From positions 1 to 60,251 of IMG/VR virus record IMGVR_UViG_3300037963_001896: a DNA stretch of 60,251 nucleotides. One strand, given 5' to 3'. Below, in pieces: positions 1 through 60,251 of this stretch. The DNA comes from a virus. Made by a program: the position numbers and the translations under genes. Positions within the stretch are counted from its first letter, which is position 1; every line of letters begins with the position of its first letter. The notes beneath the pieces are model-generated. The model had not been told where the DNA came from. It did no database searches and was given only the letters and a program-made list of their open reading frames with translations.

Positions 1-98
1 AAAGCACCTCACTAGACCGTGGTCGTGTACAGAACGAAGTTGAGCGAAGACTGCAAAGGTTAGCTGAATGGAACTTCAATCAGCACGCCGACCAGTCA
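1..98. repeat. Left copy of 98-bp direct repeat (circular overlap)
   Basis: Bases 1-98 are identical to 60152-60249; the next base differs (G at 99, A at 60250). The repeat lies inside an open reading frame that stays in phase across the join. That fits the overlap of a circular assembly better than true physical terminal repeats, although the latter cannot be excluded. Confidence 0.95.
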
Positions 99-167
99 GG
101 TAAAGTTGCAAAAACTCTCAACAATGCTTCGGTTCAGCATTGTGAATCTGTCTTTGCTAACGCCTAG
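3..167 (+). CDS. C-terminal part of a 249-aa acidic protein that wraps around the ends
   Basis: This is the last 54 codons of the gene that starts at 59569 (see that entry), ending with TAG at 165-167. The frame matches exactly across the join: the codon starting at 3 equals the codon starting at 60154. The tail is basic to neutral, contains an arginine-rich helix (VERRLQRLAEW) and ends SVFANA. Two hairpins and an intrinsic terminator follow at once, so it is the last gene of its transcript. No family recognised. Confidence 0.8.
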   Translation, partial: STSLDRGRVQNEVERRLQRLAEWNFNQHADQSGKVAKTLNNASVQHCESVFANA

Positions 168-184
168 TGGCGCAAAGTTGCTTG

Positions 185-237
185 GCATTCATTGAGGAAT
201 GCACTGCGGGAGCTAGCCCTCGGAGGAATTGGCTAGC
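185..237 (+). other. Two consecutive stem-loops in a 3' untranslated region
   Basis: GCATTC (185-190) pairs with GAATGC (197-202), and GCTAGCC (212-218) pairs with GGCTAGC (231-237). They sit between the stop codon at 167 and the terminator at 258-291. The transcript end is therefore highly structured; it could protect the 3' end or be a small RNA released by processing. Confidence 0.5.
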
Positions 238-257
238 AATCCATGGACCATGAAAAG

Positions 258-291
258 ACCTCATCAGCCCAACGGCTGGTGGGGTTTTTTT
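258..291 (+). terminator. Rho-independent terminator
   Basis: An 11-bp stem (259-269 with 274-284, loop CAACx) has one G-T wobble and is followed by a run of seven T at 285-291. It closes the transcript of the gene that wraps around the ends. Confidence 0.85.
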
Positions 292-551
292 ATGCTGTGA
301 GTAGGCTCGCTATCACGCGGTCCGCACCCCGCCGATTTGTCGCGTACAAACCGCACTTCGTTTTGTCCGCTACAACCTTCGGTTGACAATACGGCCCGGG
401 TTCCGACCTAGCGTGACTACGCTCGCCATGTTCCATGTGGAACATATGTATATGCGTCAGTAAATGACGCTACGTAGAGTACACTAGGTAATGTGCGAGT
501 TAAGTTTTTGCACTTTTTTTAGTAATTACACTTTACGTGGAGGAGTTAAAT
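292..551. promoter_or_regulatory. Non-coding leader of the forward early block, with inverted repeats
   Basis: No credible gene lies here. The segment 300-425 is GC-richer than its surroundings and full of CG-containing words. A perfect 8-bp inverted repeat with a 2-base spacer (ATGTTCCA-TG-TGGAACAT, 428-445) looks like an operator. A second one (GCGTCA/TGACGC, 454-470) follows. The last 50 bases before the first gene are T-rich. I see no convincing sigma70 hexamer pair, but the position between a terminator and the first gene of a long block suggests the early promoter is here. Confidence 0.4.
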
Positions 552-770
552 ATGAGTGACATTAAAAATATAGAAGAGCCTAAGCAACGCTATTATCGAG
601 CTACGTTCGTGGACGCAGCTTGTGTGGACATGCAAATAACTGTTGAGTTCGAAGCGCCGTTCCCTAGGGATGAGTCAATTGATTATAGCCAGTTAGCTTT
701 GCGCTCTTTTTTAGAGAAAGTGTCTGCGGAGCACATTAAGGTCCGTGACATTGAACCAATAGAAACATGA
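552..770 (+). CDS. Small acidic protein, unknown function
   Basis: A 72-aa protein starting at the ATG at 552, chosen over the upstream in-frame GTG at 537 because GGAGGAG lies just before it. It has no membrane segment or cysteine motif; it is acidic with a central beta-like segment (MQITVEFEAPF). First gene of the forward block, 21 bases ahead of the MoxR-like ATPase. I do not recognise a family. Confidence 0.65.
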   Translation: MSDIKNIEEPKQRYYRATFVDAACVDMQITVEFEAPFPRDESIDYSQLALRSFLEKVSAEHIKVRDIEPIET

Positions 771-791
771 ATCATGAACGAGGAGTAAATT

Positions 792-1808
792 ATGCATTCA
801 ATCAAACCAACCCATCTCAAGTCAGAGATAAAACAAAATATGCAATCGGGCATCAACACCATGATCTGGGGTGGTCCCGGCATCGGTAAGTCAGAGATAC
901 CACAACAAATAGCTGACGAGACCAACAGGACGTTGTTAGATTTCAGGGCCAACTTGTTTGACCCAGTCGACGTCCGAGGTGTGCCGTACGTTGCACAACT
1001 CAAAGAGTCTGTTAAAAGATTTACACGTTGGGCTGTGCCTGATGTGTTTCCAATTGAAGACAGAGACGGTACAGAAGGTATTTTTCTTATTGACGAATTA
1101 CCAACTGCACCCCCAGCAACACAAAACGCATTTCTACAGCTATTGATAACCAGGGAGGTCGGTAACTACAGGTTACCAGACGGATGGTCAATCATTGCTG
1201 CTGGTAATCGTTTAACTGACGCTGCGGCTGTCTATCAAATGCCATCACCTGTTAGAAACAGATTGGCACACTACGAACTCGAAGCCGATCTGGATGATTG
1301 GTGTGAGTGGGCAGTATCCAATGGAGTGGATACGTCCCTTGTGTCGTTCCTACGATACAGACCCAACTTGCTATTCGATTTCAACGCTGAAAACTATGCT
1401 TTTCCAACTCCTCGAAGCTGGTCGTACGTTGACAAACGACTAAAGCTACCGGCCGTGGACGAAGAAACATTGTTCTACGGTGTATCTTCTCTGGTCGGAG
1501 ACGGTCCAGCAGGTGAGTACGTAGCGTTTAGAGAAATATATGAGGCTTTGCCTGATATAGATTATCTAATAGACAATCCGCAATCATACAAGTCAGACGA
1601 TAGTCCGGCTGTGTTGTACGCTCTATCAGGTGCTCTGGCAGCTCGAGCTTGTAACGAAAAGATGGAAAACATCATCAAGGTAATCAAGAAGTTACCTACA
1701 GAGTTCCAAGTTATTGCTGTCAAACAATCATTAATCAAAGATAAATCAGTTATTTCACACGACAGTGTAGATAAGTGGTTATCTGATAACTCAACTGTAA
1801 TTTTATAG
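792..1808 (+). CDS. MoxR-type AAA+ ATPase
   Basis: 338 aa. The Walker A motif GGPGIGKS is at residues 27-34, Walker B IFLIDEL at 97-103, the sensor-1 asparagine at 139 (AAGNR) and candidate arginine fingers near 155-157 (VRNR). The layout is that of MoxR/RavA-like ATPases, which usually act as chaperones with a VWA-domain partner. Here the partner is two genes downstream (2527-3645). Start ATG has GAGGAG upstream. The C-terminal third, after about residue 215, is less conserved and may bind the partner. Role in the phage unknown: metal loading, remodelling of a host complex, or counter-defence are possible. Confidence 0.85.
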   Translation: MHSIKPTHLKSEIKQNMQSGINTMIWGGPGIGKSEIPQQIADETNRTLLDFRANLFDPVDVRGVPYVAQLKESVKRFTRWAVPDVFPIEDRDGTEGIFLIDELPTAPPATQNAFLQLLITREVGNYRLPDGWSIIAAGNRLTDAAAVYQMPSPVRNRLAHYELEADLDDWCEWAVSNGVDTSLVSFLRYRPNLLFDFNAENYAFPTPRSWSYVDKRLKLPAVDEETLFYGVSSLVGDGPAGEYVAFREIYEALPDIDYLIDNPQSYKSDDSPAVLYALSGALAARACNEKMENIIKVIKKLPTEFQVIAVKQSLIKDKSVISHDSVDKWLSDNSTVIL

Positions 1809-1816
1809 GAGGTAAT

Positions 1817-2527
1817 ATGAGTACAGTAAGAATGTCAGAATATCTCAAACGTGACATTGTAAAAAAGTTTGAGGAATCCCACAAAAAGTCCAAACCACAA
1901 ATGGAGTTGGACGTGGCTCGTGGAGATGCAATATACAACGAGTACATTGGATCCAAAATCAGTACTGCAATAGAACAGCTTTCTGAAACCTTTGGCGATA
2001 CAGTCGATGTCGAAGACTTATTTCCAAAGAAAAGCAGTATTGAGGTAACAGTTCCTGTTCATGTAACAAAACTACGATGGGATGGAGAAGAGTACGTCAA
2101 AGAAACAGAATTAGATGAGGACTATAATTTAACTGTTCCTTTATCTACAGAACGTAGAGTTTTCTATGGTTTTAGTAACGACGGCTATTACGGACGTCAA
2201 ATCAAATACAATTTTGACCGTTACGAAAACAAAGACCTTAATTATTTATGCGAAGTTGTAGAGTACAACAGTAAATTAAATTCTATTCGAGATCTTTCAG
2301 CTAGAAAAGTCGAAGAGCTATTAGACAAATTTACAACGCTAAATCAAGCACTTAAAGCATGGCCAGCCTTGTCCAAACTTGTTGAGCCTGAAAAGCTTGC
2401 CAAAGTGCATGAGAAACAACAACGCAAGCGTAAACAAGAACAACAGAAACAAATGGCAGACCAGGTTGTAGTAGATAACGACCTTAACAAAACCATTTTA
2501 TCTGCATCACTCATAGGAGATGAGTAA
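1817..2527 (+). CDS. Unknown protein between MoxR ATPase and VWA protein
   Basis: 236 aa, hydrophilic, with a C-terminal lysine/glutamine-rich helix (residues about 190-215) that is probably coiled coil. Strong ribosome site (AGGAGG) 6-7 bases before the ATG. The stop overlaps the next start (TAATG at 2525-2529), so translation is coupled to the VWA protein. The fixed position between the ATPase and the VWA gene suggests a third subunit or adaptor. No family recognised. Confidence 0.75.
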   Translation: MSTVRMSEYLKRDIVKKFEESHKKSKPQMELDVARGDAIYNEYIGSKISTAIEQLSETFGDTVDVEDLFPKKSSIEVTVPVHVTKLRWDGEEYVKETELDEDYNLTVPLSTERRVFYGFSNDGYYGRQIKYNFDRYENKDLNYLCEVVEYNSKLNSIRDLSARKVEELLDKFTTLNQALKAWPALSKLVEPEKLAKVHEKQQRKRKQEQQKQMADQVVVDNDLNKTILSASLIGDE

Positions 2528-3645
2528 TGAATGAGTATACAAAAGCTAGATCTCAGCTGATTCTTGCTAACCCGTTCTTCGGGACGCTAGCTTTACGCTT
2601 AAAACCCATCGAAGACGAGTCCGTAGGTACTGCAGCAACCAATGGTGAGTACATAAAGTACAACCCAAAATGGTTTCTGAAACTAAGGGATCAGGAACGC
2701 ATTGGCTTAATCGCTCATGAAGTATTGCATGTTGCTCTCATGCATATGCTCAGGAGGAATGAGCGTGATCCACAAAAGTGGAACATTGCTGCAGACTACG
2801 TTATCAATCTTGCACTCAAGAAAAGTAATTTCATACTTCCACATACAGAACTGCTGGATGACCAGTACGACGGTATGTCTACCGAAGAAGTATACAATTT
2901 GCTGCCTGACGACATTATGGACGGCAATGGCCCGTTTAGTGTTTTACTACTAGACGGGGACGATCCCGGTGGATGTGGTGGAGTTATGGACCACCCATCT
3001 ATCGGTGATGGTTCAGCGTCAGGTAAATTCGAAGCAGAAATAGAAATTGCCGTGCAACAAGCAGCAGAAGCTGCTAAAGCAATGGGTAAGTTGCCTGGTC
3101 ATTTACAAACACTTATCGAAAAAGCGTTAGCTCCTAAAGTTGACTGGAAAATGACGTTGGCTCGGTTTCTGCGATCAAATAACAAATCTGATTTTACGTG
3201 GATACGCCCCAACCGCAGATTTATTGCTACTGGTAAGTATTTACCTTCTCTACATACACCCTGCCTGGAAGAGATAGCAGTTGCTGTAGATACTTCTGGT
3301 TCTGTCAGCGATGACGAGCTTGAACAGTTTACTGGCGAGATTACTTCTATCTTGCACGACACCAATCCTGAACGCATACATTTCTTGCAATGCGATACCG
3401 AAGTACGTAACGACGAGGAGTACACACGAGAAAGTTTACCACTCAAAGTTACTTACGAAGGTAGAGGTGGCACTGCTTTTAGACCAGTAATTAATTACAT
3501 CAACGAAACCCATCCTGGAGTATCTGCTCTTGTGTATCTTACCGATTTGGAGTCAAACGATTTCGGAGATCAACCGCATTATCCAGTTCTTTGGGTGTCA
3601 ACACATTTAGAGGAGGCACCTTATGGTGAAATCATCAAGATTTAA
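2527..3645 (+). CDS. VWA-like protein with N-terminal metallopeptidase-like domain
   Basis: 372 aa. The N-terminal part carries a zinc-peptidase-type HEVLH motif at residues 64-68 in the context AHEVLHVALMHMLR. The C-terminal part has a MIDAS-like DTSGSVS at about 253-259, typical of von Willebrand A folds. The combination matches the DUF2201-type metallopeptidase/VWA family, normally partnered with MoxR ATPases. A glycine-rich acidic loop (about 137-165) links the halves. Overlaps the previous gene by 3 bases. Whether the peptidase site is active cannot be told from sequence. Confidence 0.8.
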   Translation: MNEYTKARSQLILANPFFGTLALRLKPIEDESVGTAATNGEYIKYNPKWFLKLRDQERIGLIAHEVLHVALMHMLRRNERDPQKWNIAADYVINLALKKSNFILPHTELLDDQYDGMSTEEVYNLLPDDIMDGNGPFSVLLLDGDDPGGCGGVMDHPSIGDGSASGKFEAEIEIAVQQAAEAAKAMGKLPGHLQTLIEKALAPKVDWKMTLARFLRSNNKSDFTWIRPNRRFIATGKYLPSLHTPCLEEIAVAVDTSGSVSDDELEQFTGEITSILHDTNPERIHFLQCDTEVRNDEEYTRESLPLKVTYEGRGGTAFRPVINYINETHPGVSALVYLTDLESNDFGDQPHYPVLWVSTHLEEAPYGEIIKI

Positions 3646-3799
3646 AAGTTTTCTAAAGGAGTACAAAGATTCGGTTCTTATCGGGTCTTGTGTTCTTTTA
3701 GGATTGGTCGCACTTGCATCAACAGTACACCACGTCATTCTTTTGACGTCTGTATTGTTTCTTGTAGGTGTATTTGTATATCTACTAATTAAGGAGTAA
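3623..3799 (+). CDS. Small two-helix membrane protein
   Basis: 58 aa beginning MVKSSRFKSF. Two hydrophobic stretches at about residues 18-33 and 38-56, with a basic N-terminus. It overlaps the 3' end of the VWA gene by 23 bases and has GAGGAGG upstream. It is the first of three consecutive tiny membrane proteins. Function unknown; insertion into the inner membrane is the only safe prediction. Confidence 0.6.
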   Translation: MVKSSRFKSFLKEYKDSVLIGSCVLLGLVALASTVHHVILLTSVLFLVGVFVYLLIKE

Positions 3800-3952
3800 A
3801 TGATGAACGTAGTTTCAACGGCTACCACAATTCTGTGGATATTAATCGAAGCCATACAATTCGCTTATATGGCTTACCTTATGTGGAGGGAAAGAAATAA
3901 TGTTGCTAGTAGGAATATTCAGCGCATTAGGACTGCTTTTGCTAGCGCTTAA
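3800..3952 (+). CDS. Tiny membrane protein, overlapping
   Basis: 50 aa, starting with a double ATG (3800 and 3803) right after the previous stop; AAGGAG precedes it. One hydrophobic helix (about residues 8-30), then a basic tail. Its last 53 bases overlap the next gene in another frame. No family recognised; kept because of the good ribosome site and tight packing. Confidence 0.45.
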   Translation: MMNVVSTATTILWILIEAIQFAYMAYLMWRERNNVASRNIQRIRTAFASA

Positions 3953-4217
3953 AGCTGGCGGACGCAAAGCGATTGGTCATGACATCTTTGTTGATGTCAT
4001 GATCACCGTCACCCTAATGGTCTGCTTTTACGGTACGTTTAGCGGTATGGCCGCAGCTATGGTAGGTGGTTTATGTGCATCTATTGTTTTGTTTGTTTTA
4101 AAGAAAACAATGCATCACGAAAAACTTGCCGTAGAAAAAAAGAAATATAAATTTTTTACAGTTGATGTATCGGGTCCAACTGTAAAATGGAAACAACATG
4201 ACCCGGATTGGAGGTAA
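3900..4217 (+). CDS. Membrane protein with three helices
   Basis: 105 aa; hydrophobic segments at about residues 2-17, 30-45 and 48-67, then a basic cytoplasmic-type tail from about 68. It begins inside the preceding small ORF. A ribosome site GGAGGG lies upstream. Unknown function; the early-block position makes a late lysis role less likely than an early inner-membrane role such as superinfection exclusion. Confidence 0.65.
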   Translation: MLLVGIFSALGLLLLALKAGGRKAIGHDIFVDVMITVTLMVCFYGTFSGMAAAMVGGLCASIVLFVLKKTMHHEKLAVEKKKYKFFTVDVSGPTVKWKQHDPDWR

Positions 4218-4219
4218 TT

Positions 4220-4687
4220 ATGGGATTTGATGTATATGGGAGAAACCCACAGCTTGTAGGCAAGAAGCCAACTATTGATTGGAGTGAGCAACCATCTGAT
4301 GAAGAACGCGATAAGTTCTTTGAAGACTTAGCCAAGTTTGAACAAGACAATCCAGGCTACTACTTTCGTAACAATGTTTGGTGGTGGAGACCTTTATGGT
4401 CATACGTATGTGATTACATAGCGCCTGATATTTTAACTGATGAAGATAAAAGAGGAGGCGAGTTCAATGACAACCATCATATTAATGCTATTAAAGCTAA
4501 TTACATCGCGGACAAAATAGCTGAAGCTCACGAAAATGGCGAGTTACAAAAGTTTGCGGATCTATATGTAAAAAGTAGAGAGCAATTAGAAGACGACCAT
4601 TGGGCAAAGAGCTACCCGTTTGATGTAGACAACGTGGTAGAATTTGGTAAGTTTTGTAAAGCATCAGGAGGCTTTGAGATAGGATGA
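4220..4687 (+). CDS. Phage protein of unknown function, MGFDVYG type
   Basis: 155 aa. The ATG at 4220 is preferred to an upstream TTG because GGAGG lies 6 bases before it. The opening MGFDVYG and the WWW cluster (NNVWWWRPLW) match a family I have seen in phages and some bacteria, without known function. Soluble, acidic. Overlaps the next start by ATGA. Confidence 0.7.
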   Translation: MGFDVYGRNPQLVGKKPTIDWSEQPSDEERDKFFEDLAKFEQDNPGYYFRNNVWWWRPLWSYVCDYIAPDILTDEDKRGGEFNDNHHINAIKANYIADKIAEAHENGELQKFADLYVKSREQLEDDHWAKSYPFDVDNVVEFGKFCKASGGFEIG

Positions 4688-4860
4688 GCAAAAACAAAAA
4701 ACTCGAAGAGAGTGTAAAAAACAAACTCAAAAAAGACAGCGTTTCTGAATCGTGGATGAAAGACCACCTAATTGTAGATGGACTTGAGGACGAGGACGAC
4801 GAATGTGAATTTTGTGGCCCTAAAGAAAACTGCAGTGGTTACAAGTGCTGGATCCGGTAA
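4684..4860 (+). CDS. Small cysteine-rich protein, possible zinc ribbon
   Basis: 58 aa. A lysine-rich N-terminal helix is followed by an acidic stretch and a cluster of four cysteines at the C-terminus (CEFCGPKENCSGYKC), a plausible zinc site. Starts in ATGA overlap with the preceding gene and ends just before the next. Possibly a small nucleic-acid-binding or host-interacting protein. Confidence 0.6.
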   Translation: MSKNKKLEESVKNKLKKDSVSESWMKDHLIVDGLEDEDDECEFCGPKENCSGYKCWIR

Positions 4861-4861
4861 A

Positions 4862-5062
4862 ATGCCTGCTAACGAAATATCTGTTCACAAAACCTATAAA
4901 GAGAACGGTGAAGAAGGCTTAATGAGAATGTTTGTGTATGTAAAAGGCGAGAAGATTGCTGACCATATGGTAGAAGACATACAAGATGCTTTAAGAATTA
5001 AAGAAAACTACGAATCTAGCTTGAATACTAGTTTCGAATTTACGTATACTACAAGTCCATAG
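4862..5062 (+). CDS. Small protein of unknown function
   Basis: 66 aa from the ATG at 4862 (MPANEISVHK). Upstream in-frame starts would overlap the cysteine-rich gene over most of its length and are rejected. Soluble, mixed alpha/beta. It ends the first cluster of small genes; no clear family. Confidence 0.6.
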   Translation: MPANEISVHKTYKENGEEGLMRMFVYVKGEKIADHMVEDIQDALRIKENYESSLNTSFEFTYTTSP

Positions 5063-5201
5063 GTTCCTCCCCCTATTCAATGTCTGTTCGGGTGTTGCCT
5101 CCACAATATTACCACCTATGACATTGACCCTTGGGGGGCAATCAGTTCTGACGTACTGGTTGTTCCCCCTTTATAAGGGTATTGAGGTAAACTATTAAAG
5201 T
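5063..5201 (+). promoter_or_regulatory. Non-coding leader with TTGTTCCCCC motif and hairpin
   Basis: TTGTTCCCCC at 5160-5169 recurs at 5533-5542, each about 40 bases before a small gene. Here it is followed by CCCTTTATAAGGG (5167-5179), a perfect inverted repeat with a TATAA-like centre. Possible promoter or regulator site. The upstream half shows nothing else clear. Confidence 0.3.
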
Positions 5202-5345
5202 ATGCCTAAAGAAATAATTATTAAATTCAGCGAAGACGACGCTGAAGAGATTTTCGAGCTTCTCCGGGATCTCTTGGATCGAGTCAATAACGGCAGTGTT
5301 GATGATGGCCAAGATGGTTCCGGGGGAGACCAAGACGACCAGTAA
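5202..5345 (+). CDS. Tiny acidic protein
   Basis: 47 aa (MPKEIIIKF...). A helical core is followed by a glycine/aspartate-rich tail that ends DDQ. The only candidate gene between 5062 and 5570; TTGAGG and GGTAAAC upstream make a weak ribosome site. Very acidic small proteins in early phage regions often bind host enzymes, but nothing specific can be claimed. Confidence 0.45.
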   Translation: MPKEIIIKFSEDDAEEIFELLRDLLDRVNNGSVDDGQDGSGGDQDDQ

Positions 5346-5569
5346 CGACCGAGTGAACTCAGCTGCAGCACATTGGCGGTTTAGATGCCAGAGTTATCGC
5401 CCTCCTGACACACGGTCGTCTTGGAAACCTAATTCCTTGCAGGATAGGGGGTTACACCAAAATAGAAATGGCTAGCGTGTGTAATCAAATAGTCTAGCTG
5501 GTTAGCTAATCAATCAATGGCCAGAATGTTCATTGTTCCCCCGCTTTTATTAATAACTAGGAGAGTTAT
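5346..5569 (+). promoter_or_regulatory. Non-coding gap with second TTGTTCCCCC motif
   Basis: No coding potential seen. Holds TTGTTCCCCC at 5533-5542, 28 bases before the ribosome site of the next gene. AGCTGGTTAGCT and TAATCAATCAAT are short repeats near 5499-5518. No tRNA-like fold found. Confidence 0.3.
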
Positions 5570-5860
5570 GTGAAATCAAACATATCAATCGAGCTGACAG
5601 ATGAGCAACGAAATCATCTCAACAACATATATCACAACAACAAATCATCTAAGCTACTGACACGTAAAGAATTAAGTGCGTTAGTTGACTTGATGATTCA
5701 AGAGCTTTTAGACTCTGATGTCGGTAACTTTACTGAAGTTACTAAAAATATTGCAGAAGAAGGCTATCGTTATTATTTCAATGACGTACGCGTAACTGCA
5801 GAAGAATACGAAGCAGGTATACATGTATGGCTAGAAAAACGAAAGAAACAACGTTCATAG
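5570..5860 (+). CDS. Small helical protein, unknown
   Basis: 96 aa with a GTG start at 5570 (TAGGAGAG upstream; the nearby ATG is out of frame). Mostly alpha-helical: N-terminal ELTDEQRNHLNNIY resembles a small ribbon-helix-helix-like or helical domain, and the C-terminus is strongly basic (EKRKKQRS). Overlaps the next gene by 34 bases. Function unknown. Confidence 0.6.
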   Translation: MKSNISIELTDEQRNHLNNIYHNNKSSKLLTRKELSALVDLMIQELLDSDVGNFTEVTKNIAEEGYRYYFNDVRVTAEEYEAGIHVWLEKRKKQRS

Positions 5861-6051
5861 ATTATACATTCACATTATTACCTAATGGAGATATTAAGTT
5901 TGATAAAGAACTTGATGGCTCAGCGCTTGATTTAAAGCATGGAGATAAACTCGAAGTACAGAACCTTGAAGGTACTAAAAGTATAGTGCTAAAAAAAAGG
6001 GACTATCGCTCGAGAAACAATAGCCCCTTTATAAAGTTTCCTTTTCACTGA
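5827..6051 (+). CDS. AbrB/MazE-like small protein (tentative)
   Basis: 74 aa. The middle (NGDIKFDKEL...LKHGDKLEVQ...SIVLKKRD) follows the pattern of SpoVT-AbrB swapped-hairpin DNA-binding domains. The last ~20 residues are encoded by the converging terminator hairpin, so the C-terminus is probably an unstructured run-off. Weak ribosome site inside the previous gene. Last forward gene before the inserted minus-strand cassette. Could be a transcriptional regulator or an antitoxin-like fold; no toxin partner is evident. Confidence 0.5.
   Translation: MARKTKETTFIDYTFTLLPNGDIKFDKELDGSALDLKHGDKLEVQNLEGTKSIVLKKRDYRSRNNSPFIKFPFH
5990..6030 (-). terminator. Terminator of the minus-strand capsid-type gene (may work both ways)
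   Basis: Arms 5996-6006 and 6020-6030 form an 11-bp stem with one mismatch. Read on the minus strand it is followed by eight T, making it a strong intrinsic terminator for the gene at 6087-6494. On the plus strand it overlaps the 3' end of the gene at 5827-6051 and has a weaker T tract. Confidence 0.75.
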
Positions 6052-6086
6052 AGAGGGATCGAAGGAAATACCTGAGTTTCAGTATT

Positions 6087-6494
6087 TTACGATACTGTTA
6101 CCCAAATCTCAATGTCGCCAGTACCCCCGCCCCCTGGACCTACTTGAGCTAAAACATCAATTGTGTCATCAGCTGTATAAGTCTTTGGTGCAGTGTTTGC
6201 GTCTAGAGTATCTGTACCACCTGCTTGACCGATCGTAGATCCATCAATGTAGTAGTCAGTGTCAGAACCATCACCAACGTCAAGCACAAGTGCAGTACCT
6301 GTGTCTAAGTCGCCAGTTTTGATTACTACGTTATGCACAGTTTCACCTGCAAAAACGTCAACCATTTGGATAACGTCATTTACTGCGATTGCAGTAGTTG
6401 CTGTGAATTTAGCATACCTAACGCCAAGATTTCCGTCAGGAAACGGCTTAAAGGATTGATTCCCGTCTACGGGACCTGAAGTGTATGTTGCCAT
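6087..6494 (-). CDS. Small virion protein (head decoration/fibre type)
   Basis: 135 aa, starting MATYTSGPVDG. Beta-rich, with many Thr/Val/Asp and a glycine loop near the end (GPGGGGTG), no signal peptide or membrane helix. This composition is typical of small capsid decoration or head-fibre proteins of marine phages. Ribosome site AGGTGG. It is alone on the minus strand inside the forward replication block and has its own promoter, leader hairpin and terminator, so it is expressed as a single-gene unit, presumably late. Confidence 0.65.
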   Translation of the reverse strand: MATYTSGPVDGNQSFKPFPDGNLGVRYAKFTATTAIAVNDVIQMVDVFAGETVHNVVIKTGDLDTGTALVLDVGDGSDTDYYIDGSTIGQAGGTDTLDANTAPKTYTADDTIDVLAQVGPGGGGTGDIEIWVTVS

Positions 6495-6526
6495 ATTACC
6501 ACCTATTTTAGTTAAAATTAAAATTC

Positions 6527-6542
6527 AGCACTTTTTTGTGCT
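6527..6542 (-). other. Leader hairpin at the 5' end of the decoration-gene transcript
   Basis: AGCAC (6527-6531) pairs with GTGCT (6538-6542) around a 6-base A/T loop. Given the promoter at 6554-6581, the transcript should begin at about 6547, which puts this stem at its extreme 5' end. Such stems protect abundant late mRNAs. Confidence 0.45.
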
Positions 6543-6553
6543 ACCATTATTCG

Positions 6554-6581
6554 AACATAAGACGTTTTTTATAAATGTCAA
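6554..6581 (-). promoter_or_regulatory. Sigma70-like promoter for the decoration gene
   Basis: On the minus strand a perfect -35 TTGACA (6576-6581) is separated by 16 bases from TATGTT (6554-6559). It points at the isolated gene 6087-6494. It overlaps the region just before the forward gene at 6608, so the two directions may interfere. Confidence 0.6.
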
Positions 6582-6607
6582 GTTATTTGCCTAGATAAGG
6601 AGTATTG

Positions 6608-6808
6608 ATGGCTACGTACGTTTACGTCAAACGTAACAGCAAAAACCCCTATACGTACCCTGACGTAGATGCTCCTTATATAGAATTCAAATACGTACCT
6701 ATGGGTATGGCATTCAATATGGTTCACAGTAAGCGAATCGGTTGGGAGCGAGCCAAAAAAGGAGACTATGAACATTGGTGTAAATTAACAAAGAAGAAAA
6801 AACCATGA
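6608..6808 (+). CDS. Small basic protein upstream of DNA polymerase
   Basis: 66 aa from the ATG at 6608 with AAGGAG upstream (an in-frame TTG at 6605 is disregarded). Tyrosine-rich N-terminus (ATYVYVKRN), basic C-terminus ending KKKKP. The stop overlaps the polymerase start by 4 bases (ATGA). Possibly a polymerase accessory or DNA-binding protein by position only. Confidence 0.6.
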   Translation: MATYVYVKRNSKNPYTYPDVDAPYIEFKYVPMGMAFNMVHSKRIGWERAKKGDYEHWCKLTKKKKP

Positions 6809-8613
6809 ACAAATTATATTTAGATTTTGAAACATTTTACGATGTGGGTTATTCGCTTACAAAGATGACCACAGCAGAATACGTACATTCCCCGGAGTTT
6901 AAAGTCTGGGGTGTAGGTGTTAAATGGAACGACGACCCTCAAAGTGAGTGGTACAGCGAAGACGAAATACCAGAACTGTTTGCACAATACGACTGGGAAG
7001 ATCTTGCTGTTGTATGTCATAACACTTTGTTTGACGCTTATATACTTACACAGATCTACCAGGTTCATCCAGCGTATTACTATGATACTGCTGCAATGAG
7101 TCGAGGTTTGTATCCAAACGAATCAGCAGCGCTTAAAAATGTATGCGAACGTTTATTTCCAGATGATAAGTCAATGCGCAAAGGTGAAGAATTAGTCAAT
7201 GCTAAAGGTATACGCGATCTTGACCCACAACTAGAAACTACAATTGCAGGTTACTGCATACAAGACGTAGATCTTACGTATGAAATCTTCAACAAAATGG
7301 CAGCAGGATATCCGCAAAGTGAACTTGACCTGATAGACCTGACGGTTCGTATGTTTGTCGAACCAAAAATTGTTCTGGACCGTGAACTTTTAATAGAGCA
7401 CAAAGAACAAATAGCAACTGAAACTGCACAGAAAATAGAAAACAGTGGCACCGATCGTGAGACATTAGCATCTCAACCTAAATTTGCAGCATACATTGAG
7501 TCCCTGGGGGTAGTTGTACCTACAAAGAAAAGCCCCAGGACAGGAGAAATGATTCCCGCGTTTAGTAAATCTGACCCTGCATACAATCAAATGATGGCAA
7601 TGCATCCAGAGCACGACAACGTATGGGCTGCTAGAGAAGCAGTGAAATCCCGTATCGAAGAAACAAGAGCAGAACGTTTTCTATCTTCTGCTAACCCAGA
7701 CGGTACGTTTTCCGTGCCGCTACGTTATTACACAGCACACACCGGTAGATTTGGTGGCGCAGAAAAATTAAACCTACAAAATTTACCACGAGGTTCTAAA
7801 TTACGTAGTGCACTCACAGCTCCTGTAGATAAGTATTTATACATTGCAGACTTATCAAACATCGAAGCTCGAATGCTGGCGTGGTTAGCTAACGAAGAGC
7901 CACTGCTCGAGGCGTTTGCAGCAGGAGATGATGTGTACAGTATTTTTGCTTCTGAAATATACAATAAACCTGTTACCAAAGCTGACAAGCTAGAAAGATA
8001 CGTAGGTAAAACAGCTATTTTAGGCCTTGGTTATGGTATGGGTGCCGAAAGATATCAAGGCACACTTAAACAAGGATCACCATCAGTCGACGTAACACTG
8101 ACTACAGCTCAAAGTATTGTTGCTCAATACAGAGGTATGTATCCCAACATCCCCAGGTTGTGGAATGTATGTAAACAATTTTTATATGGAATGATTGATC
8201 GTGCGCAATATGGCAATACATACGGACCTTTGACTGTGTCAAATAATGCCATTCAATTACCTAATAAAATGTTTCTAAAATACCCAAACTTATCTTTCAA
8301 CTCTGGAGAATTTTTATATCAGTCAAGTTATAACAAAGGTCCAATACGTACACACGGTCCCAGGTTGTGTGAAAACATTATCCAGGCTTTAGCTCGTATA
8401 GTTATTACAGATCAAATGCTTGCTATACAAAAACAGCTCGATGAGCTGGATGTCGTACTAACTGTACATGATGAAATTATATGTACAGGCCCTAAAAAAG
8501 ACCCAGATGTGACGTTAGACAAAATTATGGCTATAATGAAAAGTCCACCTGAGTGGTGCGAAAGGTTACCGTTAGATGCTGAAGGGGGTTATAGCGAGGT
8601 CTATGACAAATAA
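6805..8613 (+). CDS. polA: Family A DNA polymerase with 3'-5' exonuclease domain
   Basis: 602 aa replicative polymerase. Exonuclease motif I is LDFETF (6-11). Polymerase motif A is DLSNIEARMLAW (349-360), motif B runs from K402 to Y410-G411 (GKTAILGLGYG), and motif C is VHDE (554-557). There is no 5'-3' exonuclease domain, as usual for phages. The residue matching E. coli Phe762 is Leu406. Leu at this site has been linked to slower, more accurate synthesis and is common in marine viral PolA. Overlaps the small gene before it and is followed without a gap by csrA. Confidence 0.95.
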   Translation: MNKLYLDFETFYDVGYSLTKMTTAEYVHSPEFKVWGVGVKWNDDPQSEWYSEDEIPELFAQYDWEDLAVVCHNTLFDAYILTQIYQVHPAYYYDTAAMSRGLYPNESAALKNVCERLFPDDKSMRKGEELVNAKGIRDLDPQLETTIAGYCIQDVDLTYEIFNKMAAGYPQSELDLIDLTVRMFVEPKIVLDRELLIEHKEQIATETAQKIENSGTDRETLASQPKFAAYIESLGVVVPTKKSPRTGEMIPAFSKSDPAYNQMMAMHPEHDNVWAAREAVKSRIEETRAERFLSSANPDGTFSVPLRYYTAHTGRFGGAEKLNLQNLPRGSKLRSALTAPVDKYLYIADLSNIEARMLAWLANEEPLLEAFAAGDDVYSIFASEIYNKPVTKADKLERYVGKTAILGLGYGMGAERYQGTLKQGSPSVDVTLTTAQSIVAQYRGMYPNIPRLWNVCKQFLYGMIDRAQYGNTYGPLTVSNNAIQLPNKMFLKYPNLSFNSGEFLYQSSYNKGPIRTHGPRLCENIIQALARIVITDQMLAIQKQLDELDVVLTVHDEIICTGPKKDPDVTLDKIMAIMKSPPEWCERLPLDAEGGYSEVYDK

Positions 8614-8799
8614 ATGAGCAATCTGATACTAACGAGAAAGAAGCAAGAATGTATTGTTATTTATGATAAAGATACACCTGACGCTATCTTGTGTGAGATT
8701 GTTGTTACCTCCCTTGGCACTAAACAGGTTAAGTTAGCTTTTGAAGCTGACCCTAATATTAAAATAGACCGAAAGGAAGTTTATGAAGAAAATAAATGA
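8614..8799 (+). CDS. csrA: CsrA/RsmA-family translational regulator
   Basis: 61 aa. The opening NLILTRKKQE and the C-terminal IKIDRKEVYEEN match the RNA-binding beta1 and beta5/helix of CsrA, including the conserved basic pair (here DRKE rather than HREE). The middle is five or six residues longer than E. coli CsrA (DKDTPDAILCEI). CsrA dimers bind GGA motifs in mRNA leaders. Placed directly after polA with stop and start abutting (TAAATG). Likely used to shift host metabolism or control phage genes, many of which carry GGA in the ribosome site. Confidence 0.85.
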   Translation: MSNLILTRKKQECIVIYDKDTPDAILCEIVVTSLGTKQVKLAFEADPNIKIDRKEVYEENK

Positions 8800-8814
8800 A
8801 GAGGGAGTTAAATT

Positions 8815-11295
8815 ATGGAAGTTGTTTTTCTTAAGGCTAAACAACGATTAATTAAAGAAATATCGTTAGAAGGTAAAAAGCCTTACCCATTAGTAAAAAA
8901 TTTTACGTCACATCATCACAAATTTGACAAGACCGAAGAAGGTTTTGACGAGTTTTTCAGTTTACTAAAACAATATGCAAAACAGGGAGCCGCATTACAT
9001 AAAGGGCTTCTGAAACGTAAGTTAAAAAACGAATCAAGAGCGATGCTTACAGACAGAGCCGCTCAAACAGATCTACTTGTATTAGATCTTGATGGAATTG
9101 AATTCCCAATATCATCCAACAAATCAACACTTAGCGAGTTTGATATACAAACTATTGCTGAGCAGTTTGTTACATATCTGCCCCCAGAGTTTCAGGATGT
9201 AAGTTACATTGCACAAGCATCTGCGTCCCTGGGCTTAAAAGGTAACAAAGTTTCTATGCATTTATTCTTTTTACTTAAATACCCCGTGTATCCAAAAGTA
9301 TTAAAAGAGTGGTTTAGGACTTTAAATTACGAAATAGATTTTCTTGCTAATCAATTAAATCTTTCAGCCAACGGTCAAAGCATAGCTTATCCTTTAGATG
9401 TCAGTCTTGCTGATAACTCAAAGTTAATCTATATAGCGCCACCTAAGTTTGTAGGTTTACAAGACCCGATCGCGGGAGACAGGTTTGTATGTATTACTCG
9501 TGGCGAACCGACCGTGGATATAGTTCCATTACTCAAGGATGTAAATCCTGAAAAAGTACACAATTTAGGTGTACAAATTAAAGATGGTTTACGTAAAAAA
9601 GCAGGACTAACTAAGAAAGCCGAACGTATTACTACAGTTAACGTAGGAGGTGAAGCTCAAGAAGTCTTGCAAAACCCAGACAGAATGACAATTGAAGTCT
9701 GTAGGGTTAGTGAACCTTATGTTAACTGCAATATAAACGGAGGAGATAGCGGTGCCTATTATTTCATTCTTACCAACCCTCACTATATGTACAATTTTAA
9801 AGGTGAGCCTGTATTTGAAATACAGAAAGCAGATCCAGAGTTCTACAAAAGCATATTCGACACTTTTGCAGACGAAATGGAAGGAGGTAAAGACGCACGA
9901 CCAGTAATACTTAGAGATTACTACACGGATACTTTTTACAACGGCGTATTTGATAAAGGTAAAGAACAATTTACCGATGACTTTCCACTTACACCTACAC
10001 AAAAAGGATCCCTGGAAGGGTTTATGCGTACACATAACCGTCCAATGCCAGACTTTGTTCCGGACGCCCAAGTTGTATTTGATCCATCTTCTGGCAAAGG
10101 TATTCAAATGGATACAGCTCCGTACTACGTTAATCTATTTAGAAAAACACAGTACATGCTAGCTGCAGAACAAGAACTACCTGAAGTTAAATACGGAGAA
10201 TCAGAAAACTTTAAGAAATATGTTCCTCTTTCTTACAAACTTATCCAACAGATACTCGGCGGCGGTGTAACAGAAACAGAACATTTCGTTAATTGGCTTG
10301 CTTATATTTACCAAAAGAAACAAAAAACCATGACTGCATGGATACTTACAGGTGTCCCTGGGACTGGTAAAGGTTTATTTGTACATAAAATACTTAAACC
10401 TTTGTTTGGTGAGTCGCAAGTTCCTATGCGTTCATTAGAAAACATAGAAGAACAATTTAATTTATATATGCGTATGGCTTTATTTTTAGTTGTTGATGAA
10501 TTTCGTATGGGAGACTCCGGCAACATAGGCCGTATGGCAGACAAACTTAAACATCAAATTACAGAACCAACGCTCACTGTACGTGCTATGCGTGCAAACC
10601 AAGTTGAGCTGCCCAGCTATTGTAATTTTTTGTTTCTTACAAACAGAGCTGACGCTGTCAAAATAGAAGACGGTGACAGACGTTACAACGTAGCTCCCAG
10701 GCAAGAACGTAAGTTAGAAAAAACATTCCCTGAATTACTTACACGACTGGAAGATCTGGATAAAGAATTGTATTTATTTGCAGGTCTTTTAGAAAAGTTT
10801 CAGGTAGACGAACGTATGGCACATACAGCATTAGATAATGATGCCAAGCGTGATATGAAGTTAGTCAGTATGTCTGTTCTAGAAGAATTTGCTAATGCAA
10901 TTAAACAAAACAACCTGGAGTACTTTGTAGAAATATTAGATATACCACTTACAAACACGTTTGATGCCGGTGGTATAAGTACATCACAAAGATACATTAA
11001 AAATTGGATTGCTACAGAAGGTGAAGAAACGATAATACCTATGCAGCATCTAAAAGTCGTGTATGATGTACTAACAGATAACAAAAAAGTGTTATCTATT
11101 AGAGACTTTACGAAGGCTATGAGTAGATTAAGCATCACAACCACCCGTAAAAGAATGGGCGAAGGTGAAAATAAATCAGCTCCAAGAGGTGTATTAATTA
11201 CTTGGGTCTTAGATAAAGAAGTAAAAGAGTCTGTTCTTAACGAACATTTCGATAAGAAAGACATGGAACTTACTAGGAATACAGCGACACACTAA
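8815..11295 (+). CDS. Primase-helicase (D5/DUF5906-like)
   Basis: 826 aa. The N-terminal half has an archaeo-eukaryotic-primase-like region (LLVLDLDGIEF near residue 85-95 and a serine/histidine-rich SMHLFF near 150). The C-terminal half is a helicase ATPase with Walker A GVPGTGKG at about 512-519 and Walker B LFLVVDEF at about 557-564, as in phage/plasmid primases of the P4/D5 type. It would open the origin and prime synthesis for PolA. Ribosome site GAGGGAG. No separate replicative helicase exists in the window. Confidence 0.85.
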   Translation: MEVVFLKAKQRLIKEISLEGKKPYPLVKNFTSHHHKFDKTEEGFDEFFSLLKQYAKQGAALHKGLLKRKLKNESRAMLTDRAAQTDLLVLDLDGIEFPISSNKSTLSEFDIQTIAEQFVTYLPPEFQDVSYIAQASASLGLKGNKVSMHLFFLLKYPVYPKVLKEWFRTLNYEIDFLANQLNLSANGQSIAYPLDVSLADNSKLIYIAPPKFVGLQDPIAGDRFVCITRGEPTVDIVPLLKDVNPEKVHNLGVQIKDGLRKKAGLTKKAERITTVNVGGEAQEVLQNPDRMTIEVCRVSEPYVNCNINGGDSGAYYFILTNPHYMYNFKGEPVFEIQKADPEFYKSIFDTFADEMEGGKDARPVILRDYYTDTFYNGVFDKGKEQFTDDFPLTPTQKGSLEGFMRTHNRPMPDFVPDAQVVFDPSSGKGIQMDTAPYYVNLFRKTQYMLAAEQELPEVKYGESENFKKYVPLSYKLIQQILGGGVTETEHFVNWLAYIYQKKQKTMTAWILTGVPGTGKGLFVHKILKPLFGESQVPMRSLENIEEQFNLYMRMALFLVVDEFRMGDSGNIGRMADKLKHQITEPTLTVRAMRANQVELPSYCNFLFLTNRADAVKIEDGDRRYNVAPRQERKLEKTFPELLTRLEDLDKELYLFAGLLEKFQVDERMAHTALDNDAKRDMKLVSMSVLEEFANAIKQNNLEYFVEILDIPLTNTFDAGGISTSQRYIKNWIATEGEETIIPMQHLKVVYDVLTDNKKVLSIRDFTKAMSRLSITTTRKRMGEGENKSAPRGVLITWVLDKEVKESVLNEHFDKKDMELTRNTATH

Positions 11296-11298
11296 TAT

Positions 11299-12054
11299 AT
11301 GTCAAAGCTTGTACAAGACAAGCGTCCAGATCTAGAGAATGTAATAGCAACGGACGCCCCAAAGGAGTTGGGACTCATACCAGCCTGGTCTCACTCGACT
11401 TTAAAAACATTTGAAACATGCGCTTATCGTAGTTACATCGCTAAAGTCAAACGTGTACAAGAAGACTTTGGACCTGCTGCAGCTCGTGGTAGTGACATCC
11501 ATGAAAAAGCTGAACATTATGTCAACGGTACTCTTGGTGAGTTTCCACAAGAATTAAAAAAATTCGAAAGTCAATTTAAAACACTCAGACAACTTTTTAT
11601 AGAAGCTAAAGTAGAGCTAGAAGGAGAGTGGGGGTTTACAGTTGACTGGGAACCTTGCGGTTGGTTAGAGCCTGTTACCTGGGCACGTATTAAATTAGAC
11701 GCAATGGTACACGAAACTGAAACATCAGCTCGTGTAATTGATTACAAAACAGGTAAAAAATTTGGTAATGAGATAAGTCATTCACAGCAAGCATTGACTT
11801 ATGCTATCGGTAGTTTTTTTCGGTATCCAGAACTACAACACGTACAAACCGAGTTGTGGTATCTAGATCAAAATGAAACAACCATACAAGCTTATACTAG
11901 GGACGAAGCAATGTTGTTTATGCCTAAACTCCACCAGCGAGCTGTAGCTATGACAACTGCAACTAGTTTTCCTCCGAACCCATCTAATTATAATTGTAAA
12001 TGGTGTTCGTATAAGGAAGGCGAATACCCGCATTGCCAACACGGCATAACATAA
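11299..12054 (+). CDS. RecB/Cas4-like PD-(D/E)XK nuclease with Fe-S cysteines
   Basis: 251 aa. Nuclease motifs: His68 (SDIHEKAE), Asp134 (IKLDAMV), Asp148-X-Lys150 (VIDYKTGKK), and the QxxxY motif (QQALTYA, about 163-169). Cys41, Cys233, Cys236 and Cys246 have the spacing of the 4Fe-4S staple of AddB/Cas4/Dna2 nucleases. Start by ATG four bases after the primase stop. Expected role: end resection or recombination during phage replication. No CRISPR genes nearby, so Cas4 adaptation is not implied. Confidence 0.85.
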   Translation: MSKLVQDKRPDLENVIATDAPKELGLIPAWSHSTLKTFETCAYRSYIAKVKRVQEDFGPAAARGSDIHEKAEHYVNGTLGEFPQELKKFESQFKTLRQLFIEAKVELEGEWGFTVDWEPCGWLEPVTWARIKLDAMVHETETSARVIDYKTGKKFGNEISHSQQALTYAIGSFFRYPELQHVQTELWYLDQNETTIQAYTRDEAMLFMPKLHQRAVAMTTATSFPPNPSNYNCKWCSYKEGEYPHCQHGIT

Positions 12055-12070
12055 AGTATAATGAAATGAT

Positions 12071-12109
12071 AAATACAGTAATAAATACAGTACTAAATAA
12101 CAAATACAG
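12071..12109 (+). repeat. Three copies of AAATACAG before the helicase gene
   Basis: AAATACAG at 12071-12078, 12083-12090 and 12102-12109, in a 63-base AT-rich gap ending just before the ATG at 12118, which lacks a good ribosome site. May be an operator, or an unstructured leader that exposes the start codon. Confidence 0.4.
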
Positions 12110-12117
12110 GATTAAAT

Positions 12118-13494
12118 ATGAAATTAAATTCAGCGCCCGCGTACGCCCATCAAACTGACACCACCGATTTTATTCTCAAAAACCCTAGATGTTTAATTAC
12201 ATCTGACCCTGGCACAGGTAAGACTCGCTCTGTATTAGACGCTATTGCTCAAACCGATAGTGTCACTTTAGTTATCGCTCCGCTGTCTATTCTCGAAGCA
12301 GCTTGGGTAGATGACATCAAAAAGTTTCAACCCACCCTAACTTATGGAGTAGCTTATGCTAAAAACCGTCAAAAAATATTCGCTGACCAAGACCTTGATG
12401 TGGTCATTACTAACTTCGAAGCTGTCAACTATCTATCTAAAGATCCATCAATACTTGCACGATTCAATACGTTGGTGGTTGATGAATTCACAGCCTTTAA
12501 AAACAAGGATTCAAAACGATCCAAAAATCTTAGAAAGATTGTGTCACATTTTGATACCCGTATTTTTATGTCTGGTACTCCTAACACCAATACTATTCTT
12601 GACGTCTGGCACCCCACACTGTGTGTAGATGACGGTAAACGATTAGGTGAGCGTTATTATTCTTTTAGACATCAAGTATGCACGCCTAAGTTCAATGGTT
12701 TTGCTAATGAATGGATAGACAAGCCAGGTATAGAAGAGACCGTGGCCCATAAACTTAGTGACATCAATATCCGATACGCACTAGAAGATTGTATAGATCT
12801 ACCCGATAACACGACTCGTGTAATGCATACAGATCTTACACCTGCTGTTCAGCGCATGTATAAAACGCTAGCAGAGGAGTCTGTTTTATACACCAAACAA
12901 GGCACAATTAACGCAGTTAACGCTGGAGCACGTGTTAAGAAGCTCCTGCAGCTAGTTTCAGGTGCAGTGTACGATGAGCTAGGTGATGCCAAATACATCC
13001 ATCAGCAAAGATATGACATGATTATAGATCTTGTAGATGTACGTAAACACACTTTAGTAGCATTCAACTGGCGTCACGAGCGTGATGCTTTAGTACAACT
13101 AGCCAAGAAAAAAGGTTTTAGTTACGCAGTTATTGATGGTGAGACAGATGCCCACAAACGTGTAGATATTGTACAACGGTTCCAAGCAGGACAAATCAAA
13201 GTACTGTTTGCACACCCACAATCCGCCAGCCACGGGTTAACACTAACAAAAGCTACTACCTGCATATGGTGCAGTCCCACCTACAATGCAGAACATTTTC
13301 AGCAGTTTAACCGACGTATACATAGGTCTGGTCAAACAAGTAAAACTGAAACAATACTTATTGCAGCACGTAATACCTGGGAAGAAACAGTGTATGAAAA
13401 GCTCAATGGGAAACTGGGCAAGATGGAAAATCTTCTCCATATTTTAAATCAATTACATAATCAGGAGGTTTGTAATGGAAAAGAATCTGAATGA
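12118..13494 (+). CDS. SNF2-like superfamily 2 DNA helicase
   Basis: 458 aa. Motif I SDPGTGKT at 29-36, motif II VVDEFT at about 120-125 (DEFT in place of DEAH/DEAD), motif III SGTP at about 151, and motif VI QQFNRRIHRSGQT at about 394-406 as in SNF2/Rad54 proteins. Short for the family, without accessory domains. Paired with the RecB-like nuclease upstream, it suggests a recombination or fork-restart function. The gene has no visible Shine-Dalgarno and follows an AT-rich repeat leader. It overlaps the next gene by 20 bases. Confidence 0.85.
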   Translation: MKLNSAPAYAHQTDTTDFILKNPRCLITSDPGTGKTRSVLDAIAQTDSVTLVIAPLSILEAAWVDDIKKFQPTLTYGVAYAKNRQKIFADQDLDVVITNFEAVNYLSKDPSILARFNTLVVDEFTAFKNKDSKRSKNLRKIVSHFDTRIFMSGTPNTNTILDVWHPTLCVDDGKRLGERYYSFRHQVCTPKFNGFANEWIDKPGIEETVAHKLSDINIRYALEDCIDLPDNTTRVMHTDLTPAVQRMYKTLAEESVLYTKQGTINAVNAGARVKKLLQLVSGAVYDELGDAKYIHQQRYDMIIDLVDVRKHTLVAFNWRHERDALVQLAKKKGFSYAVIDGETDAHKRVDIVQRFQAGQIKVLFAHPQSASHGLTLTKATTCIWCSPTYNAEHFQQFNRRIHRSGQTSKTETILIAARNTWEETVYEKLNGKLGKMENLLHILNQLHNQEVCNGKESE

Positions 13495-13846
13495 GCTAAT
13501 GGACGAATTAGCTTCTGTTCGCGGTGAAATTAAAACAATCCAAGAACAGGAGAAAGCCTTAAAGCTTAATCAAAACGATCTCGAAAGCGCAATCATGCAC
13601 AAGATGGAAGAGCAAGGTCTCGACCAGATTGCGAATGATGTATGTACTATTTCTAAAAAAATAGAAACAGTGCCTACAGTAGAAGACTGGGAAGCTGTGC
13701 ATAAACACATACTGGATACAAACCAGTTTGAGTTGTTACAGAAACGCATGTCTGCTACTGCTTGGAGAGAGCTTTCACAAATGGGACAAAATGTTCCAGG
13801 AGTAAAAGCAACGGAGCTTACCAAGATTAATTATCGAAGTAAGTAA
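13475..13846 (+). CDS. Coiled-coil phage protein, unknown
   Basis: 123 aa. Residues 1-45 form a heptad-rich coiled coil; the remainder is a small globular domain ending KINYRSK. AGGAGG in the end of the helicase gene gives a strong ribosome site. Families of this build are found next to helicases and ssDNA-binding proteins in phages, but I do not know a function. Confidence 0.7.
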   Translation: MEKNLNELMDELASVRGEIKTIQEQEKALKLNQNDLESAIMHKMEEQGLDQIANDVCTISKKIETVPTVEDWEAVHKHILDTNQFELLQKRMSATAWRELSQMGQNVPGVKATELTKINYRSK

Positions 13847-13876
13847 ACATTAACCATGAAAGAAGGAAGGTGAACC

Positions 13877-14569
13877 ATGGCTGAAGAAAAAAGCACAGCT
13901 GTATCCTTAGTCTCTAAAGCCGTGCCAGCGCACGTAAAAGAGGCTTCGGGCCTTGGAAACGAAAATGTTTCCACCGAACACCTACAGACCCCTAGGGTAA
14001 AACTACTTCAACAAATGAATAGCGAGGTTGATGAAAATCACGACGCTTATGTTGAAGGGGCTAAACCCGGTGATCTGTTAAACACGGTGACCAACGAAAT
14101 CTACGGTAAAGAAATATACGTTATTAACGTACATTTCACCGAAGACTTTGTCGTTTGGAGAAAACGTGAGAAAGGTGGCGGTCTTGTAGCTAGTTGCGCG
14201 TCAAGGGTTGAAGCGGATGAAGCCATCTCTACACAGGACGGTAGTCCAGATGACTTTGAGATAATCCAAACTCAATCCCATTTGTTGATTCGCAAAGATG
14301 CTGAAACAGGAGAGATTGATTCTACTCCGTTCCTTATGGATTTCGCATCTTCTAAGCTAAGAGTATCTCGTGAATGGAACACGCAGATTGCTCAGCTTGG
14401 CGGCGACAGGTTTTCTACTCTTTGGAAAGTCTCTGCTGTGTCTACACAGAATAGAGCCGGTCAAAAATTTCAAAACCTTAGTGTTATGAAAGAAGGCTGG
14501 GTTACAGATGACGACTACGAAGTAGCTAAGAAAGTCTACAAGAGCGTTTCAGGTAACACAGGAGCCTAA
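13877..14569 (+). CDS. Possible single-stranded-DNA-binding or recombination protein
   Basis: 230 aa, acidic N- and C-termini with a beta-rich core (about 75-210; KEIYVINVHF, FVVWRKREK, LWKVSAVSTQ). The size, OB-like strand pattern, an aromatic-rich core and location next to nuclease and helicase genes suggest an ssDNA-binding role. This is inference from context; sequence alone does not settle it. Ribosome site GAAGGAAGGTG. Followed by a strong terminator, so it ends a transcription unit. Confidence 0.55.
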   Translation: MAEEKSTAVSLVSKAVPAHVKEASGLGNENVSTEHLQTPRVKLLQQMNSEVDENHDAYVEGAKPGDLLNTVTNEIYGKEIYVINVHFTEDFVVWRKREKGGGLVASCASRVEADEAISTQDGSPDDFEIIQTQSHLLIRKDAETGEIDSTPFLMDFASSKLRVSREWNTQIAQLGGDRFSTLWKVSAVSTQNRAGQKFQNLSVMKEGWVTDDDYEVAKKVYKSVSGNTGA

Positions 14570-14578
14570 ATAACTGTG

Positions 14579-14625
14579 TGCGTACATGGTGCGACACCAC
14601 ATGTCGCATCGTGTACGTATTTTTT
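14579..14625 (+). terminator. Long-stem rho-independent terminator
   Basis: An 18-bp stem (14579-14596 with 14602-14619, three G-T wobbles, loop CCACA) is followed by six T at 14620-14625. One of the strongest terminators in the window. It separates the preceding operon from the nuclease gene that follows. Confidence 0.85.
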
Positions 14626-14641
14626 ATGTTATCCTAAAGCC

Positions 14642-15046
14642 GTGAACGAAACCGGCTTTATAAAAAAAGTTAATAGATCTTTATCTACTAACATATATAA
14701 GTGGAAGATTAACGATCCTTACCATGGAGGTGTGCCTGACGTTTACTACAGTGGTCCTGCTGGAATGTGCTTTGTAGAATACAAATACAAACCAAAACTA
14801 CCAGCTAGGCCTTCATCAAAATTAGACTTTGGACTATCTAAACAACAAGAACTTTGGCTTACAAACCAGGTAAAAAACCAGGTGTCCGTGTACGTATTAG
14901 CTGGGTGTGAAGATAAAGTAGTTAAAGTCAGCAATAATTTTGCAAAAGTAAATGAATACACCAAAGAAACATTTTTAGAAGACGCTATGGAATTTGAACA
15001 AGCAGTCTTTTTATTAAACACACGTTTAGGAGGAACGGATGAGTGA
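14642..15046 (+). CDS. VRR-NUC nuclease (Holliday-junction-resolvase-like)
   Basis: 134 aa from the GTG at 14642. A longer frame from GTG 14576 is rejected because it would run through the terminator hairpin. The motifs are those of VRR-NUC endonucleases: GGVPDVYY with catalytic Asp, then a G-x-CFVEYKYKP strand carrying Glu-X-Lys. C-terminal helices are typical. Expected to resolve branched DNA before packaging. Overlaps the DUF3310 gene by 8 bases. The ribosome site is weak. Confidence 0.8.
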   Translation: MNETGFIKKVNRSLSTNIYKWKINDPYHGGVPDVYYSGPAGMCFVEYKYKPKLPARPSSKLDFGLSKQQELWLTNQVKNQVSVYVLAGCEDKVVKVSNNFAKVNEYTKETFLEDAMEFEQAVFLLNTRLGGTDE

Positions 15047-15263
15047 AATTGATATGGTCAATAGTCCACCGCATTACAACGACGGTGACATTGAATGCAT
15101 AGACGCAATTGAAGCATCAATGACAAAACAAGCATTTAGAGGCTATTTAAAAGGAAATATGCTAAAGTACATTTGGAGATACGAAAACAAAGGAGGCAAA
15201 GAGGACCTTGATAAAGCAGATTGGTACCTTACAAAGCTTAGAAGGTCATTCTTGGAAGAATAA
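15039..15263 (+). CDS. DUF3310 (SaV-like) protein
   Basis: 74 aa. The family signature is complete: VNSPPHYN, ECIDAIEA, GNMLKYIWRY, KGGKEDLDKADWYL. Very common in phages, often annotated as nucleotide kinase-like without proof. The start lies within the previous gene after AGGAGG, and it ends immediately before the thermonuclease start. Confidence 0.85.
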   Translation: MSEIDMVNSPPHYNDGDIECIDAIEASMTKQAFRGYLKGNMLKYIWRYENKGGKEDLDKADWYLTKLRRSFLEE

Positions 15264-15692
15264 ATGTACGAATATAATTGCACGGTTGAACGAGTTGTTG
15301 ATGGGGACACTATTGATGTTGTTCTCGATCTTGGTTTTTCTGTGCTTTATAAGTCTAGGGTGCGTTTATATGCTATTGATACTCCCGAGTCACGTACTCG
15401 TGACAAAGACGAAAAAGTTCGTGGAAAAATGGCTAGCAAGTTTCTTTCAGATGCTGTTAGCAGTGGTTCTGTCGTTATAAGAACTCAATTAAAAGATTCT
15501 AAAGGTAAGTATGGGCGCGTGTTAGGCACAGTAGTGGTTGACGGCGTTGATATAAACCAGGCTATGTGCGATAACTTCTTAGCTGTGCCATATCACGGAC
15601 AAAACAAAGCTGCAGTAGAAGCTGCACATTTAGTTAATAGAGAAAAACTTATTGAATTAGGGCAGTTCGACCCTGCTACCGTTTCTTCCTAG
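15264..15692 (+). CDS. Thermonuclease (SNase-like)
   Basis: 142 aa with the staphylococcal-nuclease fold: VVDGDTIDV (11-19) supplies the calcium-binding aspartates. Arg34, Glu42 and Arg85 match the catalytic Arg-Glu-Arg triad. No signal peptide, so it acts in the cytoplasm, probably on host or recombination DNA. Last gene of the forward block. Its 3' end overlaps by 17 bases the convergent minus-strand gene. Confidence 0.85.
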   Translation: MYEYNCTVERVVDGDTIDVVLDLGFSVLYKSRVRLYAIDTPESRTRDKDEKVRGKMASKFLSDAVSSGSVVIRTQLKDSKGKYGRVLGTVVVDGVDINQAMCDNFLAVPYHGQNKAAVEAAHLVNREKLIELGQFDPATVSS

Positions 15693-15924
15693 CTGTTTTT
15701 GTACGCGCAAAAGATCTATTGTGGCTTCTGTGCCGCACTACTGTATTACTTGGAGAATTATTAAAAGGGTTCCCATCTTTGTGATGTATGTCTTTATCAT
15801 CACCTTTTTTTACTATGCCAGCACGTAACGCGGCCCGCCTGGCGTTGTTACGTTTGGCACGTCTTTTTTTCTGAGCAGTACTCCCTTGGTAGTTATCGTA
15901 TTCTTTGCGATAATTTCTAGCCAC
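15676..15924 (-). CDS. HNH-type small protein
   Basis: 82 aa, GTG start, very basic. The central IHHKDGNPFNN and HRSHNRS segments are the core of an HNH-like zinc/beta-beta-alpha motif, known from a widespread small phage protein. Whether it cuts DNA is not known; small HNH proteins sometimes assist terminase. It is the last gene of the late minus-strand operon, directly after the 53-aa membrane protein (stop and start touch). Confidence 0.7.
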   Translation of the reverse strand: MARNYRKEYDNYQGSTAQKKRRAKRNNARRAALRAGIVKKGDDKDIHHKDGNPFNNSPSNTVVRHRSHNRSFARTKTARKKR

Positions 15925-16086
15925 TTACTTGTCCTTTGCTTTTCCTATATTCAAAGCCAAGAAATCTATGACTTTATATAGCTTAGCTAAAAGTTTATCT
16001 CCTTGTGGGGTTGGTGTAATTGCTGCTACGAAAGACGCAATAGCAATAATAGACGTAATCCACATAAATATGTTGATATATAGCAT
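15925..16086 (-). CDS. Small membrane protein (holin-like size)
   Basis: 53 aa: a hydrophobic helix at about 5-24 (IFMWITSIIAIASFVAAI), the motif TPTPQGDKLLAKLYKVID, then LALNIGKAKDK. This pattern recurs in phage genomes as a small membrane protein of unknown role. Strong ribosome site TAGGAGG. It immediately follows the CHASE2-cyclase gene. A holin or holin-regulator role is possible, but another holin is at 26346. Confidence 0.65.
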   Translation of the reverse strand: MLYINIFMWITSIIAIASFVAAITPTPQGDKLLAKLYKVIDFLALNIGKAKDK

Positions 16087-16108
16087 AAGTTCTTACCTCC
16101 TATTAACA

Positions 16109-17887
16109 TTATTCCATAAATGTGAATACTCTCAAAGGTTTTGCTTTACCTTTTACAGGCATAGGATCCAACTCTTGTAAGTAATAGCCACACAAAGATT
16201 CTGTCCGTTCACCTATAAGTATGTCTTTACCTGCTTCTTTAGTTGCTGACTCCAAGCGTGCACCACAGTTTACTGCATCTCCAATTGCTGTGTAATCGAA
16301 CCGTGATTCGCTGCCCATGTTTCCTATTACCGCTTCACCTGTGTTTACACCGATTCCGATCGCAATAGGGGGAAGTCCTTCAACTTGCAGTTCATTATTC
16401 AACTCTTTCATGTTTTTAACTATATCGTGCGCACAATCACATGCAGCTTTTGCATGACTAGGTATATCTAACGGAGCGTTAAATATAGCCATCATGGCAT
16501 CTCCAATGTACTTATCTACCATCCCACCGTGCTTTTGTACTGCTTCTTGTTGTGCTGTAAGAGCTTTATTCATTACGTACGTTACTTGTTCAGGTTCTAG
16601 CTTTTCAGACATAGAGGTAAAACCCCTAACGTCTGTAAATAAAAACGTAGCTTCTTTCTTTTCACCGCCTAACTTAAGTATATCTGGGTCATCTTGCAGA
16701 CGTTTTACCTGCCTAGGATCTAAGTAATGTTCAAATTGTTTCTTAATCTGCTGGCGAAGGAGTGATTGTTCTCTAAAGTTAAGCCAGAATTGCTGCCCTA
16801 ATATAAGCAACAGTGATATACCACTATAAGTAGTGTCTATTAATAAAGCTTTTTGACTTACAAGATACCACTCAAGTCCAGCTGTACTTACAAGAAGACC
16901 TGCAGCTCCAAGTGCCATGTACGCGTACGTACATTTACGCCCGAGCAGGAGACCCAATGTACACAAAACTAAAAATATAAGTAGCTCGTATACAAGCCTA
17001 TCTGCAGGTATTTGTGGGCTGTTAGGTAATAATAAACTCTCCGCCAGGGCTGCTTGTACGTGATGAGGGTTTAATAGACCGTCGGGCGTGGCTATTTGAG
17101 GCATAACACCAGCTGCTGTAACACCAATAAACACAAACTTTCCTTCTACCTGGGGGTCTTGTAACGTAGTTTTAGGTGTATCCACCCAAGAAATCCACTT
17201 TCTGCCGTATTTATCTGTAGGTATTACACCTAACGCAGGTATCCGAACCGCTTGTATACCACTTTCGTATGTTTTAATCTGATATGTTCCTTCCCCGGTT
17301 AAAACTTTTAGTACTTGTGTAGCAAATGAAGCAACCCAACCCTTGGGAGTTTGTACAATAAGAGGAACTCGTCTAACTAAGTTATCCACATCTGTTGGGG
17401 CTGATACAATACCTTGATAAGCCGCTTCTTCTAGCTGGTTTACGTTAGCTAAATGCCCTGACAATGTAATCATATCTACAGGGTTATCCCCAAGAACTAC
17501 AGTTCCATCAGTAGATGGATAGATTCGGTTTTCATATTCAGGTATTGCCAGTACGTTTGTGCCCTGCTGCAGACTCATTGCGAACTCGGCATCACCACCA
17601 AAACGATCTGCTTGTGGAAACATAATTACCCAACCCACGCCTAACGCTCCACGGTCGAGCAAGTCTGTTTGTATTTCTGCTAATCGCTGTCTTGGAAAAG
17701 GCCAACCGCCTTCTTTACTAATATCATTTTCAGTGATATCTAGTATTACAAAGTGGCCGCTGGGAGTTTGTTCTTGTACAAGTGCATCAAAGGTTTTAAG
17801 GCGAAGTACCTCTAAAGCTTTATAATCAAATATAAGTGGCAGTGATAATACTGCTACTGTAACTGCCCCTATTAACCACTTACTCAT
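16109..17887 (-). CDS. CHASE2-domain adenylate/guanylate cyclase
   Basis: 592 aa inner-membrane receptor-cyclase. N-terminal helix (4-20), periplasmic CHASE2 sensor (about 25-295), three transmembrane helices (about 300-370), then a class III cyclase domain (about 410-592). Catalytic residues are present: metal-binding Asp419 (LFTDVRGF) and Asp463 (YIGDAMMA), purine-recognition Lys459, Thr533 (DYTAIGD), Asn540 and Arg544 (VNCGAR). Lys/Thr at the base-reading sites favour ATP, giving cAMP. The start overlaps the FecR gene stop by 4 bases (ATGA). CHASE2-cyclase/FecR neighbours are known in bacteria; in a phage this is very unusual. Confidence 0.92.
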   Translation of the reverse strand: MSKWLIGAVTVAVLSLPLIFDYKALEVLRLKTFDALVQEQTPSGHFVILDITENDISKEGGWPFPRQRLAEIQTDLLDRGALGVGWVIMFPQADRFGGDAEFAMSLQQGTNVLAIPEYENRIYPSTDGTVVLGDNPVDMITLSGHLANVNQLEEAAYQGIVSAPTDVDNLVRRVPLIVQTPKGWVASFATQVLKVLTGEGTYQIKTYESGIQAVRIPALGVIPTDKYGRKWISWVDTPKTTLQDPQVEGKFVFIGVTAAGVMPQIATPDGLLNPHHVQAALAESLLLPNSPQIPADRLVYELLIFLVLCTLGLLLGRKCTYAYMALGAAGLLVSTAGLEWYLVSQKALLIDTTYSGISLLLILGQQFWLNFREQSLLRQQIKKQFEHYLDPRQVKRLQDDPDILKLGGEKKEATFLFTDVRGFTSMSEKLEPEQVTYVMNKALTAQQEAVQKHGGMVDKYIGDAMMAIFNAPLDIPSHAKAACDCAHDIVKNMKELNNELQVEGLPPIAIGIGVNTGEAVIGNMGSESRFDYTAIGDAVNCGARLESATKEAGKDILIGERTESLCGYYLQELDPMPVKGKAKPLRVFTFME

Positions 17888-18999
17888 CCTGAGTTCTGCT
17901 TAATAGTAATATTTGACCCGCCGCCATTAATAATAATTTGATTAGATTTCCCATCTTGTATAAGTATAACCGTATATCCCTGCGAAATGTTTAAATCCAC
18001 TCGTACTGTCTGACTTACAGATCTTCGCAAACTTAACATTTCTCCCTGGATAATAGTTGTAATTTGCGTTTGGGGGTCTTGTCCTATTTGTGTGCCTCTA
18101 ACTACTGTAGAACTAACATCGCTTTTTAACTCATCATCTTGAAGCACGTCTAGTTCTTCAATTACAGCAAGCAGATCTTCAAGAAAGTTAGTATCTAAAT
18201 AGTTTATATCTAGCTCGGTAAACTCTAAATCAGTTTCATTATCAAGAAAATCTTCGGCAAGAAAGTCTATATCTAAGTCATTAAAGTCCAAATAACTTGC
18301 ATTACTAGAAACAGCGTTCACCGTCTGTGCTTGTACGTCTTCTTCAGGAGGCGTTACAATTAACATGTTATCTATAAGCTCAAGTGTTATATCTAAAATA
18401 ACCGGTTTGCTAGGTGTAGTTTCAAACACACTTACAGTCGTAGCCTGGTAAGGTTTGTTTAACACAACATCGCCCATTGCAGTAGATACAAGTATTTCTC
18501 CTGAAGAAACACCATTAGCATCAGGTAGTAATATTATTAAAGATCTACCTAACTCATCTACGGTGCACGTAAAATCAGTCCCTCGAATTGCAATATTTGC
18601 AGTGGGAGTACGTATACTTATGTTTTCTTTACGGATTGTGTTTATTTTGCCAGATACATAACGGATGGTCCCGCTGGCAAATTGTAAAGCCATCTGTGAT
18701 TTAGATGGATCTGGGTCATAGATGTATTTATCTACAACAAGTTTAGAGTGCTCAGTTAAACGTACAACCGAATCATCTAAAAAACGAAGACCTATACGTC
18801 CATTACTAGTACGTACATCGTCCTGGGACTGTATTCCTAGTTTCAGTTCTGCATCATAAGGTTTATCCCGTATGACTTTGGCAAAACCTGTTAGTTCAGA
18901 TACATTCCCTATATCAACAACTTGTGCTAGTTCCGCCGTCGTTTTGAACGACGCAAACAGTACCGTTGTTGCCAGAAGAAATAATCTTAAGGTAGTCAT
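17884..18999 (-). CDS. Secreted FecR-domain protein with acidic repeats
   Basis: 371 aa. Signal peptide 1-22 (LFLLATTVLFASF core), FecR domain at about 35-180 (with TPTANIAIRGTDF), then two tandem ~21-residue acidic repeats (about 237-278: FNDLDIDFL / FTELDINYL). The C-terminal tail (331-371) is beta-rich and Gln/Asn/Gly-rich (ILIQDGKSNQIIINGGGSN), resembling curlin strands. It is not the anti-sigma form of FecR: no N-terminal cytoplasmic domain and no sigma factor nearby. Likely exported to the periplasm or surface; may be the ligand or partner of the CHASE2 sensor. Its signal peptide is encoded within the 3' end of the curlin-like gene (86-base overlap). Confidence 0.85.
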   Translation of the reverse strand: MTTLRLFLLATTVLFASFKTTAELAQVVDIGNVSELTGFAKVIRDKPYDAELKLGIQSQDDVRTSNGRIGLRFLDDSVVRLTEHSKLVVDKYIYDPDPSKSQMALQFASGTIRYVSGKINTIRKENISIRTPTANIAIRGTDFTCTVDELGRSLIILLPDANGVSSGEILVSTAMGDVVLNKPYQATTVSVFETTPSKPVILDITLELIDNMLIVTPPEEDVQAQTVNAVSSNASYLDFNDLDIDFLAEDFLDNETDLEFTELDINYLDTNFLEDLLAVIEELDVLQDDELKSDVSSTVVRGTQIGQDPQTQITTIIQGEMLSLRRSVSQTVRVDLNISQGYTVILIQDGKSNQIIINGGGSNITIKQNSG

Positions 19000-19639
19000 T
19001 ATCCAATGTGCTTTGCTGCTCTATGTTAAACGTCCTGCTATTACCTGTTTGATCTAAGTAAAAATAACCACCCGCATAACCATCTGCATCAAAAGTAAGA
19101 GTGTTGCTGTCACCATCAACATCAACATAATTTGTTGCTCCGTCATAATCAATGTCTATAGTAAATGTGTTGCTGTCACCTTGAATGATCCAATCTAGAT
19201 CTAAACCGCTAGCTAACGCATTAGTGCCCTGGTCAAAAGTAAATGTGTTACTTGACCCTGTTACATCAACATTCCAATTGGAATTATCAATACCGTAGGT
19301 ATTTGTAGGATCACCTTGAAAAGTAAAGGTGTTACTGTCGCCATCGAATTCAAAAAACCCTGTAAGTGAGTCTCCCCAAATATCACCCAAGAATTTATTG
19401 CTGTCTCCAATTTGATTTATATCTAGAGTTAAACTAGTGCCGTCTAAATCTAAAGGAGTAAGTGTGCCTGCAATCGAATTCAGTCCTCCTATAATATTCC
19501 CTGATCCTAATTGCTCTAAGTCTATATTAGCTGTCGCTCCTGACTGATCTATATAAATCTCGTTATCCGCTGCAAACGTAACCAAAGGAAATAACAGAAA
19601 GATACTAAGAAGAAGGCTCTTGCTCTTGTTCTTTTTCAT
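18914..19639 (-). CDS. Curlin-repeat (CsgA-like) secreted protein
   Basis: 241 aa: signal peptide 1-23 (cleavage near TFA-AD), then about seven imperfect repeats of the type G-D/S-SNTFTFD (IYIDQSGATANI, LDINQIGDSNKF, FEFDGDSNTFTFQG, VDVTGSSNTFTFD, IIQGDSNTFTID, VDVDGDSNTLTFD, LDQTGNSRTFNIE). Spacing of about 20-25 residues and Gln/Asn/Ser ladders fit the curlin beta-strand-loop-strand fold, here more acidic than E. coli CsgA. It ends with two cysteines (GTVCVVQ...TSC). Ribosome site GGAG. Directly after csgG, overlapping it by 35 bases; the obvious substrate of that pore. Confidence 0.75.
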   Translation of the reverse strand: MKKNKSKSLLLSIFLLFPLVTFAADNEIYIDQSGATANIDLEQLGSGNIIGGLNSIAGTLTPLDLDGTSLTLDINQIGDSNKFLGDIWGDSLTGFFEFDGDSNTFTFQGDPTNTYGIDNSNWNVDVTGSSNTFTFDQGTNALASGLDLDWIIQGDSNTFTIDIDYDGATNYVDVDGDSNTLTFDADGYAGGYFYLDQTGNSRTFNIEQQSTLDNDYLKIISSGNNGTVCVVQNDGGTSTSC

Positions 19640-20450
19640 CTTCTAATCTCCAAAAACCAGCGTTTTCACCCTCCTTGATTACTTCTAATACCGCTGTTTC
19701 GATAGCTGCACGTAATGCTAAATTTATAGATTCATTGCGTACTCTACCACTCTCAATTTCAACCAACTCAGTTCCTGTTGATATGAACCTAAAGACATCT
19801 TGACTTACCGAAGCACTTAAAATAGTCTTTGTAACCAAGACATCCAGTAATACTTTACCTGTAGCCACGGAAACAACGCGGAGGGAAACGGACACGGTGT
19901 CACGCCGATATTCTTTTGAGCCGCCAATCCCTAAATGACGTGCTCCTGCGCCTCCAGATTCAATATTACTCTCATATCCTACCACACCACCTTCTATTAT
20001 CAAACCAGCGAACAAAAGTGCGGGTAGTTTGTTCTTCTCATCAAACTCTTGGCGTGTGCTACGAATAAGCTGACGTTCTTTAGTAACGTGGTCTAAACCA
20101 ACCCGTTCGACAACTTCAAAAAATCCATTTTCGTTTGTTCCAGCGTGTTTAAGAGCGCGAATTAAATACACATACGGAGCTTGAGTAACTGCAGTAGAAA
20201 ATGTAGCAAACGAGCTGTTGCTTCTACGCTGACCTGTATCGTCCTTAAAACCATCTGCATACACAGCGACTACTGGTTTCTTTGTAGTTGCACTGCGCAC
20301 ATTCGCTAACTCAGTAAGAACAATTTGTTCGACTTGGGCTTCTTCTATGCGTTCAATTGGCCCTATGTTGTTTTCAATAGGGTCAAATAGTAACGCACAG
20401 CTAGAAAGTAAAGGAACCAATAGGAAGGGTAATTTCTGTAGTATTCCCAT
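19605..20450 (-). CDS. csgG: CsgG-type outer-membrane curli secretion pore
   Basis: 281 aa from ATG 20450, chosen because it gives a lipoprotein signal with lipobox LSSC (lipidated Cys18). An upstream in-frame start at 20486 would bury this signal. The body matches E. coli CsgG along most of its length: VAVYADGFKDDTGQ, FSTAVTQA, VVERVGL...ERQLIR, GGVVGYESN, GGAGARHLGIG, VSLRVVSVATGKVL, VTKTILS, VFRFI, AIETAV. The constriction loop between DTGQ and FSTAV is one residue longer than in E. coli, keeps the Phe, and lacks Tyr and Asn at the expected places. It should form a nonameric outer-membrane channel. Overlaps csgF by 50 bases. Confidence 0.93.
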   Translation of the reverse strand: MGILQKLPFLLVPLLSSCALLFDPIENNIGPIERIEEAQVEQIVLTELANVRSATTKKPVVAVYADGFKDDTGQRRSNSSFATFSTAVTQAPYVYLIRALKHAGTNENGFFEVVERVGLDHVTKERQLIRSTRQEFDEKNKLPALLFAGLIIEGGVVGYESNIESGGAGARHLGIGGSKEYRRDTVSVSLRVVSVATGKVLLDVLVTKTILSASVSQDVFRFISTGTELVEIESGRVRNESINLALRAAIETAVLEVIKEGENAGFWRLEDEKEQEQEPSS

Positions 20451-20940
20451 CAGCGTCTGTAATTTTAAGTGTGATATAGTCTCCATCTACTGAGTACTCA
20501 ATTGTGTTACCCATCAATTCTAACACACCGCTTTCGCTTGGCGTTTCTCCAAACAATTGTTCTACTAACTGCCTAGATAATTGAGCGTAGATTCTAGACT
20601 CTAAATTTCTAATAAATCTTGCAAGAGTAGTGTTTTCTTTCTCTCTTTCAAGTTCTTCTCGATAAGCTTTAATTTCTTCTTTAATCGCTTTTTTACGATT
20701 AAATTCTTGGTTTTCTATTGTGAGGTAGTGACTAGAAGTGCCTATGCCACTAAAAGAAGGGTTCTTAAACTTGTGCACCATTTCATCAGCGTTGAGCTGC
20801 GATGCAAAAATACCACCTAATAAAAAGATTCCAATAGCACAGATGATGTATAGAAGTCTTTGCTTATCCGCTTCTCTTTTCCTAAAAGCTAGTTCAGCGT
20901 TGCTGGGCCTTCCTCGCTTTTTAGTCTTTACGTTGGTCAT
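20401..20940 (-). CDS. csgF: CsgF-like curli assembly factor with atypical N-terminus
   Basis: 179 aa. From residue 52 it aligns with E. coli CsgF: MVHKFKNPSFSG corresponds to the pore-binding N-terminal peptide (FQFRNPNFGG), then a helical middle (ARFIRNLESRIYAQLSRQL) and a C-terminal beta part (YSVDGDYITLKITDADGNTTEI). Unlike E. coli CsgF it has ~28 basic residues, including KKRGRPSNAEL (AT-hook-like), before a hydrophobic segment (29-46). A signal-peptidase site at LNA-DE is possible. It overlaps the preceding gene by 20 bases and csgG by 50. Confidence 0.88.
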   Translation of the reverse strand: MTNVKTKKRGRPSNAELAFRKREADKQRLLYIICAIGIFLLGGIFASQLNADEMVHKFKNPSFSGIGTSSHYLTIENQEFNRKKAIKEEIKAYREELEREKENTTLARFIRNLESRIYAQLSRQLVEQLFGETPSESGVLELMGNTIEYSVDGDYITLKITDADGNTTEITLPIGSFTF

Positions 20941-21271
20941 CTCTATCTGCTTTTGCTATTTTATCTGTATCTATTAAGTTAGGTACTCCTAAAATTGTTT
21001 TAATCATCGTGTCCTGACGTATGATTTCGTTGTCAAGACTACGAACTCTATCTATCAAGGCTACCAGTATACCGTGCTGTGAGTCAAGTTTTGTGCCAAG
21101 ACGTTGTTCCATCTGCTCTATCTGTTGAGCTACTTTATCGTCTACAACGTCTAGTTTTGACTCCATTCCATCTACAATCCGTATCACTAACTTGTAGATA
21201 AACCAGCCTAGACCACCGGCCGCAGCTATAGGGAAGCCAACTTCGTTAATAAACTTAATGGCTTCTTCCAT
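20921..21271 (-). CDS. Membrane-anchored coiled-coil protein (holin-like)
   Basis: 116 aa: one transmembrane helix at about 10-32 (VGFPIAAAGGLGWFIYKLVIRIV), then a long coiled coil (35-95). Small phage proteins of this build are often listed as holin-like. It sits between the tail genes and the curli module, so it may be part of either. Ends by overlapping csgF. Confidence 0.65.
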   Translation of the reverse strand: MEEAIKFINEVGFPIAAAGGLGWFIYKLVIRIVDGMESKLDVVDDKVAQQIEQMEQRLGTKLDSQHGILVALIDRVRSLDNEIIRQDTMIKTILGVPNLIDTDKIAKADRDDQRKD

Positions 21272-21275
21272 AGAA

Positions 21276-21440
21276 TCACATATTTATAGGTTTAGCTCTT
21301 TTCTTCGCTTGCCTAAGATTGTCGCCCATTAATATACGACGTTTTACAAACGCACGCTTGTCCTGGGGAAGTTTGTTAATAGAACGCTGTTGTCGTTTAG
21401 ACACTTTGCTCTTTTTTAGTTTCATTCCTGGTCTTTTCAT
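21276..21440 (-). CDS. Small highly basic protein
   Basis: 54 aa, MKRPGMKLKK..., about one third Lys/Arg, no hydrophobic segment. Fits between the tail assembly gene and the coiled-coil protein; stop 5 bases before the next start. Very basic small proteins of this kind may bind DNA. No family recognised. Confidence 0.5.
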   Translation of the reverse strand: MKRPGMKLKKSKVSKRQQRSINKLPQDKRAFVKRRILMGDNLRQAKKRAKPINM

Positions 21441-21461
21441 ATTTTTATTCTACCATATTAA

Positions 21462-21722
21462 TTAAGAAGGTCTTAAAGGCCATGACCATTCGCCACATGT
21501 TCCATCTAGCGGATTAGTTTTTTCTTCGCTTACAAAATCTGAATGTGCCTGTAAAGTAGCTGGTAAATCTCTTAAAGTTGCCCTATAAGTAGCCCACTCA
21601 GCTTTTTTAGAATTTGATAAAGGGCTATCTGCAGCTTGAGTCCAATCTGATTTTTGCAACAAAGCGTTTCTCTTCTCTCGTATAGAAGCCCATATTTGCG
21701 TAAAATCAGTCATCCCTACCAT
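21462..21722 (-). CDS. Tail assembly chaperone (Phage_tail_APC-like)
   Basis: 86 aa with the hallmark sequence of the phage tail assembly chaperone family: REKRNALLQKSDWTQ, DSPL, KKAEWATYRATLRDLPA. This family follows fibre/tail-tip genes and assists folding of the neighbouring protein; here the stop of the 819-aa tail protein is directly upstream. Confidence 0.8.
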   Translation of the reverse strand: MVGMTDFTQIWASIREKRNALLQKSDWTQAADSPLSNSKKAEWATYRATLRDLPATLQAHSDFVSEEKTNPLDGTCGEWSWPLRPS

Positions 21723-21723
21723 T

Positions 21724-24183
21724 TTATTTATTTAACCCGTACACGTTTACTGTAACATCATAAAACTTATTACTACCACCTGTGTCATCAATAGCGCCAA
21801 ACACCCATACATAATATTGAGTGCTTGGAGCAAGATCTGCTTGAACAGCCAACTGATGCGCTCCTAATACAATTGCAGAACCTCCAGCAGATTTTGCTGT
21901 ATAAGCTACGTAATCTCCTAGTGTAGTAGAAGTGTAATTAGTAGATGAACTAGTAGCTCGCACAACCATAGCTAGTTCAAGCTCTTCATGGCCCGCTGTA
22001 GAACTACCACTAACATTACCCATACATTGTATGATATGTCTTCTATTACCACTGTAACCATAAGTAGTAAAAGTATAAGAAAGTAAAGGACTGCCCCCTA
22101 ATATAGTGCTACCTGCATATATTGCCGGTATAGACCCTGTTTCACCACTGTCGTTGCCCGTAGTTTGTGTAACACTAGCTATATGAGGAGGGTAATTATT
22201 ATCAATATTTCCAGAACCAAAAGCAGGTCTATATAATTCACTATAAACATATAAACTTAATGAAGCATAAGCTTGACCACCAATAGTTCCTATTGAATTT
22301 GCAAGAGATTTACCTGCAATATCTATACTATTAGCAGCAACACGATCAGCATTTAACGTACCTGTACTTATTGAGCTTGCGTTTATTGCTACTGCGTTTA
22401 CAAGAGTAGCACTAAGAGATCCGATTTGTGCTGCAGCGATAGAAGCATTTTTTATAAACGCTGTATCTATGTACACGCCCGCCGGGTTACCAGCTCCGTC
22501 TGTACTTGTAAGTACAGTAAACGGAACTATGTTATTGCCATGCGGGTTACGTATAGTTACCTGGCCTGCTTCAAATATTATGTTTGATGTAGAAGTATTG
22601 TTATTCAACGTGCCAGAACTATCTGCCATTAAGTACATACCAGCTACTGCGCCGTTAGCATTCACTGCTACACCATAGCCAGCTTGTGCAGACGTACCGT
22701 TAGTTAACGCGTTTTGTACTGCTGTTACCGAAGCAGTAGAAGCTTTTGTACCTAAAGCTGTGTTGGTGTTAGTTTCTAGCGTAGTTATCGCTGTAGCGTT
22801 TGCCGTGTCTGCAGTAGCACGAGTATTAGCTTCCGTAGTTATAGCAGCTTCGCTAGTTACATCACGTACTTCAACCCAGTTAGACCCGTCCCATCTATAT
22901 TGCTTATTAGCAGGACTGCTATTGGTATCAAACCAAATGTCTCCCGTATTGTTTGCGGTTGGTTGACTAGCTTGAGTAAACACCGTGGTTTTACCATCGT
23001 TAGCTGTATCTCTTACAACAACCCAACTAGACCCATTCCATCTGTACAGCTTGTTGTTGTCATTAGAATCTATCCAAAGGTCGCCAGTAGCTACAGCTGT
23101 AGGAGCATTGTTTTGTACAAAAGTCTGATTTTTATTGTCTACTGTACTAGTTAGATTAGTAATTGAAGTCGCATTAGCAGAGTCACCGTTCGCTCTAGCA
23201 GTAGCTTCAGAAGTTATAGCAGCAGCAATAGTACTAGAGTTACTATAACCAGTAGTAATTGCTTCTAGTTCAGTTATCTCACTAACACGAGCCGTATTCT
23301 CACTAGTTAAAGTTACTATATCACCTTGCGCTGAAGCTAAAGCAGCGGTAAGACTTGAACCTGTGTAAGACGCACTACCTACAATATTAACTAACGTAGC
23401 GTCTCGAGCTGCAACCCAACCATTATTAGCTGCGTTCCGGGTATACACTTGACCGTCGTCCGTGTCATACCAAATGTCGTTCGTGGTCAATGCATCTCCG
23501 CCATCACGTTGTGTAGGCGCAGAAGATGATTTAATAACCGTAGCTGCAGTACCAGCTGAACTGCTAATTAAAGAAGTTAGTGTGCTATACCCAGGTAAGT
23601 CAGCTAGCGTTTCACTTAAATTAGTCATAACTGCGGCTATATCAATAGATGTAGTGCCGTTACCAGAAGAACTATAAGCTCCAAAAACTTCTGCGTTACT
23701 TACATGACGCACCCAATAATAGTAAGTTTTGTTATACCCAACTTCTTCTGACCACACAAAAGCAGACGTAGTATCTACTTTTATTGCATCCCCTAATGAG
23801 CTGGTAGTACTTCGCCATACTTCAGTATTACCGAAGTTACTCATTTGTGGGTTATCCCAGGCTAATATAAAAGAAGTGTACGAAGCAGTAACACTAAAGC
23901 CTGTAGGTGTAGGAGGTATTGTAAAATCTGTATAGGGAGTAGTACCACCGAAGTCTGTTACACCCGTGCCCGCATTTGGATCAAAAGGATTGTCCAAAAG
24001 CTCTTGGGCCATACCACTATCAATCAACTCTCTAAGAGTAATAGCTCTATCTCGAGGGTCACCTCTACGACCAAGGCGTACCTCAAGTGCTTCTTTTACA
24101 GAGTTAGCAAACTGTTTTAGTTCTGGATCAGCTTTAGAAGGAACCTTATAGATAGAAGGGACTTTAGTACCTTTAGTAGCCAT
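21724..24183 (-). CDS. Tail tip/fibre protein with fibronectin III domain
   Basis: 819 aa. After a short N-terminal region comes a fibronectin-III-like domain (about 88-175; PPTPTGFSVTASYTSFILAW). A long Thr/Ala/Ser-rich helical-fibre region follows, with repeated units (DLWIDSNDNNKLYRWNGSSW, DIWFDTNSSPANKQYRWDGS: at least three copies of a D-I/L-W...YRW element, also DIWYDTDDG). A C-terminal beta domain is likely to bind the receptor. Related in plan to the central-fibre part of gpJ-type host-specificity proteins. Confidence 0.7.
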   Translation of the reverse strand: MATKGTKVPSIYKVPSKADPELKQFANSVKEALEVRLGRRGDPRDRAITLRELIDSGMAQELLDNPFDPNAGTGVTDFGGTTPYTDFTIPPTPTGFSVTASYTSFILAWDNPQMSNFGNTEVWRSTTSSLGDAIKVDTTSAFVWSEEVGYNKTYYYWVRHVSNAEVFGAYSSSGNGTTSIDIAAVMTNLSETLADLPGYSTLTSLISSSAGTAATVIKSSSAPTQRDGGDALTTNDIWYDTDDGQVYTRNAANNGWVAARDATLVNIVGSASYTGSSLTAALASAQGDIVTLTSENTARVSEITELEAITTGYSNSSTIAAAITSEATARANGDSANATSITNLTSTVDNKNQTFVQNNAPTAVATGDLWIDSNDNNKLYRWNGSSWVVVRDTANDGKTTVFTQASQPTANNTGDIWFDTNSSPANKQYRWDGSNWVEVRDVTSEAAITTEANTRATADTANATAITTLETNTNTALGTKASTASVTAVQNALTNGTSAQAGYGVAVNANGAVAGMYLMADSSGTLNNNTSTSNIIFEAGQVTIRNPHGNNIVPFTVLTSTDGAGNPAGVYIDTAFIKNASIAAAQIGSLSATLVNAVAINASSISTGTLNADRVAANSIDIAGKSLANSIGTIGGQAYASLSLYVYSELYRPAFGSGNIDNNYPPHIASVTQTTGNDSGETGSIPAIYAGSTILGGSPLLSYTFTTYGYSGNRRHIIQCMGNVSGSSTAGHEELELAMVVRATSSSTNYTSTTLGDYVAYTAKSAGGSAIVLGAHQLAVQADLAPSTQYYVWVFGAIDDTGGSNKFYDVTVNVYGLNK

Positions 24184-25941
24184 TTAAATCCCCCTTAGTT
24201 CATCTATAGATTCACCAATGCAGATTTCGTTAACAACTTTAGCTGACTCTACTTGAATCTCAAAAGTACTATGAAGTTTACTGGGAAGCCTTACTATAGG
24301 TTCAGGGATAGCAGTAGCACTAAAAGATGTAGGAGAACTACCAGTTACCGAGTAAGCGCTGCCAGAAGTGCTTATAGTAGCGTTGTAATACAAACTACCA
24401 TCTCCGTACACTTTTACTGTAACAGGATATTCTTCTGCTTGTACTTTAACAAAACCCATACTGGTAGGTTTAGGAGTAACAAACTCTTTTGTTTTCCAAG
24501 TAAACGTCTTATTAGTAGTAGCGCCTTGGAACTTTTGTATTCTTGGACCCGAACCAGTTTCTACTATTAAATAGAGTTCGTTATCTACTGGATTAGTAAA
24601 ACCACCAGAAGCATCTGTAGTACCAGTTTGAGTTAAAGTAGTAAGCGTATTCATTTGATCTCCTCGAGGATCAAATATAAACCCGCCATAATTAGAGCCA
24701 CTAGTATATAGCCCTACATAACGCCCCTCCCAAAGGAACCCACGTAATGAACTTGGGTAGTAGTCTGCTCTCCATTGTTCAGGAGAAATGATACCTTCGG
24801 TAACAACATTAACATCAGTACCTGCAGCTGCAACAAGCCCGTCGCCCCCTGCATATAAAACAAAAGGACCCATATCAACCATTGATGTTTTACTTTGACA
24901 CGCCTGGGCAGCTTCAATACGTACAACACTCATAGACTGCGGATCGGTACCAGCTATAAGGTAAGGTGTGCCTTTAGTTCCAACAATAAGACCTTGCCCC
25001 GCCATTTTTATGCCCACAATCTCTTCTTCAAGAGTTATTCTGTAAGCTACAGGCCATGCGTGTGGTAAAAACGGCTCAGAAAAACAAATTCTTTTACCTG
25101 TAAAGCCTGCAAATATACCGTTAGGCATTGCAGTCAAACCTTTCATTGGTCCATCAGGATAGTCAGCACTTACTTCGTTTGGAGGCCCTATCCAATAAGT
25201 GCTTGGTATAACTTCAGCAAGTTGCGAGTTATTTAAATTATCAGTTGTACTACCTGCAGACAGATTGACTTCTTTAACAAACTGAAATGCGGTGGTGTTT
25301 GAACCTGTGTTAGATCTATAGATACGTTTCTTTACAATATTGGTATTAGTACGACCGGCACCAGAACCTGCACTCGTATCCATATTATTTATAGTAACTG
25401 TCTGTCCATCTACTTTATCAAACACTGTAGATGCTGGAGAAGGGGGTCCTTCTTCTCCGTACGCAGACACAAAAGTGTACACGTACGATGTGCTGTACTT
25501 TGTTTGTGTACCGTCATCTGTTCCAGACACACTAGTACCAACAGTGCCAGTTGGAGCAGGAATACCTAAACGATAAGAAGTATTAGGGTAAGGAGCACCG
25601 CCTGTTGTAATAAGGCTATTATTAGACATACGAGCAAAAGATGCAGACTCGCCCGTCCAATATAAACGGTCAGTATTATCGCCAGCTATAGGACCAGGAA
25701 CTACATCAACTCCTTCGTCTGCCCATTCAAGCCAGTATTCATTACCGCCAGTTCTGTATTTATAGATTGAGTTTTGACCCGCTGTGTCCAACGTATAGTC
25801 GTTTGTATTGTCACGAATGGGTGTTAAACGACCGCTATCAAGGATAACGTCTTCAGCAGTTTGTGCCAAAGTGTCAGCTAGTAACCTGGGCGATAGTTGT
25901 GGAGCTATACCTCCAAATGTTACAAGCTTAAAATACGCCAC
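24184..25941 (-). CDS. Tail hub/nozzle-like structural protein
   Basis: 585 aa beginning MAYFKLVTFGGIAPQLSPRL. Beta-rich with repeated blade-like units and many Gly/Thr/Tyr. This N-terminus is familiar from podovirus tail proteins that take the place of P22 gp10 or T7 gp12 (nozzle). I assign the class, not the exact homologue. The start lies next to the endolysin stop. Confidence 0.6.
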   Translation of the reverse strand: MAYFKLVTFGGIAPQLSPRLLADTLAQTAEDVILDSGRLTPIRDNTNDYTLDTAGQNSIYKYRTGGNEYWLEWADEGVDVVPGPIAGDNTDRLYWTGESASFARMSNNSLITTGGAPYPNTSYRLGIPAPTGTVGTSVSGTDDGTQTKYSTSYVYTFVSAYGEEGPPSPASTVFDKVDGQTVTINNMDTSAGSGAGRTNTNIVKKRIYRSNTGSNTTAFQFVKEVNLSAGSTTDNLNNSQLAEVIPSTYWIGPPNEVSADYPDGPMKGLTAMPNGIFAGFTGKRICFSEPFLPHAWPVAYRITLEEEIVGIKMAGQGLIVGTKGTPYLIAGTDPQSMSVVRIEAAQACQSKTSMVDMGPFVLYAGGDGLVAAAGTDVNVVTEGIISPEQWRADYYPSSLRGFLWEGRYVGLYTSGSNYGGFIFDPRGDQMNTLTTLTQTGTTDASGGFTNPVDNELYLIVETGSGPRIQKFQGATTNKTFTWKTKEFVTPKPTSMGFVKVQAEEYPVTVKVYGDGSLYYNATISTSGSAYSVTGSSPTSFSATAIPEPIVRLPSKLHSTFEIQVESAKVVNEICIGESIDELRGI

Positions 25942-25942
25942 A

Positions 25943-26353
25943 TCACCCCTCCAAAACTAAATCTTTTAGTCGGGTGCTCCTCGGTCCTACTTGTACAGCC
26001 CACTTTGAATCTAACATCTCAACGCCAGCTGTCTCCCAGTCTCCTGCCTCCATGGCAGCTAAAAAGTTTTTGAACCCCATAAGCCTAGATAGACCTAAGT
26101 TGAAGCACATATTTACCATAACACGCTGTCTAGTGTCAGATAAATCTACAAACCAAGGGAAAGCGTTAGTAAGTTCTTCTATACAAATGTCAATGTCATT
26201 ACTTAATAAATAATCAGACTCGTCATCTGTAATGCCGCGATCGTCCAAATTTCTGCCCACGCCAATTGTATTTTTGCCTGCGCTGCATTGGTACAGAGTA
26301 AGAACTACCCCTTCGTCACGTTTTAACTCTTCGATTAACTGCTCTCTATTCAT
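25943..26353 (-). CDS. Endolysin, GH24 lysozyme of the Glu-Cys-Thr type
   Basis: 136 aa from ATG 26353 (overlaps the holin stop by 8 bases; longer in-frame starts are unnecessary). The catalytic E-8-D-5-T signature of T4 lysozyme is present as Glu14, Cys23, Thr29 (RDEGVVLTLYQCSAGKNTIG). Cys in place of Asp occurs in other phage lysozymes and is compatible with activity. No signal peptide or SAR helix, so it needs the holin next door for release. Cleaves peptidoglycan at lysis. Confidence 0.9.
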   Translation of the reverse strand: MNREQLIEELKRDEGVVLTLYQCSAGKNTIGVGRNLDDRGITDDESDYLLSNDIDICIEELTNAFPWFVDLSDTRQRVMVNMCFNLGLSRLMGFKNFLAAMEAGDWETAGVEMLDSKWAVQVGPRSTRLKDLVLEG

Positions 26354-26828
26354 TATCTTTACCGCCCCCATGAGACGCACCAAAGTAAAAAGATATAACA
26401 GCAGACGCTAAACCACCTAAATATCCCAAAACAAGGTTAATTAGAGCTTCGCTGTTTTGCTCTGGCGGTTGTAGGGTTACTAAAAATATATACCCAAGAA
26501 AACCGCCTAACGTAGCAATACCCATAATACGGGTAGTCCAATCTTTAGAAAATTTACTTCTAGCATCTTGTATATCTTTAGTTTCTAAAGCAAATACATC
26601 TACTTCTAACTCGGCCATTTGCAATTCAAAAGCTTGTTCAGCTTTTTTAAGTTCTAGCATTTGTTCAGGTGTTGCAGCTTGAACTGCTTTTTGAATAGCT
26701 TTTGGGTTGTCATCGCACCCTAAAACACTTGCAATTGTTTTTGCAGCCATACCGCCCATAGGACCACCTAGTGCAGTCCCTAATGTAGGAGCTACTGCCC
26801 CTACAAGATTTTTTAATAATGCTTTCAC
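26346..26828 (-). CDS. Holin of the 3-TM GTA type
   Basis: 160 aa. Glycine/alanine-rich hydrophobic N-terminus (6-35), a helical soluble middle (45-85), two membrane helices (about 94-113 and 123-145) and a short tail. This matches the GTA_holin_3TM family. Overlaps the endolysin gene, a normal lysis cassette arrangement. Confidence 0.8.
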   Translation of the reverse strand: MKALLKNLVGAVAPTLGTALGGPMGGMAAKTIASVLGCDDNPKAIQKAVQAATPEQMLELKKAEQAFELQMAELEVDVFALETKDIQDARSKFSKDWTTRIMGIATLGGFLGYIFLVTLQPPEQNSEALINLVLGYLGGLASAVISFYFGASHGGGKDNE

Positions 26829-27085
26829 TCGTCCTCCACAACGATTTCAGGCGCTGGTTTAATTTTATCTTCCGCAATCATATCTCCAATATCTTGCGAC
26901 ATTTTCTCCTGCGCTGCCTGGCTCTTTTTAAGCTGATAAGATTGCTCTACTACCTCACCTTGTAGCTTAATTAGCATGTTAAACCCTTCGACCACTCTAG
27001 GAGTTAGGTCCTCGGTGTTATATTGTTTCCCCTCAAAATTCACTGTCTTAATTTGAGGTTGCTCGTTTTTTACTTCTTCAGTCAT
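26825..27085 (-). CDS. Small phage protein (DUF6447-like)
   Basis: 86 aa, acidic, with IKTVNFEGKQYNTEDLTP at 12-29, typical of a small protein family adjacent to phage lysis genes, then a coiled coil. No membrane segment or lipobox, so not an obvious spanin. Stop overlaps the holin start by 4 bases. Confidence 0.65.
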   Translation of the reverse strand: MTEEVKNEQPQIKTVNFEGKQYNTEDLTPRVVEGFNMLIKLQGEVVEQSYQLKKSQAAQEKMSQDIGDMIAEDKIKPAPEIVVEDE

Positions 27086-27128
27086 AAATTACTCCTTAAA
27101 ATATGTAGTTAACTGATTATACCTAATT

Positions 27129-27287
27129 TTAGCCCTTATACGTCATAGACTTAAGCTTTTCCGGCTTATCACCATCTTTCTTAGGTATAGTATACAAGGT
27201 CACAATGTGCTTACCTTTTATATCTTTCTCCCAAACAAGGTTTACATCCCCACTTGAGATAGATCCTATTACTTGATTCTCATCCAT
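27129..27287 (-). CDS. Small protein, unknown
   Basis: 52 aa (MDENQVIGSI...), with a strong ribosome site AGGAGG. Beta-rich, positively charged C-terminus (SMTYKG). Lies in the lysis cluster between two small genes; no family recognised. Confidence 0.5.
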   Translation of the reverse strand: MDENQVIGSISSGDVNLVWEKDIKGKHIVTLYTIPKKDGDKPEKLKSMTYKG

Positions 27288-27299
27288 TTTTACCTCCTA

Positions 27300-27497
27300 T
27301 TAAGAAAAAAATCTGTCAATCCCAGACGCTACTACAATAAGTACGTATAGGCCTAAAATGTATTTTGTAAACTTGGCATCCATCGCGTCAAACTTTGCAT
27401 CACCTTTATCTAAACGCTTTTCTATGTTCTCATAGCGTATAGCACACTCCCTTTCGTGTGCCGCTAGTTTCTCCATAGATTGCTTTGCCGTTGTCAT
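27300..27497 (-). CDS. Small coiled-coil membrane protein
   Basis: 65 aa: coiled-coil N-terminal part (5-40) and one C-terminal transmembrane helix (about 45-60, YILGLYVLIVVASGI). XhlA/haemolysin-type topology, common in lysis regions, so an accessory lysis role is possible. Stop and start are close to both neighbours. Confidence 0.6.
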   Translation of the reverse strand: MTTAKQSMEKLAAHERECAIRYENIEKRLDKGDAKFDAMDAKFTKYILGLYVLIVVASGIDRFFS

Positions 27498-27498
27498 A

Positions 27499-27834
27499 TT
27501 AATCTAGTAATTCTTTTTCTATTGGGTTAACCCGCGTTGGTTCTTTTGAAAACATAGGATTTCCAGGTATTGAAGCTAAACCATCTTTATTAGCTTGCAA
27601 TTGATCTTCTCCTAAAGTTTCTTTAACCCATGTTTCTATTTGGCTTTTAGTCAATTTATCAAACTCAATAAAAGACCCCGAAGGTTCTTTTAATTCAATA
27701 GGCATAAACGACCTATAAGATTCTCCGTCCTGTGTTCCAATTATATGAAGTGTCGCTTGCTTTACTATGTCTTTATTAGACCCTTCGTTATAAACTTTTA
27801 TCTCGCTAATTTCATATGTAAATTCCATTGCCAT
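27499..27834 (-). CDS. Small phage protein next to fibres
   Basis: 111 aa; beta-rich N-terminal domain (FTYEISEIKVYN...ATLHIIGTQDGE) followed by a helix (LTKSQIETWVKETLGE). This type lies next to fibre genes in many marine phages and may be a fibre assembly factor; not proven. Ribosome site is within the end of the fibre gene region. Confidence 0.55.
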   Translation of the reverse strand: MAMEFTYEISEIKVYNEGSNKDIVKQATLHIIGTQDGESYRSFMPIELKEPSGSFIEFDKLTKSQIETWVKETLGEDQLQANKDGLASIPGNPMFSKEPTRVNPIEKELLD

Positions 27835-27846
27835 TTTAGCCTCCCA

Positions 27847-29553
27847 TTACGCCATTAATACTGAAACAAAAACACCCCAAGAGCTGTTACTTGTTCCTGC
27901 GGTGTGACTAATGCTCAAAGCGCCACCACCTGACGTTACTTGTATTCTAAATGATTCGTTTCCATCTCCTTGAGTGTCGACTGTAAAATCTACTCCTGTA
28001 TTATTGTAGACAGTACCAGTGTCAGGTCTTAACATGGAAAACTGGAAACCAACTCCTGAGCCTCCGTTAGCCACAAACAATACCTGAGAGTGACCATCTG
28101 TGTGATATATATCAATAATACCCATCTTGTAGTAGATGCTAGTTATTGAGTTGAAGGTGTTCATGTTCGTGTAGACATTAGACGAAACAACATTCATAGC
28201 TGTACCGTCTGCCCACGGATTAGTGTCAAATCTTATGCCACCATTTACGTGCAATAAAGCAGTGCTTCCAGGCGATTGGGTTCCGATCCCGACCTGGCCC
28301 CCGCTTTTTATCCTCATTCTCTCATGCTGTGTGCCGTCTACTGCGGTTGCAAAAGACATATACGAATCTCTTGTATCGTCTGTTACGTACACATTTTCTT
28401 TTCCTACAGCGATGTAAGCTGCGTTAGCATATGACTCTGCAGTACCGTCATCACCTGCATTAAACTGAATTCTCTGTTCCAGACTCGCGCTTGCACTGAG
28501 ATGTTCGTAGTTTAAAGTTAATACATTACCTGTGCTTGAGCTTCTTAGTGTTACGTTTAGTGGTGCACTATGCAGGCTGTCAGCGTTACCGCCTACAAGA
28601 TTATTATTTATACTGACTTTGTTGTCATCGGTAAGTGTCAGTTGGTGTTTGCTCGCTTGGTCATTATAAAAACTTATATAACTGTCGTCGGCTTTTTCAA
28701 AGACTCTCCATTTATCTGTTCCATTTCGTGCAAAAGCTAATGCTGTATATTCACCAGAGTTATGAGTGCCATCAATTTTTATAGTTTTATTCGTTGTTCC
28801 TTTAACGTGAAGTTGACCATCAATGGTTGTGCCTGTTCCAATACCTACTTCTTTCGTATCAGCTAGGCGCATAACCTCGGTGTTGCCATTTACAGAAAAC
28901 CTCATGTCGTTTGCGCTATGGTCGTAGCCTATCAATGCGACCGCTCTCGCATCTGCATCTGACCACAAAATAAGCCCTTGGTTTGATGAGGGAGTTCTAA
29001 TATCTATCGCTACCGAATCAGAGTTTTCAATTATAAAAGCATCTGCTCCGTCAGCCGTATAACTTGAACCTGAGTCTCCTGCGTGGACATGGAGCTTACC
29101 TTCTGCTTGCACAATCCCGATACCTAAGCCTGTAGTATCAAGCGTCATCGTTTCGCTATTATTGATAAAGAACTCTAAATGACCATCTGATTGCTCAATC
29201 CTTTCGTGTGTGTCGCCCCACTGCAAAGACATACCTGCGTCTAAGTTAAGGTGCCCACTATTTATAGTCACAGTGTTTGTGAATGTTGGAGTTGATAATG
29301 GAGCTTTTGTAGCGATGCTGTTAGTTATAGTTGTAGAAAAGTTAGCATCGTCCCCGATCGCTGCGGCTAGTTCATTAAGGGTGTCCAACGCTCCAGGGGC
29401 GGAGTCGATCGTAGCGTCAATGGCTGTTTTTACAAAGGCAGTAGTAGCGATCCTTGTGGTGTTATTACCTGCGGATTGCGTAGTCGTAGTCGGATTACCA
29501 CCTAGATTGATGTCATCCGATATTACGTTACTGGTTACCTTAGTGTTTGCCAT
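27847..29553 (-). CDS. Tail fibre protein, paralogue of the next fibre
   Basis: 568 aa. The N-terminal ~95 residues are closely related to those of the fibre at 29553-31541 (both contain NNTTRIATTAFV, SAPG-LDTL-E-AAA, DD--F-TT). The rest is a repetitive beta-fibre with WGDTHERIEQSDGHLEF and GTQSPGSTALLHV elements. It lacks the S74 auto-cleaving C-terminal domain of its neighbour and ends in a beta domain. The 1-base overlap with the next gene suggests tandem duplication followed by divergence. Confidence 0.75.
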   Translation of the reverse strand: MANTKVTSNVISDDINLGGNPTTTTQSAGNNTTRIATTAFVKTAIDATIDSAPGALDTLNELAAAIGDDANFSTTITNSIATKAPLSTPTFTNTVTINSGHLNLDAGMSLQWGDTHERIEQSDGHLEFFINNSETMTLDTTGLGIGIVQAEGKLHVHAGDSGSSYTADGADAFIIENSDSVAIDIRTPSSNQGLILWSDADARAVALIGYDHSANDMRFSVNGNTEVMRLADTKEVGIGTGTTIDGQLHVKGTTNKTIKIDGTHNSGEYTALAFARNGTDKWRVFEKADDSYISFYNDQASKHQLTLTDDNKVSINNNLVGGNADSLHSAPLNVTLRSSSTGNVLTLNYEHLSASASLEQRIQFNAGDDGTAESYANAAYIAVGKENVYVTDDTRDSYMSFATAVDGTQHERMRIKSGGQVGIGTQSPGSTALLHVNGGIRFDTNPWADGTAMNVVSSNVYTNMNTFNSITSIYYKMGIIDIYHTDGHSQVLFVANGGSGVGFQFSMLRPDTGTVYNNTGVDFTVDTQGDGNESFRIQVTSGGGALSISHTAGTSNSSWGVFVSVLMA

Positions 29554-31541
29554 TATCCTTCTAGAGCCTCAATTCTTGATTTTAAATCATCTATTATTGT
29601 CTGTTGTTCTTTCATTGCCTCTACAAGTATCGGAATAATTCCTGATGTTTGTACTGATTTGGCGTACTCTGCATCCCCTTCGTAATTGATTATGTCATGT
29701 ATAGGGTTATCGTCTGAATCTATCTTACATAATCCCGAATCGTTATAGACTAAATCTGATGCTACTGGCTCAACTTCTTGAGCTATGAATCCATATTTTG
29801 TTCCTGAGGGCTGTTTTGATTCTGCCTTCCAAGTAAAAGTACGACCCTTCAATGCTTTAACTTTATCTAAAGCGTTAGGTATTGTGACTATGTTTTCTTT
29901 TAGTCTTTGGTCTGATATATCATTTGATGATGAACCCGTAAAATTGCCTGAAGAATCTATAGTTAATCTGTGTGCACCATTTCCATAATCATAAGCTGCA
30001 TACATAGTTCCATTACCAACTCCAATACTGAAATGTGTTGAACCTGCTTGCGAACCCAGTAGATTTAACACACCATAATTAGATGATGTTGGACTATTTC
30101 CACCATTACCAACAGTTAAATGCGTAGAGGTATTAGAACCCCAAGCCGACCAGCCTGTGGTCGTGTTGTTAAGAGCCATATTTTGGTCTGTGCCAAACCT
30201 TAAAATTTCATCTCCTGGACTAGATGCAGTAGGAGTTGTCCCGTTAGCCATGTAGAGAGTTAAAGGATAGCCACCATCGTTATGTCTGATGCCTAACCTC
30301 CACCCCATGTTTCCTTGTTGCCATGCAAGGAAATTAGAAGCATTCGTTAGCCCTTTGTATAATTGCAAACCATCTATTGCTTCACCTGCGGTGTTACCCA
30401 CTTCAGATATCGTAAGCAGTCCTTTACCTACATTTTGATTTCTGCCTATGGCTACATTACCTGTGTGGTCTATAACAAACGGCGTGGTATGTGTTCCTGA
30501 CGCCATTGGGTCGCCGTCTGCAGCGTTACTTAGTCCAATAGAAAAATGTCCGAATCCTGAACCTCCGTTCCCTATCGCCCAGTTTCTTCTTTCTGAATTA
30601 GAGGAAGTGTCGGTTAGGTAAATTTTTGACATTCCATCGTAGGTAGTTGTGTCTCCCTTAATGTCTAGTTTAGCTGCGGGCGATGTTTGATTGATACCGA
30701 CTAAGCCAGACTTGAGAGTAAGGGTGGCCTTCTGTGATCCTGCTTGGTAGGTATAAAGATCAAACGATGAATCCTCTGAACCATTACTGACATCAGTCAT
30801 CTTCCCTATGGCTAGGAATGCCTCTGTTACGTTACCCGCATCATCATCACCTAGGAAATAAATACGGCCTACTTCATCTCCATCTGCGGGAGAGCTTGAG
30901 TCTTTTTGTAGTATTAGTTGTGGAGCTTGTGCATCGGCATTCGTGTTCTTAATTCTAAACTGCGGGTCAGTTGAGTTAGCGGATTGGACAATGAAGTTGC
31001 TAGCGTTAAAAGTTGCGTCCCCTGTTACACCATCTATTCCAAACTTTAATCCGCTATCTTGATATAACTCAAAGATATTAGAACCTGAACTCACATCTGC
31101 AAGTCCTAGATAGTCCCCTGTATCAGCTGAACCTCCGAAGTGTATCTTGCCCGCCGTTCCTGAAAATTCAAAGTTCGTTGCTGTGACTATCCCAGTACTC
31201 GTAATAGCACCGCTAGCAATAGTTCCTGCATTCGTAATGTTCTGCGTACCCATGTTCAACGCACCAGTCATCGTGCCACCAGATAAAGGTAGCTTGGTGG
31301 CTATCGCATTATTAACAGTAGTAGTAAACGACGGATCATCGTTAAGAGCAGCTGCGATCTCATCAAGAGTATCGAGTGTGCCTGGAGCAGAGTTTATGAG
31401 ATTATTAATCGCGGTCGTAACAAAAGCCGTGGTCGCAATACGTGTGGTATTGTTCCCTGCGCCTTGAGTCGTAGTAGTTGGGTTACCCGCTAAGGCTACG
31501 TCATCTACTATTAACTCACTTTGTACTTTTGTTGTTGCCAT
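29553..31541 (-). CDS. Tail fibre with S74 intramolecular chaperone
   Basis: 662 aa. N-terminal attachment region shared with the downstream fibre, a long Gly/Ser/Thr-rich shaft, and a C-terminal peptidase S74/ICA domain: SDQRLKENI, then TKYGFIAQEVEP and a final coiled coil (IIDDLKSRIEALEG). The serine in SDQRLKE is the expected self-cleavage site, so the last ~115 residues act as a trimerisation chaperone and are cut off. Confidence 0.85.
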   Translation of the reverse strand: MATTKVQSELIVDDVALAGNPTTTTQGAGNNTTRIATTAFVTTAINNLINSAPGTLDTLDEIAAALNDDPSFTTTVNNAIATKLPLSGGTMTGALNMGTQNITNAGTIASGAITSTGIVTATNFEFSGTAGKIHFGGSADTGDYLGLADVSSGSNIFELYQDSGLKFGIDGVTGDATFNASNFIVQSANSTDPQFRIKNTNADAQAPQLILQKDSSSPADGDEVGRIYFLGDDDAGNVTEAFLAIGKMTDVSNGSEDSSFDLYTYQAGSQKATLTLKSGLVGINQTSPAAKLDIKGDTTTYDGMSKIYLTDTSSNSERRNWAIGNGGSGFGHFSIGLSNAADGDPMASGTHTTPFVIDHTGNVAIGRNQNVGKGLLTISEVGNTAGEAIDGLQLYKGLTNASNFLAWQQGNMGWRLGIRHNDGGYPLTLYMANGTTPTASSPGDEILRFGTDQNMALNNTTTGWSAWGSNTSTHLTVGNGGNSPTSSNYGVLNLLGSQAGSTHFSIGVGNGTMYAAYDYGNGAHRLTIDSSGNFTGSSSNDISDQRLKENIVTIPNALDKVKALKGRTFTWKAESKQPSGTKYGFIAQEVEPVASDLVYNDSGLCKIDSDDNPIHDIINYEGDAEYAKSVQTSGIIPILVEAMKEQQTIIDDLKSRIEALEG

Positions 31542-31544
31542 AAT

Positions 31545-31784
31545 CTAACTCTTAGGTTTATCCTCTTTTACAGCTTTTAATGCTTTATAAAATTCGCCGT
31601 CTTTGTCTAGTTTACCATTATCTATATCGTGCCATAACTTATCTAATTGTTCGCCCACAGAAGGGTATGAGGCTTTTCTTTGGACTCCATACGGCATCTG
31701 CGGATCAATTCCTCCATTGTCCACTATGGCTTTTTGTATTGCCTCTTGCTCCTTCTTTTGTTTAGCTGTTAAATCGTCTGCCAT
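31545..31784 (-). CDS. Small fibre-associated protein
   Basis: 79 aa, helical and charged; contains GIDPQMPYGVQRKASYPSVG and QLDKLWHDID, a sequence type regularly placed between fibre genes in marine phages. Probably an assembly chaperone. The start codon directly follows the preceding fibre's stop. Confidence 0.6.
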   Translation of the reverse strand: MADDLTAKQKKEQEAIQKAIVDNGGIDPQMPYGVQRKASYPSVGEQLDKLWHDIDNGKLDKDGEFYKALKAVKEDKPKS

Positions 31785-31785
31785 A

Positions 31786-34446
31786 TTAATAATCCGATGC
31801 GTTTGTTTTAGTTACTGTATAAGTTAGTGTACTGACTGTGTCTCCTACTGCTTCTGACTTTAAACTAGCAAATACAAAATCAGTTCCTCTTAGTGGCGTA
31901 ACTGATATATAAATACCAGAGTATACGCTACCTCCCGAAGACCCTCCTGTATTTTGGAAGTCTAACCAGCCACCTCCCGTTCCTGCGTTTGGAGCCGTAA
32001 ATCGTACAGCATAACTGTAACTACCCGCTGTTCCCTCGCTTACAGTTTTTACTGAAAGGCTGTTAGTGTAATTAGTATCAACTTTTATAGTATGCGCTGA
32101 AGGACCATACCAACCACCAGAAGTCCATATAGTAATCATGTAAGACGCTCTGTGATTTATCCAAAGCAACCTATTCCAACTAGCTGTACTCCCATCGGAC
32201 TTTGTACCATACATAGCCGAAGGGTGGGTGTAGGTTCCAAAAGTATAGGCTGTGCCAGTAGAGTTGTATTGGTGTCCTATTTTCCCGTAGTTAAGTGTAG
32301 TATGGCCTGAATTATTAGAGGTGTAGTTACCTATGTTAGAAGAAGATTGACCTAGAACCGCTTGCCCATGAAACGTACTGGTCTGATCTGGATTCATGTA
32401 CAAAGCTGGAGTATTGTTTAATTCTGCGAAGGTAGCATTAGCGTTTGTTGCGTGCGGATTTACATAGAATCTCAAACCACCATCGTAGTTCCCTGCGGGT
32501 GAATCTCTATAACCTGAAATTTTTCCTGTGTATGTGTCGTTATCTCCGTCAAAAAACGCTATAGATGCTTGTCTAGCTCCATCAGAGGTTGAGCCACCAT
32601 TCCTCATTATAGTAAGCATTTCTTGATCGTTAGCGCCAGTTACAGTTTTATGTATCGTAAGACTTTGATACATTTCAACAGCACCCGCAGAGGTGATAAG
32701 CATTCTTTCTGTATTCGTACCGCCACTAGGTCTTGTTAAAAATGCTAAATCACCATAAGTAGCACCCTTATATTTAGCCCTTAACCCTGCTATCGGGTTT
32801 TGACCATTTGCTCCAAGCGAAATCCTACCCCCTGTATCGGTAGTAGTTCCTGATTGTGATACAACTAAGTGACCCCAATTCAAATCATTGACACCACCGC
32901 CTTCTATATAAGCAACTGTTCCATAGGGTGAACCACTACTCCAACCTGTATCTTCCACGTGAAGTTTAGAAAAAGGATCCGTGTCTCCAATCCCGACGTT
33001 TTTGCTTGTATCAATAGTTAGTGCAGTAGCATCATTTTGAATAAGCCTAAGCTCATTATTAGATGTTGTGCCTATGTACACATGTGAGTTGTTAGTTTGA
33101 TACGCTGCTACTACTGACGAGCCTCTTGTGCTTCTCCATATATTTCCTGCTGAAGGGGTCATTTCTAAAAGGTAGTCATTTGCTACTGTTGCACCACCTA
33201 ATGCCACACTACCTGAGTACGTACCAGTTCCTGTAACAGATATACCACCTGATGTTGTTTCTATTTTTTTACTGCCTGCGTGATAAAGTTCTACAGCACC
33301 ACCAGCAATAAATTTAGAAAGCCACCCGCTGTTCGCTGTGTCATACATATTGACTTGCGAATCTGTATTGATTGACAAATTACCTGTGCCTGCATCTTTT
33401 ATGTACGAATGACCTGCTGAAGCATCGTGGTAAATTTGTAAGTCATCTCCTGTACCTAACTTAATAATTGCATCATCAGGCATATCCAGATGGCTGGAGA
33501 TATGAACCTCTCCAACTACATCTAAAGCCCCAGAAGCAGGGGACGCGGTACCTATACCAACACGAGAGTTAGAGTTATCTACAACAAACGTAGGAGAATC
33601 GAAGGCTACGTCATACGATCCCACGGTTAGGGATCCAGGTAATGTAATGTTGCCTGAAAGTTTTGCACTGGTTACGGTGTTATCGCTTGGTGTGCCTATG
33701 TTTACAGGGTTTATGGTATATACAGTTACACTACGTCCTACAACTACGCCCGTGTCGAACGTAAGAGTATTTGAACTTAGCGTAAATGACGCTTGATTTT
33801 GGAAAACACCATCTATAAAAGCTAGTACATTTGATTCGCCTCCAGGTGCGTCAGAAAGCGTAAACGCTGTCTGGCCACTTGTAGCTGTAAATGTATCAAC
33901 AGTAAGGTTAGAACTTTGAAGGTTTATTAAGTTATCTACTACTACCTCGATTTTAGTGCCATTCGTTGGAGCTGCGTCAAACGTCAGGGTGGATCCACTA
34001 AAACTAAACGTATCGTGGTGTTGGTATACACCATCTAGAAAAACACTAGCGTTTGCTTCTACACCAGGGTCTACACCGATGTTGTAATCGGTTGCATTAG
34101 ACGCTGCAGTTGCAGAGTAAACGGTTTGGTTAGCAGACTTAGCTGCTATATTTTCTTGTATTTCAGTTAGTACGGCGGCAATAACACGCAGTTCAGCTGA
34201 ATCTCCAGTACTGAACGCACGAGCTGACGTATTGTCCTGTGCTCGAACAATAGTCAAAGCGTTACCACTTCTTGCCGTAACCTTTGCTATCTCATTGTTG
34301 CTTCCATCATCAAAGGTGATGTAGAAATATTCTCCCGCTCCAAGAGAGGGAAAGACTGACCCATCAGTAACAGTTGCACTTGTCGCTGAGTTGGTTAGCC
34401 CACTAGCAAGGGTTGTTTTGGCATTGTTAGTATATTTAACAGCCAC
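31786..34446 (-). CDS. Large tail fibre protein
   Basis: 886 aa. Begins MAVKYTNNAKTTLASGL, the usual virion-attachment start of marine podovirus fibres. Two related beta modules (A-VFLDGVYQHHDTFSFSGSTLTFDAAP and LAFIDGVFQNQASFTLSSNT) follow, at about 130-215. A long shaft with VGIGT-SP repeats and a C-terminal receptor-type beta domain (after ~730) complete it. No S74 domain. Shares VGIG-T/D phrases with the two other fibres. Confidence 0.75.
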   Translation of the reverse strand: MAVKYTNNAKTTLASGLTNSATSATVTDGSVFPSLGAGEYFYITFDDGSNNEIAKVTARSGNALTIVRAQDNTSARAFSTGDSAELRVIAAVLTEIQENIAAKSANQTVYSATAASNATDYNIGVDPGVEANASVFLDGVYQHHDTFSFSGSTLTFDAAPTNGTKIEVVVDNLINLQSSNLTVDTFTATSGQTAFTLSDAPGGESNVLAFIDGVFQNQASFTLSSNTLTFDTGVVVGRSVTVYTINPVNIGTPSDNTVTSAKLSGNITLPGSLTVGSYDVAFDSPTFVVDNSNSRVGIGTASPASGALDVVGEVHISSHLDMPDDAIIKLGTGDDLQIYHDASAGHSYIKDAGTGNLSINTDSQVNMYDTANSGWLSKFIAGGAVELYHAGSKKIETTSGGISVTGTGTYSGSVALGGATVANDYLLEMTPSAGNIWRSTRGSSVVAAYQTNNSHVYIGTTSNNELRLIQNDATALTIDTSKNVGIGDTDPFSKLHVEDTGWSSGSPYGTVAYIEGGGVNDLNWGHLVVSQSGTTTDTGGRISLGANGQNPIAGLRAKYKGATYGDLAFLTRPSGGTNTERMLITSAGAVEMYQSLTIHKTVTGANDQEMLTIMRNGGSTSDGARQASIAFFDGDNDTYTGKISGYRDSPAGNYDGGLRFYVNPHATNANATFAELNNTPALYMNPDQTSTFHGQAVLGQSSSNIGNYTSNNSGHTTLNYGKIGHQYNSTGTAYTFGTYTHPSAMYGTKSDGSTASWNRLLWINHRASYMITIWTSGGWYGPSAHTIKVDTNYTNSLSVKTVSEGTAGSYSYAVRFTAPNAGTGGGWLDFQNTGGSSGGSVYSGIYISVTPLRGTDFVFASLKSEAVGDTVSTLTYTVTKTNASDY

Positions 34447-34467
34447 TGACTAACTCCTTACTTATTT

Positions 34468-34899
34468 CTAACTAACAGTTACAGTCCACGTAATAGTCAT
34501 TGAGTCTGAACTTCCTTTGTTTACTACATTGAATTCAGTTCTACACAATAAAGTACCACTAGAAGATGCATTAAGAATACCTGCTTCGGTTACTGCTCCA
34601 GTACCTGTACCAGCTGCAAAAGTAGCTACGTAAGTAACAACAGCACCAGAAACAGAAGTACTAGTAAGAGATACTCTTCCTAATTCAGTTTCTAACGCAG
34701 TATCATTAGCTGCGGGGTTAGTAGTACCAGAACCAATAGCCATGTGTGACATAGCAGTAGCTGATGCGTCTTTCATTCTAGACGCTACATAGCCTTTACC
34801 TGCTGTAACCACAAGGTTATCAACATCTTGGACAACTTCATCATTAAGGGTTATAGTTAGCCTACCCTTAAGTTTCAGATCATCATTTACATTCGACAT
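34468..34899 (-). CDS. Small structural protein
   Basis: 143 aa, all-beta by appearance (LTITLNDEVVQD, SMTITWTVTVS). Composition and place between fibre genes suggest a tail or fibre-connecting protein. The segment MAIGSGTTNPAANDTALETE is typical of a phage family often annotated only as structural. Confidence 0.6.
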   Translation of the reverse strand: MSNVNDDLKLKGRLTITLNDEVVQDVDNLVVTAGKGYVASRMKDASATAMSHMAIGSGTTNPAANDTALETELGRVSLTSTSVSGAVVTYVATFAAGTGTGAVTEAGILNASSSGTLLCRTEFNVVNKGSSDSMTITWTVTVS

Positions 34900-34911
34900 A
34901 ATTTACTCCGT

Positions 34912-36618
34912 TTAATTTAAAACACTAGTATTTAAAGCCGCTGTGTTCAAGATACCTGATCCACCAGGTATAAATAGAACACTAATCGACTCACTCATTG
35001 TAGCACTATCTGATAAACTTTTGGTAAAGCTATCAGCTAATACTTCGCTTACACCAACAGTGTCCGATTTTCCTAATGCTATCAAACTAGAAAGCTGGTC
35101 TGATATGGACGTAGTGTCTTGTTGCAAATCAGCAGCAAAAAGGTTGTTAAGCTCTTGCATAACTATCTGATCTGAAAAGACCTTCTGTCCTGCAACAGAA
35201 AGGGTTTCGGTCACAGTCAATGAATCTGTAGGGGCTAACGAAATGCTAAAGGTCTGCGAATCTGCAGTACTTAAGCTATCGGCCCTTGGTATAGATGTCC
35301 CTAAAGATGCCGTTTCTTGCATCGTATAGGAATCAGTCAACCCAGGCATAGTAAAACTAAACGCTGGAGCATCTGAGACTGACACAATATTACTTTTATT
35401 TAATCCTGATTCAGTAGCTAACTCATCGGTAGCACTAGCTAAATCGTCTAATGTGTATGCATCTGCAAAAGTTCGCACATACACTACTGTTCTAGCTAAA
35501 GACTCTGTTATAGACATAGCTGCAATAGCACCAGAACCTGCAGTGATCCCGGCTTGGCCCCCCATACCCGAGTGAATACTACAGTAGTAATGCAGCGTGC
35601 TAGGTGTAGATCCTGTTACTTGTATTTCAGTGTACGCACCTGAATTACCTGGAGTGCCGCTTGTAGTGACGTTTGTTGTATATTCACTACCACTGTTATG
35701 AGTACCATTAGAAGTAGTAGAAAACCTAAACGGATGACCAGAATTAGAAGAATCAGATTGGTCAAACGTATAAGTAATACCTGTTTCTAGAGCTAAAGTA
35801 GGGCTTACAGTCCCGTCTATGTAGTATTTATTACCAGAACCAAAACTATTAGACCCAGATGCAACCGTTACCGTAAAAGTTTTGCTTGTTACAGTACCTT
35901 CTGCGAGTGCTTTACCTACAGCTTTTACATCGCTTTCAGATAGGTTTAAGGTCTCCGTTTTAGGTAATGAAGTTAAAAGAGCTGCAGATTCCGTAGGTGT
36001 AATAGAATCTGACTTGTTTAAACTTGTATCAATAGAGGTAATAGCTTCTGATAAAGTAGGAGTATCCGCTTTAACTAAACTAGCTAACAAAACAGCAGAC
36101 TCAGAAATAGTAGTAGAATCAGTCTTAGCGAGGTTTACAGCTAAAGCTGTTTGTTCCGATATAGTAGGCGTATCAGCTAAAACTTTCGTTACATCTAAGG
36201 TCTGACCGTCTGTGAACGCGTATGAATCTGTAAAACTACGCACATAAGACACAACACGGCTAAAATTGTCGCTCAATGTAGGTGTATCAGAAACCCCTTT
36301 ATTTAAGTGTTTCGCTATAAGTTCTTCTATTGTGGGGGTGTCAGATAGAGCTTTGCTAAAATCTATAGCAGAAACATCGGCTGACATAGTAACTGATAGC
36401 GCATTTGGACTATCGAATTGAGCGGTAAAGTAAAGGTTTTTAGTGTCTGGATCTACATATACGTCTGAAAAAGACATAAGTGTGTACGCGGACACAGCTT
36501 CGGCGTGTGTGTATGTAACGGAAGACTGAGCATAAATAAAAGTCGTAGTAGGTTCGGTAGCATCTGTTTCTACTACTAACGATAACTTATTAAAGTCTAC
36601 TGTTAATTTAAATGCCAT
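34912..36618 (-). CDS. Repetitive structural protein with a cupredoxin-like domain
   Basis: 568 aa. Most of it is short repeats of the form KADTPTLSEA / KSDSITPTESAALL / KTETLNLSES, spaced about 20-25 residues. In the middle (about 240-365) is an embedded domain ending SGHPFRFS (~290) and YYCSIHSGMGG (~346-356). These are the histidine and Cys-x-x-His-x-x-x-Met ligands of a plastocyanin-type copper site. A surface-exposed virion protein is likely. Confidence 0.65.
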   Translation of the reverse strand: MAFKLTVDFNKLSLVVETDATEPTTTFIYAQSSVTYTHAEAVSAYTLMSFSDVYVDPDTKNLYFTAQFDSPNALSVTMSADVSAIDFSKALSDTPTIEELIAKHLNKGVSDTPTLSDNFSRVVSYVRSFTDSYAFTDGQTLDVTKVLADTPTISEQTALAVNLAKTDSTTISESAVLLASLVKADTPTLSEAITSIDTSLNKSDSITPTESAALLTSLPKTETLNLSESDVKAVGKALAEGTVTSKTFTVTVASGSNSFGSGNKYYIDGTVSPTLALETGITYTFDQSDSSNSGHPFRFSTTSNGTHNSGSEYTTNVTTSGTPGNSGAYTEIQVTGSTPSTLHYYCSIHSGMGGQAGITAGSGAIAAMSITESLARTVVYVRTFADAYTLDDLASATDELATESGLNKSNIVSVSDAPAFSFTMPGLTDSYTMQETASLGTSIPRADSLSTADSQTFSISLAPTDSLTVTETLSVAGQKVFSDQIVMQELNNLFAADLQQDTTSISDQLSSLIALGKSDTVGVSEVLADSFTKSLSDSATMSESISVLFIPGGSGILNTAALNTSVLN

Positions 36619-36992
36619 TAGTCGAAATCGTCACGCACTACAAACTTAACTAAATCATGTACAGTTTGTATTCCCCCATTAGACTTGGTGAACTCAACTT
36701 CTCCTTCAAACGTCCCAGACTTCGTCCAAGTACCCGAAGGGAATATAGTTTTACACTCTCCAGATGATGGAGTAGTTAAAGACATTGTAATAGTTGAAAG
36801 TACTGTAGTTTCTCCGACTTCTCGGATTCTAAGTTTTACAGTACCACCGGTTACGTCTATGGGTGCCCACGTGTTCGAATCTTCTGGATCTAATGTCTGT
36901 CCAGAAGCAGCAGTATTGCTGTCTTTCAGTGTGAAGTTAAGCTCTGGGAGCGTATCTCCTACGACTAATTTTATTGTTGATGCATAAGCCAT
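36618..36992 (-). CDS. BppU-like N-terminal baseplate/fibre protein
   Basis: 124 aa. TIKLVVGDTLPELNFTLKD at the start and VKLRIREVGE, GTFEGEVEFTKSNGGIQTV resemble the N-terminal domain of the phage BppU/tail-connector family (PF10651-like). Overlaps the repetitive structural protein start by 1 base. Confidence 0.6.
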   Translation of the reverse strand: MAYASTIKLVVGDTLPELNFTLKDSNTAASGQTLDPEDSNTWAPIDVTGGTVKLRIREVGETTVLSTITMSLTTPSSGECKTIFPSGTWTKSGTFEGEVEFTKSNGGIQTVHDLVKFVVRDDFD

Positions 36993-37022
36993 AATTATTA
37001 CCTCAAAATATTATATACCATA

Positions 37023-40000
37023 TTACCTAATTGCTGCGTATCCAGGCAGATAATCAGATAACTTGGCGTTACCTCGTACTAAATCTTCTAACCTTTCGGC
37101 AGAAGGACCTAAAGCTGGTGTAATAAAGGAATTATCATATCTACCGGCTTCTAGCATAGGTATAATTAAACCGTATGGCCCCAACACTCCAGCTCTATCT
37201 ATAATCTCTCCTGTATAAGGAAGCCAGTCCATATTATCGCTTCTAAACGCGTTATCATCAAAACCACGCCCTACGTATTTAAGCCACTCTCTCATTTCCA
37301 AACCCAGCATAGTCAATGGTAGTAAGGTGAGAGCAGCTAGTGCTAAAGGAACAGCTCCACTAGAAATAGTTCCGTCTTCAGAATATCTATTGCCAGATTC
37401 GCGCATTGCTCCGCCTACAATGTTTTTACCGTAAGCATAGAAGAAAGACTTAAGCTGCCAAATAAGTGCTGTATAAGGGTTAGAAGCCCAAACAGGTCTT
37501 TCTGCAGCATTCGGACGTACAATAGATTCCTCTACAAACCTACCAATCGCCATTTGTACTCTTTGTCCCTCTGGAGTACTAAAACTACGACCACTAGCAT
37601 CCCAAGCTTTTATATCTTCTCTACTTACTTGTAGTTCGCGTAAGAACCTATTAGACCTATCGCTGTTTGCGTTTGCTTGGCGAATTAAAAACTGTTCGCC
37701 CATACCAGCAGCAAAAACTCTAGTAAAGTTTGTATACCACTCTAAACCAATAGCTTTAAAGAAAAGATCTGAATACTTTTGCGCTGTAGGGGTCATAAAG
37801 CCCATTTCATTAGCTTGCATAATACTGGTATTAAGAGAGTCATAGGTTATTACACCTACGTCCCTAGCAAACTGTTGCATTTCTTTTGTATCGGTAAAGT
37901 ACCTACGTACCTGAGTAAATCCTTCCTGTAGATTCTGCCAAGACAAATCTTTAGACCTTAATACAGGTCCTGCTAAGTCTGGTAACGAGGCAAGAGTAGC
38001 AAAGGTCAAATATGTCACAATGTTCACAGAAAGAAGCACACTGTTGATTTGGCGCATTGCAGGGGACATGTTTAACCCCGACTTACCTAACATAGCTTTT
38101 AAAGCATCTCTGGCAGCAGCCCTATTAGTCTCATCTGGCACTCTAAGTAACAATGCTTCTACTGCTTGCCAACCATCTACTACGTCTCCAACCTTTTTGC
38201 CCTGAAAAGACTGCCTAAAAGCTACAGCTTGGTTTTTGATGTTAGCCATATCCTGTTTAGTAAGCGTAGTTTGGAACTTTTCTTTGTAGTCTAAACGCTT
38301 AGTCATATCCTGTACGTACCTACGTATAGCAGTATTGGCATCCTCGAGTGCGCCTATATCGCGAAGCCTCTCATTAGGAATATCTTTAAAGTATTTAGCA
38401 CGAGATTCGTTTGTACCTATTGCAACATCCGCTACATCAGGTCTTGGGTTATCTGTATTGTCTTCTCCCTCCCGAATCATAGCCTCTACTACTTTATTAA
38501 AGTCTCCGGGGGTTCGGCTCATTTCTTCCCCCTTCAGGTTGTAGATAACAATGTCATCAGGGCCGTCTGGGTTAAATTCTTCTAATAACGCAACTAGGTC
38601 TGCTCTAACTTGTTCATTAGCTTGAAGTTCAGCAATAGCAATAATACGAGGATAGAAATGTTTTCGTTTAAATACATCATCCCTGCCTCTAATATAATCC
38701 TCATAGAAATCATCTAAGTACTTACGTACTGCCCTAGCTTGAGGGCTTCTAAGTTCACTAATAGGAACTTTCCGTTCTGCATCACGTAAAATAGACTCAA
38801 AGGCATCTAGATCAGGAACTACTTTCCCAGTAATAGTAGTTTTAGTAGGCGCTAGTTTATGTAAGTCGTTAAGTCTCTGATACATAAGAAGAACACGAGC
38901 ATTTAAATGTCCAGTTTTTTCTTCTGATTGCGACATAGAATAAATGCCATTGGCTAATTCAGGCGCGTACTTACCTACTAATCCCCTTAAATAGTTGTGA
39001 GCGGGCTGTAAAAAATACCCAACAGACCAATGCCTTCTGTCGTTTGGCATTAATTCTCTGCCTGCTTCCAAATTTTCAGTAATCAGTCGTCTTATCTGTT
39101 GGACTGCCTTCCTGGGCATAAAACTCTTTAAGGTAGTAGAAGCCTCATCCACCATATTTCGCACTACAACCCTGTCACTATATGTCATAGGTGCGTTACG
39201 TTGCTTACCATTTTGATAAGACTTTATAACTTCTTGTACATAATCATTAAAAGCCGGACTAGTCGGTCCTTCACTAAACCTAAGTCTTAATGTTGAATCT
39301 AGGCTTTTAAATACATCTCTAATCTTATCTGCTAGGCGTTTAAAGAAACTTTCAACCCCGTTAGTAGGCTTCTTAGCTTCGTTTAAAAGCCAAGTCCCCA
39401 TTTTATCGGAGAACCATTCTTCAAATCCAAACTCGCCTTCGTACTGACGTCCCCCGATACCGGCCTCTTTATCTTTTTGAAAAGCTGCTTCCAAATCTTT
39501 ACGCAACTTAGGATTAGCTAAAGAACGATTTAATTCTTGATGGAAGATAGCGTGACCTAATTCATGCCCTAAAGTTAGAATGGCTTTTACTTGCTGTACA
39601 GGATTAGGGTTTGCAGGCACATCTATTACAATAAGATCAGTGTCACCAAACCTTATGTATTTACCTGACTCCCCTTTTTCACGCATATTGGCTACTGTCT
39701 GTTTAACCAAATCAGGGATAGCGTACTGTTTACCCTCAAAAGTAACAGTCTCGACCATTTTATTTTTAGGTCGTAAAAATTTATCGTCTTTTAAAACATT
39801 TTCAGCTGTAGTAATACGAGTAGTCCGTCCTCCATACCCTAACTTATTAGAAATAAGACTAGATAACTGAGGCCACAAACCCCCCATAACAGAGTTCCAA
39901 CTTGCATCTATTTCAACTTTGCCTTTTTTAGCCCCAGGCTTACGCTTCATTTGTTCGCTTTGTAGCGTATCCATAATAGGATCCGCAGTAGGACGCCCTT

Positions 40001-43000
40001 CTATGTTTAACCCTGTAAGAGGTAATTTTTCTAAATTATCTTCACTTTTTATATCTTGCTGGGCAAACTCATCTCCGATACCTTCTTCTTCAAATTCAGC
40101 TTTATCTATGTACTTTTCGTCTTCTTGCCTTTGTATTTCATTTAATCTAGTACGCGGGTTTGAGCTAAAGTTTCTCCATTTTGGTCCTGAGTTAACAGTA
40201 GGAGCAACGTAAGGAGCTTTAATCCGTAGCGCCACTCTATTCATTCTGTCTTCGTATTCAGCTTTAGTCTCTGCTTCAACAGTAAATCCAGCTTCGTTTA
40301 CATATTCTTCTCGAATAGGGTACTTAGCGTGTGCCTGCTCATGGCGTATAATAAACTCTCTGAACTGTTCTAAAGTTGTAAACTGATCTTCTGGCAAGGG
40401 TGTAACCCCTTCTACATTTGGCTTAGTCCAAGCTTTATCTTCAAACTTCTGCCTAAGCGTCTGCATGTTGACATAGATCTCTTTAGTCTGCCTGTTATAT
40501 CTGGCCCACGCCTTACCTCGCGGCGTTTTCTCTTCTCTGTTTATTTTAGGTTCGGGTAGACTAAAAGGGTCAAAAGTTGCTCCTATCTCACTTGCCCCCG
40601 AAGCTTCTTCTGCTTCTTTGTATATATCGCGTTCCCTAAAATAAACTCTTTGAGCATCTAACTCAGCTTCTAACTTAGACTTTTCAATGTTCATTTCTCG
40701 CGAAGTAGGTTGCATAGAAGCAGGACCTTCTCCTTCCCTTTCTGGAATAGCACGGCCTTGCTCAGCTCTCTTAAACGATATAGGTGTACCACCTTTTAAT
40801 TGATATATAGGAGCGTTTTGCCAATTTTGAGACGCATTTAGGGGCTGACCTTGGTAAAGAAGTTCATAACCATTTTCCGCTAACGCTTCAAACATACGTG
40901 TAAAGCCATCTGAAATACGACTAGTGTCTGCAGTAAATGTTTGGGGTTCGTTTAAACCTAAATTCATACCAAACTGAACTAAATTACCTAAATAAACAGC
41001 TCTACCCGAATCATTTTGCCCAACTTCTCTGACAGACCAACCTTTTGTTATATTCCTAAGAGCGGGTTTAGCTCTAGAAGCTTGTGTTACTACATCCCCA
41101 ATACGTTCTGCTGCATTTATTCTGTCTCCCGGTAACACGTCTCTAGGAGAAGTAGCAATAGTCCACTCTCCATTTTCATTCTGCCTAGGAGTTAAAATAA
41201 GATTGGGGTTAGTCCTAGCTTGAGCTTTAAAAGCTTCAAGGAACGCAGTAGGTAAAGTATCTAAAAGAGCTTCAATATCCGGAGAAGCTTCTATTTCGTT
41301 TATTTCTAAAAAGCCATTCTTACCAAATATTAAATCTTCTCTTTTATCTAGCTCTGCATTTGTCTGTTCATCAGTCATTCCTTCAAACGCGTTCTCAGCG
41401 TTTCTTGCAGGCCAAGTTAAAACAGGACGATTTTGTCTAGCCTCGAGGATTTCTTCCTCAGTCATGTTTGCCTGTTCTGCTTTAGTAAGAGGTTTAGTAA
41501 TAAAACTTTCTCTGCTCGCGTCGAAAGTAGTACCCCCTTCACTAAACGCAATATCGTCCCCCTGCTCTTGCGTAACTGGGTCTGCAAGGCTTGTTGGGCT
41601 AGTGGGGTCTTGAGGACCCCCCTCTACTATCATGCTGCGGTCAGTAAAATCAAACTCTTGTTGCTGAGGAGCGGGACCTTCTTCTTGAGTCGGTTGTTGC
41701 GTCTGCTCTGCTTGCGGAGTAGGTTGCGCTTGTGGCCCTTGTTGGTCTCCAAAATCAAACGCTTGTTGCCTTTCATTAAAAGCTGCTTCTCTAGTAACTC
41801 CTTCAATGCTGTACTTCCCTTCATTAGGAAAACGTGTACGTGCGTGCAGTTTTACAGCATCTACATTTCCTTCAGTTGTAGTTTGTTGCCAAACAACATT
41901 ACCCGCAGAATCTTTTACCTGTACAACAGCATCATGTGAAGGATCTGAAACTTCTGTGTAACCTAAAATCTGCTGAAGAAAAGTTTCAGAAAAACCAGAA
42001 TCAATAGCGTCTTTAGCGTCAGTTTCAAAGTTCTTATTAGCCCTATCTAAAATTAAAAACCCTGAATTATTGGCGGTGTCATATACTATGCCGAACTTTT
42101 CTTCTATTTGAGCTGCGGTATATCCTTCTTCTACAAGGTCTTGTAAAAAATCATTAAGAGTATTAGCAGTATCTGCTTCATTTAAACCGTCAGTAGGAAG
42201 CCAAACTGCTTTAGTTTCTGTATCTTCATCTAAAAGAGATTGTATTTGAGCTTGAGACCATTCTTTTGGCTCAGGGATAACTCTACCATCCGACTGCCCT
42301 TTTTTACTTGCGATCGAAGCTTCTTCAGCTACATCAGCACCTTCTTGTGCCAACCCTCTAGCTTTACCAATAACATTAGCGACAGCCCCTGTAGGAGCTG
42401 ATCTGCCAGCTCCAGCCCAAAACCCAGCAAAAGCAGACTCGGCTCTTCTTAAATTCGCTTCTCTGTCGGAGTAGTCTGGATCAATTGCAAATCGTTGCTG
42501 AATAAAAAGTTCTTCTTGTATAGTTTCAGTAGTTCCTTCAACAAGTCCTCCTTTAAGTAATCCACCTCCAAAACCTTTCGCCGCTTCTTTTAGCCAACCC
42601 GCTGCTTCTTGGTCTCCTGTTTTAGCGTACTTACCTGCCATACGCTTAAACAAAGCCCCAACAAATAATTTTTCGCCTAATGTACCGATAACAGCTTGGG
42701 GTATACCAAGACCTAACGCTGCTGCAGCTTCTTCATTAGTTAATTTATAGCCAGCTTCTTCGTACTCACCTAACGCTTGTGACGAGCCGACTACATATTC
42801 TTGCCCACCTGCTCCAGCCCAAAAACCTGCGGATATAAAAGGAAAATTAGAAGGTACGCTACCTGTTCTAGCTAAATTTACAAAGTTAGGGTACTGCCCC
42901 ATACGTTTAACAGACTCGTACGCCCCAGCCAATATAGCTTCTTCAGATTCATCTAACGCTTCCCCCAATCCTTTTTTATGAGCTACTTTTTTCTTTAAAA

Positions 43001-44192
43001 TATCGGAAATAACTTCTCGTGTTACTTTCTTAGACGTTGCACTCAATACCCCTTTACCTACCGCAGCTACCGCAGCTCCTGTAAATCCAGAACCTATCGA
43101 ACTAATAGCCATGGGAGTAAATTGGCCTATAGACTTAATTACTTGGTCATAAAAACCTTCAAAAGATGGTTCTTCTAAGAAACTTTCAAAAGTACCTATA
43201 GAATTTAAAATAGAACTAGCGTCTTGTTGTAGACGTTTAGCACGATTAAGTTTTATTTGTGCTGCTTCTTCGTCTCCTTGTAAAAGATTAAAGATTGCTC
43301 CAAATTGATAAACATCAGAAACTAACTGGTCTCCGCCTGCTTGTACCGCACCAGACCAAATGTCTCCTGTAGTGGAACGAAGTGTGGGAGTACGGTCTAT
43401 GGGCATACTTTGGACTAAAGCTTGGTTCCTTTCCCTACGCGCATCAGAATAAAGTTTTGCTGCCAATGCCCCTTCTACTTCAAAACCAGCGCCAGTAGCC
43501 CCGCTTAATTCAAGCGGCGTAGTTTGAGGTTGACCCGCAGGAGTAGGCTGTGGGGCAGAAGCAAAACTAGTCATGGGGGTGTAAGTAGTACTAGGTCTAG
43601 ATTGTGCACGAGAACGAGGAGTACTTGAACGAGGAGTGCTTGGCATTACAGTGTCAAGTAAGGGGTTAGCTGCTCCCCTGTTTTCTTGTCCAGAAGTAAA
43701 TCCCCCTGGTATTTGACCTGTAGAATTGCCTAAAGAACCTAAAAGATTAGCAAATTTAGCAGCTCTAGTAGGAGTTTGTTCTCTAGCCCATTTTGAATCC
43801 ATAGCCTCTTTAGAAGCTGCTTCAAAATCCCCGTCCTGCATCAACTTCCAAGTATCTACAAACTTAGTATTCCAAGCTGTGCCTAACTGAAAGTTAACTG
43901 AAGTAAGTCGTTCTAAAAACGCTTGTCTTTGAGTGGGGTCTAATTCTTGAAATCTAGGTAAGCTATTAGCTTGAGTTTGTGCAGCTCTATAGCTTTTATC
44001 TAAATCTTCTTCATACCATTTATCTAGCTGCGCTTGGGGTACAGCAGTACCAGGGGGGTAAAGTTTTAGCTCATCATCAGACAAAAAGTGCCCGTGCCCA
44101 ACGGAATACCCCGAGGCATCTGAGTAAACCTTGTTGCTAAATCCTTCTTCATTCTTAACAAGGTCATATATGTTTTTAGGTACACTTGCCAC
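37023..44192 (-). CDS. Giant 2389-aa virion/ejection protein with lysozyme and metallopeptidase motifs
   Basis: The largest protein of the window. Residues 1-155 are a GH24-like muramidase: Glu16, Asp25 and Ser30 in NEEGFSNKVYSDASGYSVGHGH. Residues ~250-700 are Ala/Gly-rich, partly membrane-like. There are two HExxH sites: HEQAH at ~1285 and GHELGH at ~1540, the second with typical metallopeptidase context. A Pro/Gln-rich linker lies at ~830-880. The C-terminal ~600 residues are helical, ending in a hydrophobic segment (VPLALAALTLLPLTMLGL). The plan fits a DNA-ejection channel protein like T7 gp16, with peptidoglycan-cutting ability. Confidence 0.8.
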   Translation of the reverse strand: MASVPKNIYDLVKNEEGFSNKVYSDASGYSVGHGHFLSDDELKLYPPGTAVPQAQLDKWYEEDLDKSYRAAQTQANSLPRFQELDPTQRQAFLERLTSVNFQLGTAWNTKFVDTWKLMQDGDFEAASKEAMDSKWAREQTPTRAAKFANLLGSLGNSTGQIPGGFTSGQENRGAANPLLDTVMPSTPRSSTPRSRAQSRPSTTYTPMTSFASAPQPTPAGQPQTTPLELSGATGAGFEVEGALAAKLYSDARRERNQALVQSMPIDRTPTLRSTTGDIWSGAVQAGGDQLVSDVYQFGAIFNLLQGDEEAAQIKLNRAKRLQQDASSILNSIGTFESFLEEPSFEGFYDQVIKSIGQFTPMAISSIGSGFTGAAVAAVGKGVLSATSKKVTREVISDILKKKVAHKKGLGEALDESEEAILAGAYESVKRMGQYPNFVNLARTGSVPSNFPFISAGFWAGAGGQEYVVGSSQALGEYEEAGYKLTNEEAAAALGLGIPQAVIGTLGEKLFVGALFKRMAGKYAKTGDQEAAGWLKEAAKGFGGGLLKGGLVEGTTETIQEELFIQQRFAIDPDYSDREANLRRAESAFAGFWAGAGRSAPTGAVANVIGKARGLAQEGADVAEEASIASKKGQSDGRVIPEPKEWSQAQIQSLLDEDTETKAVWLPTDGLNEADTANTLNDFLQDLVEEGYTAAQIEEKFGIVYDTANNSGFLILDRANKNFETDAKDAIDSGFSETFLQQILGYTEVSDPSHDAVVQVKDSAGNVVWQQTTTEGNVDAVKLHARTRFPNEGKYSIEGVTREAAFNERQQAFDFGDQQGPQAQPTPQAEQTQQPTQEEGPAPQQQEFDFTDRSMIVEGGPQDPTSPTSLADPVTQEQGDDIAFSEGGTTFDASRESFITKPLTKAEQANMTEEEILEARQNRPVLTWPARNAENAFEGMTDEQTNAELDKREDLIFGKNGFLEINEIEASPDIEALLDTLPTAFLEAFKAQARTNPNLILTPRQNENGEWTIATSPRDVLPGDRINAAERIGDVVTQASRAKPALRNITKGWSVREVGQNDSGRAVYLGNLVQFGMNLGLNEPQTFTADTSRISDGFTRMFEALAENGYELLYQGQPLNASQNWQNAPIYQLKGGTPISFKRAEQGRAIPEREGEGPASMQPTSREMNIEKSKLEAELDAQRVYFRERDIYKEAEEASGASEIGATFDPFSLPEPKINREEKTPRGKAWARYNRQTKEIYVNMQTLRQKFEDKAWTKPNVEGVTPLPEDQFTTLEQFREFIIRHEQAHAKYPIREEYVNEAGFTVEAETKAEYEDRMNRVALRIKAPYVAPTVNSGPKWRNFSSNPRTRLNEIQRQEDEKYIDKAEFEEEGIGDEFAQQDIKSEDNLEKLPLTGLNIEGRPTADPIMDTLQSEQMKRKPGAKKGKVEIDASWNSVMGGLWPQLSSLISNKLGYGGRTTRITTAENVLKDDKFLRPKNKMVETVTFEGKQYAIPDLVKQTVANMREKGESGKYIRFGDTDLIVIDVPANPNPVQQVKAILTLGHELGHAIFHQELNRSLANPKLRKDLEAAFQKDKEAGIGGRQYEGEFGFEEWFSDKMGTWLLNEAKKPTNGVESFFKRLADKIRDVFKSLDSTLRLRFSEGPTSPAFNDYVQEVIKSYQNGKQRNAPMTYSDRVVVRNMVDEASTTLKSFMPRKAVQQIRRLITENLEAGRELMPNDRRHWSVGYFLQPAHNYLRGLVGKYAPELANGIYSMSQSEEKTGHLNARVLLMYQRLNDLHKLAPTKTTITGKVVPDLDAFESILRDAERKVPISELRSPQARAVRKYLDDFYEDYIRGRDDVFKRKHFYPRIIAIAELQANEQVRADLVALLEEFNPDGPDDIVIYNLKGEEMSRTPGDFNKVVEAMIREGEDNTDNPRPDVADVAIGTNESRAKYFKDIPNERLRDIGALEDANTAIRRYVQDMTKRLDYKEKFQTTLTKQDMANIKNQAVAFRQSFQGKKVGDVVDGWQAVEALLLRVPDETNRAAARDALKAMLGKSGLNMSPAMRQINSVLLSVNIVTYLTFATLASLPDLAGPVLRSKDLSWQNLQEGFTQVRRYFTDTKEMQQFARDVGVITYDSLNTSIMQANEMGFMTPTAQKYSDLFFKAIGLEWYTNFTRVFAAGMGEQFLIRQANANSDRSNRFLRELQVSREDIKAWDASGRSFSTPEGQRVQMAIGRFVEESIVRPNAAERPVWASNPYTALIWQLKSFFYAYGKNIVGGAMRESGNRYSEDGTISSGAVPLALAALTLLPLTMLGLEMREWLKYVGRGFDDNAFRSDNMDWLPYTGEIIDRAGVLGPYGLIIPMLEAGRYDNSFITPALGPSAERLEDLVRGNAKLSDYLPGYAAIR

Positions 44193-44207
44193 ACTTCTTT
44201 CTATCTA

Positions 44208-46919
44208 TTAAAGACCTCTTGCTTTTCTGTAAGCATCATTATTACCTAAGCTCATGCCGAGTAAAATTTGCCTACCCCCTAAACTACCAAACACATCTTC
44301 TAGTGAAGTAGCAGGTATCTCACTCCCTAGTTCTTGAAAAGTCCTAGGATCTATTTGTTTGTAAGCCGTAACCTGACTAGGGTCATCTGTCGGAAGGCCA
44401 TCCCTACCGATTGCAATTAATTGAGCTGCATAATCGTAAGCCCTAACGCCTACAGATTTATCCGCGCCAAAGAAAGACAAGAACCTATCCCACATGCTTG
44501 CATTTTCTTCAGACATTTTCTTAAGCATTACATTACTAGCAGTAGCTAAATCATGTTTTATTGACTGATAATTAGTAAAGTCTTGCGCCGTCCATTGATC
44601 TGTAGGTTTAGCAGTAATAGTAGCTAAGCTTTGTAAACCTAGATTCGTATAAGCCGCAAAATCACCCTCATTAAAAGCTGTCACATCATCCAAAGAAGAT
44701 GGCCCTTCTCCTGTCCCGTACATCATTTTATAAAAATTAGTCTGTTTTTTAGCGCTGTTATATTCAGTTAGAGTACTGCCTCTTTCTGCATTAACAGCAT
44801 TCCTCAACTTCAGGTTATAGTCTTGTTGCCACTGAAAATCTAAAGTTGAATACCTACTTTTTTGTGTCTCTAACTCTTCCCAACGTAACTCTAACCCTTG
44901 TTCTTGAAGGAAAAGACTTGTATCAGTTTGGTCTGCTCTCCTCTGCTCTAAAGCAAACTTCTCGCTAAAATCATCCCAACGGCCTCTTTCTACCAAAGCT
45001 GACCCGGAATTAGCAATCATGCTAAACAATTGCGTACCTCTCGCATCGCCTTGAGGGAAAGAAGAAGCAAGAGCTAACCACGTTGCAGCTCTATCCTCTT
45101 TGTCTAGCTGCTGCATATTGCCATCAAACTTATTAATAAAATCAACAACGGCTTGTTGATCTCTTTGGGTTAGAGTATCTAACCTAGCTACTTCTGCTTC
45201 TAATACTGCAATATGAGAAGGCATTAAAGTTCCCGTAGGACGTTCCATAGCCTCAATAACTTTGTCAATATCTGCTTGGCTTTTTATTTTGGCCATAGGC
45301 GTATCTTTTAAGTCTTCTGGCTTAGGTTCCATGCCTATAAAAGCAGTAAAAGCTGCTTCGTCATTCATATACTTTTCAGCAAACCTAAAAGGGCTTTCTC
45401 TAAACAAAGCTAAGTCCTCGGGGCTGTTACGCAATGCTTCCCAGAATTTATCTTTATTGACTTTTTTATTTTGAGTTTTATAAAAAGCCTCTACATCATT
45501 AGCTACTTTATCGTATTGAGACGCAGTAATATCTTGCGGCACATCCGTCTCACGATATTCTTTTAACTCAGCACGAAGTGCACTTTGCCTATCTCCACTG
45601 TTTAAGGTTACTTGATCCCGCCAAAGTGTTTGCAAATTCCTATTAATTAAATCTTCGTCCCTAACTTCTATTTTTGCCCGCTGCTCACTAGTTAAGCTTT
45701 TATGCTGAGCCTCAGTTAAATTCATAGGGGTATGACTTCTAGGAGCAATATAGTCCTTCAGGTTATCCGGTACTTCAATATCAACAGCTTGCGCACCCAG
45801 AGGAGCATAACCGCCCCCTACTAGATAATAGCCAGGCAATTGTTCATACAACTCGTCCCCCATAGGAAGCATAGGAGTGCCGTAAGCATAATTTGCAACG
45901 GCTGTACCATAACCAGTACCTTCTGTTGGGTTTGTATTTGCAGCTGTTATGGCGTCTTCCGCCATTTGTTTCTTTAAAACTTTGTTTTCTGCTTCAAGTT
46001 GTGCTCGCCTTTCTTGTTTATCTTTAGCAAACTGCGTATCAATATCTGCTTCTTGTTTAGTATAAGCCGCTTGAGTATCTTGTAGTTCTTGCAAAGCCGT
46101 GTCGTACACACCTTGACTACCATCTCGTACGGCTTGTAGGGCTGCAAGTTCGTTTTGTACACGCCCCGGAACAAAGCCCTGTAAATTAGAGTCTTGAAAA
46201 CCTAGAGTACGTACAGCAGAACTAGCTCCTGGGACACGTTGGTACAAGTCTGCTATGCCACTAAAAAAGGCTTGATCCCTAGCTGCATCAGGTATTGGAG
46301 GCCAGCTCCCTGCTTCTACTGCAGCATCACCACCTTCCGCCTGTAATTGAGCTACAGGTTTACCTCCAAAAGTAGGGTTAGCGTCATAGATTTGACCTGT
46401 CTCGGGGTCTACAGTACGAACTTGATAATTTATCCCAGGGCCAAAGTCTGTATCTACCTGTTCAGAAGTAACAGGGTTCATAAACTTACCGTCCCCTAAA
46501 ATCTTGCCCCACAGCCCAGAAAGATTTTCATATTGAATCGCAGCGTCTTTACCATACATACGCTGTATATCACTAGGAGCATAATTTTTATTTACTCCAA
46601 AATTCTGTCTGGCTTGAAAATAAGCAGCTTCGTAATCTTTAGGCGTTCCTGTAAACCCTTCCGGTAATTTAATTGGAGACTCTGTGTCTGTTAAACTTCG
46701 GTTATATGCGTCCCAATCGTTTTTTACTTTTACTTTCCAAGTATCTAATTGAGATACGGCTCTATCTAAATTAGAAAAATCTTTTTCATCAGTTTGTTCT
46801 TTAGCAGCTTGTGCTATACGAAAATCATTCGAACGCCCATATCCTGCTCCACGGGCCATAGCTTGAAATCTACTATAAGTAGGAGGGTTAAAAGATCCTA
46901 ATGTGTCGTTAGTAGCCAT
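44208..46919 (-). CDS. Internal (ejection) virion protein
   Basis: 903 aa, largely alpha-helical, with long helical stretches around residues 260-330 (QDTQAAYTKQEADIDTQF) and 540-720. No signal or membrane helix. Located between the 249-aa internal protein and the giant ejection protein, as internal proteins 14/15/16 are ordered in T7-like phages. Recognised by context, not by motif. Confidence 0.65.
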   Translation of the reverse strand: MATNDTLGSFNPPTYSRFQAMARGAGYGRSNDFRIAQAAKEQTDEKDFSNLDRAVSQLDTWKVKVKNDWDAYNRSLTDTESPIKLPEGFTGTPKDYEAAYFQARQNFGVNKNYAPSDIQRMYGKDAAIQYENLSGLWGKILGDGKFMNPVTSEQVDTDFGPGINYQVRTVDPETGQIYDANPTFGGKPVAQLQAEGGDAAVEAGSWPPIPDAARDQAFFSGIADLYQRVPGASSAVRTLGFQDSNLQGFVPGRVQNELAALQAVRDGSQGVYDTALQELQDTQAAYTKQEADIDTQFAKDKQERRAQLEAENKVLKKQMAEDAITAANTNPTEGTGYGTAVANYAYGTPMLPMGDELYEQLPGYYLVGGGYAPLGAQAVDIEVPDNLKDYIAPRSHTPMNLTEAQHKSLTSEQRAKIEVRDEDLINRNLQTLWRDQVTLNSGDRQSALRAELKEYRETDVPQDITASQYDKVANDVEAFYKTQNKKVNKDKFWEALRNSPEDLALFRESPFRFAEKYMNDEAAFTAFIGMEPKPEDLKDTPMAKIKSQADIDKVIEAMERPTGTLMPSHIAVLEAEVARLDTLTQRDQQAVVDFINKFDGNMQQLDKEDRAATWLALASSFPQGDARGTQLFSMIANSGSALVERGRWDDFSEKFALEQRRADQTDTSLFLQEQGLELRWEELETQKSRYSTLDFQWQQDYNLKLRNAVNAERGSTLTEYNSAKKQTNFYKMMYGTGEGPSSLDDVTAFNEGDFAAYTNLGLQSLATITAKPTDQWTAQDFTNYQSIKHDLATASNVMLKKMSEENASMWDRFLSFFGADKSVGVRAYDYAAQLIAIGRDGLPTDDPSQVTAYKQIDPRTFQELGSEIPATSLEDVFGSLGGRQILLGMSLGNNDAYRKARGL

Positions 46920-46920
46920 A

Positions 46921-47670
46921 TTATATTAAAAAGGCTGCAAGCATCGCTCCTGCAGATCCTATCATGCTGTATGTTTGTTGTTTATGGGCAGATTTTGCTT
47001 GCTGGTACGCATTCTTACGAGCTACTGCGTTTTCTCCTGCAGCCCCTAGCTGACTTAGTGAACTTCTATTAACGCCTTGTCCGATATTAATTAAATCCGA
47101 CAACAGTCTCGTATTTGCATCCCTTTGAGCTAAACGGGCTTCGTTCAAACCCCCTGCTAAATTTATTGCTTCCCCTCGTTGCGAAGCTCTTTCAGACTCC
47201 CTAGCTTCAACCGCAGTTTGCGTAAGCCCGTACCTACTACGCTGTCTTTCTGCTACTTCTCTAGCAATTCTTGCTTGCTCTGGAGCATCTTCTCTAGCAG
47301 CATCTATCAAAGAAGTATCATCTCTAGCTGCAATAAGAGCTTCTTCAAAACCTCTAAAGTTTCTTATGTAACGCTCGTGCTGACTCCTAGCTACATTTCC
47401 CATAGTTTTATCTGGGTCAGTTACTTGTGGCAATTGACTAGCTGAATAACTTTGATTTGAGGTAGGGTCATAGTTAAGCGTACCAATACCCGGCCCTGCG
47501 TTTCCAGTAGCAGTAGTATTCACTCTAGTAACATCCCCTACGGGTTGCTTAACAGGGTTCCTTCCTGGAATCCTACCGGTGTTAAATTCCCTCGGATCGA
47601 AGCCGTACTTCTCCATGAGATGAACGGGCATCTCGCTTAAGTGGGATATTGCTCCTCCGAACGCTTGCAT
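46921..47670 (-). CDS. Internal virion protein, small
   Basis: 249 aa. Helical, Ala/Arg-rich (RYGLTQTAVEARESERASQR) with a hydrophobic C-terminal end (MIGSAGAMLAAFLI). Resembles the T7 gp14-like component of the ejection core: small, helical, C-terminal membrane-active segment. Function from position and shape. Confidence 0.6.
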   Translation of the reverse strand: MQAFGGAISHLSEMPVHLMEKYGFDPREFNTGRIPGRNPVKQPVGDVTRVNTTATGNAGPGIGTLNYDPTSNQSYSASQLPQVTDPDKTMGNVARSQHERYIRNFRGFEEALIAARDDTSLIDAAREDAPEQARIAREVAERQRSRYGLTQTAVEARESERASQRGEAINLAGGLNEARLAQRDANTRLLSDLINIGQGVNRSSLSQLGAAGENAVARKNAYQQAKSAHKQQTYSMIGSAGAMLAAFLI

Positions 47671-47671
47671 A

Positions 47672-48304
47672 TTATGTCACCGGCTTCCATTGTTGATTAC
47701 GCCCAAACGGCCCGGTCGTACCAATCATAAATTGTTTCTTATCCGGGTCGTAATACTCACCAATCTTAGATTCAAACATATTCCCCGTTTCGCCAAGATT
47801 CTTTAACATTTTTTCTCCGCCAGCTGAAGCAATCTTAAAAGCTGCTGCTCTACGGGCTAGCCTAACATCCTGTTTAGCTTTCGCTTTGGTCAAACCTTCA
47901 GACCTAGCTAGTTTAGAAGCTTTAGCCAAAGCGTCTCCGGCGTCTGCTTGTTGTCCTCTAGCAGTACCTAACACTCCTACTTGTTGGGTAGTTTTTGCGT
48001 CTTTAGCTACTTTGTTTGCATCTAGCATTTGTCCTGTAGCCCCCACGGCTAAATTAGCTGCAGTGCCGACATCTTGAGCAACAGCTAAACTTGCCCCATC
48101 TCCAGTCAAAGCTTGATAGGTGTCTGCTCCCGCCCTGCCTCGCAAAGTAGAACTTATATCTTCTTTGGCTGCTTTATCCCGCATCTCTACAAGCAAAGGA
48201 TCATACGTCTTTGCAAAATAATCTGCGTCCGCTTTTGCTATTGCCGCTTGAGTTTTTTCTGTCTCAGACGGCTTGTATTCTTGTTGTTTTGGTTTACTGC
48301 CCAT
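47672..48304 (-). CDS. Probable internal virion protein
   Basis: 210 aa, begins MGSKPKQQEYKPSE, Ala/Lys-rich helices through residue 165, then a C-terminal beta segment (FMIGTTGPFGRNQQWKPVT). Overlaps the gene before it by 11 bases. Part of the internal protein block. Confidence 0.6.
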   Translation of the reverse strand: MGSKPKQQEYKPSETEKTQAAIAKADADYFAKTYDPLLVEMRDKAAKEDISSTLRGRAGADTYQALTGDGASLAVAQDVGTAANLAVGATGQMLDANKVAKDAKTTQQVGVLGTARGQQADAGDALAKASKLARSEGLTKAKAKQDVRLARRAAAFKIASAGGEKMLKNLGETGNMFESKIGEYYDPDKKQFMIGTTGPFGRNQQWKPVT

Positions 48305-48749
48305 CGTTAATAACCTCTCTTGTATAAACTCTTGTATCTAACTGCCACCCATTAGCTAGAGCATATTCTTCCATCTCCGGGACAGAAGAACGCGCTTCTA
48401 TAAAACTACACTCTAATGCCCTGGCAACTTGATCAAACCACTTATAGTGATTTATCCAATTATGTTTACCTTGCTCATAAGTATACGCTATCCAGATAAG
48501 CAAAGTCTTATTTCCTGTAAATTGATCCACCTCAGTAGTCAAAACTAAAAACCCTATAGAAGACATAAACAAAGTAGCTCTTTCGTTTACGCACTCACTA
48601 AAAACATCTTCGGGTAAAAACGTAAGTTGGGGGTTTTCAGATAAAATTTCTTGCACGCCATCTCTTACAGTAGGCCAAGCCTCTCGTATGTCTACAACTT
48701 GAGGGGCTGAAAACTTCTTATTATGAAGGGGCACTACTGTTTCAGTCAT
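48294..48749 (-). CDS. T7 gp13-like protein
   Basis: 151 aa. GNAT-like layout: beta strands FMSSIGFLVLTTE and LLIWIAYTYEQG, followed by a helix and ALANGWQLDTRVYTREV. This is the pattern of T7 gp13-like proteins, required for virion internal assembly, and its position just before the internal protein genes agrees. Confidence 0.65.
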   Translation of the reverse strand: MTETVVPLHNKKFSAPQVVDIREAWPTVRDGVQEILSENPQLTFLPEDVFSECVNERATLFMSSIGFLVLTTEVDQFTGNKTLLIWIAYTYEQGKHNWINHYKWFDQVARALECSFIEARSSVPEMEEYALANGWQLDTRVYTREVINDGQ

Positions 48750-48750
48750 A

Positions 48751-49434
48751 TTAATAATCTACCTCTTTACCGTATCTTTTGTATCTGTTTCTAGAACTAA
48801 GCCCTACTCCTTTGTATTTAACTAGCCTTTTAACGCCTAAATCTCCACTACGCGCACGAAGTTCAGCGTTGCTAACTTGTTCATTAAACAAAGACAGATA
48901 GTCTCTTGCTGCAGCAGGATCACTCCACTCTCTAGAAGGTATTCGTAGTAATCTGTACAAAGTACCAAAAATAATTCCATCCCTGTAATCATTCGAAAAC
49001 GCAGTACTAATATTCTTAGTCGTACGTGTTGGCTTTAAAGCAACAGACAAATGTATGCCGTTTACAATTTTAGAGTTAGGAATAGGTACTACCCAAAAAG
49101 TGTCTGCACTTTTTTGTAAATATACCTGGGGTTTAGTAGAACGATCGCGCCAGTCTGGATAATTAAGCTCTAAACTTCGTGGGCTTATGGGGTCTAAGTC
49201 ATCGCCATCATGAGTCATCCAAAGGATGCTATGGACTGAAGTACCGGTAGGTTGATCAAAATCATACTCGTAAACCCCAGAAATAGTAGTTATGGGATCT
49301 AGATCCTGCACATATGCTTTTGTTTTCTCACAAAATTCAATGGTTGCAGAACGTAAATTAGATTCTACTACCGAATCAGGACAACCTGGAACATAAGGTA
49401 GTATTTCTTTTACAAGTGACTCATACGACGCCAT
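48751..49434 (-). CDS. Head-to-tail adaptor-like protein
   Basis: 227 aa. Starts with ASYESLVKEILPYVPGCPDSVVESNLRS-type helices, then an all-beta domain (WVVPIPNSKIVNG) and a basic C-terminus (VGLSSRNRYKRYG). This matches the adaptor/tail tubular A class, whose helices bind the portal ring. Close to the neighbour upstream (3 bases). Confidence 0.6.
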   Translation of the reverse strand: MASYESLVKEILPYVPGCPDSVVESNLRSATIEFCEKTKAYVQDLDPITTISGVYEYDFDQPTGTSVHSILWMTHDGDDLDPISPRSLELNYPDWRDRSTKPQVYLQKSADTFWVVPIPNSKIVNGIHLSVALKPTRTTKNISTAFSNDYRDGIIFGTLYRLLRIPSREWSDPAAARDYLSLFNEQVSNAELRARSGDLGVKRLVKYKGVGLSSRNRYKRYGKEVDY

Positions 49435-49437
49435 CCA

Positions 49438-50163
49438 TTACCCCGTTACTGCAGGTGCAGGAATTGCTGCTGTGCTCATTTGATCTTGGTTAGGACTAAG
49501 ATTAAATTGCGCTTGCCCTCCGGCTCCTAAGCTACCTGTAAATAATTGATAATGAGTACCCGCTCTTTGTTGGTTACCCGCGTATTCTGCATCTTTCAAG
49601 TAACACCTAAACAATACATAGTCGATAATCGCATTCCCAAAAATATCGTCTACAAAAATAGTTGCGCTTGTATTAGCTAAATCCGTAGGTGCTGTGGAAT
49701 AGACAATTTCCAAGAATGTGCTTGTGCTAGATGCTCCTGGGTAAACATAAAATGACCTAGGGTCATCTTCGTCAAAAATATAATGTTTTACCGTAGTGGA
49801 ATGTGCTGCGTCCGTACCAGCAGATGCAGATGCATCATGCCAATTAGGTTCTTGTGTATTTAATATATCTGCATCTACTAGTCGTACCGCCCTTTTACCG
49901 GTAGCCCCACCAGAAGCATCAGACATATTTCTTGTTACTTTAATAAGCCTAAGCCCACCCGCAGGTAAAGACTGTTTAGTGCCAACCACTAAGGCTATAT
50001 TCTCAGTTTTTGCCGTAGACTCGGGTCGGAGATTGCAAACTTCTCTCTGTGCGTCATTAATATATCGTAGCAACTCCGCTTCAGGCCAACGTATACTCGT
50101 TGTATCCTGAAGGATGTCTTGTATACGAGATATTAAGTTGGCACCTGTTAATGTACCTGCCAT
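49438..50163 (-). CDS. Phage adaptor protein (DUF6682-like)
   Basis: 241 aa. N-terminal helices TGANLISRIQDILQDTTSIR and WPEAELLRYINDAQREVC are characteristic of head-tail adaptors; an all-beta middle and FRCYLKDAEYAGNQQRAGTHY C-terminal helix follow. Expected to sit below the portal. Two different adaptor-like genes lie next to each other, as in many podoviruses. Confidence 0.65.
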   Translation of the reverse strand: MAGTLTGANLISRIQDILQDTTSIRWPEAELLRYINDAQREVCNLRPESTAKTENIALVVGTKQSLPAGGLRLIKVTRNMSDASGGATGKRAVRLVDADILNTQEPNWHDASASAGTDAAHSTTVKHYIFDEDDPRSFYVYPGASSTSTFLEIVYSTAPTDLANTSATIFVDDIFGNAIIDYVLFRCYLKDAEYAGNQQRAGTHYQLFTGSLGAGGQAQFNLSPNQDQMSTAAIPAPAVTG

Positions 50164-50178
50164 AATTTACCTCGTTAA

Positions 50179-50481
50179 TTACTCAGCTTTTTCTTCTTCC
50201 CCTGCTTCTTCTTCTTGTACGTAAGCTTCGTTTACGTCTGGTGTGCTAGGATCGTCGGCTACAAAATGCCCGTCTTCGTTCCTAGCTCTTTTCTTTTTTG
50301 CAGCGGGTCTACCTCGTTTCTTCGGTGCTGGCTTAGTTTCTTCTTTAACTTCAGCAGCGCCTTGCTGCAAAGCTTGAAGTCCTAAATCATCACCTACTTC
50401 ACGTTCTTCACCTGCTTTCAAAAAGATAGATGCACCCCAAGTAGTAGTAACATGGAGATCTGTTTCTGATTTAATTTTCAC
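50179..50481 (-). CDS. Small protein with AT-hook-like motif, downstream of capsid gene
   Basis: 100 aa. A short beta domain (1-45) is followed by PKKRGRPAAKKKRA (53-68), an AT-hook-like motif, and a very acidic tail (EEEAGEEEKAE). It may bind DNA or the inner capsid. Separated from the capsid gene by a terminator hairpin, so it is probably made in lower amounts. Confidence 0.6.
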   Translation of the reverse strand: MKIKSETDLHVTTTWGASIFLKAGEEREVGDDLGLQALQQGAAEVKEETKPAPKKRGRPAAKKKRARNEDGHFVADDPSTPDVNEAYVQEEEAGEEEKAE

Positions 50482-50510
50482 TCTTTTTTCTCCTAAAAAA
50501 GATGGTTAAT

Positions 50511-50538
50511 AAAAGCGGGTAGCCCCGAAGGACTACCC
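50511..50538 (-). terminator. Terminator after the major capsid gene
   Basis: On the minus strand, GGGTAG(T)CC and GG(G)CTACCC pair (50517-50525 with 50530-50538, one wobble, UUCG loop), followed by CGCTTTT. Partial read-through would still allow expression of the downstream tail genes and would raise capsid mRNA. Confidence 0.8.
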
Positions 50539-50548
50539 ACACCATGCT

Positions 50549-51697
50549 TTAGTAAGCTACGTCCAACCTTACGATACCAAAGTCTTCAGCTTGTCCTGAG
50601 ACATCTGAATGATAGACTGGTTTCTTAAAGCCGAAAATCTTACCAATGGAAATACCGTTCTGGTTTCCATAGTCGAAAGTATCTTCAACAATTTCTGGAA
50701 GACCGATATCAGCCATCGCAAGCCCTTGCGCTCCAACGAATAGACATGCAGAGCCATCAATATCAGCATTGGCCCCCCACTTATATCCATTAGAACCAGC
50801 ATTACCGGAAGCTCCTGAAGTCGCGCCACTTGTATTAAACACGTGTCTGAATTCATGAACCATAATGCCGTCAACCATTAAGCTTGAAGAACCTGAGAAC
50901 AATTCGTTACCTGGTCCTCTTACTCCAGCATTTCTGACGTTAGCCAAGAAGTCTGAATCAAGTTTAAGGTCTGCCATCACTTGAGGTGATACAAACAAGT
51001 GGTATACCTCTTCGTTTCCTGCGCCTCTCATGCCTCTGATGTAATTATCTTTAGCATAAGCTTTAAGCTGGACGATAGCTTTGTAGTTAAGAGTGTCAGC
51101 TGCTACTGTCGCAGTAACATCTCCAGCTACAATACCGCCGGTTCCAGCATCCCACCTTCTATGTCTATTAGTGGTAGGGGCGGTTACGTCGCCAGAGAAT
51201 GCAAGATCACTAAGATTTTGCCCTGAACCCAGAGTGCTTCTTAGTGCGCCGTTATTCTTAACGCCGTATGAAACACCAGCCATCGTTAAAAACGCCAACT
51301 GGTCAATACGATCTGCCATTGCATAAGCAAGTGCATCTCTTGAGTGCTCACGGAAGTTGACAACTGATTTCTGATCAGCAAGCCTACCAGCTAGTCTGTT
51401 TGCAAATCTAAGTTGATCTAGTTGAACAACGATGTCGTACGCCCTTAATGCTTCTTCATTACCCTCAAGAGTGTTATCACCAACGATACCGTCTCCAGTC
51501 ATGTCAGCTAAAAGAGTTATTACAGCTCTTGCGCCTTTCTCTGACTGAGTTAGTTCAGATATTCTCTGAACCATAGCGTTAGGACCACTTCCTGCGAATT
51601 GGTTAATGAAGGACATATTTCGGGCAACACGCCAAAAATCACGTGACCAGATCGTAAGCTGTTCGCTGGTCAGTGCGCTAAAGTTAGTATTAGCCAT
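50549..51697 (-). CDS. Major capsid protein (N4-gp56 family)
   Basis: 382 aa. MANTNFSALTSEQLTIWSRD, the segment QRISELTQSEKGARAVITLL, and VQLDQLRFANRLAGRLADQK and AYAMADRIDQLAFLTMAGVS identify the N4-gp56-type HK97-fold capsid protein. No cleaved pro-domain evident; scaffold is encoded upstream as a separate gene. Confidence 0.9.
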   Translation of the reverse strand: MANTNFSALTSEQLTIWSRDFWRVARNMSFINQFAGSGPNAMVQRISELTQSEKGARAVITLLADMTGDGIVGDNTLEGNEEALRAYDIVVQLDQLRFANRLAGRLADQKSVVNFREHSRDALAYAMADRIDQLAFLTMAGVSYGVKNNGALRSTLGSGQNLSDLAFSGDVTAPTTNRHRRWDAGTGGIVAGDVTATVAADTLNYKAIVQLKAYAKDNYIRGMRGAGNEEVYHLFVSPQVMADLKLDSDFLANVRNAGVRGPGNELFSGSSSLMVDGIMVHEFRHVFNTSGATSGASGNAGSNGYKWGANADIDGSACLFVGAQGLAMADIGLPEIVEDTFDYGNQNGISIGKIFGFKKPVYHSDVSGQAEDFGIVRLDVAY

Positions 51698-51712
51698 TTA
51701 TGTACTCCAATT

Positions 51713-51912
51713 TAAGTTAACAAAATTTAACCGACTTTTGGGGCGATATTTTACCCGTATACCCTTTATCGTTGGGGCTACGACATCGTATTTTTAACGA
51801 GAACGACCTCGGTCAGATTTACGCCATGACGGGCGAATACGTTTTTTATCCTAAACGACTAGGGTTAGATATCGTTCTAACAGACGAAGTTATATAACAT
51901 CCTATCACAATT
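51713..51912 (-). promoter_or_regulatory. Non-coding gap between scaffold and capsid genes
   Basis: About 200 bases without a gene. It contains a 6-bp hairpin (GTTAGA/TCTAAC around 51864-51881) and T/A-rich stretches. Such gaps in a dense operon often hold the capsid promoter; no clear hexamer pair is visible to me. Confidence 0.3.
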
Positions 51913-52995
51913 TTACCCAAAGTCACCACGCATCCGTTTTAATGTGTCTTCTGGTAACGCACTAAACTCATCGTCAGATAAAACATTTATGTCTGCTACT
52001 GGCTTTCGTTTAGCGGTACTTTCCCCTTTCATTTTAGGGGGTTGCGATTTAGACGCTTGTAATTTCTTTTTAACTGTTGTCTTTTTTCTTTTTTCTACAA
52101 CGGCTTTATTTTGTTGATTAGTTTGTAATGCAGCTGCTTCATCAGACCCTTGTAACAGCTCCGGATGTTTTGCAGCGAGCGTATATTCAGTTGCTCTAGC
52201 TAAAGAATCTGCAGGTTCATACCCTTGGATTATAAAAGCATCCCTTAGCTCCATAACTTCTTTAGTTAAGTCTTCATCGAAATCAGCGCTTTCTTCATTT
52301 AAAACAGTAAAAGTAGTAGCTATTTCTACTGCTTTAGCTTGTAGTTCTTGAGCTGCTCTGTCTTGTTGTACAGTTTGACCCATCTGTTGTTGTACTTCGA
52401 ACATCATCTGCTCTTTTTCTGCAGCACGAATCTCATTACGCAATTTAGTAGCGTTTTCAGAATCGCCATCTAGCACAAACTGCTGGTATTCTTGTTCCTT
52501 AAGATCAAAATCATACTTAGGAGCTTCGGCTTGTGCTTCGGCTTCTTTTTGTTGAATTTCATCTAGCTGTTTTTGCATTTTTTTATTCTTCGCAAGTACT
52601 TCATCTAACCTAGACTTAGGCACCATAGGAGCTTTTTCTGGCTCTTTTGGTTTTTCTATTTCTTCCTCTTCGAGGGCAGCGGTTGGGTCGTCAACGGTCT
52701 CCTCTTCTTCAGATTCTCCTGGTACTTCAACCTCATCTTGATCCTCTCCGTCTTCGGGATCCTCGGCATCTTCCTCCTCCTCGACTTCATCCGTGGTCTC
52801 TTCCACTTCTTCTACAACTTCTTCGGAAGGGAATTCTACTTCCTCTTCTTCAGAATCTTCTTCTACAACTTCTTCTTCCGCAGGAACTTCATCTTCAAAG
52901 TTCAAATCTACTTCAAAAGGTTTTGCTTCTTCTTCAGTTATGGGGTCTGCTCCAGGCATACCGTCCATAATTACATCTTTCTTTTCCTCAGCCAT
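51913..52995 (-). CDS. Scaffolding protein
   Basis: 360 aa. Residues ~10-125 are extremely acidic (runs of E/D such as EEEEVEFPSEEV), then a coiled coil (about 128-210) and a basic C-terminus (KKTTVKKKLQASKSQ) that would contact the capsid. This acidic-helix-basic layout and its place between portal and capsid genes identify a scaffold. Stop codon at 51913; start abuts the portal stop. Confidence 0.8.
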   Translation of the reverse strand: MAEEKKDVIMDGMPGADPITEEEAKPFEVDLNFEDEVPAEEEVVEEDSEEEEVEFPSEEVVEEVEETTDEVEEEEDAEDPEDGEDQDEVEVPGESEEEETVDDPTAALEEEEIEKPKEPEKAPMVPKSRLDEVLAKNKKMQKQLDEIQQKEAEAQAEAPKYDFDLKEQEYQQFVLDGDSENATKLRNEIRAAEKEQMMFEVQQQMGQTVQQDRAAQELQAKAVEIATTFTVLNEESADFDEDLTKEVMELRDAFIIQGYEPADSLARATEYTLAAKHPELLQGSDEAAALQTNQQNKAVVEKRKKTTVKKKLQASKSQPPKMKGESTAKRKPVADINVLSDDEFSALPEDTLKRMRGDFG

Positions 52996-55100
52996 TATTT
53001 ACCTCCTGTAGGTTTCATAGCAGCAACGGCTATTTTTGATGCTGCCTGGGTTTCACTCTGACCAGTCCTAACGGTATTAGTCATCTCTGATAACCTTTCA
53101 CGTAGGGCTAATTCTTCTCGCTTAGTCTGAATCTTACTTTGCATATCTGCTACTTTAATTTGCTGATCATTAACAGTACCTTCAGCTTTAGCTTGATTAA
53201 GAGCTGCTTCAGACTGAAGTCTTTGTACTTCGGCTTCCATCTGCGCAATCTCAAGTTGAGTCTTTCTAATTTCAGCTTCGGCTTGAAACTGCATAAGTTG
53301 CGCTTGCTCTTCACTTGGCGGTTCCATGCCTTGCATCTGGCGTATTCTTTGTGCAATTTCGCCTTTACGCGCAAGATGCGAGTATTCAACAATAAGGTCA
53401 TCTGGTATAGGTACACCTGCCTGACGTAGCGCGATAGCCTCTGCGAACTGAATTTCTTCAAAATTGTCTCTAGCTGGAGCAGTTCCGACAATAACATCGT
53501 ACTCTCCAAGCGTTAAATCATTAATAATCATGCCTTCTGAAGTTATTTCATTTATTTTCATAGGCATTCTACGTTTTAACGGGTCAGTTTCGTCCGTAAT
53601 TTGGATCAAACGCTCTTCTGTATAGTAGGCTTGTACTAAATTTAGTACTTTTTCCGCTAAATACTGCCTAGTTTTAGTTAAATTATCTAATGGAACCTGA
53701 ATCATCATGGCTCCACGGTTTTGTTTGGCTTGAATTGCTACACCAGATACTTCTGGACTATCAGTACCAAGCATTGCGTCACTAATACCACTAATTTGTT
53801 TGATATTAATAGCTGCTTTTTGGCTAATCCTGTCTAATCCAGTAGGTATCTGATTAGGAGGGATCTTAGCAGGGGGACTAGACCCTCGATTAAACTCTAG
53901 TACAAGGCCCGTTTCTGCACCGTGTTCCTCGAGATCATCTGCAGTCATCCCGTTTAAAGAGCCAGTTTCAACTATCCAACCACTATTGGCTGTGGTGTTT
54001 ACAATATGTAACTCTTGTGAGGATATTTTGTTGAGCTGTTCTTGTGGCGAGATAAGATTTCGCACCATGCCAAACGGACGACCTCTTCTCCAATAAGGAA
54101 AATAGGGTACTAGAGTAAAAGTATCGTACGGAGACCACTCATCGTGCAGTACAACAAGGTCCGCGGTTGTAGTCCAGCGTACTTTTTTCGTAAATTTCGT
54201 TAAAATCTCTAATCCAAACTGATCCGCGAAGGATTCGCGCTTCTTTTTGCTCCAATTATAAGGAACTTCGCGCATATCGCCGGTAACAGAGTCTACATAG
54301 AACATACATTCTTTTAATTTGTAGTATTGACGTTCGATTACGCGTATCGCACGCAATTGTCTGTTTTCTTCGGGGTTTGTAGTGTTACCTTGGTTGTATT
54401 CTACGCTAGCACTAGTGTCACCATAGCGTTGTTCTTCATATTCGACCGAATCCGTACCTAATTGTGAGCCTTGTTCGACTGTAATACGCAATTTATCGGC
54501 TTTATCTTGCCCATATTGCTCTTCTATCTCGTCTAAAGTCATCCAACGCGACTCAAAAATCTCGTTCCACGACCTTGGGTCGTATTCTTTAGCGTCTGGG
54601 TCAATAAGTATATCCAGAGGGTCTTTAGGGGTGACTCTAACTTCCCCCTGGATATGATCATCGAAGTCTATACGTACATCAAACCAACCTCTATCTTGAA
54701 TAAGCCCATCAGCAAACACTTGAGACTCTATCCAATCGAGCTTGTTGTTGTCAGAAATCTGCATAAATAGCTTAGTTAGTACGTCGGCTATCTCTTGTTG
54801 CCCTCTACCGCGTGGTTTAAAGGCAATATCCATCCTCCGGGTAGTCTGTTCTCCCAGAACGGCGTTAATAGTAGGTAAAATAGTATTGATTGTTAGAGCT
54901 GGTCGCCCTTGGTCATCTAACGCAGCCATATCGGCTTCGTCCCATTGGTGCCCACGGTAAAACGCATCACATTGCTGGGCAATATCTATGTAATCTTCGT
55001 GTCCATTGTCACGCGCTCGCGTGTAACAGTTCCATTGTTCTTTAGCCAGCTCGTGTTGCTCTGCTTTAGAGAGCCTCTTTTCTTTTTTACCGTATGCCAT
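52995..55100 (-). CDS. Portal protein (P22 gp1-like)
   Basis: 701 aa. ADMAALDDQGRPALTINTIL and LGEQTTRRMDIAFKPRGRGQ are diagnostic of the P22-type portal, as are HEDYIDIAQQCDAFYRGHQW at the start and a long C-terminal helix (about 595-670). Its size is close to P22 gp1 (725 aa). It follows the large terminase directly (0-base gap). Confidence 0.9.
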   Translation of the reverse strand: MAYGKKEKRLSKAEQHELAKEQWNCYTRARDNGHEDYIDIAQQCDAFYRGHQWDEADMAALDDQGRPALTINTILPTINAVLGEQTTRRMDIAFKPRGRGQQEIADVLTKLFMQISDNNKLDWIESQVFADGLIQDRGWFDVRIDFDDHIQGEVRVTPKDPLDILIDPDAKEYDPRSWNEIFESRWMTLDEIEEQYGQDKADKLRITVEQGSQLGTDSVEYEEQRYGDTSASVEYNQGNTTNPEENRQLRAIRVIERQYYKLKECMFYVDSVTGDMREVPYNWSKKKRESFADQFGLEILTKFTKKVRWTTTADLVVLHDEWSPYDTFTLVPYFPYWRRGRPFGMVRNLISPQEQLNKISSQELHIVNTTANSGWIVETGSLNGMTADDLEEHGAETGLVLEFNRGSSPPAKIPPNQIPTGLDRISQKAAINIKQISGISDAMLGTDSPEVSGVAIQAKQNRGAMMIQVPLDNLTKTRQYLAEKVLNLVQAYYTEERLIQITDETDPLKRRMPMKINEITSEGMIINDLTLGEYDVIVGTAPARDNFEEIQFAEAIALRQAGVPIPDDLIVEYSHLARKGEIAQRIRQMQGMEPPSEEQAQLMQFQAEAEIRKTQLEIAQMEAEVQRLQSEAALNQAKAEGTVNDQQIKVADMQSKIQTKREELALRERLSEMTNTVRTGQSETQAASKIAVAAMKPTGGK

Positions 55101-56747
55101 TTATGCGCTCATTGCTGTTTTCTTGTTGTCACCTTTCGCTATTTTCTGTAATCTATCCCTCCAAGAAGGAATGTGTTCTTCTCGCTCAAAATAAGTAGCA
55201 AATTCTGTCATCATTAAACCTACCCATGCCAAAGCATCTACTTGGTCATCGTGTACCCCATTTGGGAAACGCAATAATTCTGCAACTAATGGCCCTACCC
55301 AAATAGGATCTCTTGGAAAGTATACCATGCCTTGTTGCATTCTACCCTGAATTGCTCTAGCTCTTGCTTCTTTATCTCTCCTTCCTGTTTTTAAGTCACG
55401 AAAATACGCCTCATGTAATTTTCTTTCTCTAACTCTTTTCTCTAGAAACGGACCAATCGCCATTTCTATATGACCTTTCTCTATACCTATTACACTAGGT
55501 CTCCAGGTCTCATACAAATCTAATATTTGCTCTACAAGTTCGAAGCCGTCCCAACGTCCTCGTACGCAGTCTACCACGTACATATTATCATATTCATCAA
55601 TACCTACTACTATTCCTACAGAGTAGTCGTTACGTTCTCTTTGTCCGATCGCTAAGTCCCACGAGCAATAGTACTTTAACTTATGAAAATCTAAATCAGC
55701 TTCATCGTAATAATTAATCATGTCACGATTAAAATAGTCACCTTCGTCCGCAACAGGGTTCTGCTGATACAGAGCTGACCAGTCTCTAGGCCCGATCGCT
55801 TTTTGTATTTTTTCTAACGAAGCTACATTATATCTTTCCGGATGTAACGCTTCCCCTTGGTCTCTATATTCTTCATCTTGTTCTGCGAGCGCAGGATATT
55901 TAACTACTTCCCATTCATCCGCGCCATTGTTCGCAGCTTGTAATAATCTTCCTGCTAAATCGTCATCATGCCATCTCGTTAAAATAACAAGTATTCCGCC
56001 TCCAGGAGCAAGACGGGTATAAGCCGTTGATGTATACCAATCCCACACTGAATCGCGGCTGTATTCAGATTCGGCATCGTCTCTGTTTTTAACTGGATCG
56101 TCGATCACCAACACGTGAGCACCTTTACCTGTAATACCACCACCTACACCAGCGGCTACATAACCACCACCTTTGGTCGTTAACCATGACTCTACAGACT
56201 GAGATGTTGGGTCTAGGATTGCTCCGTTAAATATATTTTTATAATTAGGCTCTCTTAATTGATGTCTTACCTTCCTTGAAAAAGACATAGCTAAGGATCC
56301 TGAATAGGAACAGCTGATAAATTCGTGTTCGGGATTTCTTCCTAAATGCCACGCGGGAAACGCAACACTGGCCAAGGTCGATTTTCCATGTCGAGGGGGC
56401 ATGAACAGCATTAATCTTGGCGATTCACGGTTCGCTACATCCTCACTAAACTTCTCTAACCTTCGACAAATGTCCTTGTGTACCCAACCAGCTTGGTAGT
56501 TAGAGTCAAAACGCTCTACAAAAGGCAACATGTGTTTACGTGCAAGTACACGTTTAGCTAGCTCTTGTTGTGCAGCCTCTTCCTGAGATATCCGTTTCTC
56601 TTCTTCTTTAGTAAGCTTTGGCTCGGGCGGCTCTAATCGTTCAGCTTCTTCGGCTTTACAGTACACACAAATACCGTCGTCGGACGGAAACAGAGTGTCA
56701 GGATGTAATGCTTTACAAACCTCACACTCTTGTTTGTCTATTTGCAT
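55101..56747 (-). CDS. terL: Terminase large subunit
   Basis: 548 aa packaging motor. Walker A PPRHGKST at 117-124, Walker B HVLVIDDP at 211-218. The RNase-H-type nuclease has Asp364 (CSWDLAIG) and the HDDQVDALA motif near the C-terminus (~505). Residues 8-30 hold a two-pair zinc-ribbon-like motif (Cys8, Cys11, Cys27, Cys30), unusual at the N-terminus of TerL. It should cut and package DNA into the prohead through the portal. Confidence 0.92.
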   Translation of the reverse strand: MQIDKQECEVCKALHPDTLFPSDDGICVYCKAEEAERLEPPEPKLTKEEEKRISQEEAAQQELAKRVLARKHMLPFVERFDSNYQAGWVHKDICRRLEKFSEDVANRESPRLMLFMPPRHGKSTLASVAFPAWHLGRNPEHEFISCSYSGSLAMSFSRKVRHQLREPNYKNIFNGAILDPTSQSVESWLTTKGGGYVAAGVGGGITGKGAHVLVIDDPVKNRDDAESEYSRDSVWDWYTSTAYTRLAPGGGILVILTRWHDDDLAGRLLQAANNGADEWEVVKYPALAEQDEEYRDQGEALHPERYNVASLEKIQKAIGPRDWSALYQQNPVADEGDYFNRDMINYYDEADLDFHKLKYYCSWDLAIGQRERNDYSVGIVVGIDEYDNMYVVDCVRGRWDGFELVEQILDLYETWRPSVIGIEKGHIEMAIGPFLEKRVRERKLHEAYFRDLKTGRRDKEARARAIQGRMQQGMVYFPRDPIWVGPLVAELLRFPNGVHDDQVDALAWVGLMMTEFATYFEREEHIPSWRDRLQKIAKGDNKKTAMSA

Positions 56748-56750
56748 GTA

Positions 56751-56855
56751 TTAGCACTTGCCTTTCTTCATTTTTCTTTTGGTAGTTTTTTTCTTACCTT
56801 TTTTCTTAGGGGGTCTCCCTCTTTTACTACCGTAAGTTCCTGGTCCGTATGGCAT
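56751..56855 (-). CDS. Tiny AT-hook-like basic protein
   Basis: 34 aa, MPYGPGTYGSKRGRPPKKKG..., with RGRPPKKK as a classical AT-hook core. Lies between small basic genes and terL; its ATG overlaps the preceding stop. May bind DNA or assist packaging. Confidence 0.5.
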   Translation of the reverse strand: MPYGPGTYGSKRGRPPKKKGKKKTTKRKMKKGKC

Positions 56856-56998
56856 TATTTCCTCCTTTTCTTAGTGGACTTTTTCTTCTTCCAACCTCTT
56901 TTCATAGCAGCATATGCTTTTTTAGAGATTGTAGAATTCTTTTTGGAACGACTAGTTCCAGCTTTTTTTCGTTTATTTATATTTCTTACTAAACTCAT
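56855..56998 (-). CDS. Small basic protein next to terminase
   Basis: 47 aa, over a third Lys/Arg (KKKKSTKKRRK at the end), no hydrophobic region. Ends in the overlap TAATG with the AT-hook-like gene. Unrecognised; may be a DNA-binding packaging aid. Confidence 0.5.
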   Translation of the reverse strand: MSLVRNINKRKKAGTSRSKKNSTISKKAYAAMKRGWKKKKSTKKRRK

Positions 56999-56999
56999 A

Positions 57000-57296
57000 T
57001 CAACACTTCCACCTCCTCCTAGCTTGTCGAATCCTTGAGTTCGGATTATTTCTAGTTTTAGCAGAACTGCGTTTCAATTGTCCTAATGACCTAGCGCAAT
57101 AGGACTTACGTCTTTTAGCAGCTTTGCTGCCTTTTTTAACTTTACCTGTAACCGCAGTCTTTAACTTTGAACCGGGGTTCGCCTTTCTATAAGCTTTGAC
57201 ACCTTTACGTGTCATTCCCGCACCTTTCTTTGTAGGGCGATAATTACCGCCTTTACCAGTGGTGCGTCGTATAGATTTAGCTTTCTTTCTTGGCAT
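57000..57296 (-). CDS. Phage protein of unknown function (DUF6321-like)
   Basis: 98 aa, strongly basic: GKGGNYRPTKKGAGMTRKGVKAY, then NPGSKLKTAVTGKVKKGSKAAKRR, ending with RIRQARRRWKC. I know this pattern from many marine phage genomes; it is often next to the terminase. Probably binds DNA. Confidence 0.7.
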   Translation of the reverse strand: MPRKKAKSIRRTTGKGGNYRPTKKGAGMTRKGVKAYRKANPGSKLKTAVTGKVKKGSKAAKRRKSYCARSLGQLKRSSAKTRNNPNSRIRQARRRWKC

Positions 57297-57426
57297 TTGA
57301 ATCTGAGTCCTTGTGTACTTTTACAGGAGTTAAAGTAAACATTCCTTTATTGTCCTGTTTAAGCTCTGCTCTGTAAATTGTCCTTTTGTTATTAGTAGCT
57401 TGCGCCTGTTGATGATACTTAGTCAT
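57277..57426 (-). CDS. Small protein between terminase subunits
   Basis: 49 aa (MTKYHQQAQA...), starts by ATGA overlap with the small-terminase stop and overlaps the next gene by 20 bases. Mixed charge, no recognised family. Included because the packing and start geometry are those of a real gene. Confidence 0.45.
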   Translation of the reverse strand: MTKYHQQAQATNNKRTIYRAELKQDNKGMFTLTPVKVHKDSDSNAKKES

Positions 57427-57943
57427 CAGTACCTCCCTTACCACTCTTTGGTATTAAATATTGGTTATCAACTCCTGCTATTTTTAAAAGCTCGGAGTCT
57501 GGTAGCTTTTCAAGTTGTTCTATTGAATCAACATTGATATTAATCTGGGTTGCGTTTTCTGGAGTAAATAGACCGTGGAGCTTGCACAAAGAATCAACAA
57601 CATTCTTTTCTTCGGTTGACGTTACAGACTTACGGTGCGCTTCCAGGTACATGTTTGTCGCGGTGCTTTTATCAAACTTAATCTCTTCACGAAATTCTTT
57701 ACGAAGATGATCAAGTGCTTTTTGCACTACAGGCTTTTTAAAAATTTTGTACACATGTTCTGCATCTGCGTACCCGGCTGCACGACCTGCAGCAGCTTTT
57801 GTCATCCCTCGCAAATGGAACAGGAGTAGACGTTCTTCTTGTACAGACAGCTCGTTAAGTTTCACGTCCATGTACGGATAATGGGACTGAAGCTCAGCTC
57901 TGTCAGTATCGGAGAGTTCTATTTTCTCTAAGACTTTTGACAT
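57419..57943 (-). CDS. terS: Terminase small subunit (probable)
   Basis: 174 aa. N-terminal helix-turn-helix-like segment (LHLRGMTKAAAGRAAGYADA near 42-61), a helical oligomerisation middle, and an acidic, beta-prone C-terminus. First gene of the late minus-strand operon, a few genes ahead of terL. Recognition of the packaging site is its expected role. Confidence 0.7.
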   Translation of the reverse strand: MSKVLEKIELSDTDRAELQSHYPYMDVKLNELSVQEERLLLFHLRGMTKAAAGRAAGYADAEHVYKIFKKPVVQKALDHLRKEFREEIKFDKSTATNMYLEAHRKSVTSTEEKNVVDSLCKLHGLFTPENATQININVDSIEQLEKLPDSELLKIAGVDNQYLIPKSGKGGTDD

Positions 57944-57945
57944 AA

Positions 57946-57965
57946 TTTTACCATTATAGGGTCAA
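57946..57965 (-). promoter_or_regulatory. Possible late promoter
   Basis: On the minus strand TATAAT (57953-57958) lies nine bases ahead of the terS start; the -35 element is weak. If used, the mRNA would be nearly leaderless (terS lacks a ribosome site). Alternatively a further upstream start exists. Confidence 0.35.
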
Positions 57966-58259
57966 TATACGCGATTTTGGAAATTTTTACCAAAAAAAGC
58001 AACTCAGAAAATTTTTTAGAAAAATATATGAGGCTATCGCTCACTCAGTGGCCCCCTCCCGGCTGTCTGCGACACCCCTTTCCCCTTTTTTCGAATTGGA
58101 ACCTTGTTTCAGTAATTCGACCTTTGGAACCTTGTCTGAAAACCACAAGCACCATACTACTATCATTATCCCAAGGCACACGACCTTCGGTCGTGGATAA
58201 AAGTCATTATGAAATCTATGAATGGTTCATGGATTATAACCAAGCCAAAGGAGGCAACA
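57966..58259 (+). promoter_or_regulatory. Divergent control region with 12-bp direct repeats
   Basis: Between divergent late and forward genes. TTGGAACCTTGT occurs at 58096-58107 and 58124-58135 (28-base period). The second copy overlaps a possible -35 (TTGTCT 58132) with TACTAC at 58154. A 7-bp hairpin (CACGACC..GGTCGTG, 58179-58195) follows. TACTACTATCAT (58154-58165) is repeated at 58984-58995. No gene found. Confidence 0.45.
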
Positions 58260-58487
58260 ATGAGTGATGTATATTCACTAAAGGTTAACCGAGGATACCA
58301 AGTTAAAGACTCGGACGATAATACTATCACCAAAAACAGGTGGGTTCAGATCGGCACTATGTCCAAGAATAAAAAGAATGGCCATACGATGCACCTCGAT
58401 CTATTACCATTAGTAGTCAACGGATCTGTCGAGAAGATACAAGTCTTCAAGATAGAGAAGAAGGAGGAGAACAACGATGCGATCTAA
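58260..58487 (+). CDS. Small protein, unknown
   Basis: 75 aa from ATG 58260, strong ribosome site AAAGGAGGCAAC, which is shared base for base with the gene at 59569. Contains beta-type segments (YSLKVNRGYQ, IQVFKIEKK). Acidic C-terminus. No family known. Overlaps the following gene by 11 bases. Confidence 0.6.
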   Translation: MSDVYSLKVNRGYQVKDSDDNTITKNRWVQIGTMSKNKKNGHTMHLDLLPLVVNGSVEKIQVFKIEKKEENNDAI

Positions 58488-58797
58488 AGTAAAACAACAC
58501 TTAAGCAAAGCGTCTAACATGTCCTTCACCGACATCGTTAAAGGTACAACCAGGCTAACAGGTAACGCTGTTAGTCTTGGCTTCAAAGCTATCGGCGCAA
58601 CAGTCTATGTAGCAGACAAAGCAATCAACGCTGGTCTTCAAGTAGGCAAAGCCGCATACGATGAAACCAAGAAAGGTTACCATCAAACAGATGACTTACT
58701 ATCATCACCTAAACAAGAGCAACAACAACGCTCTTACCCAGTAGGCTCTGACGCCGTTAAACGTCACCCTCAACAGTTAGAACTCGATCTCGAGTAA
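58477..58797 (+). CDS. Small helical protein, unknown
   Basis: 106 aa: alternating small/hydrophobic residues from 18 to 65 (TRLTGNAVSLGFKAIGATV) suggest amphipathic helices rather than a membrane segment. C-terminus acidic and Gln-rich. Ribosome site AAGGAGGAG. Ends before a strong terminator; unrecognised. Confidence 0.6.
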   Translation: MRSKVKQHLSKASNMSFTDIVKGTTRLTGNAVSLGFKAIGATVYVADKAINAGLQVGKAAYDETKKGYHQTDDLLSSPKQEQQQRSYPVGSDAVKRHPQQLELDLE

Positions 58798-58808
58798 CTA
58801 ACATCTCC

Positions 58809-58842
58809 AAAGGTGGAGGGCTTCGGCTCTTCACCTTTTTTT
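58809..58842 (+). terminator. Rho-independent terminator with UUCG loop
   Basis: AAAGGTGGAGGGC pairs with GCTCTTCACCTTT around a TTCG tetraloop (58809-58821 with 58826-58838), followed by T7. Closes the forward transcript 58260-58797. Confidence 0.9.
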
Positions 58843-59060
58843 ATACCATCGACTCTCCGCCCGCTTCGCGCCCGGAATCCACCCGAAAGCCAAATGTCAA
58901 ACTCACTCCGTTCGTTTGTCTTTTTATATCAGACAAGGCCCCGACAACCACGCTCGCTGCGCTCGCTACAAAAACGTGTGCCGTACTACTATCATCAGTA
59001 TGATGATGGACCGACAATGCAGCGCGTATTGGCCTTGGCCAGCCAACAACGTGTGCTGAC
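58843..59060. other. Non-coding GC-rich stretch with inverted repeats
   Basis: No believable gene. Contains the perfect inverted repeat ATCATCA-GTA-TGATGAT (58991-59007), a CGCTCGCTGCGCTCGCT cluster near 58950, and the second TACTACTATCAT. Together with the following array it looks like a replication origin or control region. Confidence 0.4.
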
Positions 59061-59396
59061 TGTACCGACTGTACCAGGTGTGTACCACCTGTACCACGAC
59101 CGACCGGTACAGCTGTAAGCGTTGTGCCAGCTGGGCTAGCCAATGATTAGCCTGCTTTGTACCGGCTGTACCAGTAGACTCTGGGAGATAACAGTAATCG
59201 ACCTTGGACCGTAGTTATAGATTTTAGGTTTAATATCCATAGTTCACGGTACATCTGGTACAGATACGCCTCTAAGCCTTACGCCGAGAGGCTTCTGGCC
59301 TGTACCACTACTTTTATCGTCCTGGTACAGTTATCCATAAAACCTTGTTATATCAATACGTTAGCCCTGTACCACTAGTTTACGACAAGCGGTACA
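59061..59396. repeat. Array of TGTACC/GGTACA motifs (iteron-like)
   Basis: Thirteen copies in 336 bases. TGTACC: 59061, 59070, 59081, 59090, 59158, 59167, 59301, 59368. GGTACA: 59106, 59248, 59257, 59324, 59391. Four pairs are direct repeats 9 bases apart; two pairs are facing repeats (TGTACC then GGTACA) starting 23 bases apart. The wider consensus is CTGTACCA. Such ordered half-sites imply cooperative protein binding, as at iteron origins or multi-site operators. Confidence 0.75.
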
Positions 59397-59409
59397 GCTT
59401 ACCCTGTAG

Positions 59410-59426
59410 CACGAGCGTAGCTCGTG
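59410..59426. other. Perfect inverted repeat CACGAGC-GTA-GCTCGTG
   Basis: Seven-base arms and the same GTA spacer as the inverted repeat at 58991-59007, one on each side of the TGTACC/GGTACA array. Could be paired binding sites or hairpins flanking an origin. Confidence 0.45.
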
Positions 59427-59504
59427 AGTATTGGTCTTTGTGTAATTATTGATTATTGGCTTTGTAGCAAGGCCACTAGACGTATCAATTGTTATCCAAG
59501 AGTG

Positions 59505-59534
59505 TTGACGCGAACAGTCAGTAATCATGATTAC
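59505..59534 (+). promoter_or_regulatory. Promoter overlapped by a 14-bp palindrome
   Basis: TTGACG (59505-59510), 17 bases, TGATTA (59528-59533) resembles a sigma70 promoter. The perfect palindrome GTAATCATGATTAC (59521-59534) covers the -10, so a dimeric repressor could block it. An AT-rich segment follows (59532-59550). Confidence 0.55.
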
Positions 59535-59568
59535 ATTTATTAATTAATAAACGCCAAAGGAGGCAACT

Positions 59569-60251
59569 ATGTCAAATAATGACGATCTATTTGATCCAGC
59601 GGATCAAGAAACGGAAGAATTACTTCCACCTAACTTCACCGAAGAGTCAGCGTTCGTACCTGATACAAACGGTGATCCAGAAGGCTCGGAAGCACGCTCG
59701 GAGAAACCGGCGATTGCTCTACCAGACTTCTTCTTCAAGCGTTACAGACTTGATGACGAAGGTAAACCTACCTTCAACGAGTCAGTAGTTGGCAGCATCA
59801 TGTCCGTGTTCGACATGAAAGCTGATTCCAATATGACGTTCAAAGGCGACAACGCCGACGACGAGGAGAAATATTACGACAGTCAAGTTAATACGATCGT
59901 AGATGGTATTAGCCAGCTGTTGGAGGTTGACCCTCAATCGACTGGTATCAACTTCTTATCGTTGAGCACCAGGACATGGGCAGAGTTCGTTAGTATCGCA
60001 TACGAATACAACGACTCTTTGACCAGCATCAGTGCAAATGACGAGATACCTGATTGGCTCATCCAACGAGAAGAAAAGATGATGCAGCTAGGTAGAAAGG
60101 CTCGTATGTTGCGTGATGCAATTAGCGCTATAGACGACAAGTTCGGACTGAAAAGCACCTCACTAGACCGTGGTCGTGTACAGAACGAAGTTGAGCGAAG
60201 ACTGCAAAGGTTAGCTGAATGGAACTTCAATCAGCACGCCGACCAGTCAAG
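59569..60251 (+). CDS. N-terminal part of a 249-aa acidic protein (continues at 3-167)
   Basis: Starts at ATG 59569 with AAAGGAGG seven bases upstream. The in-window part has 227 codons, of which 195 precede the codon shared with position 3. Very acidic in residues 1-45, then a hydrophobic/aromatic segment (IALPDFFFKRYRL). A helical region (WAEFVSIAYEY) and a basic arginine-rich C-terminal helix follow. No motif for a known initiator or repressor is recognised, but it is the only gene beside the iteron array and has the regulated promoter, so it is the best candidate for the protein that binds it. The reading frame crosses the join. Confidence 0.75.
   Translation, partial: MSNNDDLFDPADQETEELLPPNFTEESAFVPDTNGDPEGSEARSEKPAIALPDFFFKRYRLDDEGKPTFNESVVGSIMSVFDMKADSNMTFKGDNADDEEKYYDSQVNTIVDGISQLLEVDPQSTGINFLSLSTRTWAEFVSIAYEYNDSLTSISANDEIPDWLIQREEKMMQLGRKARMLRDAISAIDDKFGLKSTSLDRGRVQNEVERRLQRLAEWNFNQHADQS
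60152..60249. repeat. Right copy of 98-bp direct repeat
   Basis: Identical to bases 1-98; base 60250 (A) differs from base 99 (G), which may be a variant or a sequence error at the end. See the left copy. Confidence 0.95.

Follow-up and report, generated by a model that had tools for sequence, protein, structure and literature searches.

CsgF and CsgG were found in the hypervariable region of pelagimyophages (Zaragoza-Solas et al. 2020, PMC7029224), and the full set, with FecR and an adenylate cyclase, was reported from HTVC023P-type podophages and pelagimyophages (Wittmers et al. 2022, PMC9599517). The module of Wittmers et al. runs small gene ("HK"), CsgF, CsgG, CsgA/B, FecR, an occasional second CsgA/B and cyclase, and one survey reported phage curli modules from every one of its 65 ocean stations (PMC9599517). 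For Melnitz, Buchholz et al. 2022 modeled the pore, proposed a role in lysis timing and saw no cell clumping in infected cultures. Here, we analyzed the curli-type module of a marine phage in a window consisting of the entire 60,251-nucleotide stretch of viral record IMGVR_UViG_3300037963_001896. Its gene order is that of Wittmers et al., and both modules lack CsgC, CsgD, and CsgE. The window differs in having a KPP25/phiA008-like backbone, no second curlin gene, and a small gene without kinase homology. The modules of Pelagibacter phage HTVC008M and Methylophilales phage Melnitz, both T4-like myophages, also have the window's order, with CsgG 46 to 50% and cyclase 32 to 36% identical to the window's. 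In these two, however, a pair of small membrane proteins lies upstream, and FecR is separated from the cyclase by a second curlin-type gene. A preliminary description of this DNA had held the combination of substrate, FecR, and cyclase to be previously unseen. That novelty fails because Wittmers et al. had already described these genes in this order, FecR and cyclase included, and the same order stands in the deposited HTVC008M and Melnitz records. The window module is a real, conserved example of a kind already described, on a further phage backbone.

With the bacterial curli (type VIII) operons csgBAC and csgDEFG, the module shares CsgG, CsgF, and a putative curlin-repeat substrate, and it differs from them in that CsgC, CsgD, and CsgE were not seen in it. 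No gene for CsgE, CsgB, CsgC, or CsgD was seen in the module, as had been noted before. A bacterial ancestor operon was also considered, but none of the 18 bacterial loci examined, each 10 to 20 kb long, had FecR, the cyclase, or the small gene in the vicinity of csgG.

The preliminary description had named five overlapping minus-strand genes, for csgF-like, csgG, curlin-like, FecR, and CHASE2 cyclase proteins. All five are open reading frames at the coordinates it gave (Table 1), and four of the five had Pfam matches; the CHASE2, class III cyclase, FecR, CsgG, and CsgF domains clearly exceeded the Pfam cutoffs. The overlaps of 50, 35, 86, and 4 bases reported there are exact when the ATG at 20450 is taken as the CsgG start. 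The longest CsgG reading frame begins at 20486, but 20450, which yields a lipobox, is the probable start. A sixth gene, missing from that account, lies before csgF and overlaps it by 20 bases.

Table 1. Genes of the curli-type module and linked genes in the window
Feature	Position	Strand	Evidence or remark
Small membrane protein, 53 aa, phrog_9685, after cyclase gene	15925..16086	-	Strong Shine-Dalgarno; homologues flank module in other phages
Class III nucleotide cyclase with CHASE2 domain (592 aa), a predicted adenylate cyclase	16109..17887	-	Pfam CHASE2 3.7e-32, Guanylate_cyc 9e-22
Exported FecR-domain protein, 371 aa	17884..18999	-	Pfam FecR 5e-11; C-terminal beta repeat conserved
Curlin-like secreted repeat protein, 241 aa	18914..19639	-	Sec signal peptide, alignment, conserved C-terminal Cys pair
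CsgG, outer-membrane pore lipoprotein (281 aa with start at ATG 20450)	19605..20450	-	Pfam CsgG 8.8e-45; lipobox LSSC
CsgF-like protein, 179 aa	20401..20940	-	Pfam CsgF 2.2e-18; signal segment behind basic N-terminal extension
Membrane protein of 116 aa with one membrane pass and a C-terminal coiled coil	20921..21271	-	Sixth module gene, precedes csgF
Phage lysozyme (endolysin), linked gene	25943..26383	-	Pfam Phage_lysozyme 2.6e-11; PHROG endolysin 9.5e-23
Putative holin of phrog_1544 (160 aa) with two membrane segments, linked gene	26346..26828	-	Lysozyme adjacency in relatives

We scanned viral contigs for CsgG, which gave 287 relatives, the best 80 of which were kept. The order small gene, CsgF, CsgG, curlin, FecR, cyclase recurs in these best 80 of 287, with gaps mainly at contig ends. 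A second set of 80 records, drawn with HTVC008M CsgG as the query, repeats this order; here two small genes are usual, and an additional curlin-type gene is frequent. The viral-contig search that the preliminary description had proposed thus found the gene order repeated in about 160 viral records, and in close relatives the genes were intact and kept in order rather than broken or scattered. The overlaps are kept as well: CsgF-CsgG in 78 of 80 relatives (median, 53 bases), CsgG-curlin in 78 of 80 (35 bases), and curlin-FecR in all 78 of 78 (86 bases), with FecR-cyclase kept in only 30 of 60. Compared over full length with close relatives, all six genes gave dN/dS values of 0.03 to 0.17, lowest for the curlin-like gene (0.04 to 0.06) and the small gene, and all module genes are under purifying selection. 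This recurrence and the low dN/dS values put the arrangement far beyond chance. A promoter and terminator scan gave fewer promoter-like sites than shuffled sequence did. The 53-amino-acid protein that follows the cyclase gene has the strongest Shine-Dalgarno sequence of the region, and its relatives elsewhere lie just upstream of the module.

Next, we examined the export proteins. Window CsgG matched E. coli CsgG structures at an E value of 2e-41, and its lipobox cysteine is invariant in 23 homologues. The CsgF homologues conserve the motif FK(N/S)PSFSG, taken, by comparison with E. coli CsgF, to be the N-terminal pore-binding motif; a single-sequence search with CsgF against the PDB gave no true match. 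The basic N-terminal extension of CsgF (20838-20940), found in some relatives only, carries an RGRPS (AT-hook-like) motif ahead of the signal segment, and a similar motif occurs in another small open reading frame of a related locus (L095, 5868-6056). The curlin-like protein is the weakest assignment, with a Curlin_rpt E value of 0.43 and a CsgB model E value of 0.0064, both below the cutoff. We assign it because it has a signal peptide, QxGxxN positions conserved in 22 homologues, and a place in the operon. Its homologue in Melnitz does pass the cutoff (Pfam Curlin_rpt, 8.6e-6). The structure model, built like the others from alignments of the window and viral loci only, consists of all-beta repeats (pLDDT 75), and a fold search with it in the PDB gave no match at E < 0.001, only weak matches of beta-helix type. 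HTVC008M and Melnitz lack the C-terminal cysteine pair C229/C241 in their first curlin genes but have an echo of it in their second ones. Profile searches, Pfam included, found no match to the CsgE plug among the module's open reading frames.

The FecR protein ends in a beta repeat, QDGxxN...GG...I.I.Q, that is conserved in its homologues and looks curlin-like. As a proven curlin repeat it was rejected: the best non-FecR matches include curlin-like proteins, at an E value of 0.4 or worse (best, 0.43), so that a relationship to curlin repeats is only suggestive. The FecR structure model was poor (pLDDT 46). In the cyclase, both metal-binding aspartates, the substrate lysine, and the transition-state arginine are invariant in all 24 homologues, and the transition-state asparagine is kept in 23 of the 24. 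Its best solved relatives are adenylate cyclases; the active site is intact by sequence, and the enzyme is predicted to make cAMP. As in its family, the CHASE2 sensor is presumed to be periplasmic. A search for cNMP-binding domains found none in the phage, and the same search was positive in 12 of 14 control genomes. Therefore, any effect of cAMP must run through the host.

The sixth gene belongs to a family of proteins of about 82 to 116 amino acids, each with one membrane segment followed by a coiled coil. Wittmers et al. 2022 (PMC9599517) reported a histidine kinase ahead of the curli genes in every case, and the gene at 20921-21271 is apparently the one that they so labeled. We found no match to a kinase domain in 18 members of this family, a set that includes HTVC008M and Melnitz and has HTVC023P-type sequences outside it. 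The window protein has a weak match to the holin family phrog_4898 (E, 2.9e-4), and Pfam YvrJ was matched in 6 of the 18 members, at best with an E value of 0.021; by these matches the protein is weakly holin- or YvrJ-like. Doubt is thereby cast on the label "histidine kinase" for the gene upstream of csgF, which may stem from misannotation instead of marking a real difference.

We then asked which genes adjoin the module. Among the 80 records with upstream sequence, which are not independent of one another, 47 have a putative holin gene as the immediate upstream neighbor of the small gene, often with a lysozyme gene before the holin, and another small membrane protein takes that position in a further 17 (9 of them like HTVC103P gp50, with 4 and 4 from two other families). 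In three myophage-type loci, a lysozyme gene lies just upstream of the module. Holin-like and lysozyme genes, the phage holin-endolysin cassette, thus directly precede the module in many relatives, whereas the window and its closest relatives have the pair apart from it, about 4.7 kb upstream on the same strand. The gene at 26346-26828 is called a putative holin because it has two membrane segments and its homologues adjoin lysozyme or DD-peptidase genes in unrelated phages and lysozyme genes in 64 of 78 relatives. A reading of this protein as a lipoprotein u-spanin was ruled out, its cysteine not being conserved. On the late strand, a simple lipobox scan left CsgG as the sole convincing lipoprotein, and no spanin was recognized there. 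Curli genes are not known from any characterized lysis cassette. Judged by gene neighborhoods, the module appears usually to be attached directly to lysis genes, a linkage that is new relative to the earlier papers. A role late in infection gains support from this linkage in relatives and from the module's position on the late structural strand. The attachment makes a late, lysis-linked role testable. Along with the module's presence on further backbones and its movement as a unit, it limits when and where the module is likely to act; this and the doubt about the small gene's label give direct predictions for the culturable carriers HTVC008M and Melnitz.

The window record is probably a near-complete genome because it has a terminal repeat of about 98 bases. 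Its major capsid protein (MCP) is 54% identical to that of Pseudomonas phage KPP25 and its TerL is 53% identical to that of Aeromonas phage phiA008. Further genes matched as well, and the homologous MCP, portal, TerL, and PolA that define KPP25/phiA008-like podophages are all present. Membership in the HTVC023P type, which calls for a PolA with at least 45% similarity to that of HTVC023P/027P, was rejected because the window's PolA matched HTVC027P at only 22.6% identity over part of its length. A 98-amino-acid DUF6321 protein (57000-57296) is 84 to 89% identical to proteins of Pelagibacter phages HTVC100P, HTVC027P, HTVC024P, and Skadi despite the different backbones, which suggests gene exchange or a shared host range.

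In 7 of 50 module-bearing records, the MCP is 81 to 95% identical to the window's, and 4 of those 7 are 58 to 64 kb long, like the window. In one carrier (G793), the DNA polymerase and primase share about half of their residues with those of Pelagibacter phage HTVC103P, but the module is 58 to 77% identical to the window's; an HTVC103P-like polymerase occurs in at least 14 of the viral records searched. Another (G753) has little in common with the window beyond tail and module genes. In a CsgG tree, in which HTVC023P-type copies were not included, all viral rows form one clade (support, 100/99) with 12 bacterial rows outside, and HTVC103P-like copies group with window-type ones. Because one viral clade spans unrelated backbones, the module moves between unrelated phages, and more widely than reported. 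Its presence on a KPP25/phiA008-like backbone and in HTVC103P-like phages is new, and it appears to move as a unit. Phage phiA008 has the same tail-fiber/replication border without the module, an empty site. A second empty site was seen when HTVC103P (L084, 16979-19070) was set against locus L173: the module is absent in the stretch read, and a gp50-like membrane protein and other small genes lie at the matching border.

Taken together, these results lead us to a reading that, as a whole, we give about an even chance of being right: a mobile, phage-borne type VIII export module, expressed alongside the late and lysis genes, that exports a curlin-like protein and carries a FecR/CHASE2 cAMP branch. 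Its predicted parts are supported by sequence, namely, a CsgG outer-membrane pore, a CsgF partner, a Sec signal on the curlin-like protein, an exported FecR, and a CHASE2 cyclase with an intact site. The extracellular fiber and its coupling to cyclic-nucleotide signaling, both put forward in the preliminary description, we infer rather than observe. Shortly before lysis, the infected cell would assemble CsgG-CsgF pores, through which the curlin-like protein would be exported to the cell surface. Periplasmic FecR, with its curlin-like C-terminal repeat, could report the status of the pore or fiber to the CHASE2 cyclase, and the cAMP made would act on a receptor of the host because the search found none encoded by the phage. 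Through the small holin-like protein and the linked holin and endolysin, the module may be coupled to the timing of lysis. An altered cell surface at release, through aggregation or as a shield against other phages, would be the likely benefit. Against this reading stand the curlin-like protein's scores under the Pfam cutoff and its model's lack of a significant PDB match, the lack of a CsgE match in the module, the distance of the window's holin/endolysin pair, the nonsignificant FecR-curlin link, the poor FecR model, and the absence of clumping with Melnitz (Buchholz et al.).

As proposed for Melnitz by Buchholz et al., the CsgG-CsgF pore and the holin-like protein may belong to the lysis machinery itself, in an outer-membrane step or in timing, with the curlin-like protein gating or plugging the pore instead of forming fibers. 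The direct attachment of the module to holin and lysozyme genes in phages like HTVC103P and in those of the window's type, the upstream lysozyme of the myophage-type loci, and the standing of CsgG as the one convincing late-strand lipoprotein where no spanin was recognized all speak for it. However, a bare pore needs no strongly constrained substrate and FecR, yet both are constrained; phiA008 and HTVC103P, which have no module at the corresponding site, are viable phages, and the adjacency may only mirror a common late insertion site. We regard this explanation as doubtful. We likewise find it rather unlikely that the holin-like protein, CsgG-CsgF, and the curlin-like protein are, with the holin and endolysin, a working part of lysis control, whose timing the FecR/CHASE2 cyclase would set via host cAMP signaling by sensing the envelope.

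Wittmers et al. (PMC9599517) suggested instead that a coat of exported protein on the infected cell keeps other phages from adsorbing. Such superinfection exclusion would fit surface export and strong conservation, and we consider it distinctly unlikely. Exclusion genes usually act early, whereas this module sits among late and lysis genes. It has also been proposed that ungated CsgG admits nutrients or siderophores, with FecR as an iron regulator (PMC7029224, PMC9599517), which would agree with no CsgE plug having been found. This uptake pore leaves CsgF, the curlin-like substrate, and the cyclase unexplained, and FecR has a signal sequence and adjoins a CHASE2 cyclase, not a sigma factor as in the iron-citrate system; we hold it to be very improbable. 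Variable presence across phages and the hypervariable location in pelagimyophages (PMC7029224) might suggest neutral or decaying bacterial cargo, but the full-length dN/dS values, the intact catalytic sites, and the conserved overlaps leave that notion scarcely credible.

Phage-type modules were also seen on contigs binned in bacterial metagenome-assembled genomes (loci L088-L095, L167, and L168, the last two from a Rhodobacteraceae bin), the bins being those of Maricaulis, Rhodobacteraceae, Flavobacteriaceae, Synechococcus, and Pelagibacter. These contigs are probably phage contamination and could mislead surveys of csgG. Conversely, the record OR851715.1 (Salmonella phage S.Kent 1-2-1) is very short, at 1499 bases, and matches CsgG at 39%; it is possibly a host fragment deposited as a phage.

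What the first reader, a model, noticed from the sequence alone, without database searches (positions are those of the whole stretch)
16109..17887. Intact CHASE2 adenylate/guanylate cyclase in a phage
All core catalytic residues are in place (Asp419, Asp463, Lys459, Thr533, Asn540, Arg544). A full-length membrane receptor cyclase is large cargo for a phage, so it should be under selection. It could raise host cAMP (metabolism, surface control), or interfere with cyclic-nucleotide-based antiphage defence; both are speculation.
Basis: partly seen in the sequence, partly recalled or inferred. Interest (0 to 1): 0.75.

Follow-up and report, generated by a model that had tools for sequence, protein, structure and literature searches.

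The report
Phage curli module with cyclase sensor
The phage carries an intact membrane enzyme predicted to make the signalling molecule cAMP, but it is the last gene of an already described phage cassette for exporting curli-like fibres, in which a neighbouring protein with a fibre-like tail may tell the enzyme about the state of the fibre.

Summary
Window 16109-17887, minus strand, encodes an intact 592-aa CHASE2/class III cyclase with all six named catalytic residues; four are invariant, N540 varies once and T533 is T/S/D (74/8/1) in 83 phage sequences. It is under purifying selection. K459/T533 predict ATP as substrate.

It is not stand-alone cargo. It ends a six-gene cassette: small membrane/coiled-coil protein, CsgF, CsgG, curlin-like protein, FecR-domain protein, cyclase. 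That cassette is published for pelagiphages (PMC9599517) and annotated in HTVC008M and Melnitz.

New here: (a) a KPP25-related podovirus backbone, apparently a third phage lineage; (b) phage FecR proteins end in a curlin-like tail seen in 0 of 26 bacterial FecR tested; (c) CsgG-selected loci with room keep FecR in 55 of 55 but the cyclase in 42 of 46.

Best reading: FecR relays the state of fibre or pore to the CHASE2 cyclase, as an outer-membrane protein does for rhizobial CHASE2 cyclases, and host CRP-type proteins read the cAMP. Identity of most parts is near certain; the relay is inference. No effector gene was found in the phage; anti-defence use has no support.

The parts
16109..17887 (-). 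CHASE2 adenylate cyclase, 592 aa: hydrophobic segment about 2-20, predicted periplasmic CHASE2 domain, hydrophobic segments about 298-316 and (weaker) 325-343 and 347-365, conserved QFEHYLDPRQ linker, class III cyclase domain 410-584
17884..18999 (-). FecR-domain protein, 371 aa: signal-like helix 2-18, FecR domain about 30-200, low-confidence acidic linker 214-296, C-terminal curlin-like beta domain about 300-371; 4-nt overlap with the cyclase start
18914..19639 (-). curlin-like repeat protein, 241 aa, signal-like N-terminus, all-beta model (pLDDT 83.5, pTM 0.79) that I read as a beta-solenoid; family profile matches PDB 8c50, a curlin-repeat protein, at E 7.1e-4
19605..20486 (-). CsgG outer-membrane secretion channel homologue with a lipobox-like LSSC (by eye); the ATG at 20450 may be the true start
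20401..20940 (-). CsgF homologue, with an unusual basic N-terminal extension (KKRGRPSNAEL...) before the hydrophobic segment
20921..21271 (-). 116-aa protein, one N-terminal hydrophobic segment plus likely coiled coil (by eye and weak Pfam), conserved directly upstream of CsgF; weak holin PHROG match; probably what PMC9599517 called a histidine kinase (not verified)

Best explanation
The gene encodes a homodimeric class III (K/T type) adenylate cyclase in the inner membrane with a periplasmic CHASE2 sensor. It is made, probably late in infection, together with a phage-borne curli export system: CsgG pore, CsgF cap and a curlin-like fibre subunit. The FecR-domain protein encoded just before it is exported; through its C-terminal curlin-like tail it associates with the fibre or the CsgG/CsgF pore, and through its FecR domain it touches CHASE2. 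The state of the fibre is so relayed across the periplasm, and the cyclase makes cAMP, which host CRP-family proteins read (change of motility, surface or metabolism). Shown by sequence: identity and order of most parts, intact catalytic residues, purifying selection, the conserved FecR tail, co-occurrence. Inferred: substrate (from K459/T533), late timing (from gene position), topology and export, FecR-CHASE2 contact, tail-fibre contact, direction of the signal, host effector.
For: Pfam CHASE2, Guanylate_cyc, FecR, CsgG and CsgF hits. Among cyclase-selected loci with enough sequence upstream, the gene is in the locus for FecR 43 of 43, curlin 34 of 35, CsgG 31 of 31, CsgF 27 of 27. Among 75 new CsgG-selected loci (5 of the 80 returned were already held and left out), those with room have CsgF 64 of 64, curlin 64 of 64, FecR 55 of 55, cyclase 42 of 46. 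Among 78 new FecR-selected loci (2 of 80 already held), those with room have the cyclase 69 of 69 and CsgG and curlin 46 of 46. Phage FecR tail [ILV]x[ILV]xQx(1-4)-end: 51 of 51, 78 of 78 (the query contained the tail), 55 of 56 (the exception has M for I/L/V), against 0 of 26 bacterial FecR and 38 of 3944 other phage ORFs. AlphaFold (mean pLDDT 71.0, pTM 0.52) gives a separate beta domain at about 300-371 with strands every ~10 residues, pLDDT about 80. The FecR domain matches the PupR cell-surface signalling domain: Foldseek E 1.1e-3, Z 16.0, rmsd 2.6, 137 residues. FecR lies in 26 of 80 bacterial CHASE2-cyclase loci, within 300 nt of the cyclase ORF in 18 by my count, with no csg gene in any of the 80. 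Published precedents, passages seen: outer-membrane protein NsrA acts through CHASE2 cyclases (PMC7529298, PMC13001267); CyaD1 without CHASE2 makes cAMP constitutively (PMC5498481); a FecR-domain outer-membrane protein clusters with most CHASE2 cyclases of Campylobacterota (PMC9239204). dN/dS 0.02-0.25.
Against: Four of 46 CsgG-selected loci keep FecR with its tail but show no cyclase downstream, so FecR is not there for the cyclase alone. In L047, L068 and L072 the cyclase is on the other strand. The tail pattern was written after seeing the sequences; the stricter pattern used first fits only 11 of 51; curlins themselves fit the end pattern in only 22 of 68; a profile of curlin C-termini finds FecR tails only at E about 0.01 or worse (window FecR E 5.3). 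Fold searches matched only the FecR domain; the tail was not searched alone. No effector was found in 20 virus records, several of them fragments. The S. meliloti FecR-domain gene smc02177 was not required for signal perception (PMC5498481). The Melnitz authors saw no clumping of infected cells (PMC9004378). I saw no activity data for any phage member.
Confidence: 0.42

Rival explanations
1. FecR is structural: its FecR domain and tail anchor or nucleate the fibre at CsgG/CsgF. The cyclase is an add-on that answers another periplasmic cue or fires constitutively to shift host metabolism, motility or surface.
For: FecR 55 of 55 but cyclase 42 of 46 in CsgG-selected loci with room; cyclase on the opposite strand in L047, L068 and L072.
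Against: FecR genes also lie in 26 of 80 bacterial CHASE2-cyclase loci that have no csg gene, and FecR-CHASE2 linkage is reported for histidine kinases and cyclases (PMC5192318, PMC9239204, passages), which argues for a FecR-CHASE2 partnership.
Confidence: 0.27
2. The CsgG/CsgF pore works in lysis timing or as a gated channel (Melnitz hypothesis); the cyclase reports envelope state to time lysis.
For: Pore and lysis idea proposed in PMC9004378 (passages). A lysozyme gene is at 25943-26383 on the same strand; genes that look like lysozymes by eye (no search run) follow the cassette in L430 and L436; the 116-aa protein has a weak holin PHROG match (E 0.00029).
Against: A curlin-like gene is present in every CsgG-selected locus with room (64 of 64), which the pore-only reading does not need. 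Those authors reported no csgA/csgB, although the GenBank record of Melnitz annotates two curlin-associated repeat proteins.
Confidence: 0.1
3. Signal interference with cyclic-nucleotide antiphage defence (Pycsar, CBASS), or a Pycsar-like system of the phage.
For: PADLOC PycC models match the catalytic domain (best E 4.2e-29).
Against: Three ordinary bacterial CHASE2 cyclases match the same model at E 1.3e-31, 1.1e-29 and 7.4e-28; no cNMP-binding partner in the window; the neighbours are curli genes.
Confidence: 0.04
4. A passenger without function, or an inactive receptor.
For: No activity data for a phage member in the papers seen.
Against: Catalytic residues conserved and dN/dS 0.02-0.25; PMC9599517 reports expression of viral curli and FecR genes in metatranscriptomes (passage).
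Confidence: 0.03

Closest known systems
Type VIII secretion (curli) module of pelagiphages (PMC9599517, PMC7029224) and its copies in Pelagibacter phage HTVC008M and Methylophilales phage Melnitz
   Same: csgF, csgG, curlin, FecR, (second curlin), cyclase in the same order; phage cyclases are one side of a branch against 45 bacterial rows, SH-aLRT 99.
   Different: Window cyclase is 35.5% identical to that of HTVC008M and 31.6% to that of Melnitz, the second curlin gene is missing, and the backbone is KPP25-related, not T4-like and not HTVC027P-like.
NsrA with CHASE2 cyclases CyaD1/CyaD2/CyaK and Clr of Sinorhizobium meliloti (PMC7529298, PMC13001267, PMC5498481)
   Same: CHASE2 cyclase fed by an envelope protein; Rhizobium relatives L099, L115 and L119 carry a FecR-domain ORF directly beside the cyclase.
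   Different: The rhizobial system is reported to sense a plant ribosomal protein and uses the regulator Clr; the phage has a FecR protein with a curlin-like tail plus CsgG/CsgF, and no cNMP-binding protein was found in it.
FecR/LysM plus CHASE2 histidine kinase 'BiofilmReg' operon of Burkholderia (PMC5192318)
   Same: Periplasmic FecR-domain protein next to a CHASE2 receptor; linked to biofilm (passages).
   Different: Output is a two-component kinase, not a cyclase; no curli genes in the passages seen.
Solved structures: class III cyclases such as 3r5g (CyaB), CsgG 3x2r, curlin-repeat protein 8c50, PupR signalling domain 6ovk
   Same: Sequence or fold matches.
   Different: All 45 sequence matches of the cyclase lie within residues 380-592, none in CHASE2; the phage FecR has no room for an N-terminal anti-sigma domain.

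Membership tests
Class III adenylate cyclase (K/T, bacterial type) | two metal Asp, base-specifying Lys plus Asp/Thr, transition-state Asn and Arg in one catalytic domain (feature list recalled) | tested here: met
   D419, D463, K459, T533, N540, R544; counts of 83; PF00211 E 9e-22
Class III adenylate cyclase (K/T, bacterial type) | makes cAMP from ATP | not testable with these tools
   needs an assay
CHASE2 receptor | CHASE2 domain between a first and further membrane segments | tested here: met
   PF05226 residues 13-314, E 3.7e-32; hydropathy peaks 2-20 (1.79), 298-316 (2.43) and, weaker, 325-343 (1.38) and 347-365 (1.37)
Curli / type VIII secretion | CsgG channel and CsgF | tested here: met
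   PF03783 E 8.8e-45, PF10614 E 2.2e-18; CsgG to PDB 3x2r E 1.8e-41
Curli / type VIII secretion | secreted curlin subunit (CsgA/CsgB repeats) | tested here: inconclusive
   no Pfam curlin hit at E 0.1, weak CsgB NCBIfam hit E 0.0064, family profile to 8c50 E 7.1e-4 with no stretch passing on its own, all-beta model; no significant Foldseek match
Curli / type VIII secretion | CsgE gate and CsgD regulator of the enterobacterial operon | tested here: not met
   no such Pfam hit in the 40 window ORFs scanned, cassette and neighbours included; their absence from the phage modules is also stated in PMC9599517
FecR anti-sigma regulator (FecIR type) | cytoplasmic anti-sigma domain before a membrane segment (recalled) | tested here: not met
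   the protein begins with a signal-like helix 2-18 and the FecR fold starts about residue 30
FecR-CHASE2 signalling pair | FecR-domain envelope protein encoded beside a CHASE2 receptor | tested here: met
   4-nt overlap in the window; FecR in 43 of 43 cyclase loci with room
FecR-CHASE2 signalling pair | FecR protein controls the receptor | not testable with these tools
   needs genetics
Pycsar defence | pyrimidine cyclase paired with a cyclic-nucleotide-binding TM or TIR effector (recalled) | tested here: not met
   PF00027 absent from the window; PycC match unspecific
HTVC023P-type pelagiphage | shared core genes with HTVC027P | tested here: not met
   of 13 window proteins only TerL (33%), PolA (22.6% over 425 aa) and one other (26%) match HTVC027P bases 1-30000; no capsid or portal match
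Kochitakasuvirus (KPP25) relatives | shared capsid, terminase and polymerase | tested here: met
   MCP 54%, TerL 40%, PolA 33% to KPP25; relatedness only, not genus membership

The most novel reading that the evidence does not exclude
Phages have built a new kind of trans-envelope relay in which an extracellular curli-like fibre is itself the signal: a FecR protein carrying a curlin repeat domain is docked into the phage-made fibre or its pore and reports assembly or contact to a CHASE2 cyclase, so an infected cell makes cAMP in response to a fibre that only the virus encodes.
Probability: 0.27. Interest if true: 0.78.

Novelty: new member of a known kind. Interest (0 to 1): 0.45.

Why it matters
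Its function is unknown. The FecR tail offers a candidate physical link between the fibre half and the signalling half of the cassette, and turns the question of what phage curli do into a few gene deletions and a cAMP assay. It also questions two published labels: by architecture this FecR is not an anti-sigma iron regulator, and the 'histidine kinase' before csgF is probably a short membrane/coiled-coil protein.

Tried and rejected
Pycsar/defence reading: rejected after the control with bacterial CHASE2 cyclases. Phage-encoded effector: PF00027 in 0 of 20 virus records, against 13 matches in the one bacterial genome added and 10 of 14 named control genomes. Bacterial source of the whole cassette: none found. 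Five alphaproteobacterial curli loci (genomes over the CsgF cut-off, 5 of 385) show no FecR or CHASE2 cyclase in 19 kb (0 of 5), and 0 of 80 bacterial CHASE2-cyclase loci have csg genes (flanks up to 8 kb, some contigs shorter); PMC9599517 nevertheless infers an alphaproteobacterial origin and a similar organisation there. No alphaproteobacterial FecR match printed passes profile position 251 of 369 (list truncated). Backbone of relatives: window capsid in 0 of 29 cyclase-bearing records, without a positive control; window terminase in 1 of 27 other records, at 33%; window capsid in 2 of 21 FecR-module contigs with the window as positive control; window cyclase in 0 of 21 capsid-bearing contigs. 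These contigs are short, so absence says little. Foldseek with the curlin model gave no significant match. The first cyclase tree used partial bacterial rows and was replaced. Promoter scan: below the shuffle mean; terminator-like sites 8 against 3.9; not used. Host of the phage: not determined. Library searches that met no paper on the FecR tail: and the word search in PMC9599517.

Full report
Observation. The ORF is real and intact: 592 aa on the minus strand, 16109-17887. Pfam recognises CHASE2 and the class III catalytic domain, and the solved sequences it matches are nucleotide cyclases, all within residues 380-592 (45 distinct sequences). In 83 phage sequences D419, K459, D463 and R544 never vary, N540 varies once, and T533 is T/S/D in 74/8/1. 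The Lys/Thr pair is typical of ATP-using bacterial cyclases (recalled), and all six residues sit in one chain, so a homodimer would be complete. Nei-Gojobori dN/dS is 0.02-0.25 in the 40 closest pairs printed of 138 computed.

Surroundings. The cyclase start overlaps the stop of a FecR-domain gene by 4 nt; upstream on the same strand lie a curlin-like gene, csgG, csgF and a 116-aa membrane/coiled-coil gene, then tail chaperone and tail fibre genes. The long ORFs from about 57.9 down to 16.1 kb all read leftward and include terminase, portal, capsid, tail fibre and lysozyme genes, so the cassette sits at the 3' end of what should be the late region; no expression data were seen for this virus.

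The cassette is known. HTVC008M and Melnitz have csgF, csgG, curlin, FecR, a second curlin and the cyclase in the same order (in HTVC008M the FecR and second curlin are annotated as hypothetical and were identified by profile). PMC9599517 (passages) describes it in HTVC023P-type podophages and pelagimyophages, FecR and cyclase included, suggests import, superinfection exclusion, sibling capture or recombination as uses, and reports expression of viral curli and FecR genes in metatranscriptomes. PMC7029224 (passages) and PMC9004378 (passages) describe csgF/csgG and propose sibling capture and a lysis pore. In my library search only PMC9599517 holds FecR, CsgG and phage together.

How constant it is. 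In cyclase-selected loci (80 IMG/VR, window, two named phages), those with enough upstream sequence have FecR 43 of 43, curlin 34 of 35, CsgG 31 of 31, CsgF 27 of 27 somewhere in the locus. To avoid selecting on the cyclase I selected on CsgG: of 75 new loci (five of the 80 returned were already held), those with room have CsgF 64 of 64, curlin 64 of 64, FecR 55 of 55 and cyclase 42 of 46. The four without it (L398, L409, L430, L436) keep FecR; in L430 and L436 genes that look like lysozymes by eye follow. The constant core is thus CsgF-CsgG-curlin-FecR, and the cyclase is a frequent but not universal member, as PMC9599517 also says. In L047, L068 and L072 the cyclase lies on the opposite strand from the csg genes.

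The FecR protein. It starts with a signal-like helix, not an anti-sigma domain; no signal-peptide program was run. Its FecR domain matches the PupR cell-surface signalling domain (Foldseek E 1.1e-3; Z 16.0, rmsd 2.6, 137 residues). After a low-confidence acidic linker comes a C-terminal domain predicted as beta strands every ~10 residues (pLDDT about 80; whole model 71.0, pTM 0.52), ending in [ILV]x[ILV]xQ. That end is in 51 of 51, 78 of 78 and 55 of 56 full-length phage FecR proteins; the three sets share some contigs, and the second was searched with the tail in the query. It is in 0 of 26 bacterial FecR found near CHASE2 cyclases and in 38 of 3944 other phage ORFs. QxGxx[NST]x[AVILT], a curlin-type core (recalled motif, loosened), is in the last 60 residues of 29 of 51 phage FecR, 1 of 26 bacterial FecR and 27 of 3944 other phage ORFs, and anywhere in 66 of 68 curlins. 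Against this: the end pattern was chosen after inspection, the first stricter pattern fits 11 of 51, curlins themselves fit the end pattern in only 22 of 68, and a profile of curlin ends ranks FecR tails first among non-curlin proteins but only at E about 0.01 or worse (window 5.3). I regard the tail as a likely curlin-type repeat, not a proven one.

Bacterial relatives. Of 80 bacterial CHASE2-cyclase loci 26 contain a FecR ORF, 18 of these within 300 nt of the cyclase ORF by my count, and none a csg gene. Five alphaproteobacterial curli loci have no FecR or cyclase in 19 kb. The phage cassette thus looks like a junction of two bacterial units: curli export, and an envelope FecR-CHASE2 receptor pair. 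Phage cyclases are one side of a branch (SH-aLRT 99, 37 phage and 45 bacterial rows, quick unrooted tree); in the gappier first tree they lie nearest alphaproteobacterial rows, agreeing with PMC9599517.

Mechanism. In S. meliloti the outer-membrane protein NsrA feeds CHASE2 cyclases CyaK and CyaD1/D2, whose cAMP acts through Clr (PMC7529298, PMC13001267, passages); a CyaD1 without CHASE2 makes cAMP constitutively (PMC5498481, passage); in Campylobacterota most CHASE2 cyclases cluster with a FecR-domain outer-membrane protein (PMC9239204, passage). By analogy the phage FecR is the link to CHASE2 and its tail the link to the fibre or pore. Against it, PMC5498481 found a FecR-domain gene near cyaD1 not required for signal perception, and phage FecR persists without the cyclase. 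The output should be a host protein: no PF00027 domain in the window or in 19 other virus records, several of them fragments.

Phage lineage. Capsid (54%), terminase (40%) and polymerase (33%) relate the virus to Pseudomonas phage KPP25, and terminase (53%) to Aeromonas phage phiA008. HTVC027P, an HTVC023P-type phage, shares only terminase at 33% and two weak matches (bases 1-30000 compared). Two further contigs carry both an 84%-identical capsid and the FecR module (2 of 21 tested). So what appears to be a third phage lineage carries the cassette, in at least three records.

Verdict. An intact, selected, predicted adenylate cyclase, ordinary in being part of a published viral curli cassette; new in its phage background and in the FecR tail that suggests how the cassette's two halves connect.

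Noticed in passing
window 20921-21271: 116-aa membrane/coiled-coil protein; relatives occur in one or two copies before csgF in many phage modules (two in e.g. L014, L025, L043); probably the 'histidine kinase' of PMC9599517 but too short for a kinase, with a weak holin PHROG match.
   Followed up: partly
window 18914-18999: The curlin and FecR ORFs overlap by 86 nt, so curlin C-terminus and FecR N-terminus share DNA; a similar overlap is in L022 (83 nt) but not in HTVC008M.
   Followed up: no
window 20401-20940: CsgF has a basic N-terminal extension with an AT-hook-like KKRGRP before its hydrophobic segment; whether this start codon is used is unknown.
   Followed up: no
window 15264-15692: Staphylococcal-nuclease-like gene beside the cyclase on the other strand; a homologue is in 12 of 35 loci with CsgF (window included), upstream of the cassette in 7 and beyond the cyclase in 5.
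   Followed up: partly
window 792-3645: AAA ATPase (MoxR-like, below Pfam cut-offs) and DUF2201 metallopeptidase/VWA protein in the early region.
   Followed up: no
L398, L409, L430, L436: Curli modules with FecR but no cyclase in the downstream sequence held.
   Followed up: partly
L047, L068, L072: Cyclase on the opposite strand from the csg genes, so not co-transcribed.
   Followed up: no
L011 (IMGVR_UViG_3300037991_007421): A 4.8-kb contig 100% identical to cyclase residues 255-592, apparently the same or a very close virus in another record.
   Followed up: no
L002 6182-6901 and 7960-8976 (Melnitz): The GenBank record annotates two curlin-associated repeat proteins although the Melnitz paper reports no csgA/csgB.
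   Followed up: yes
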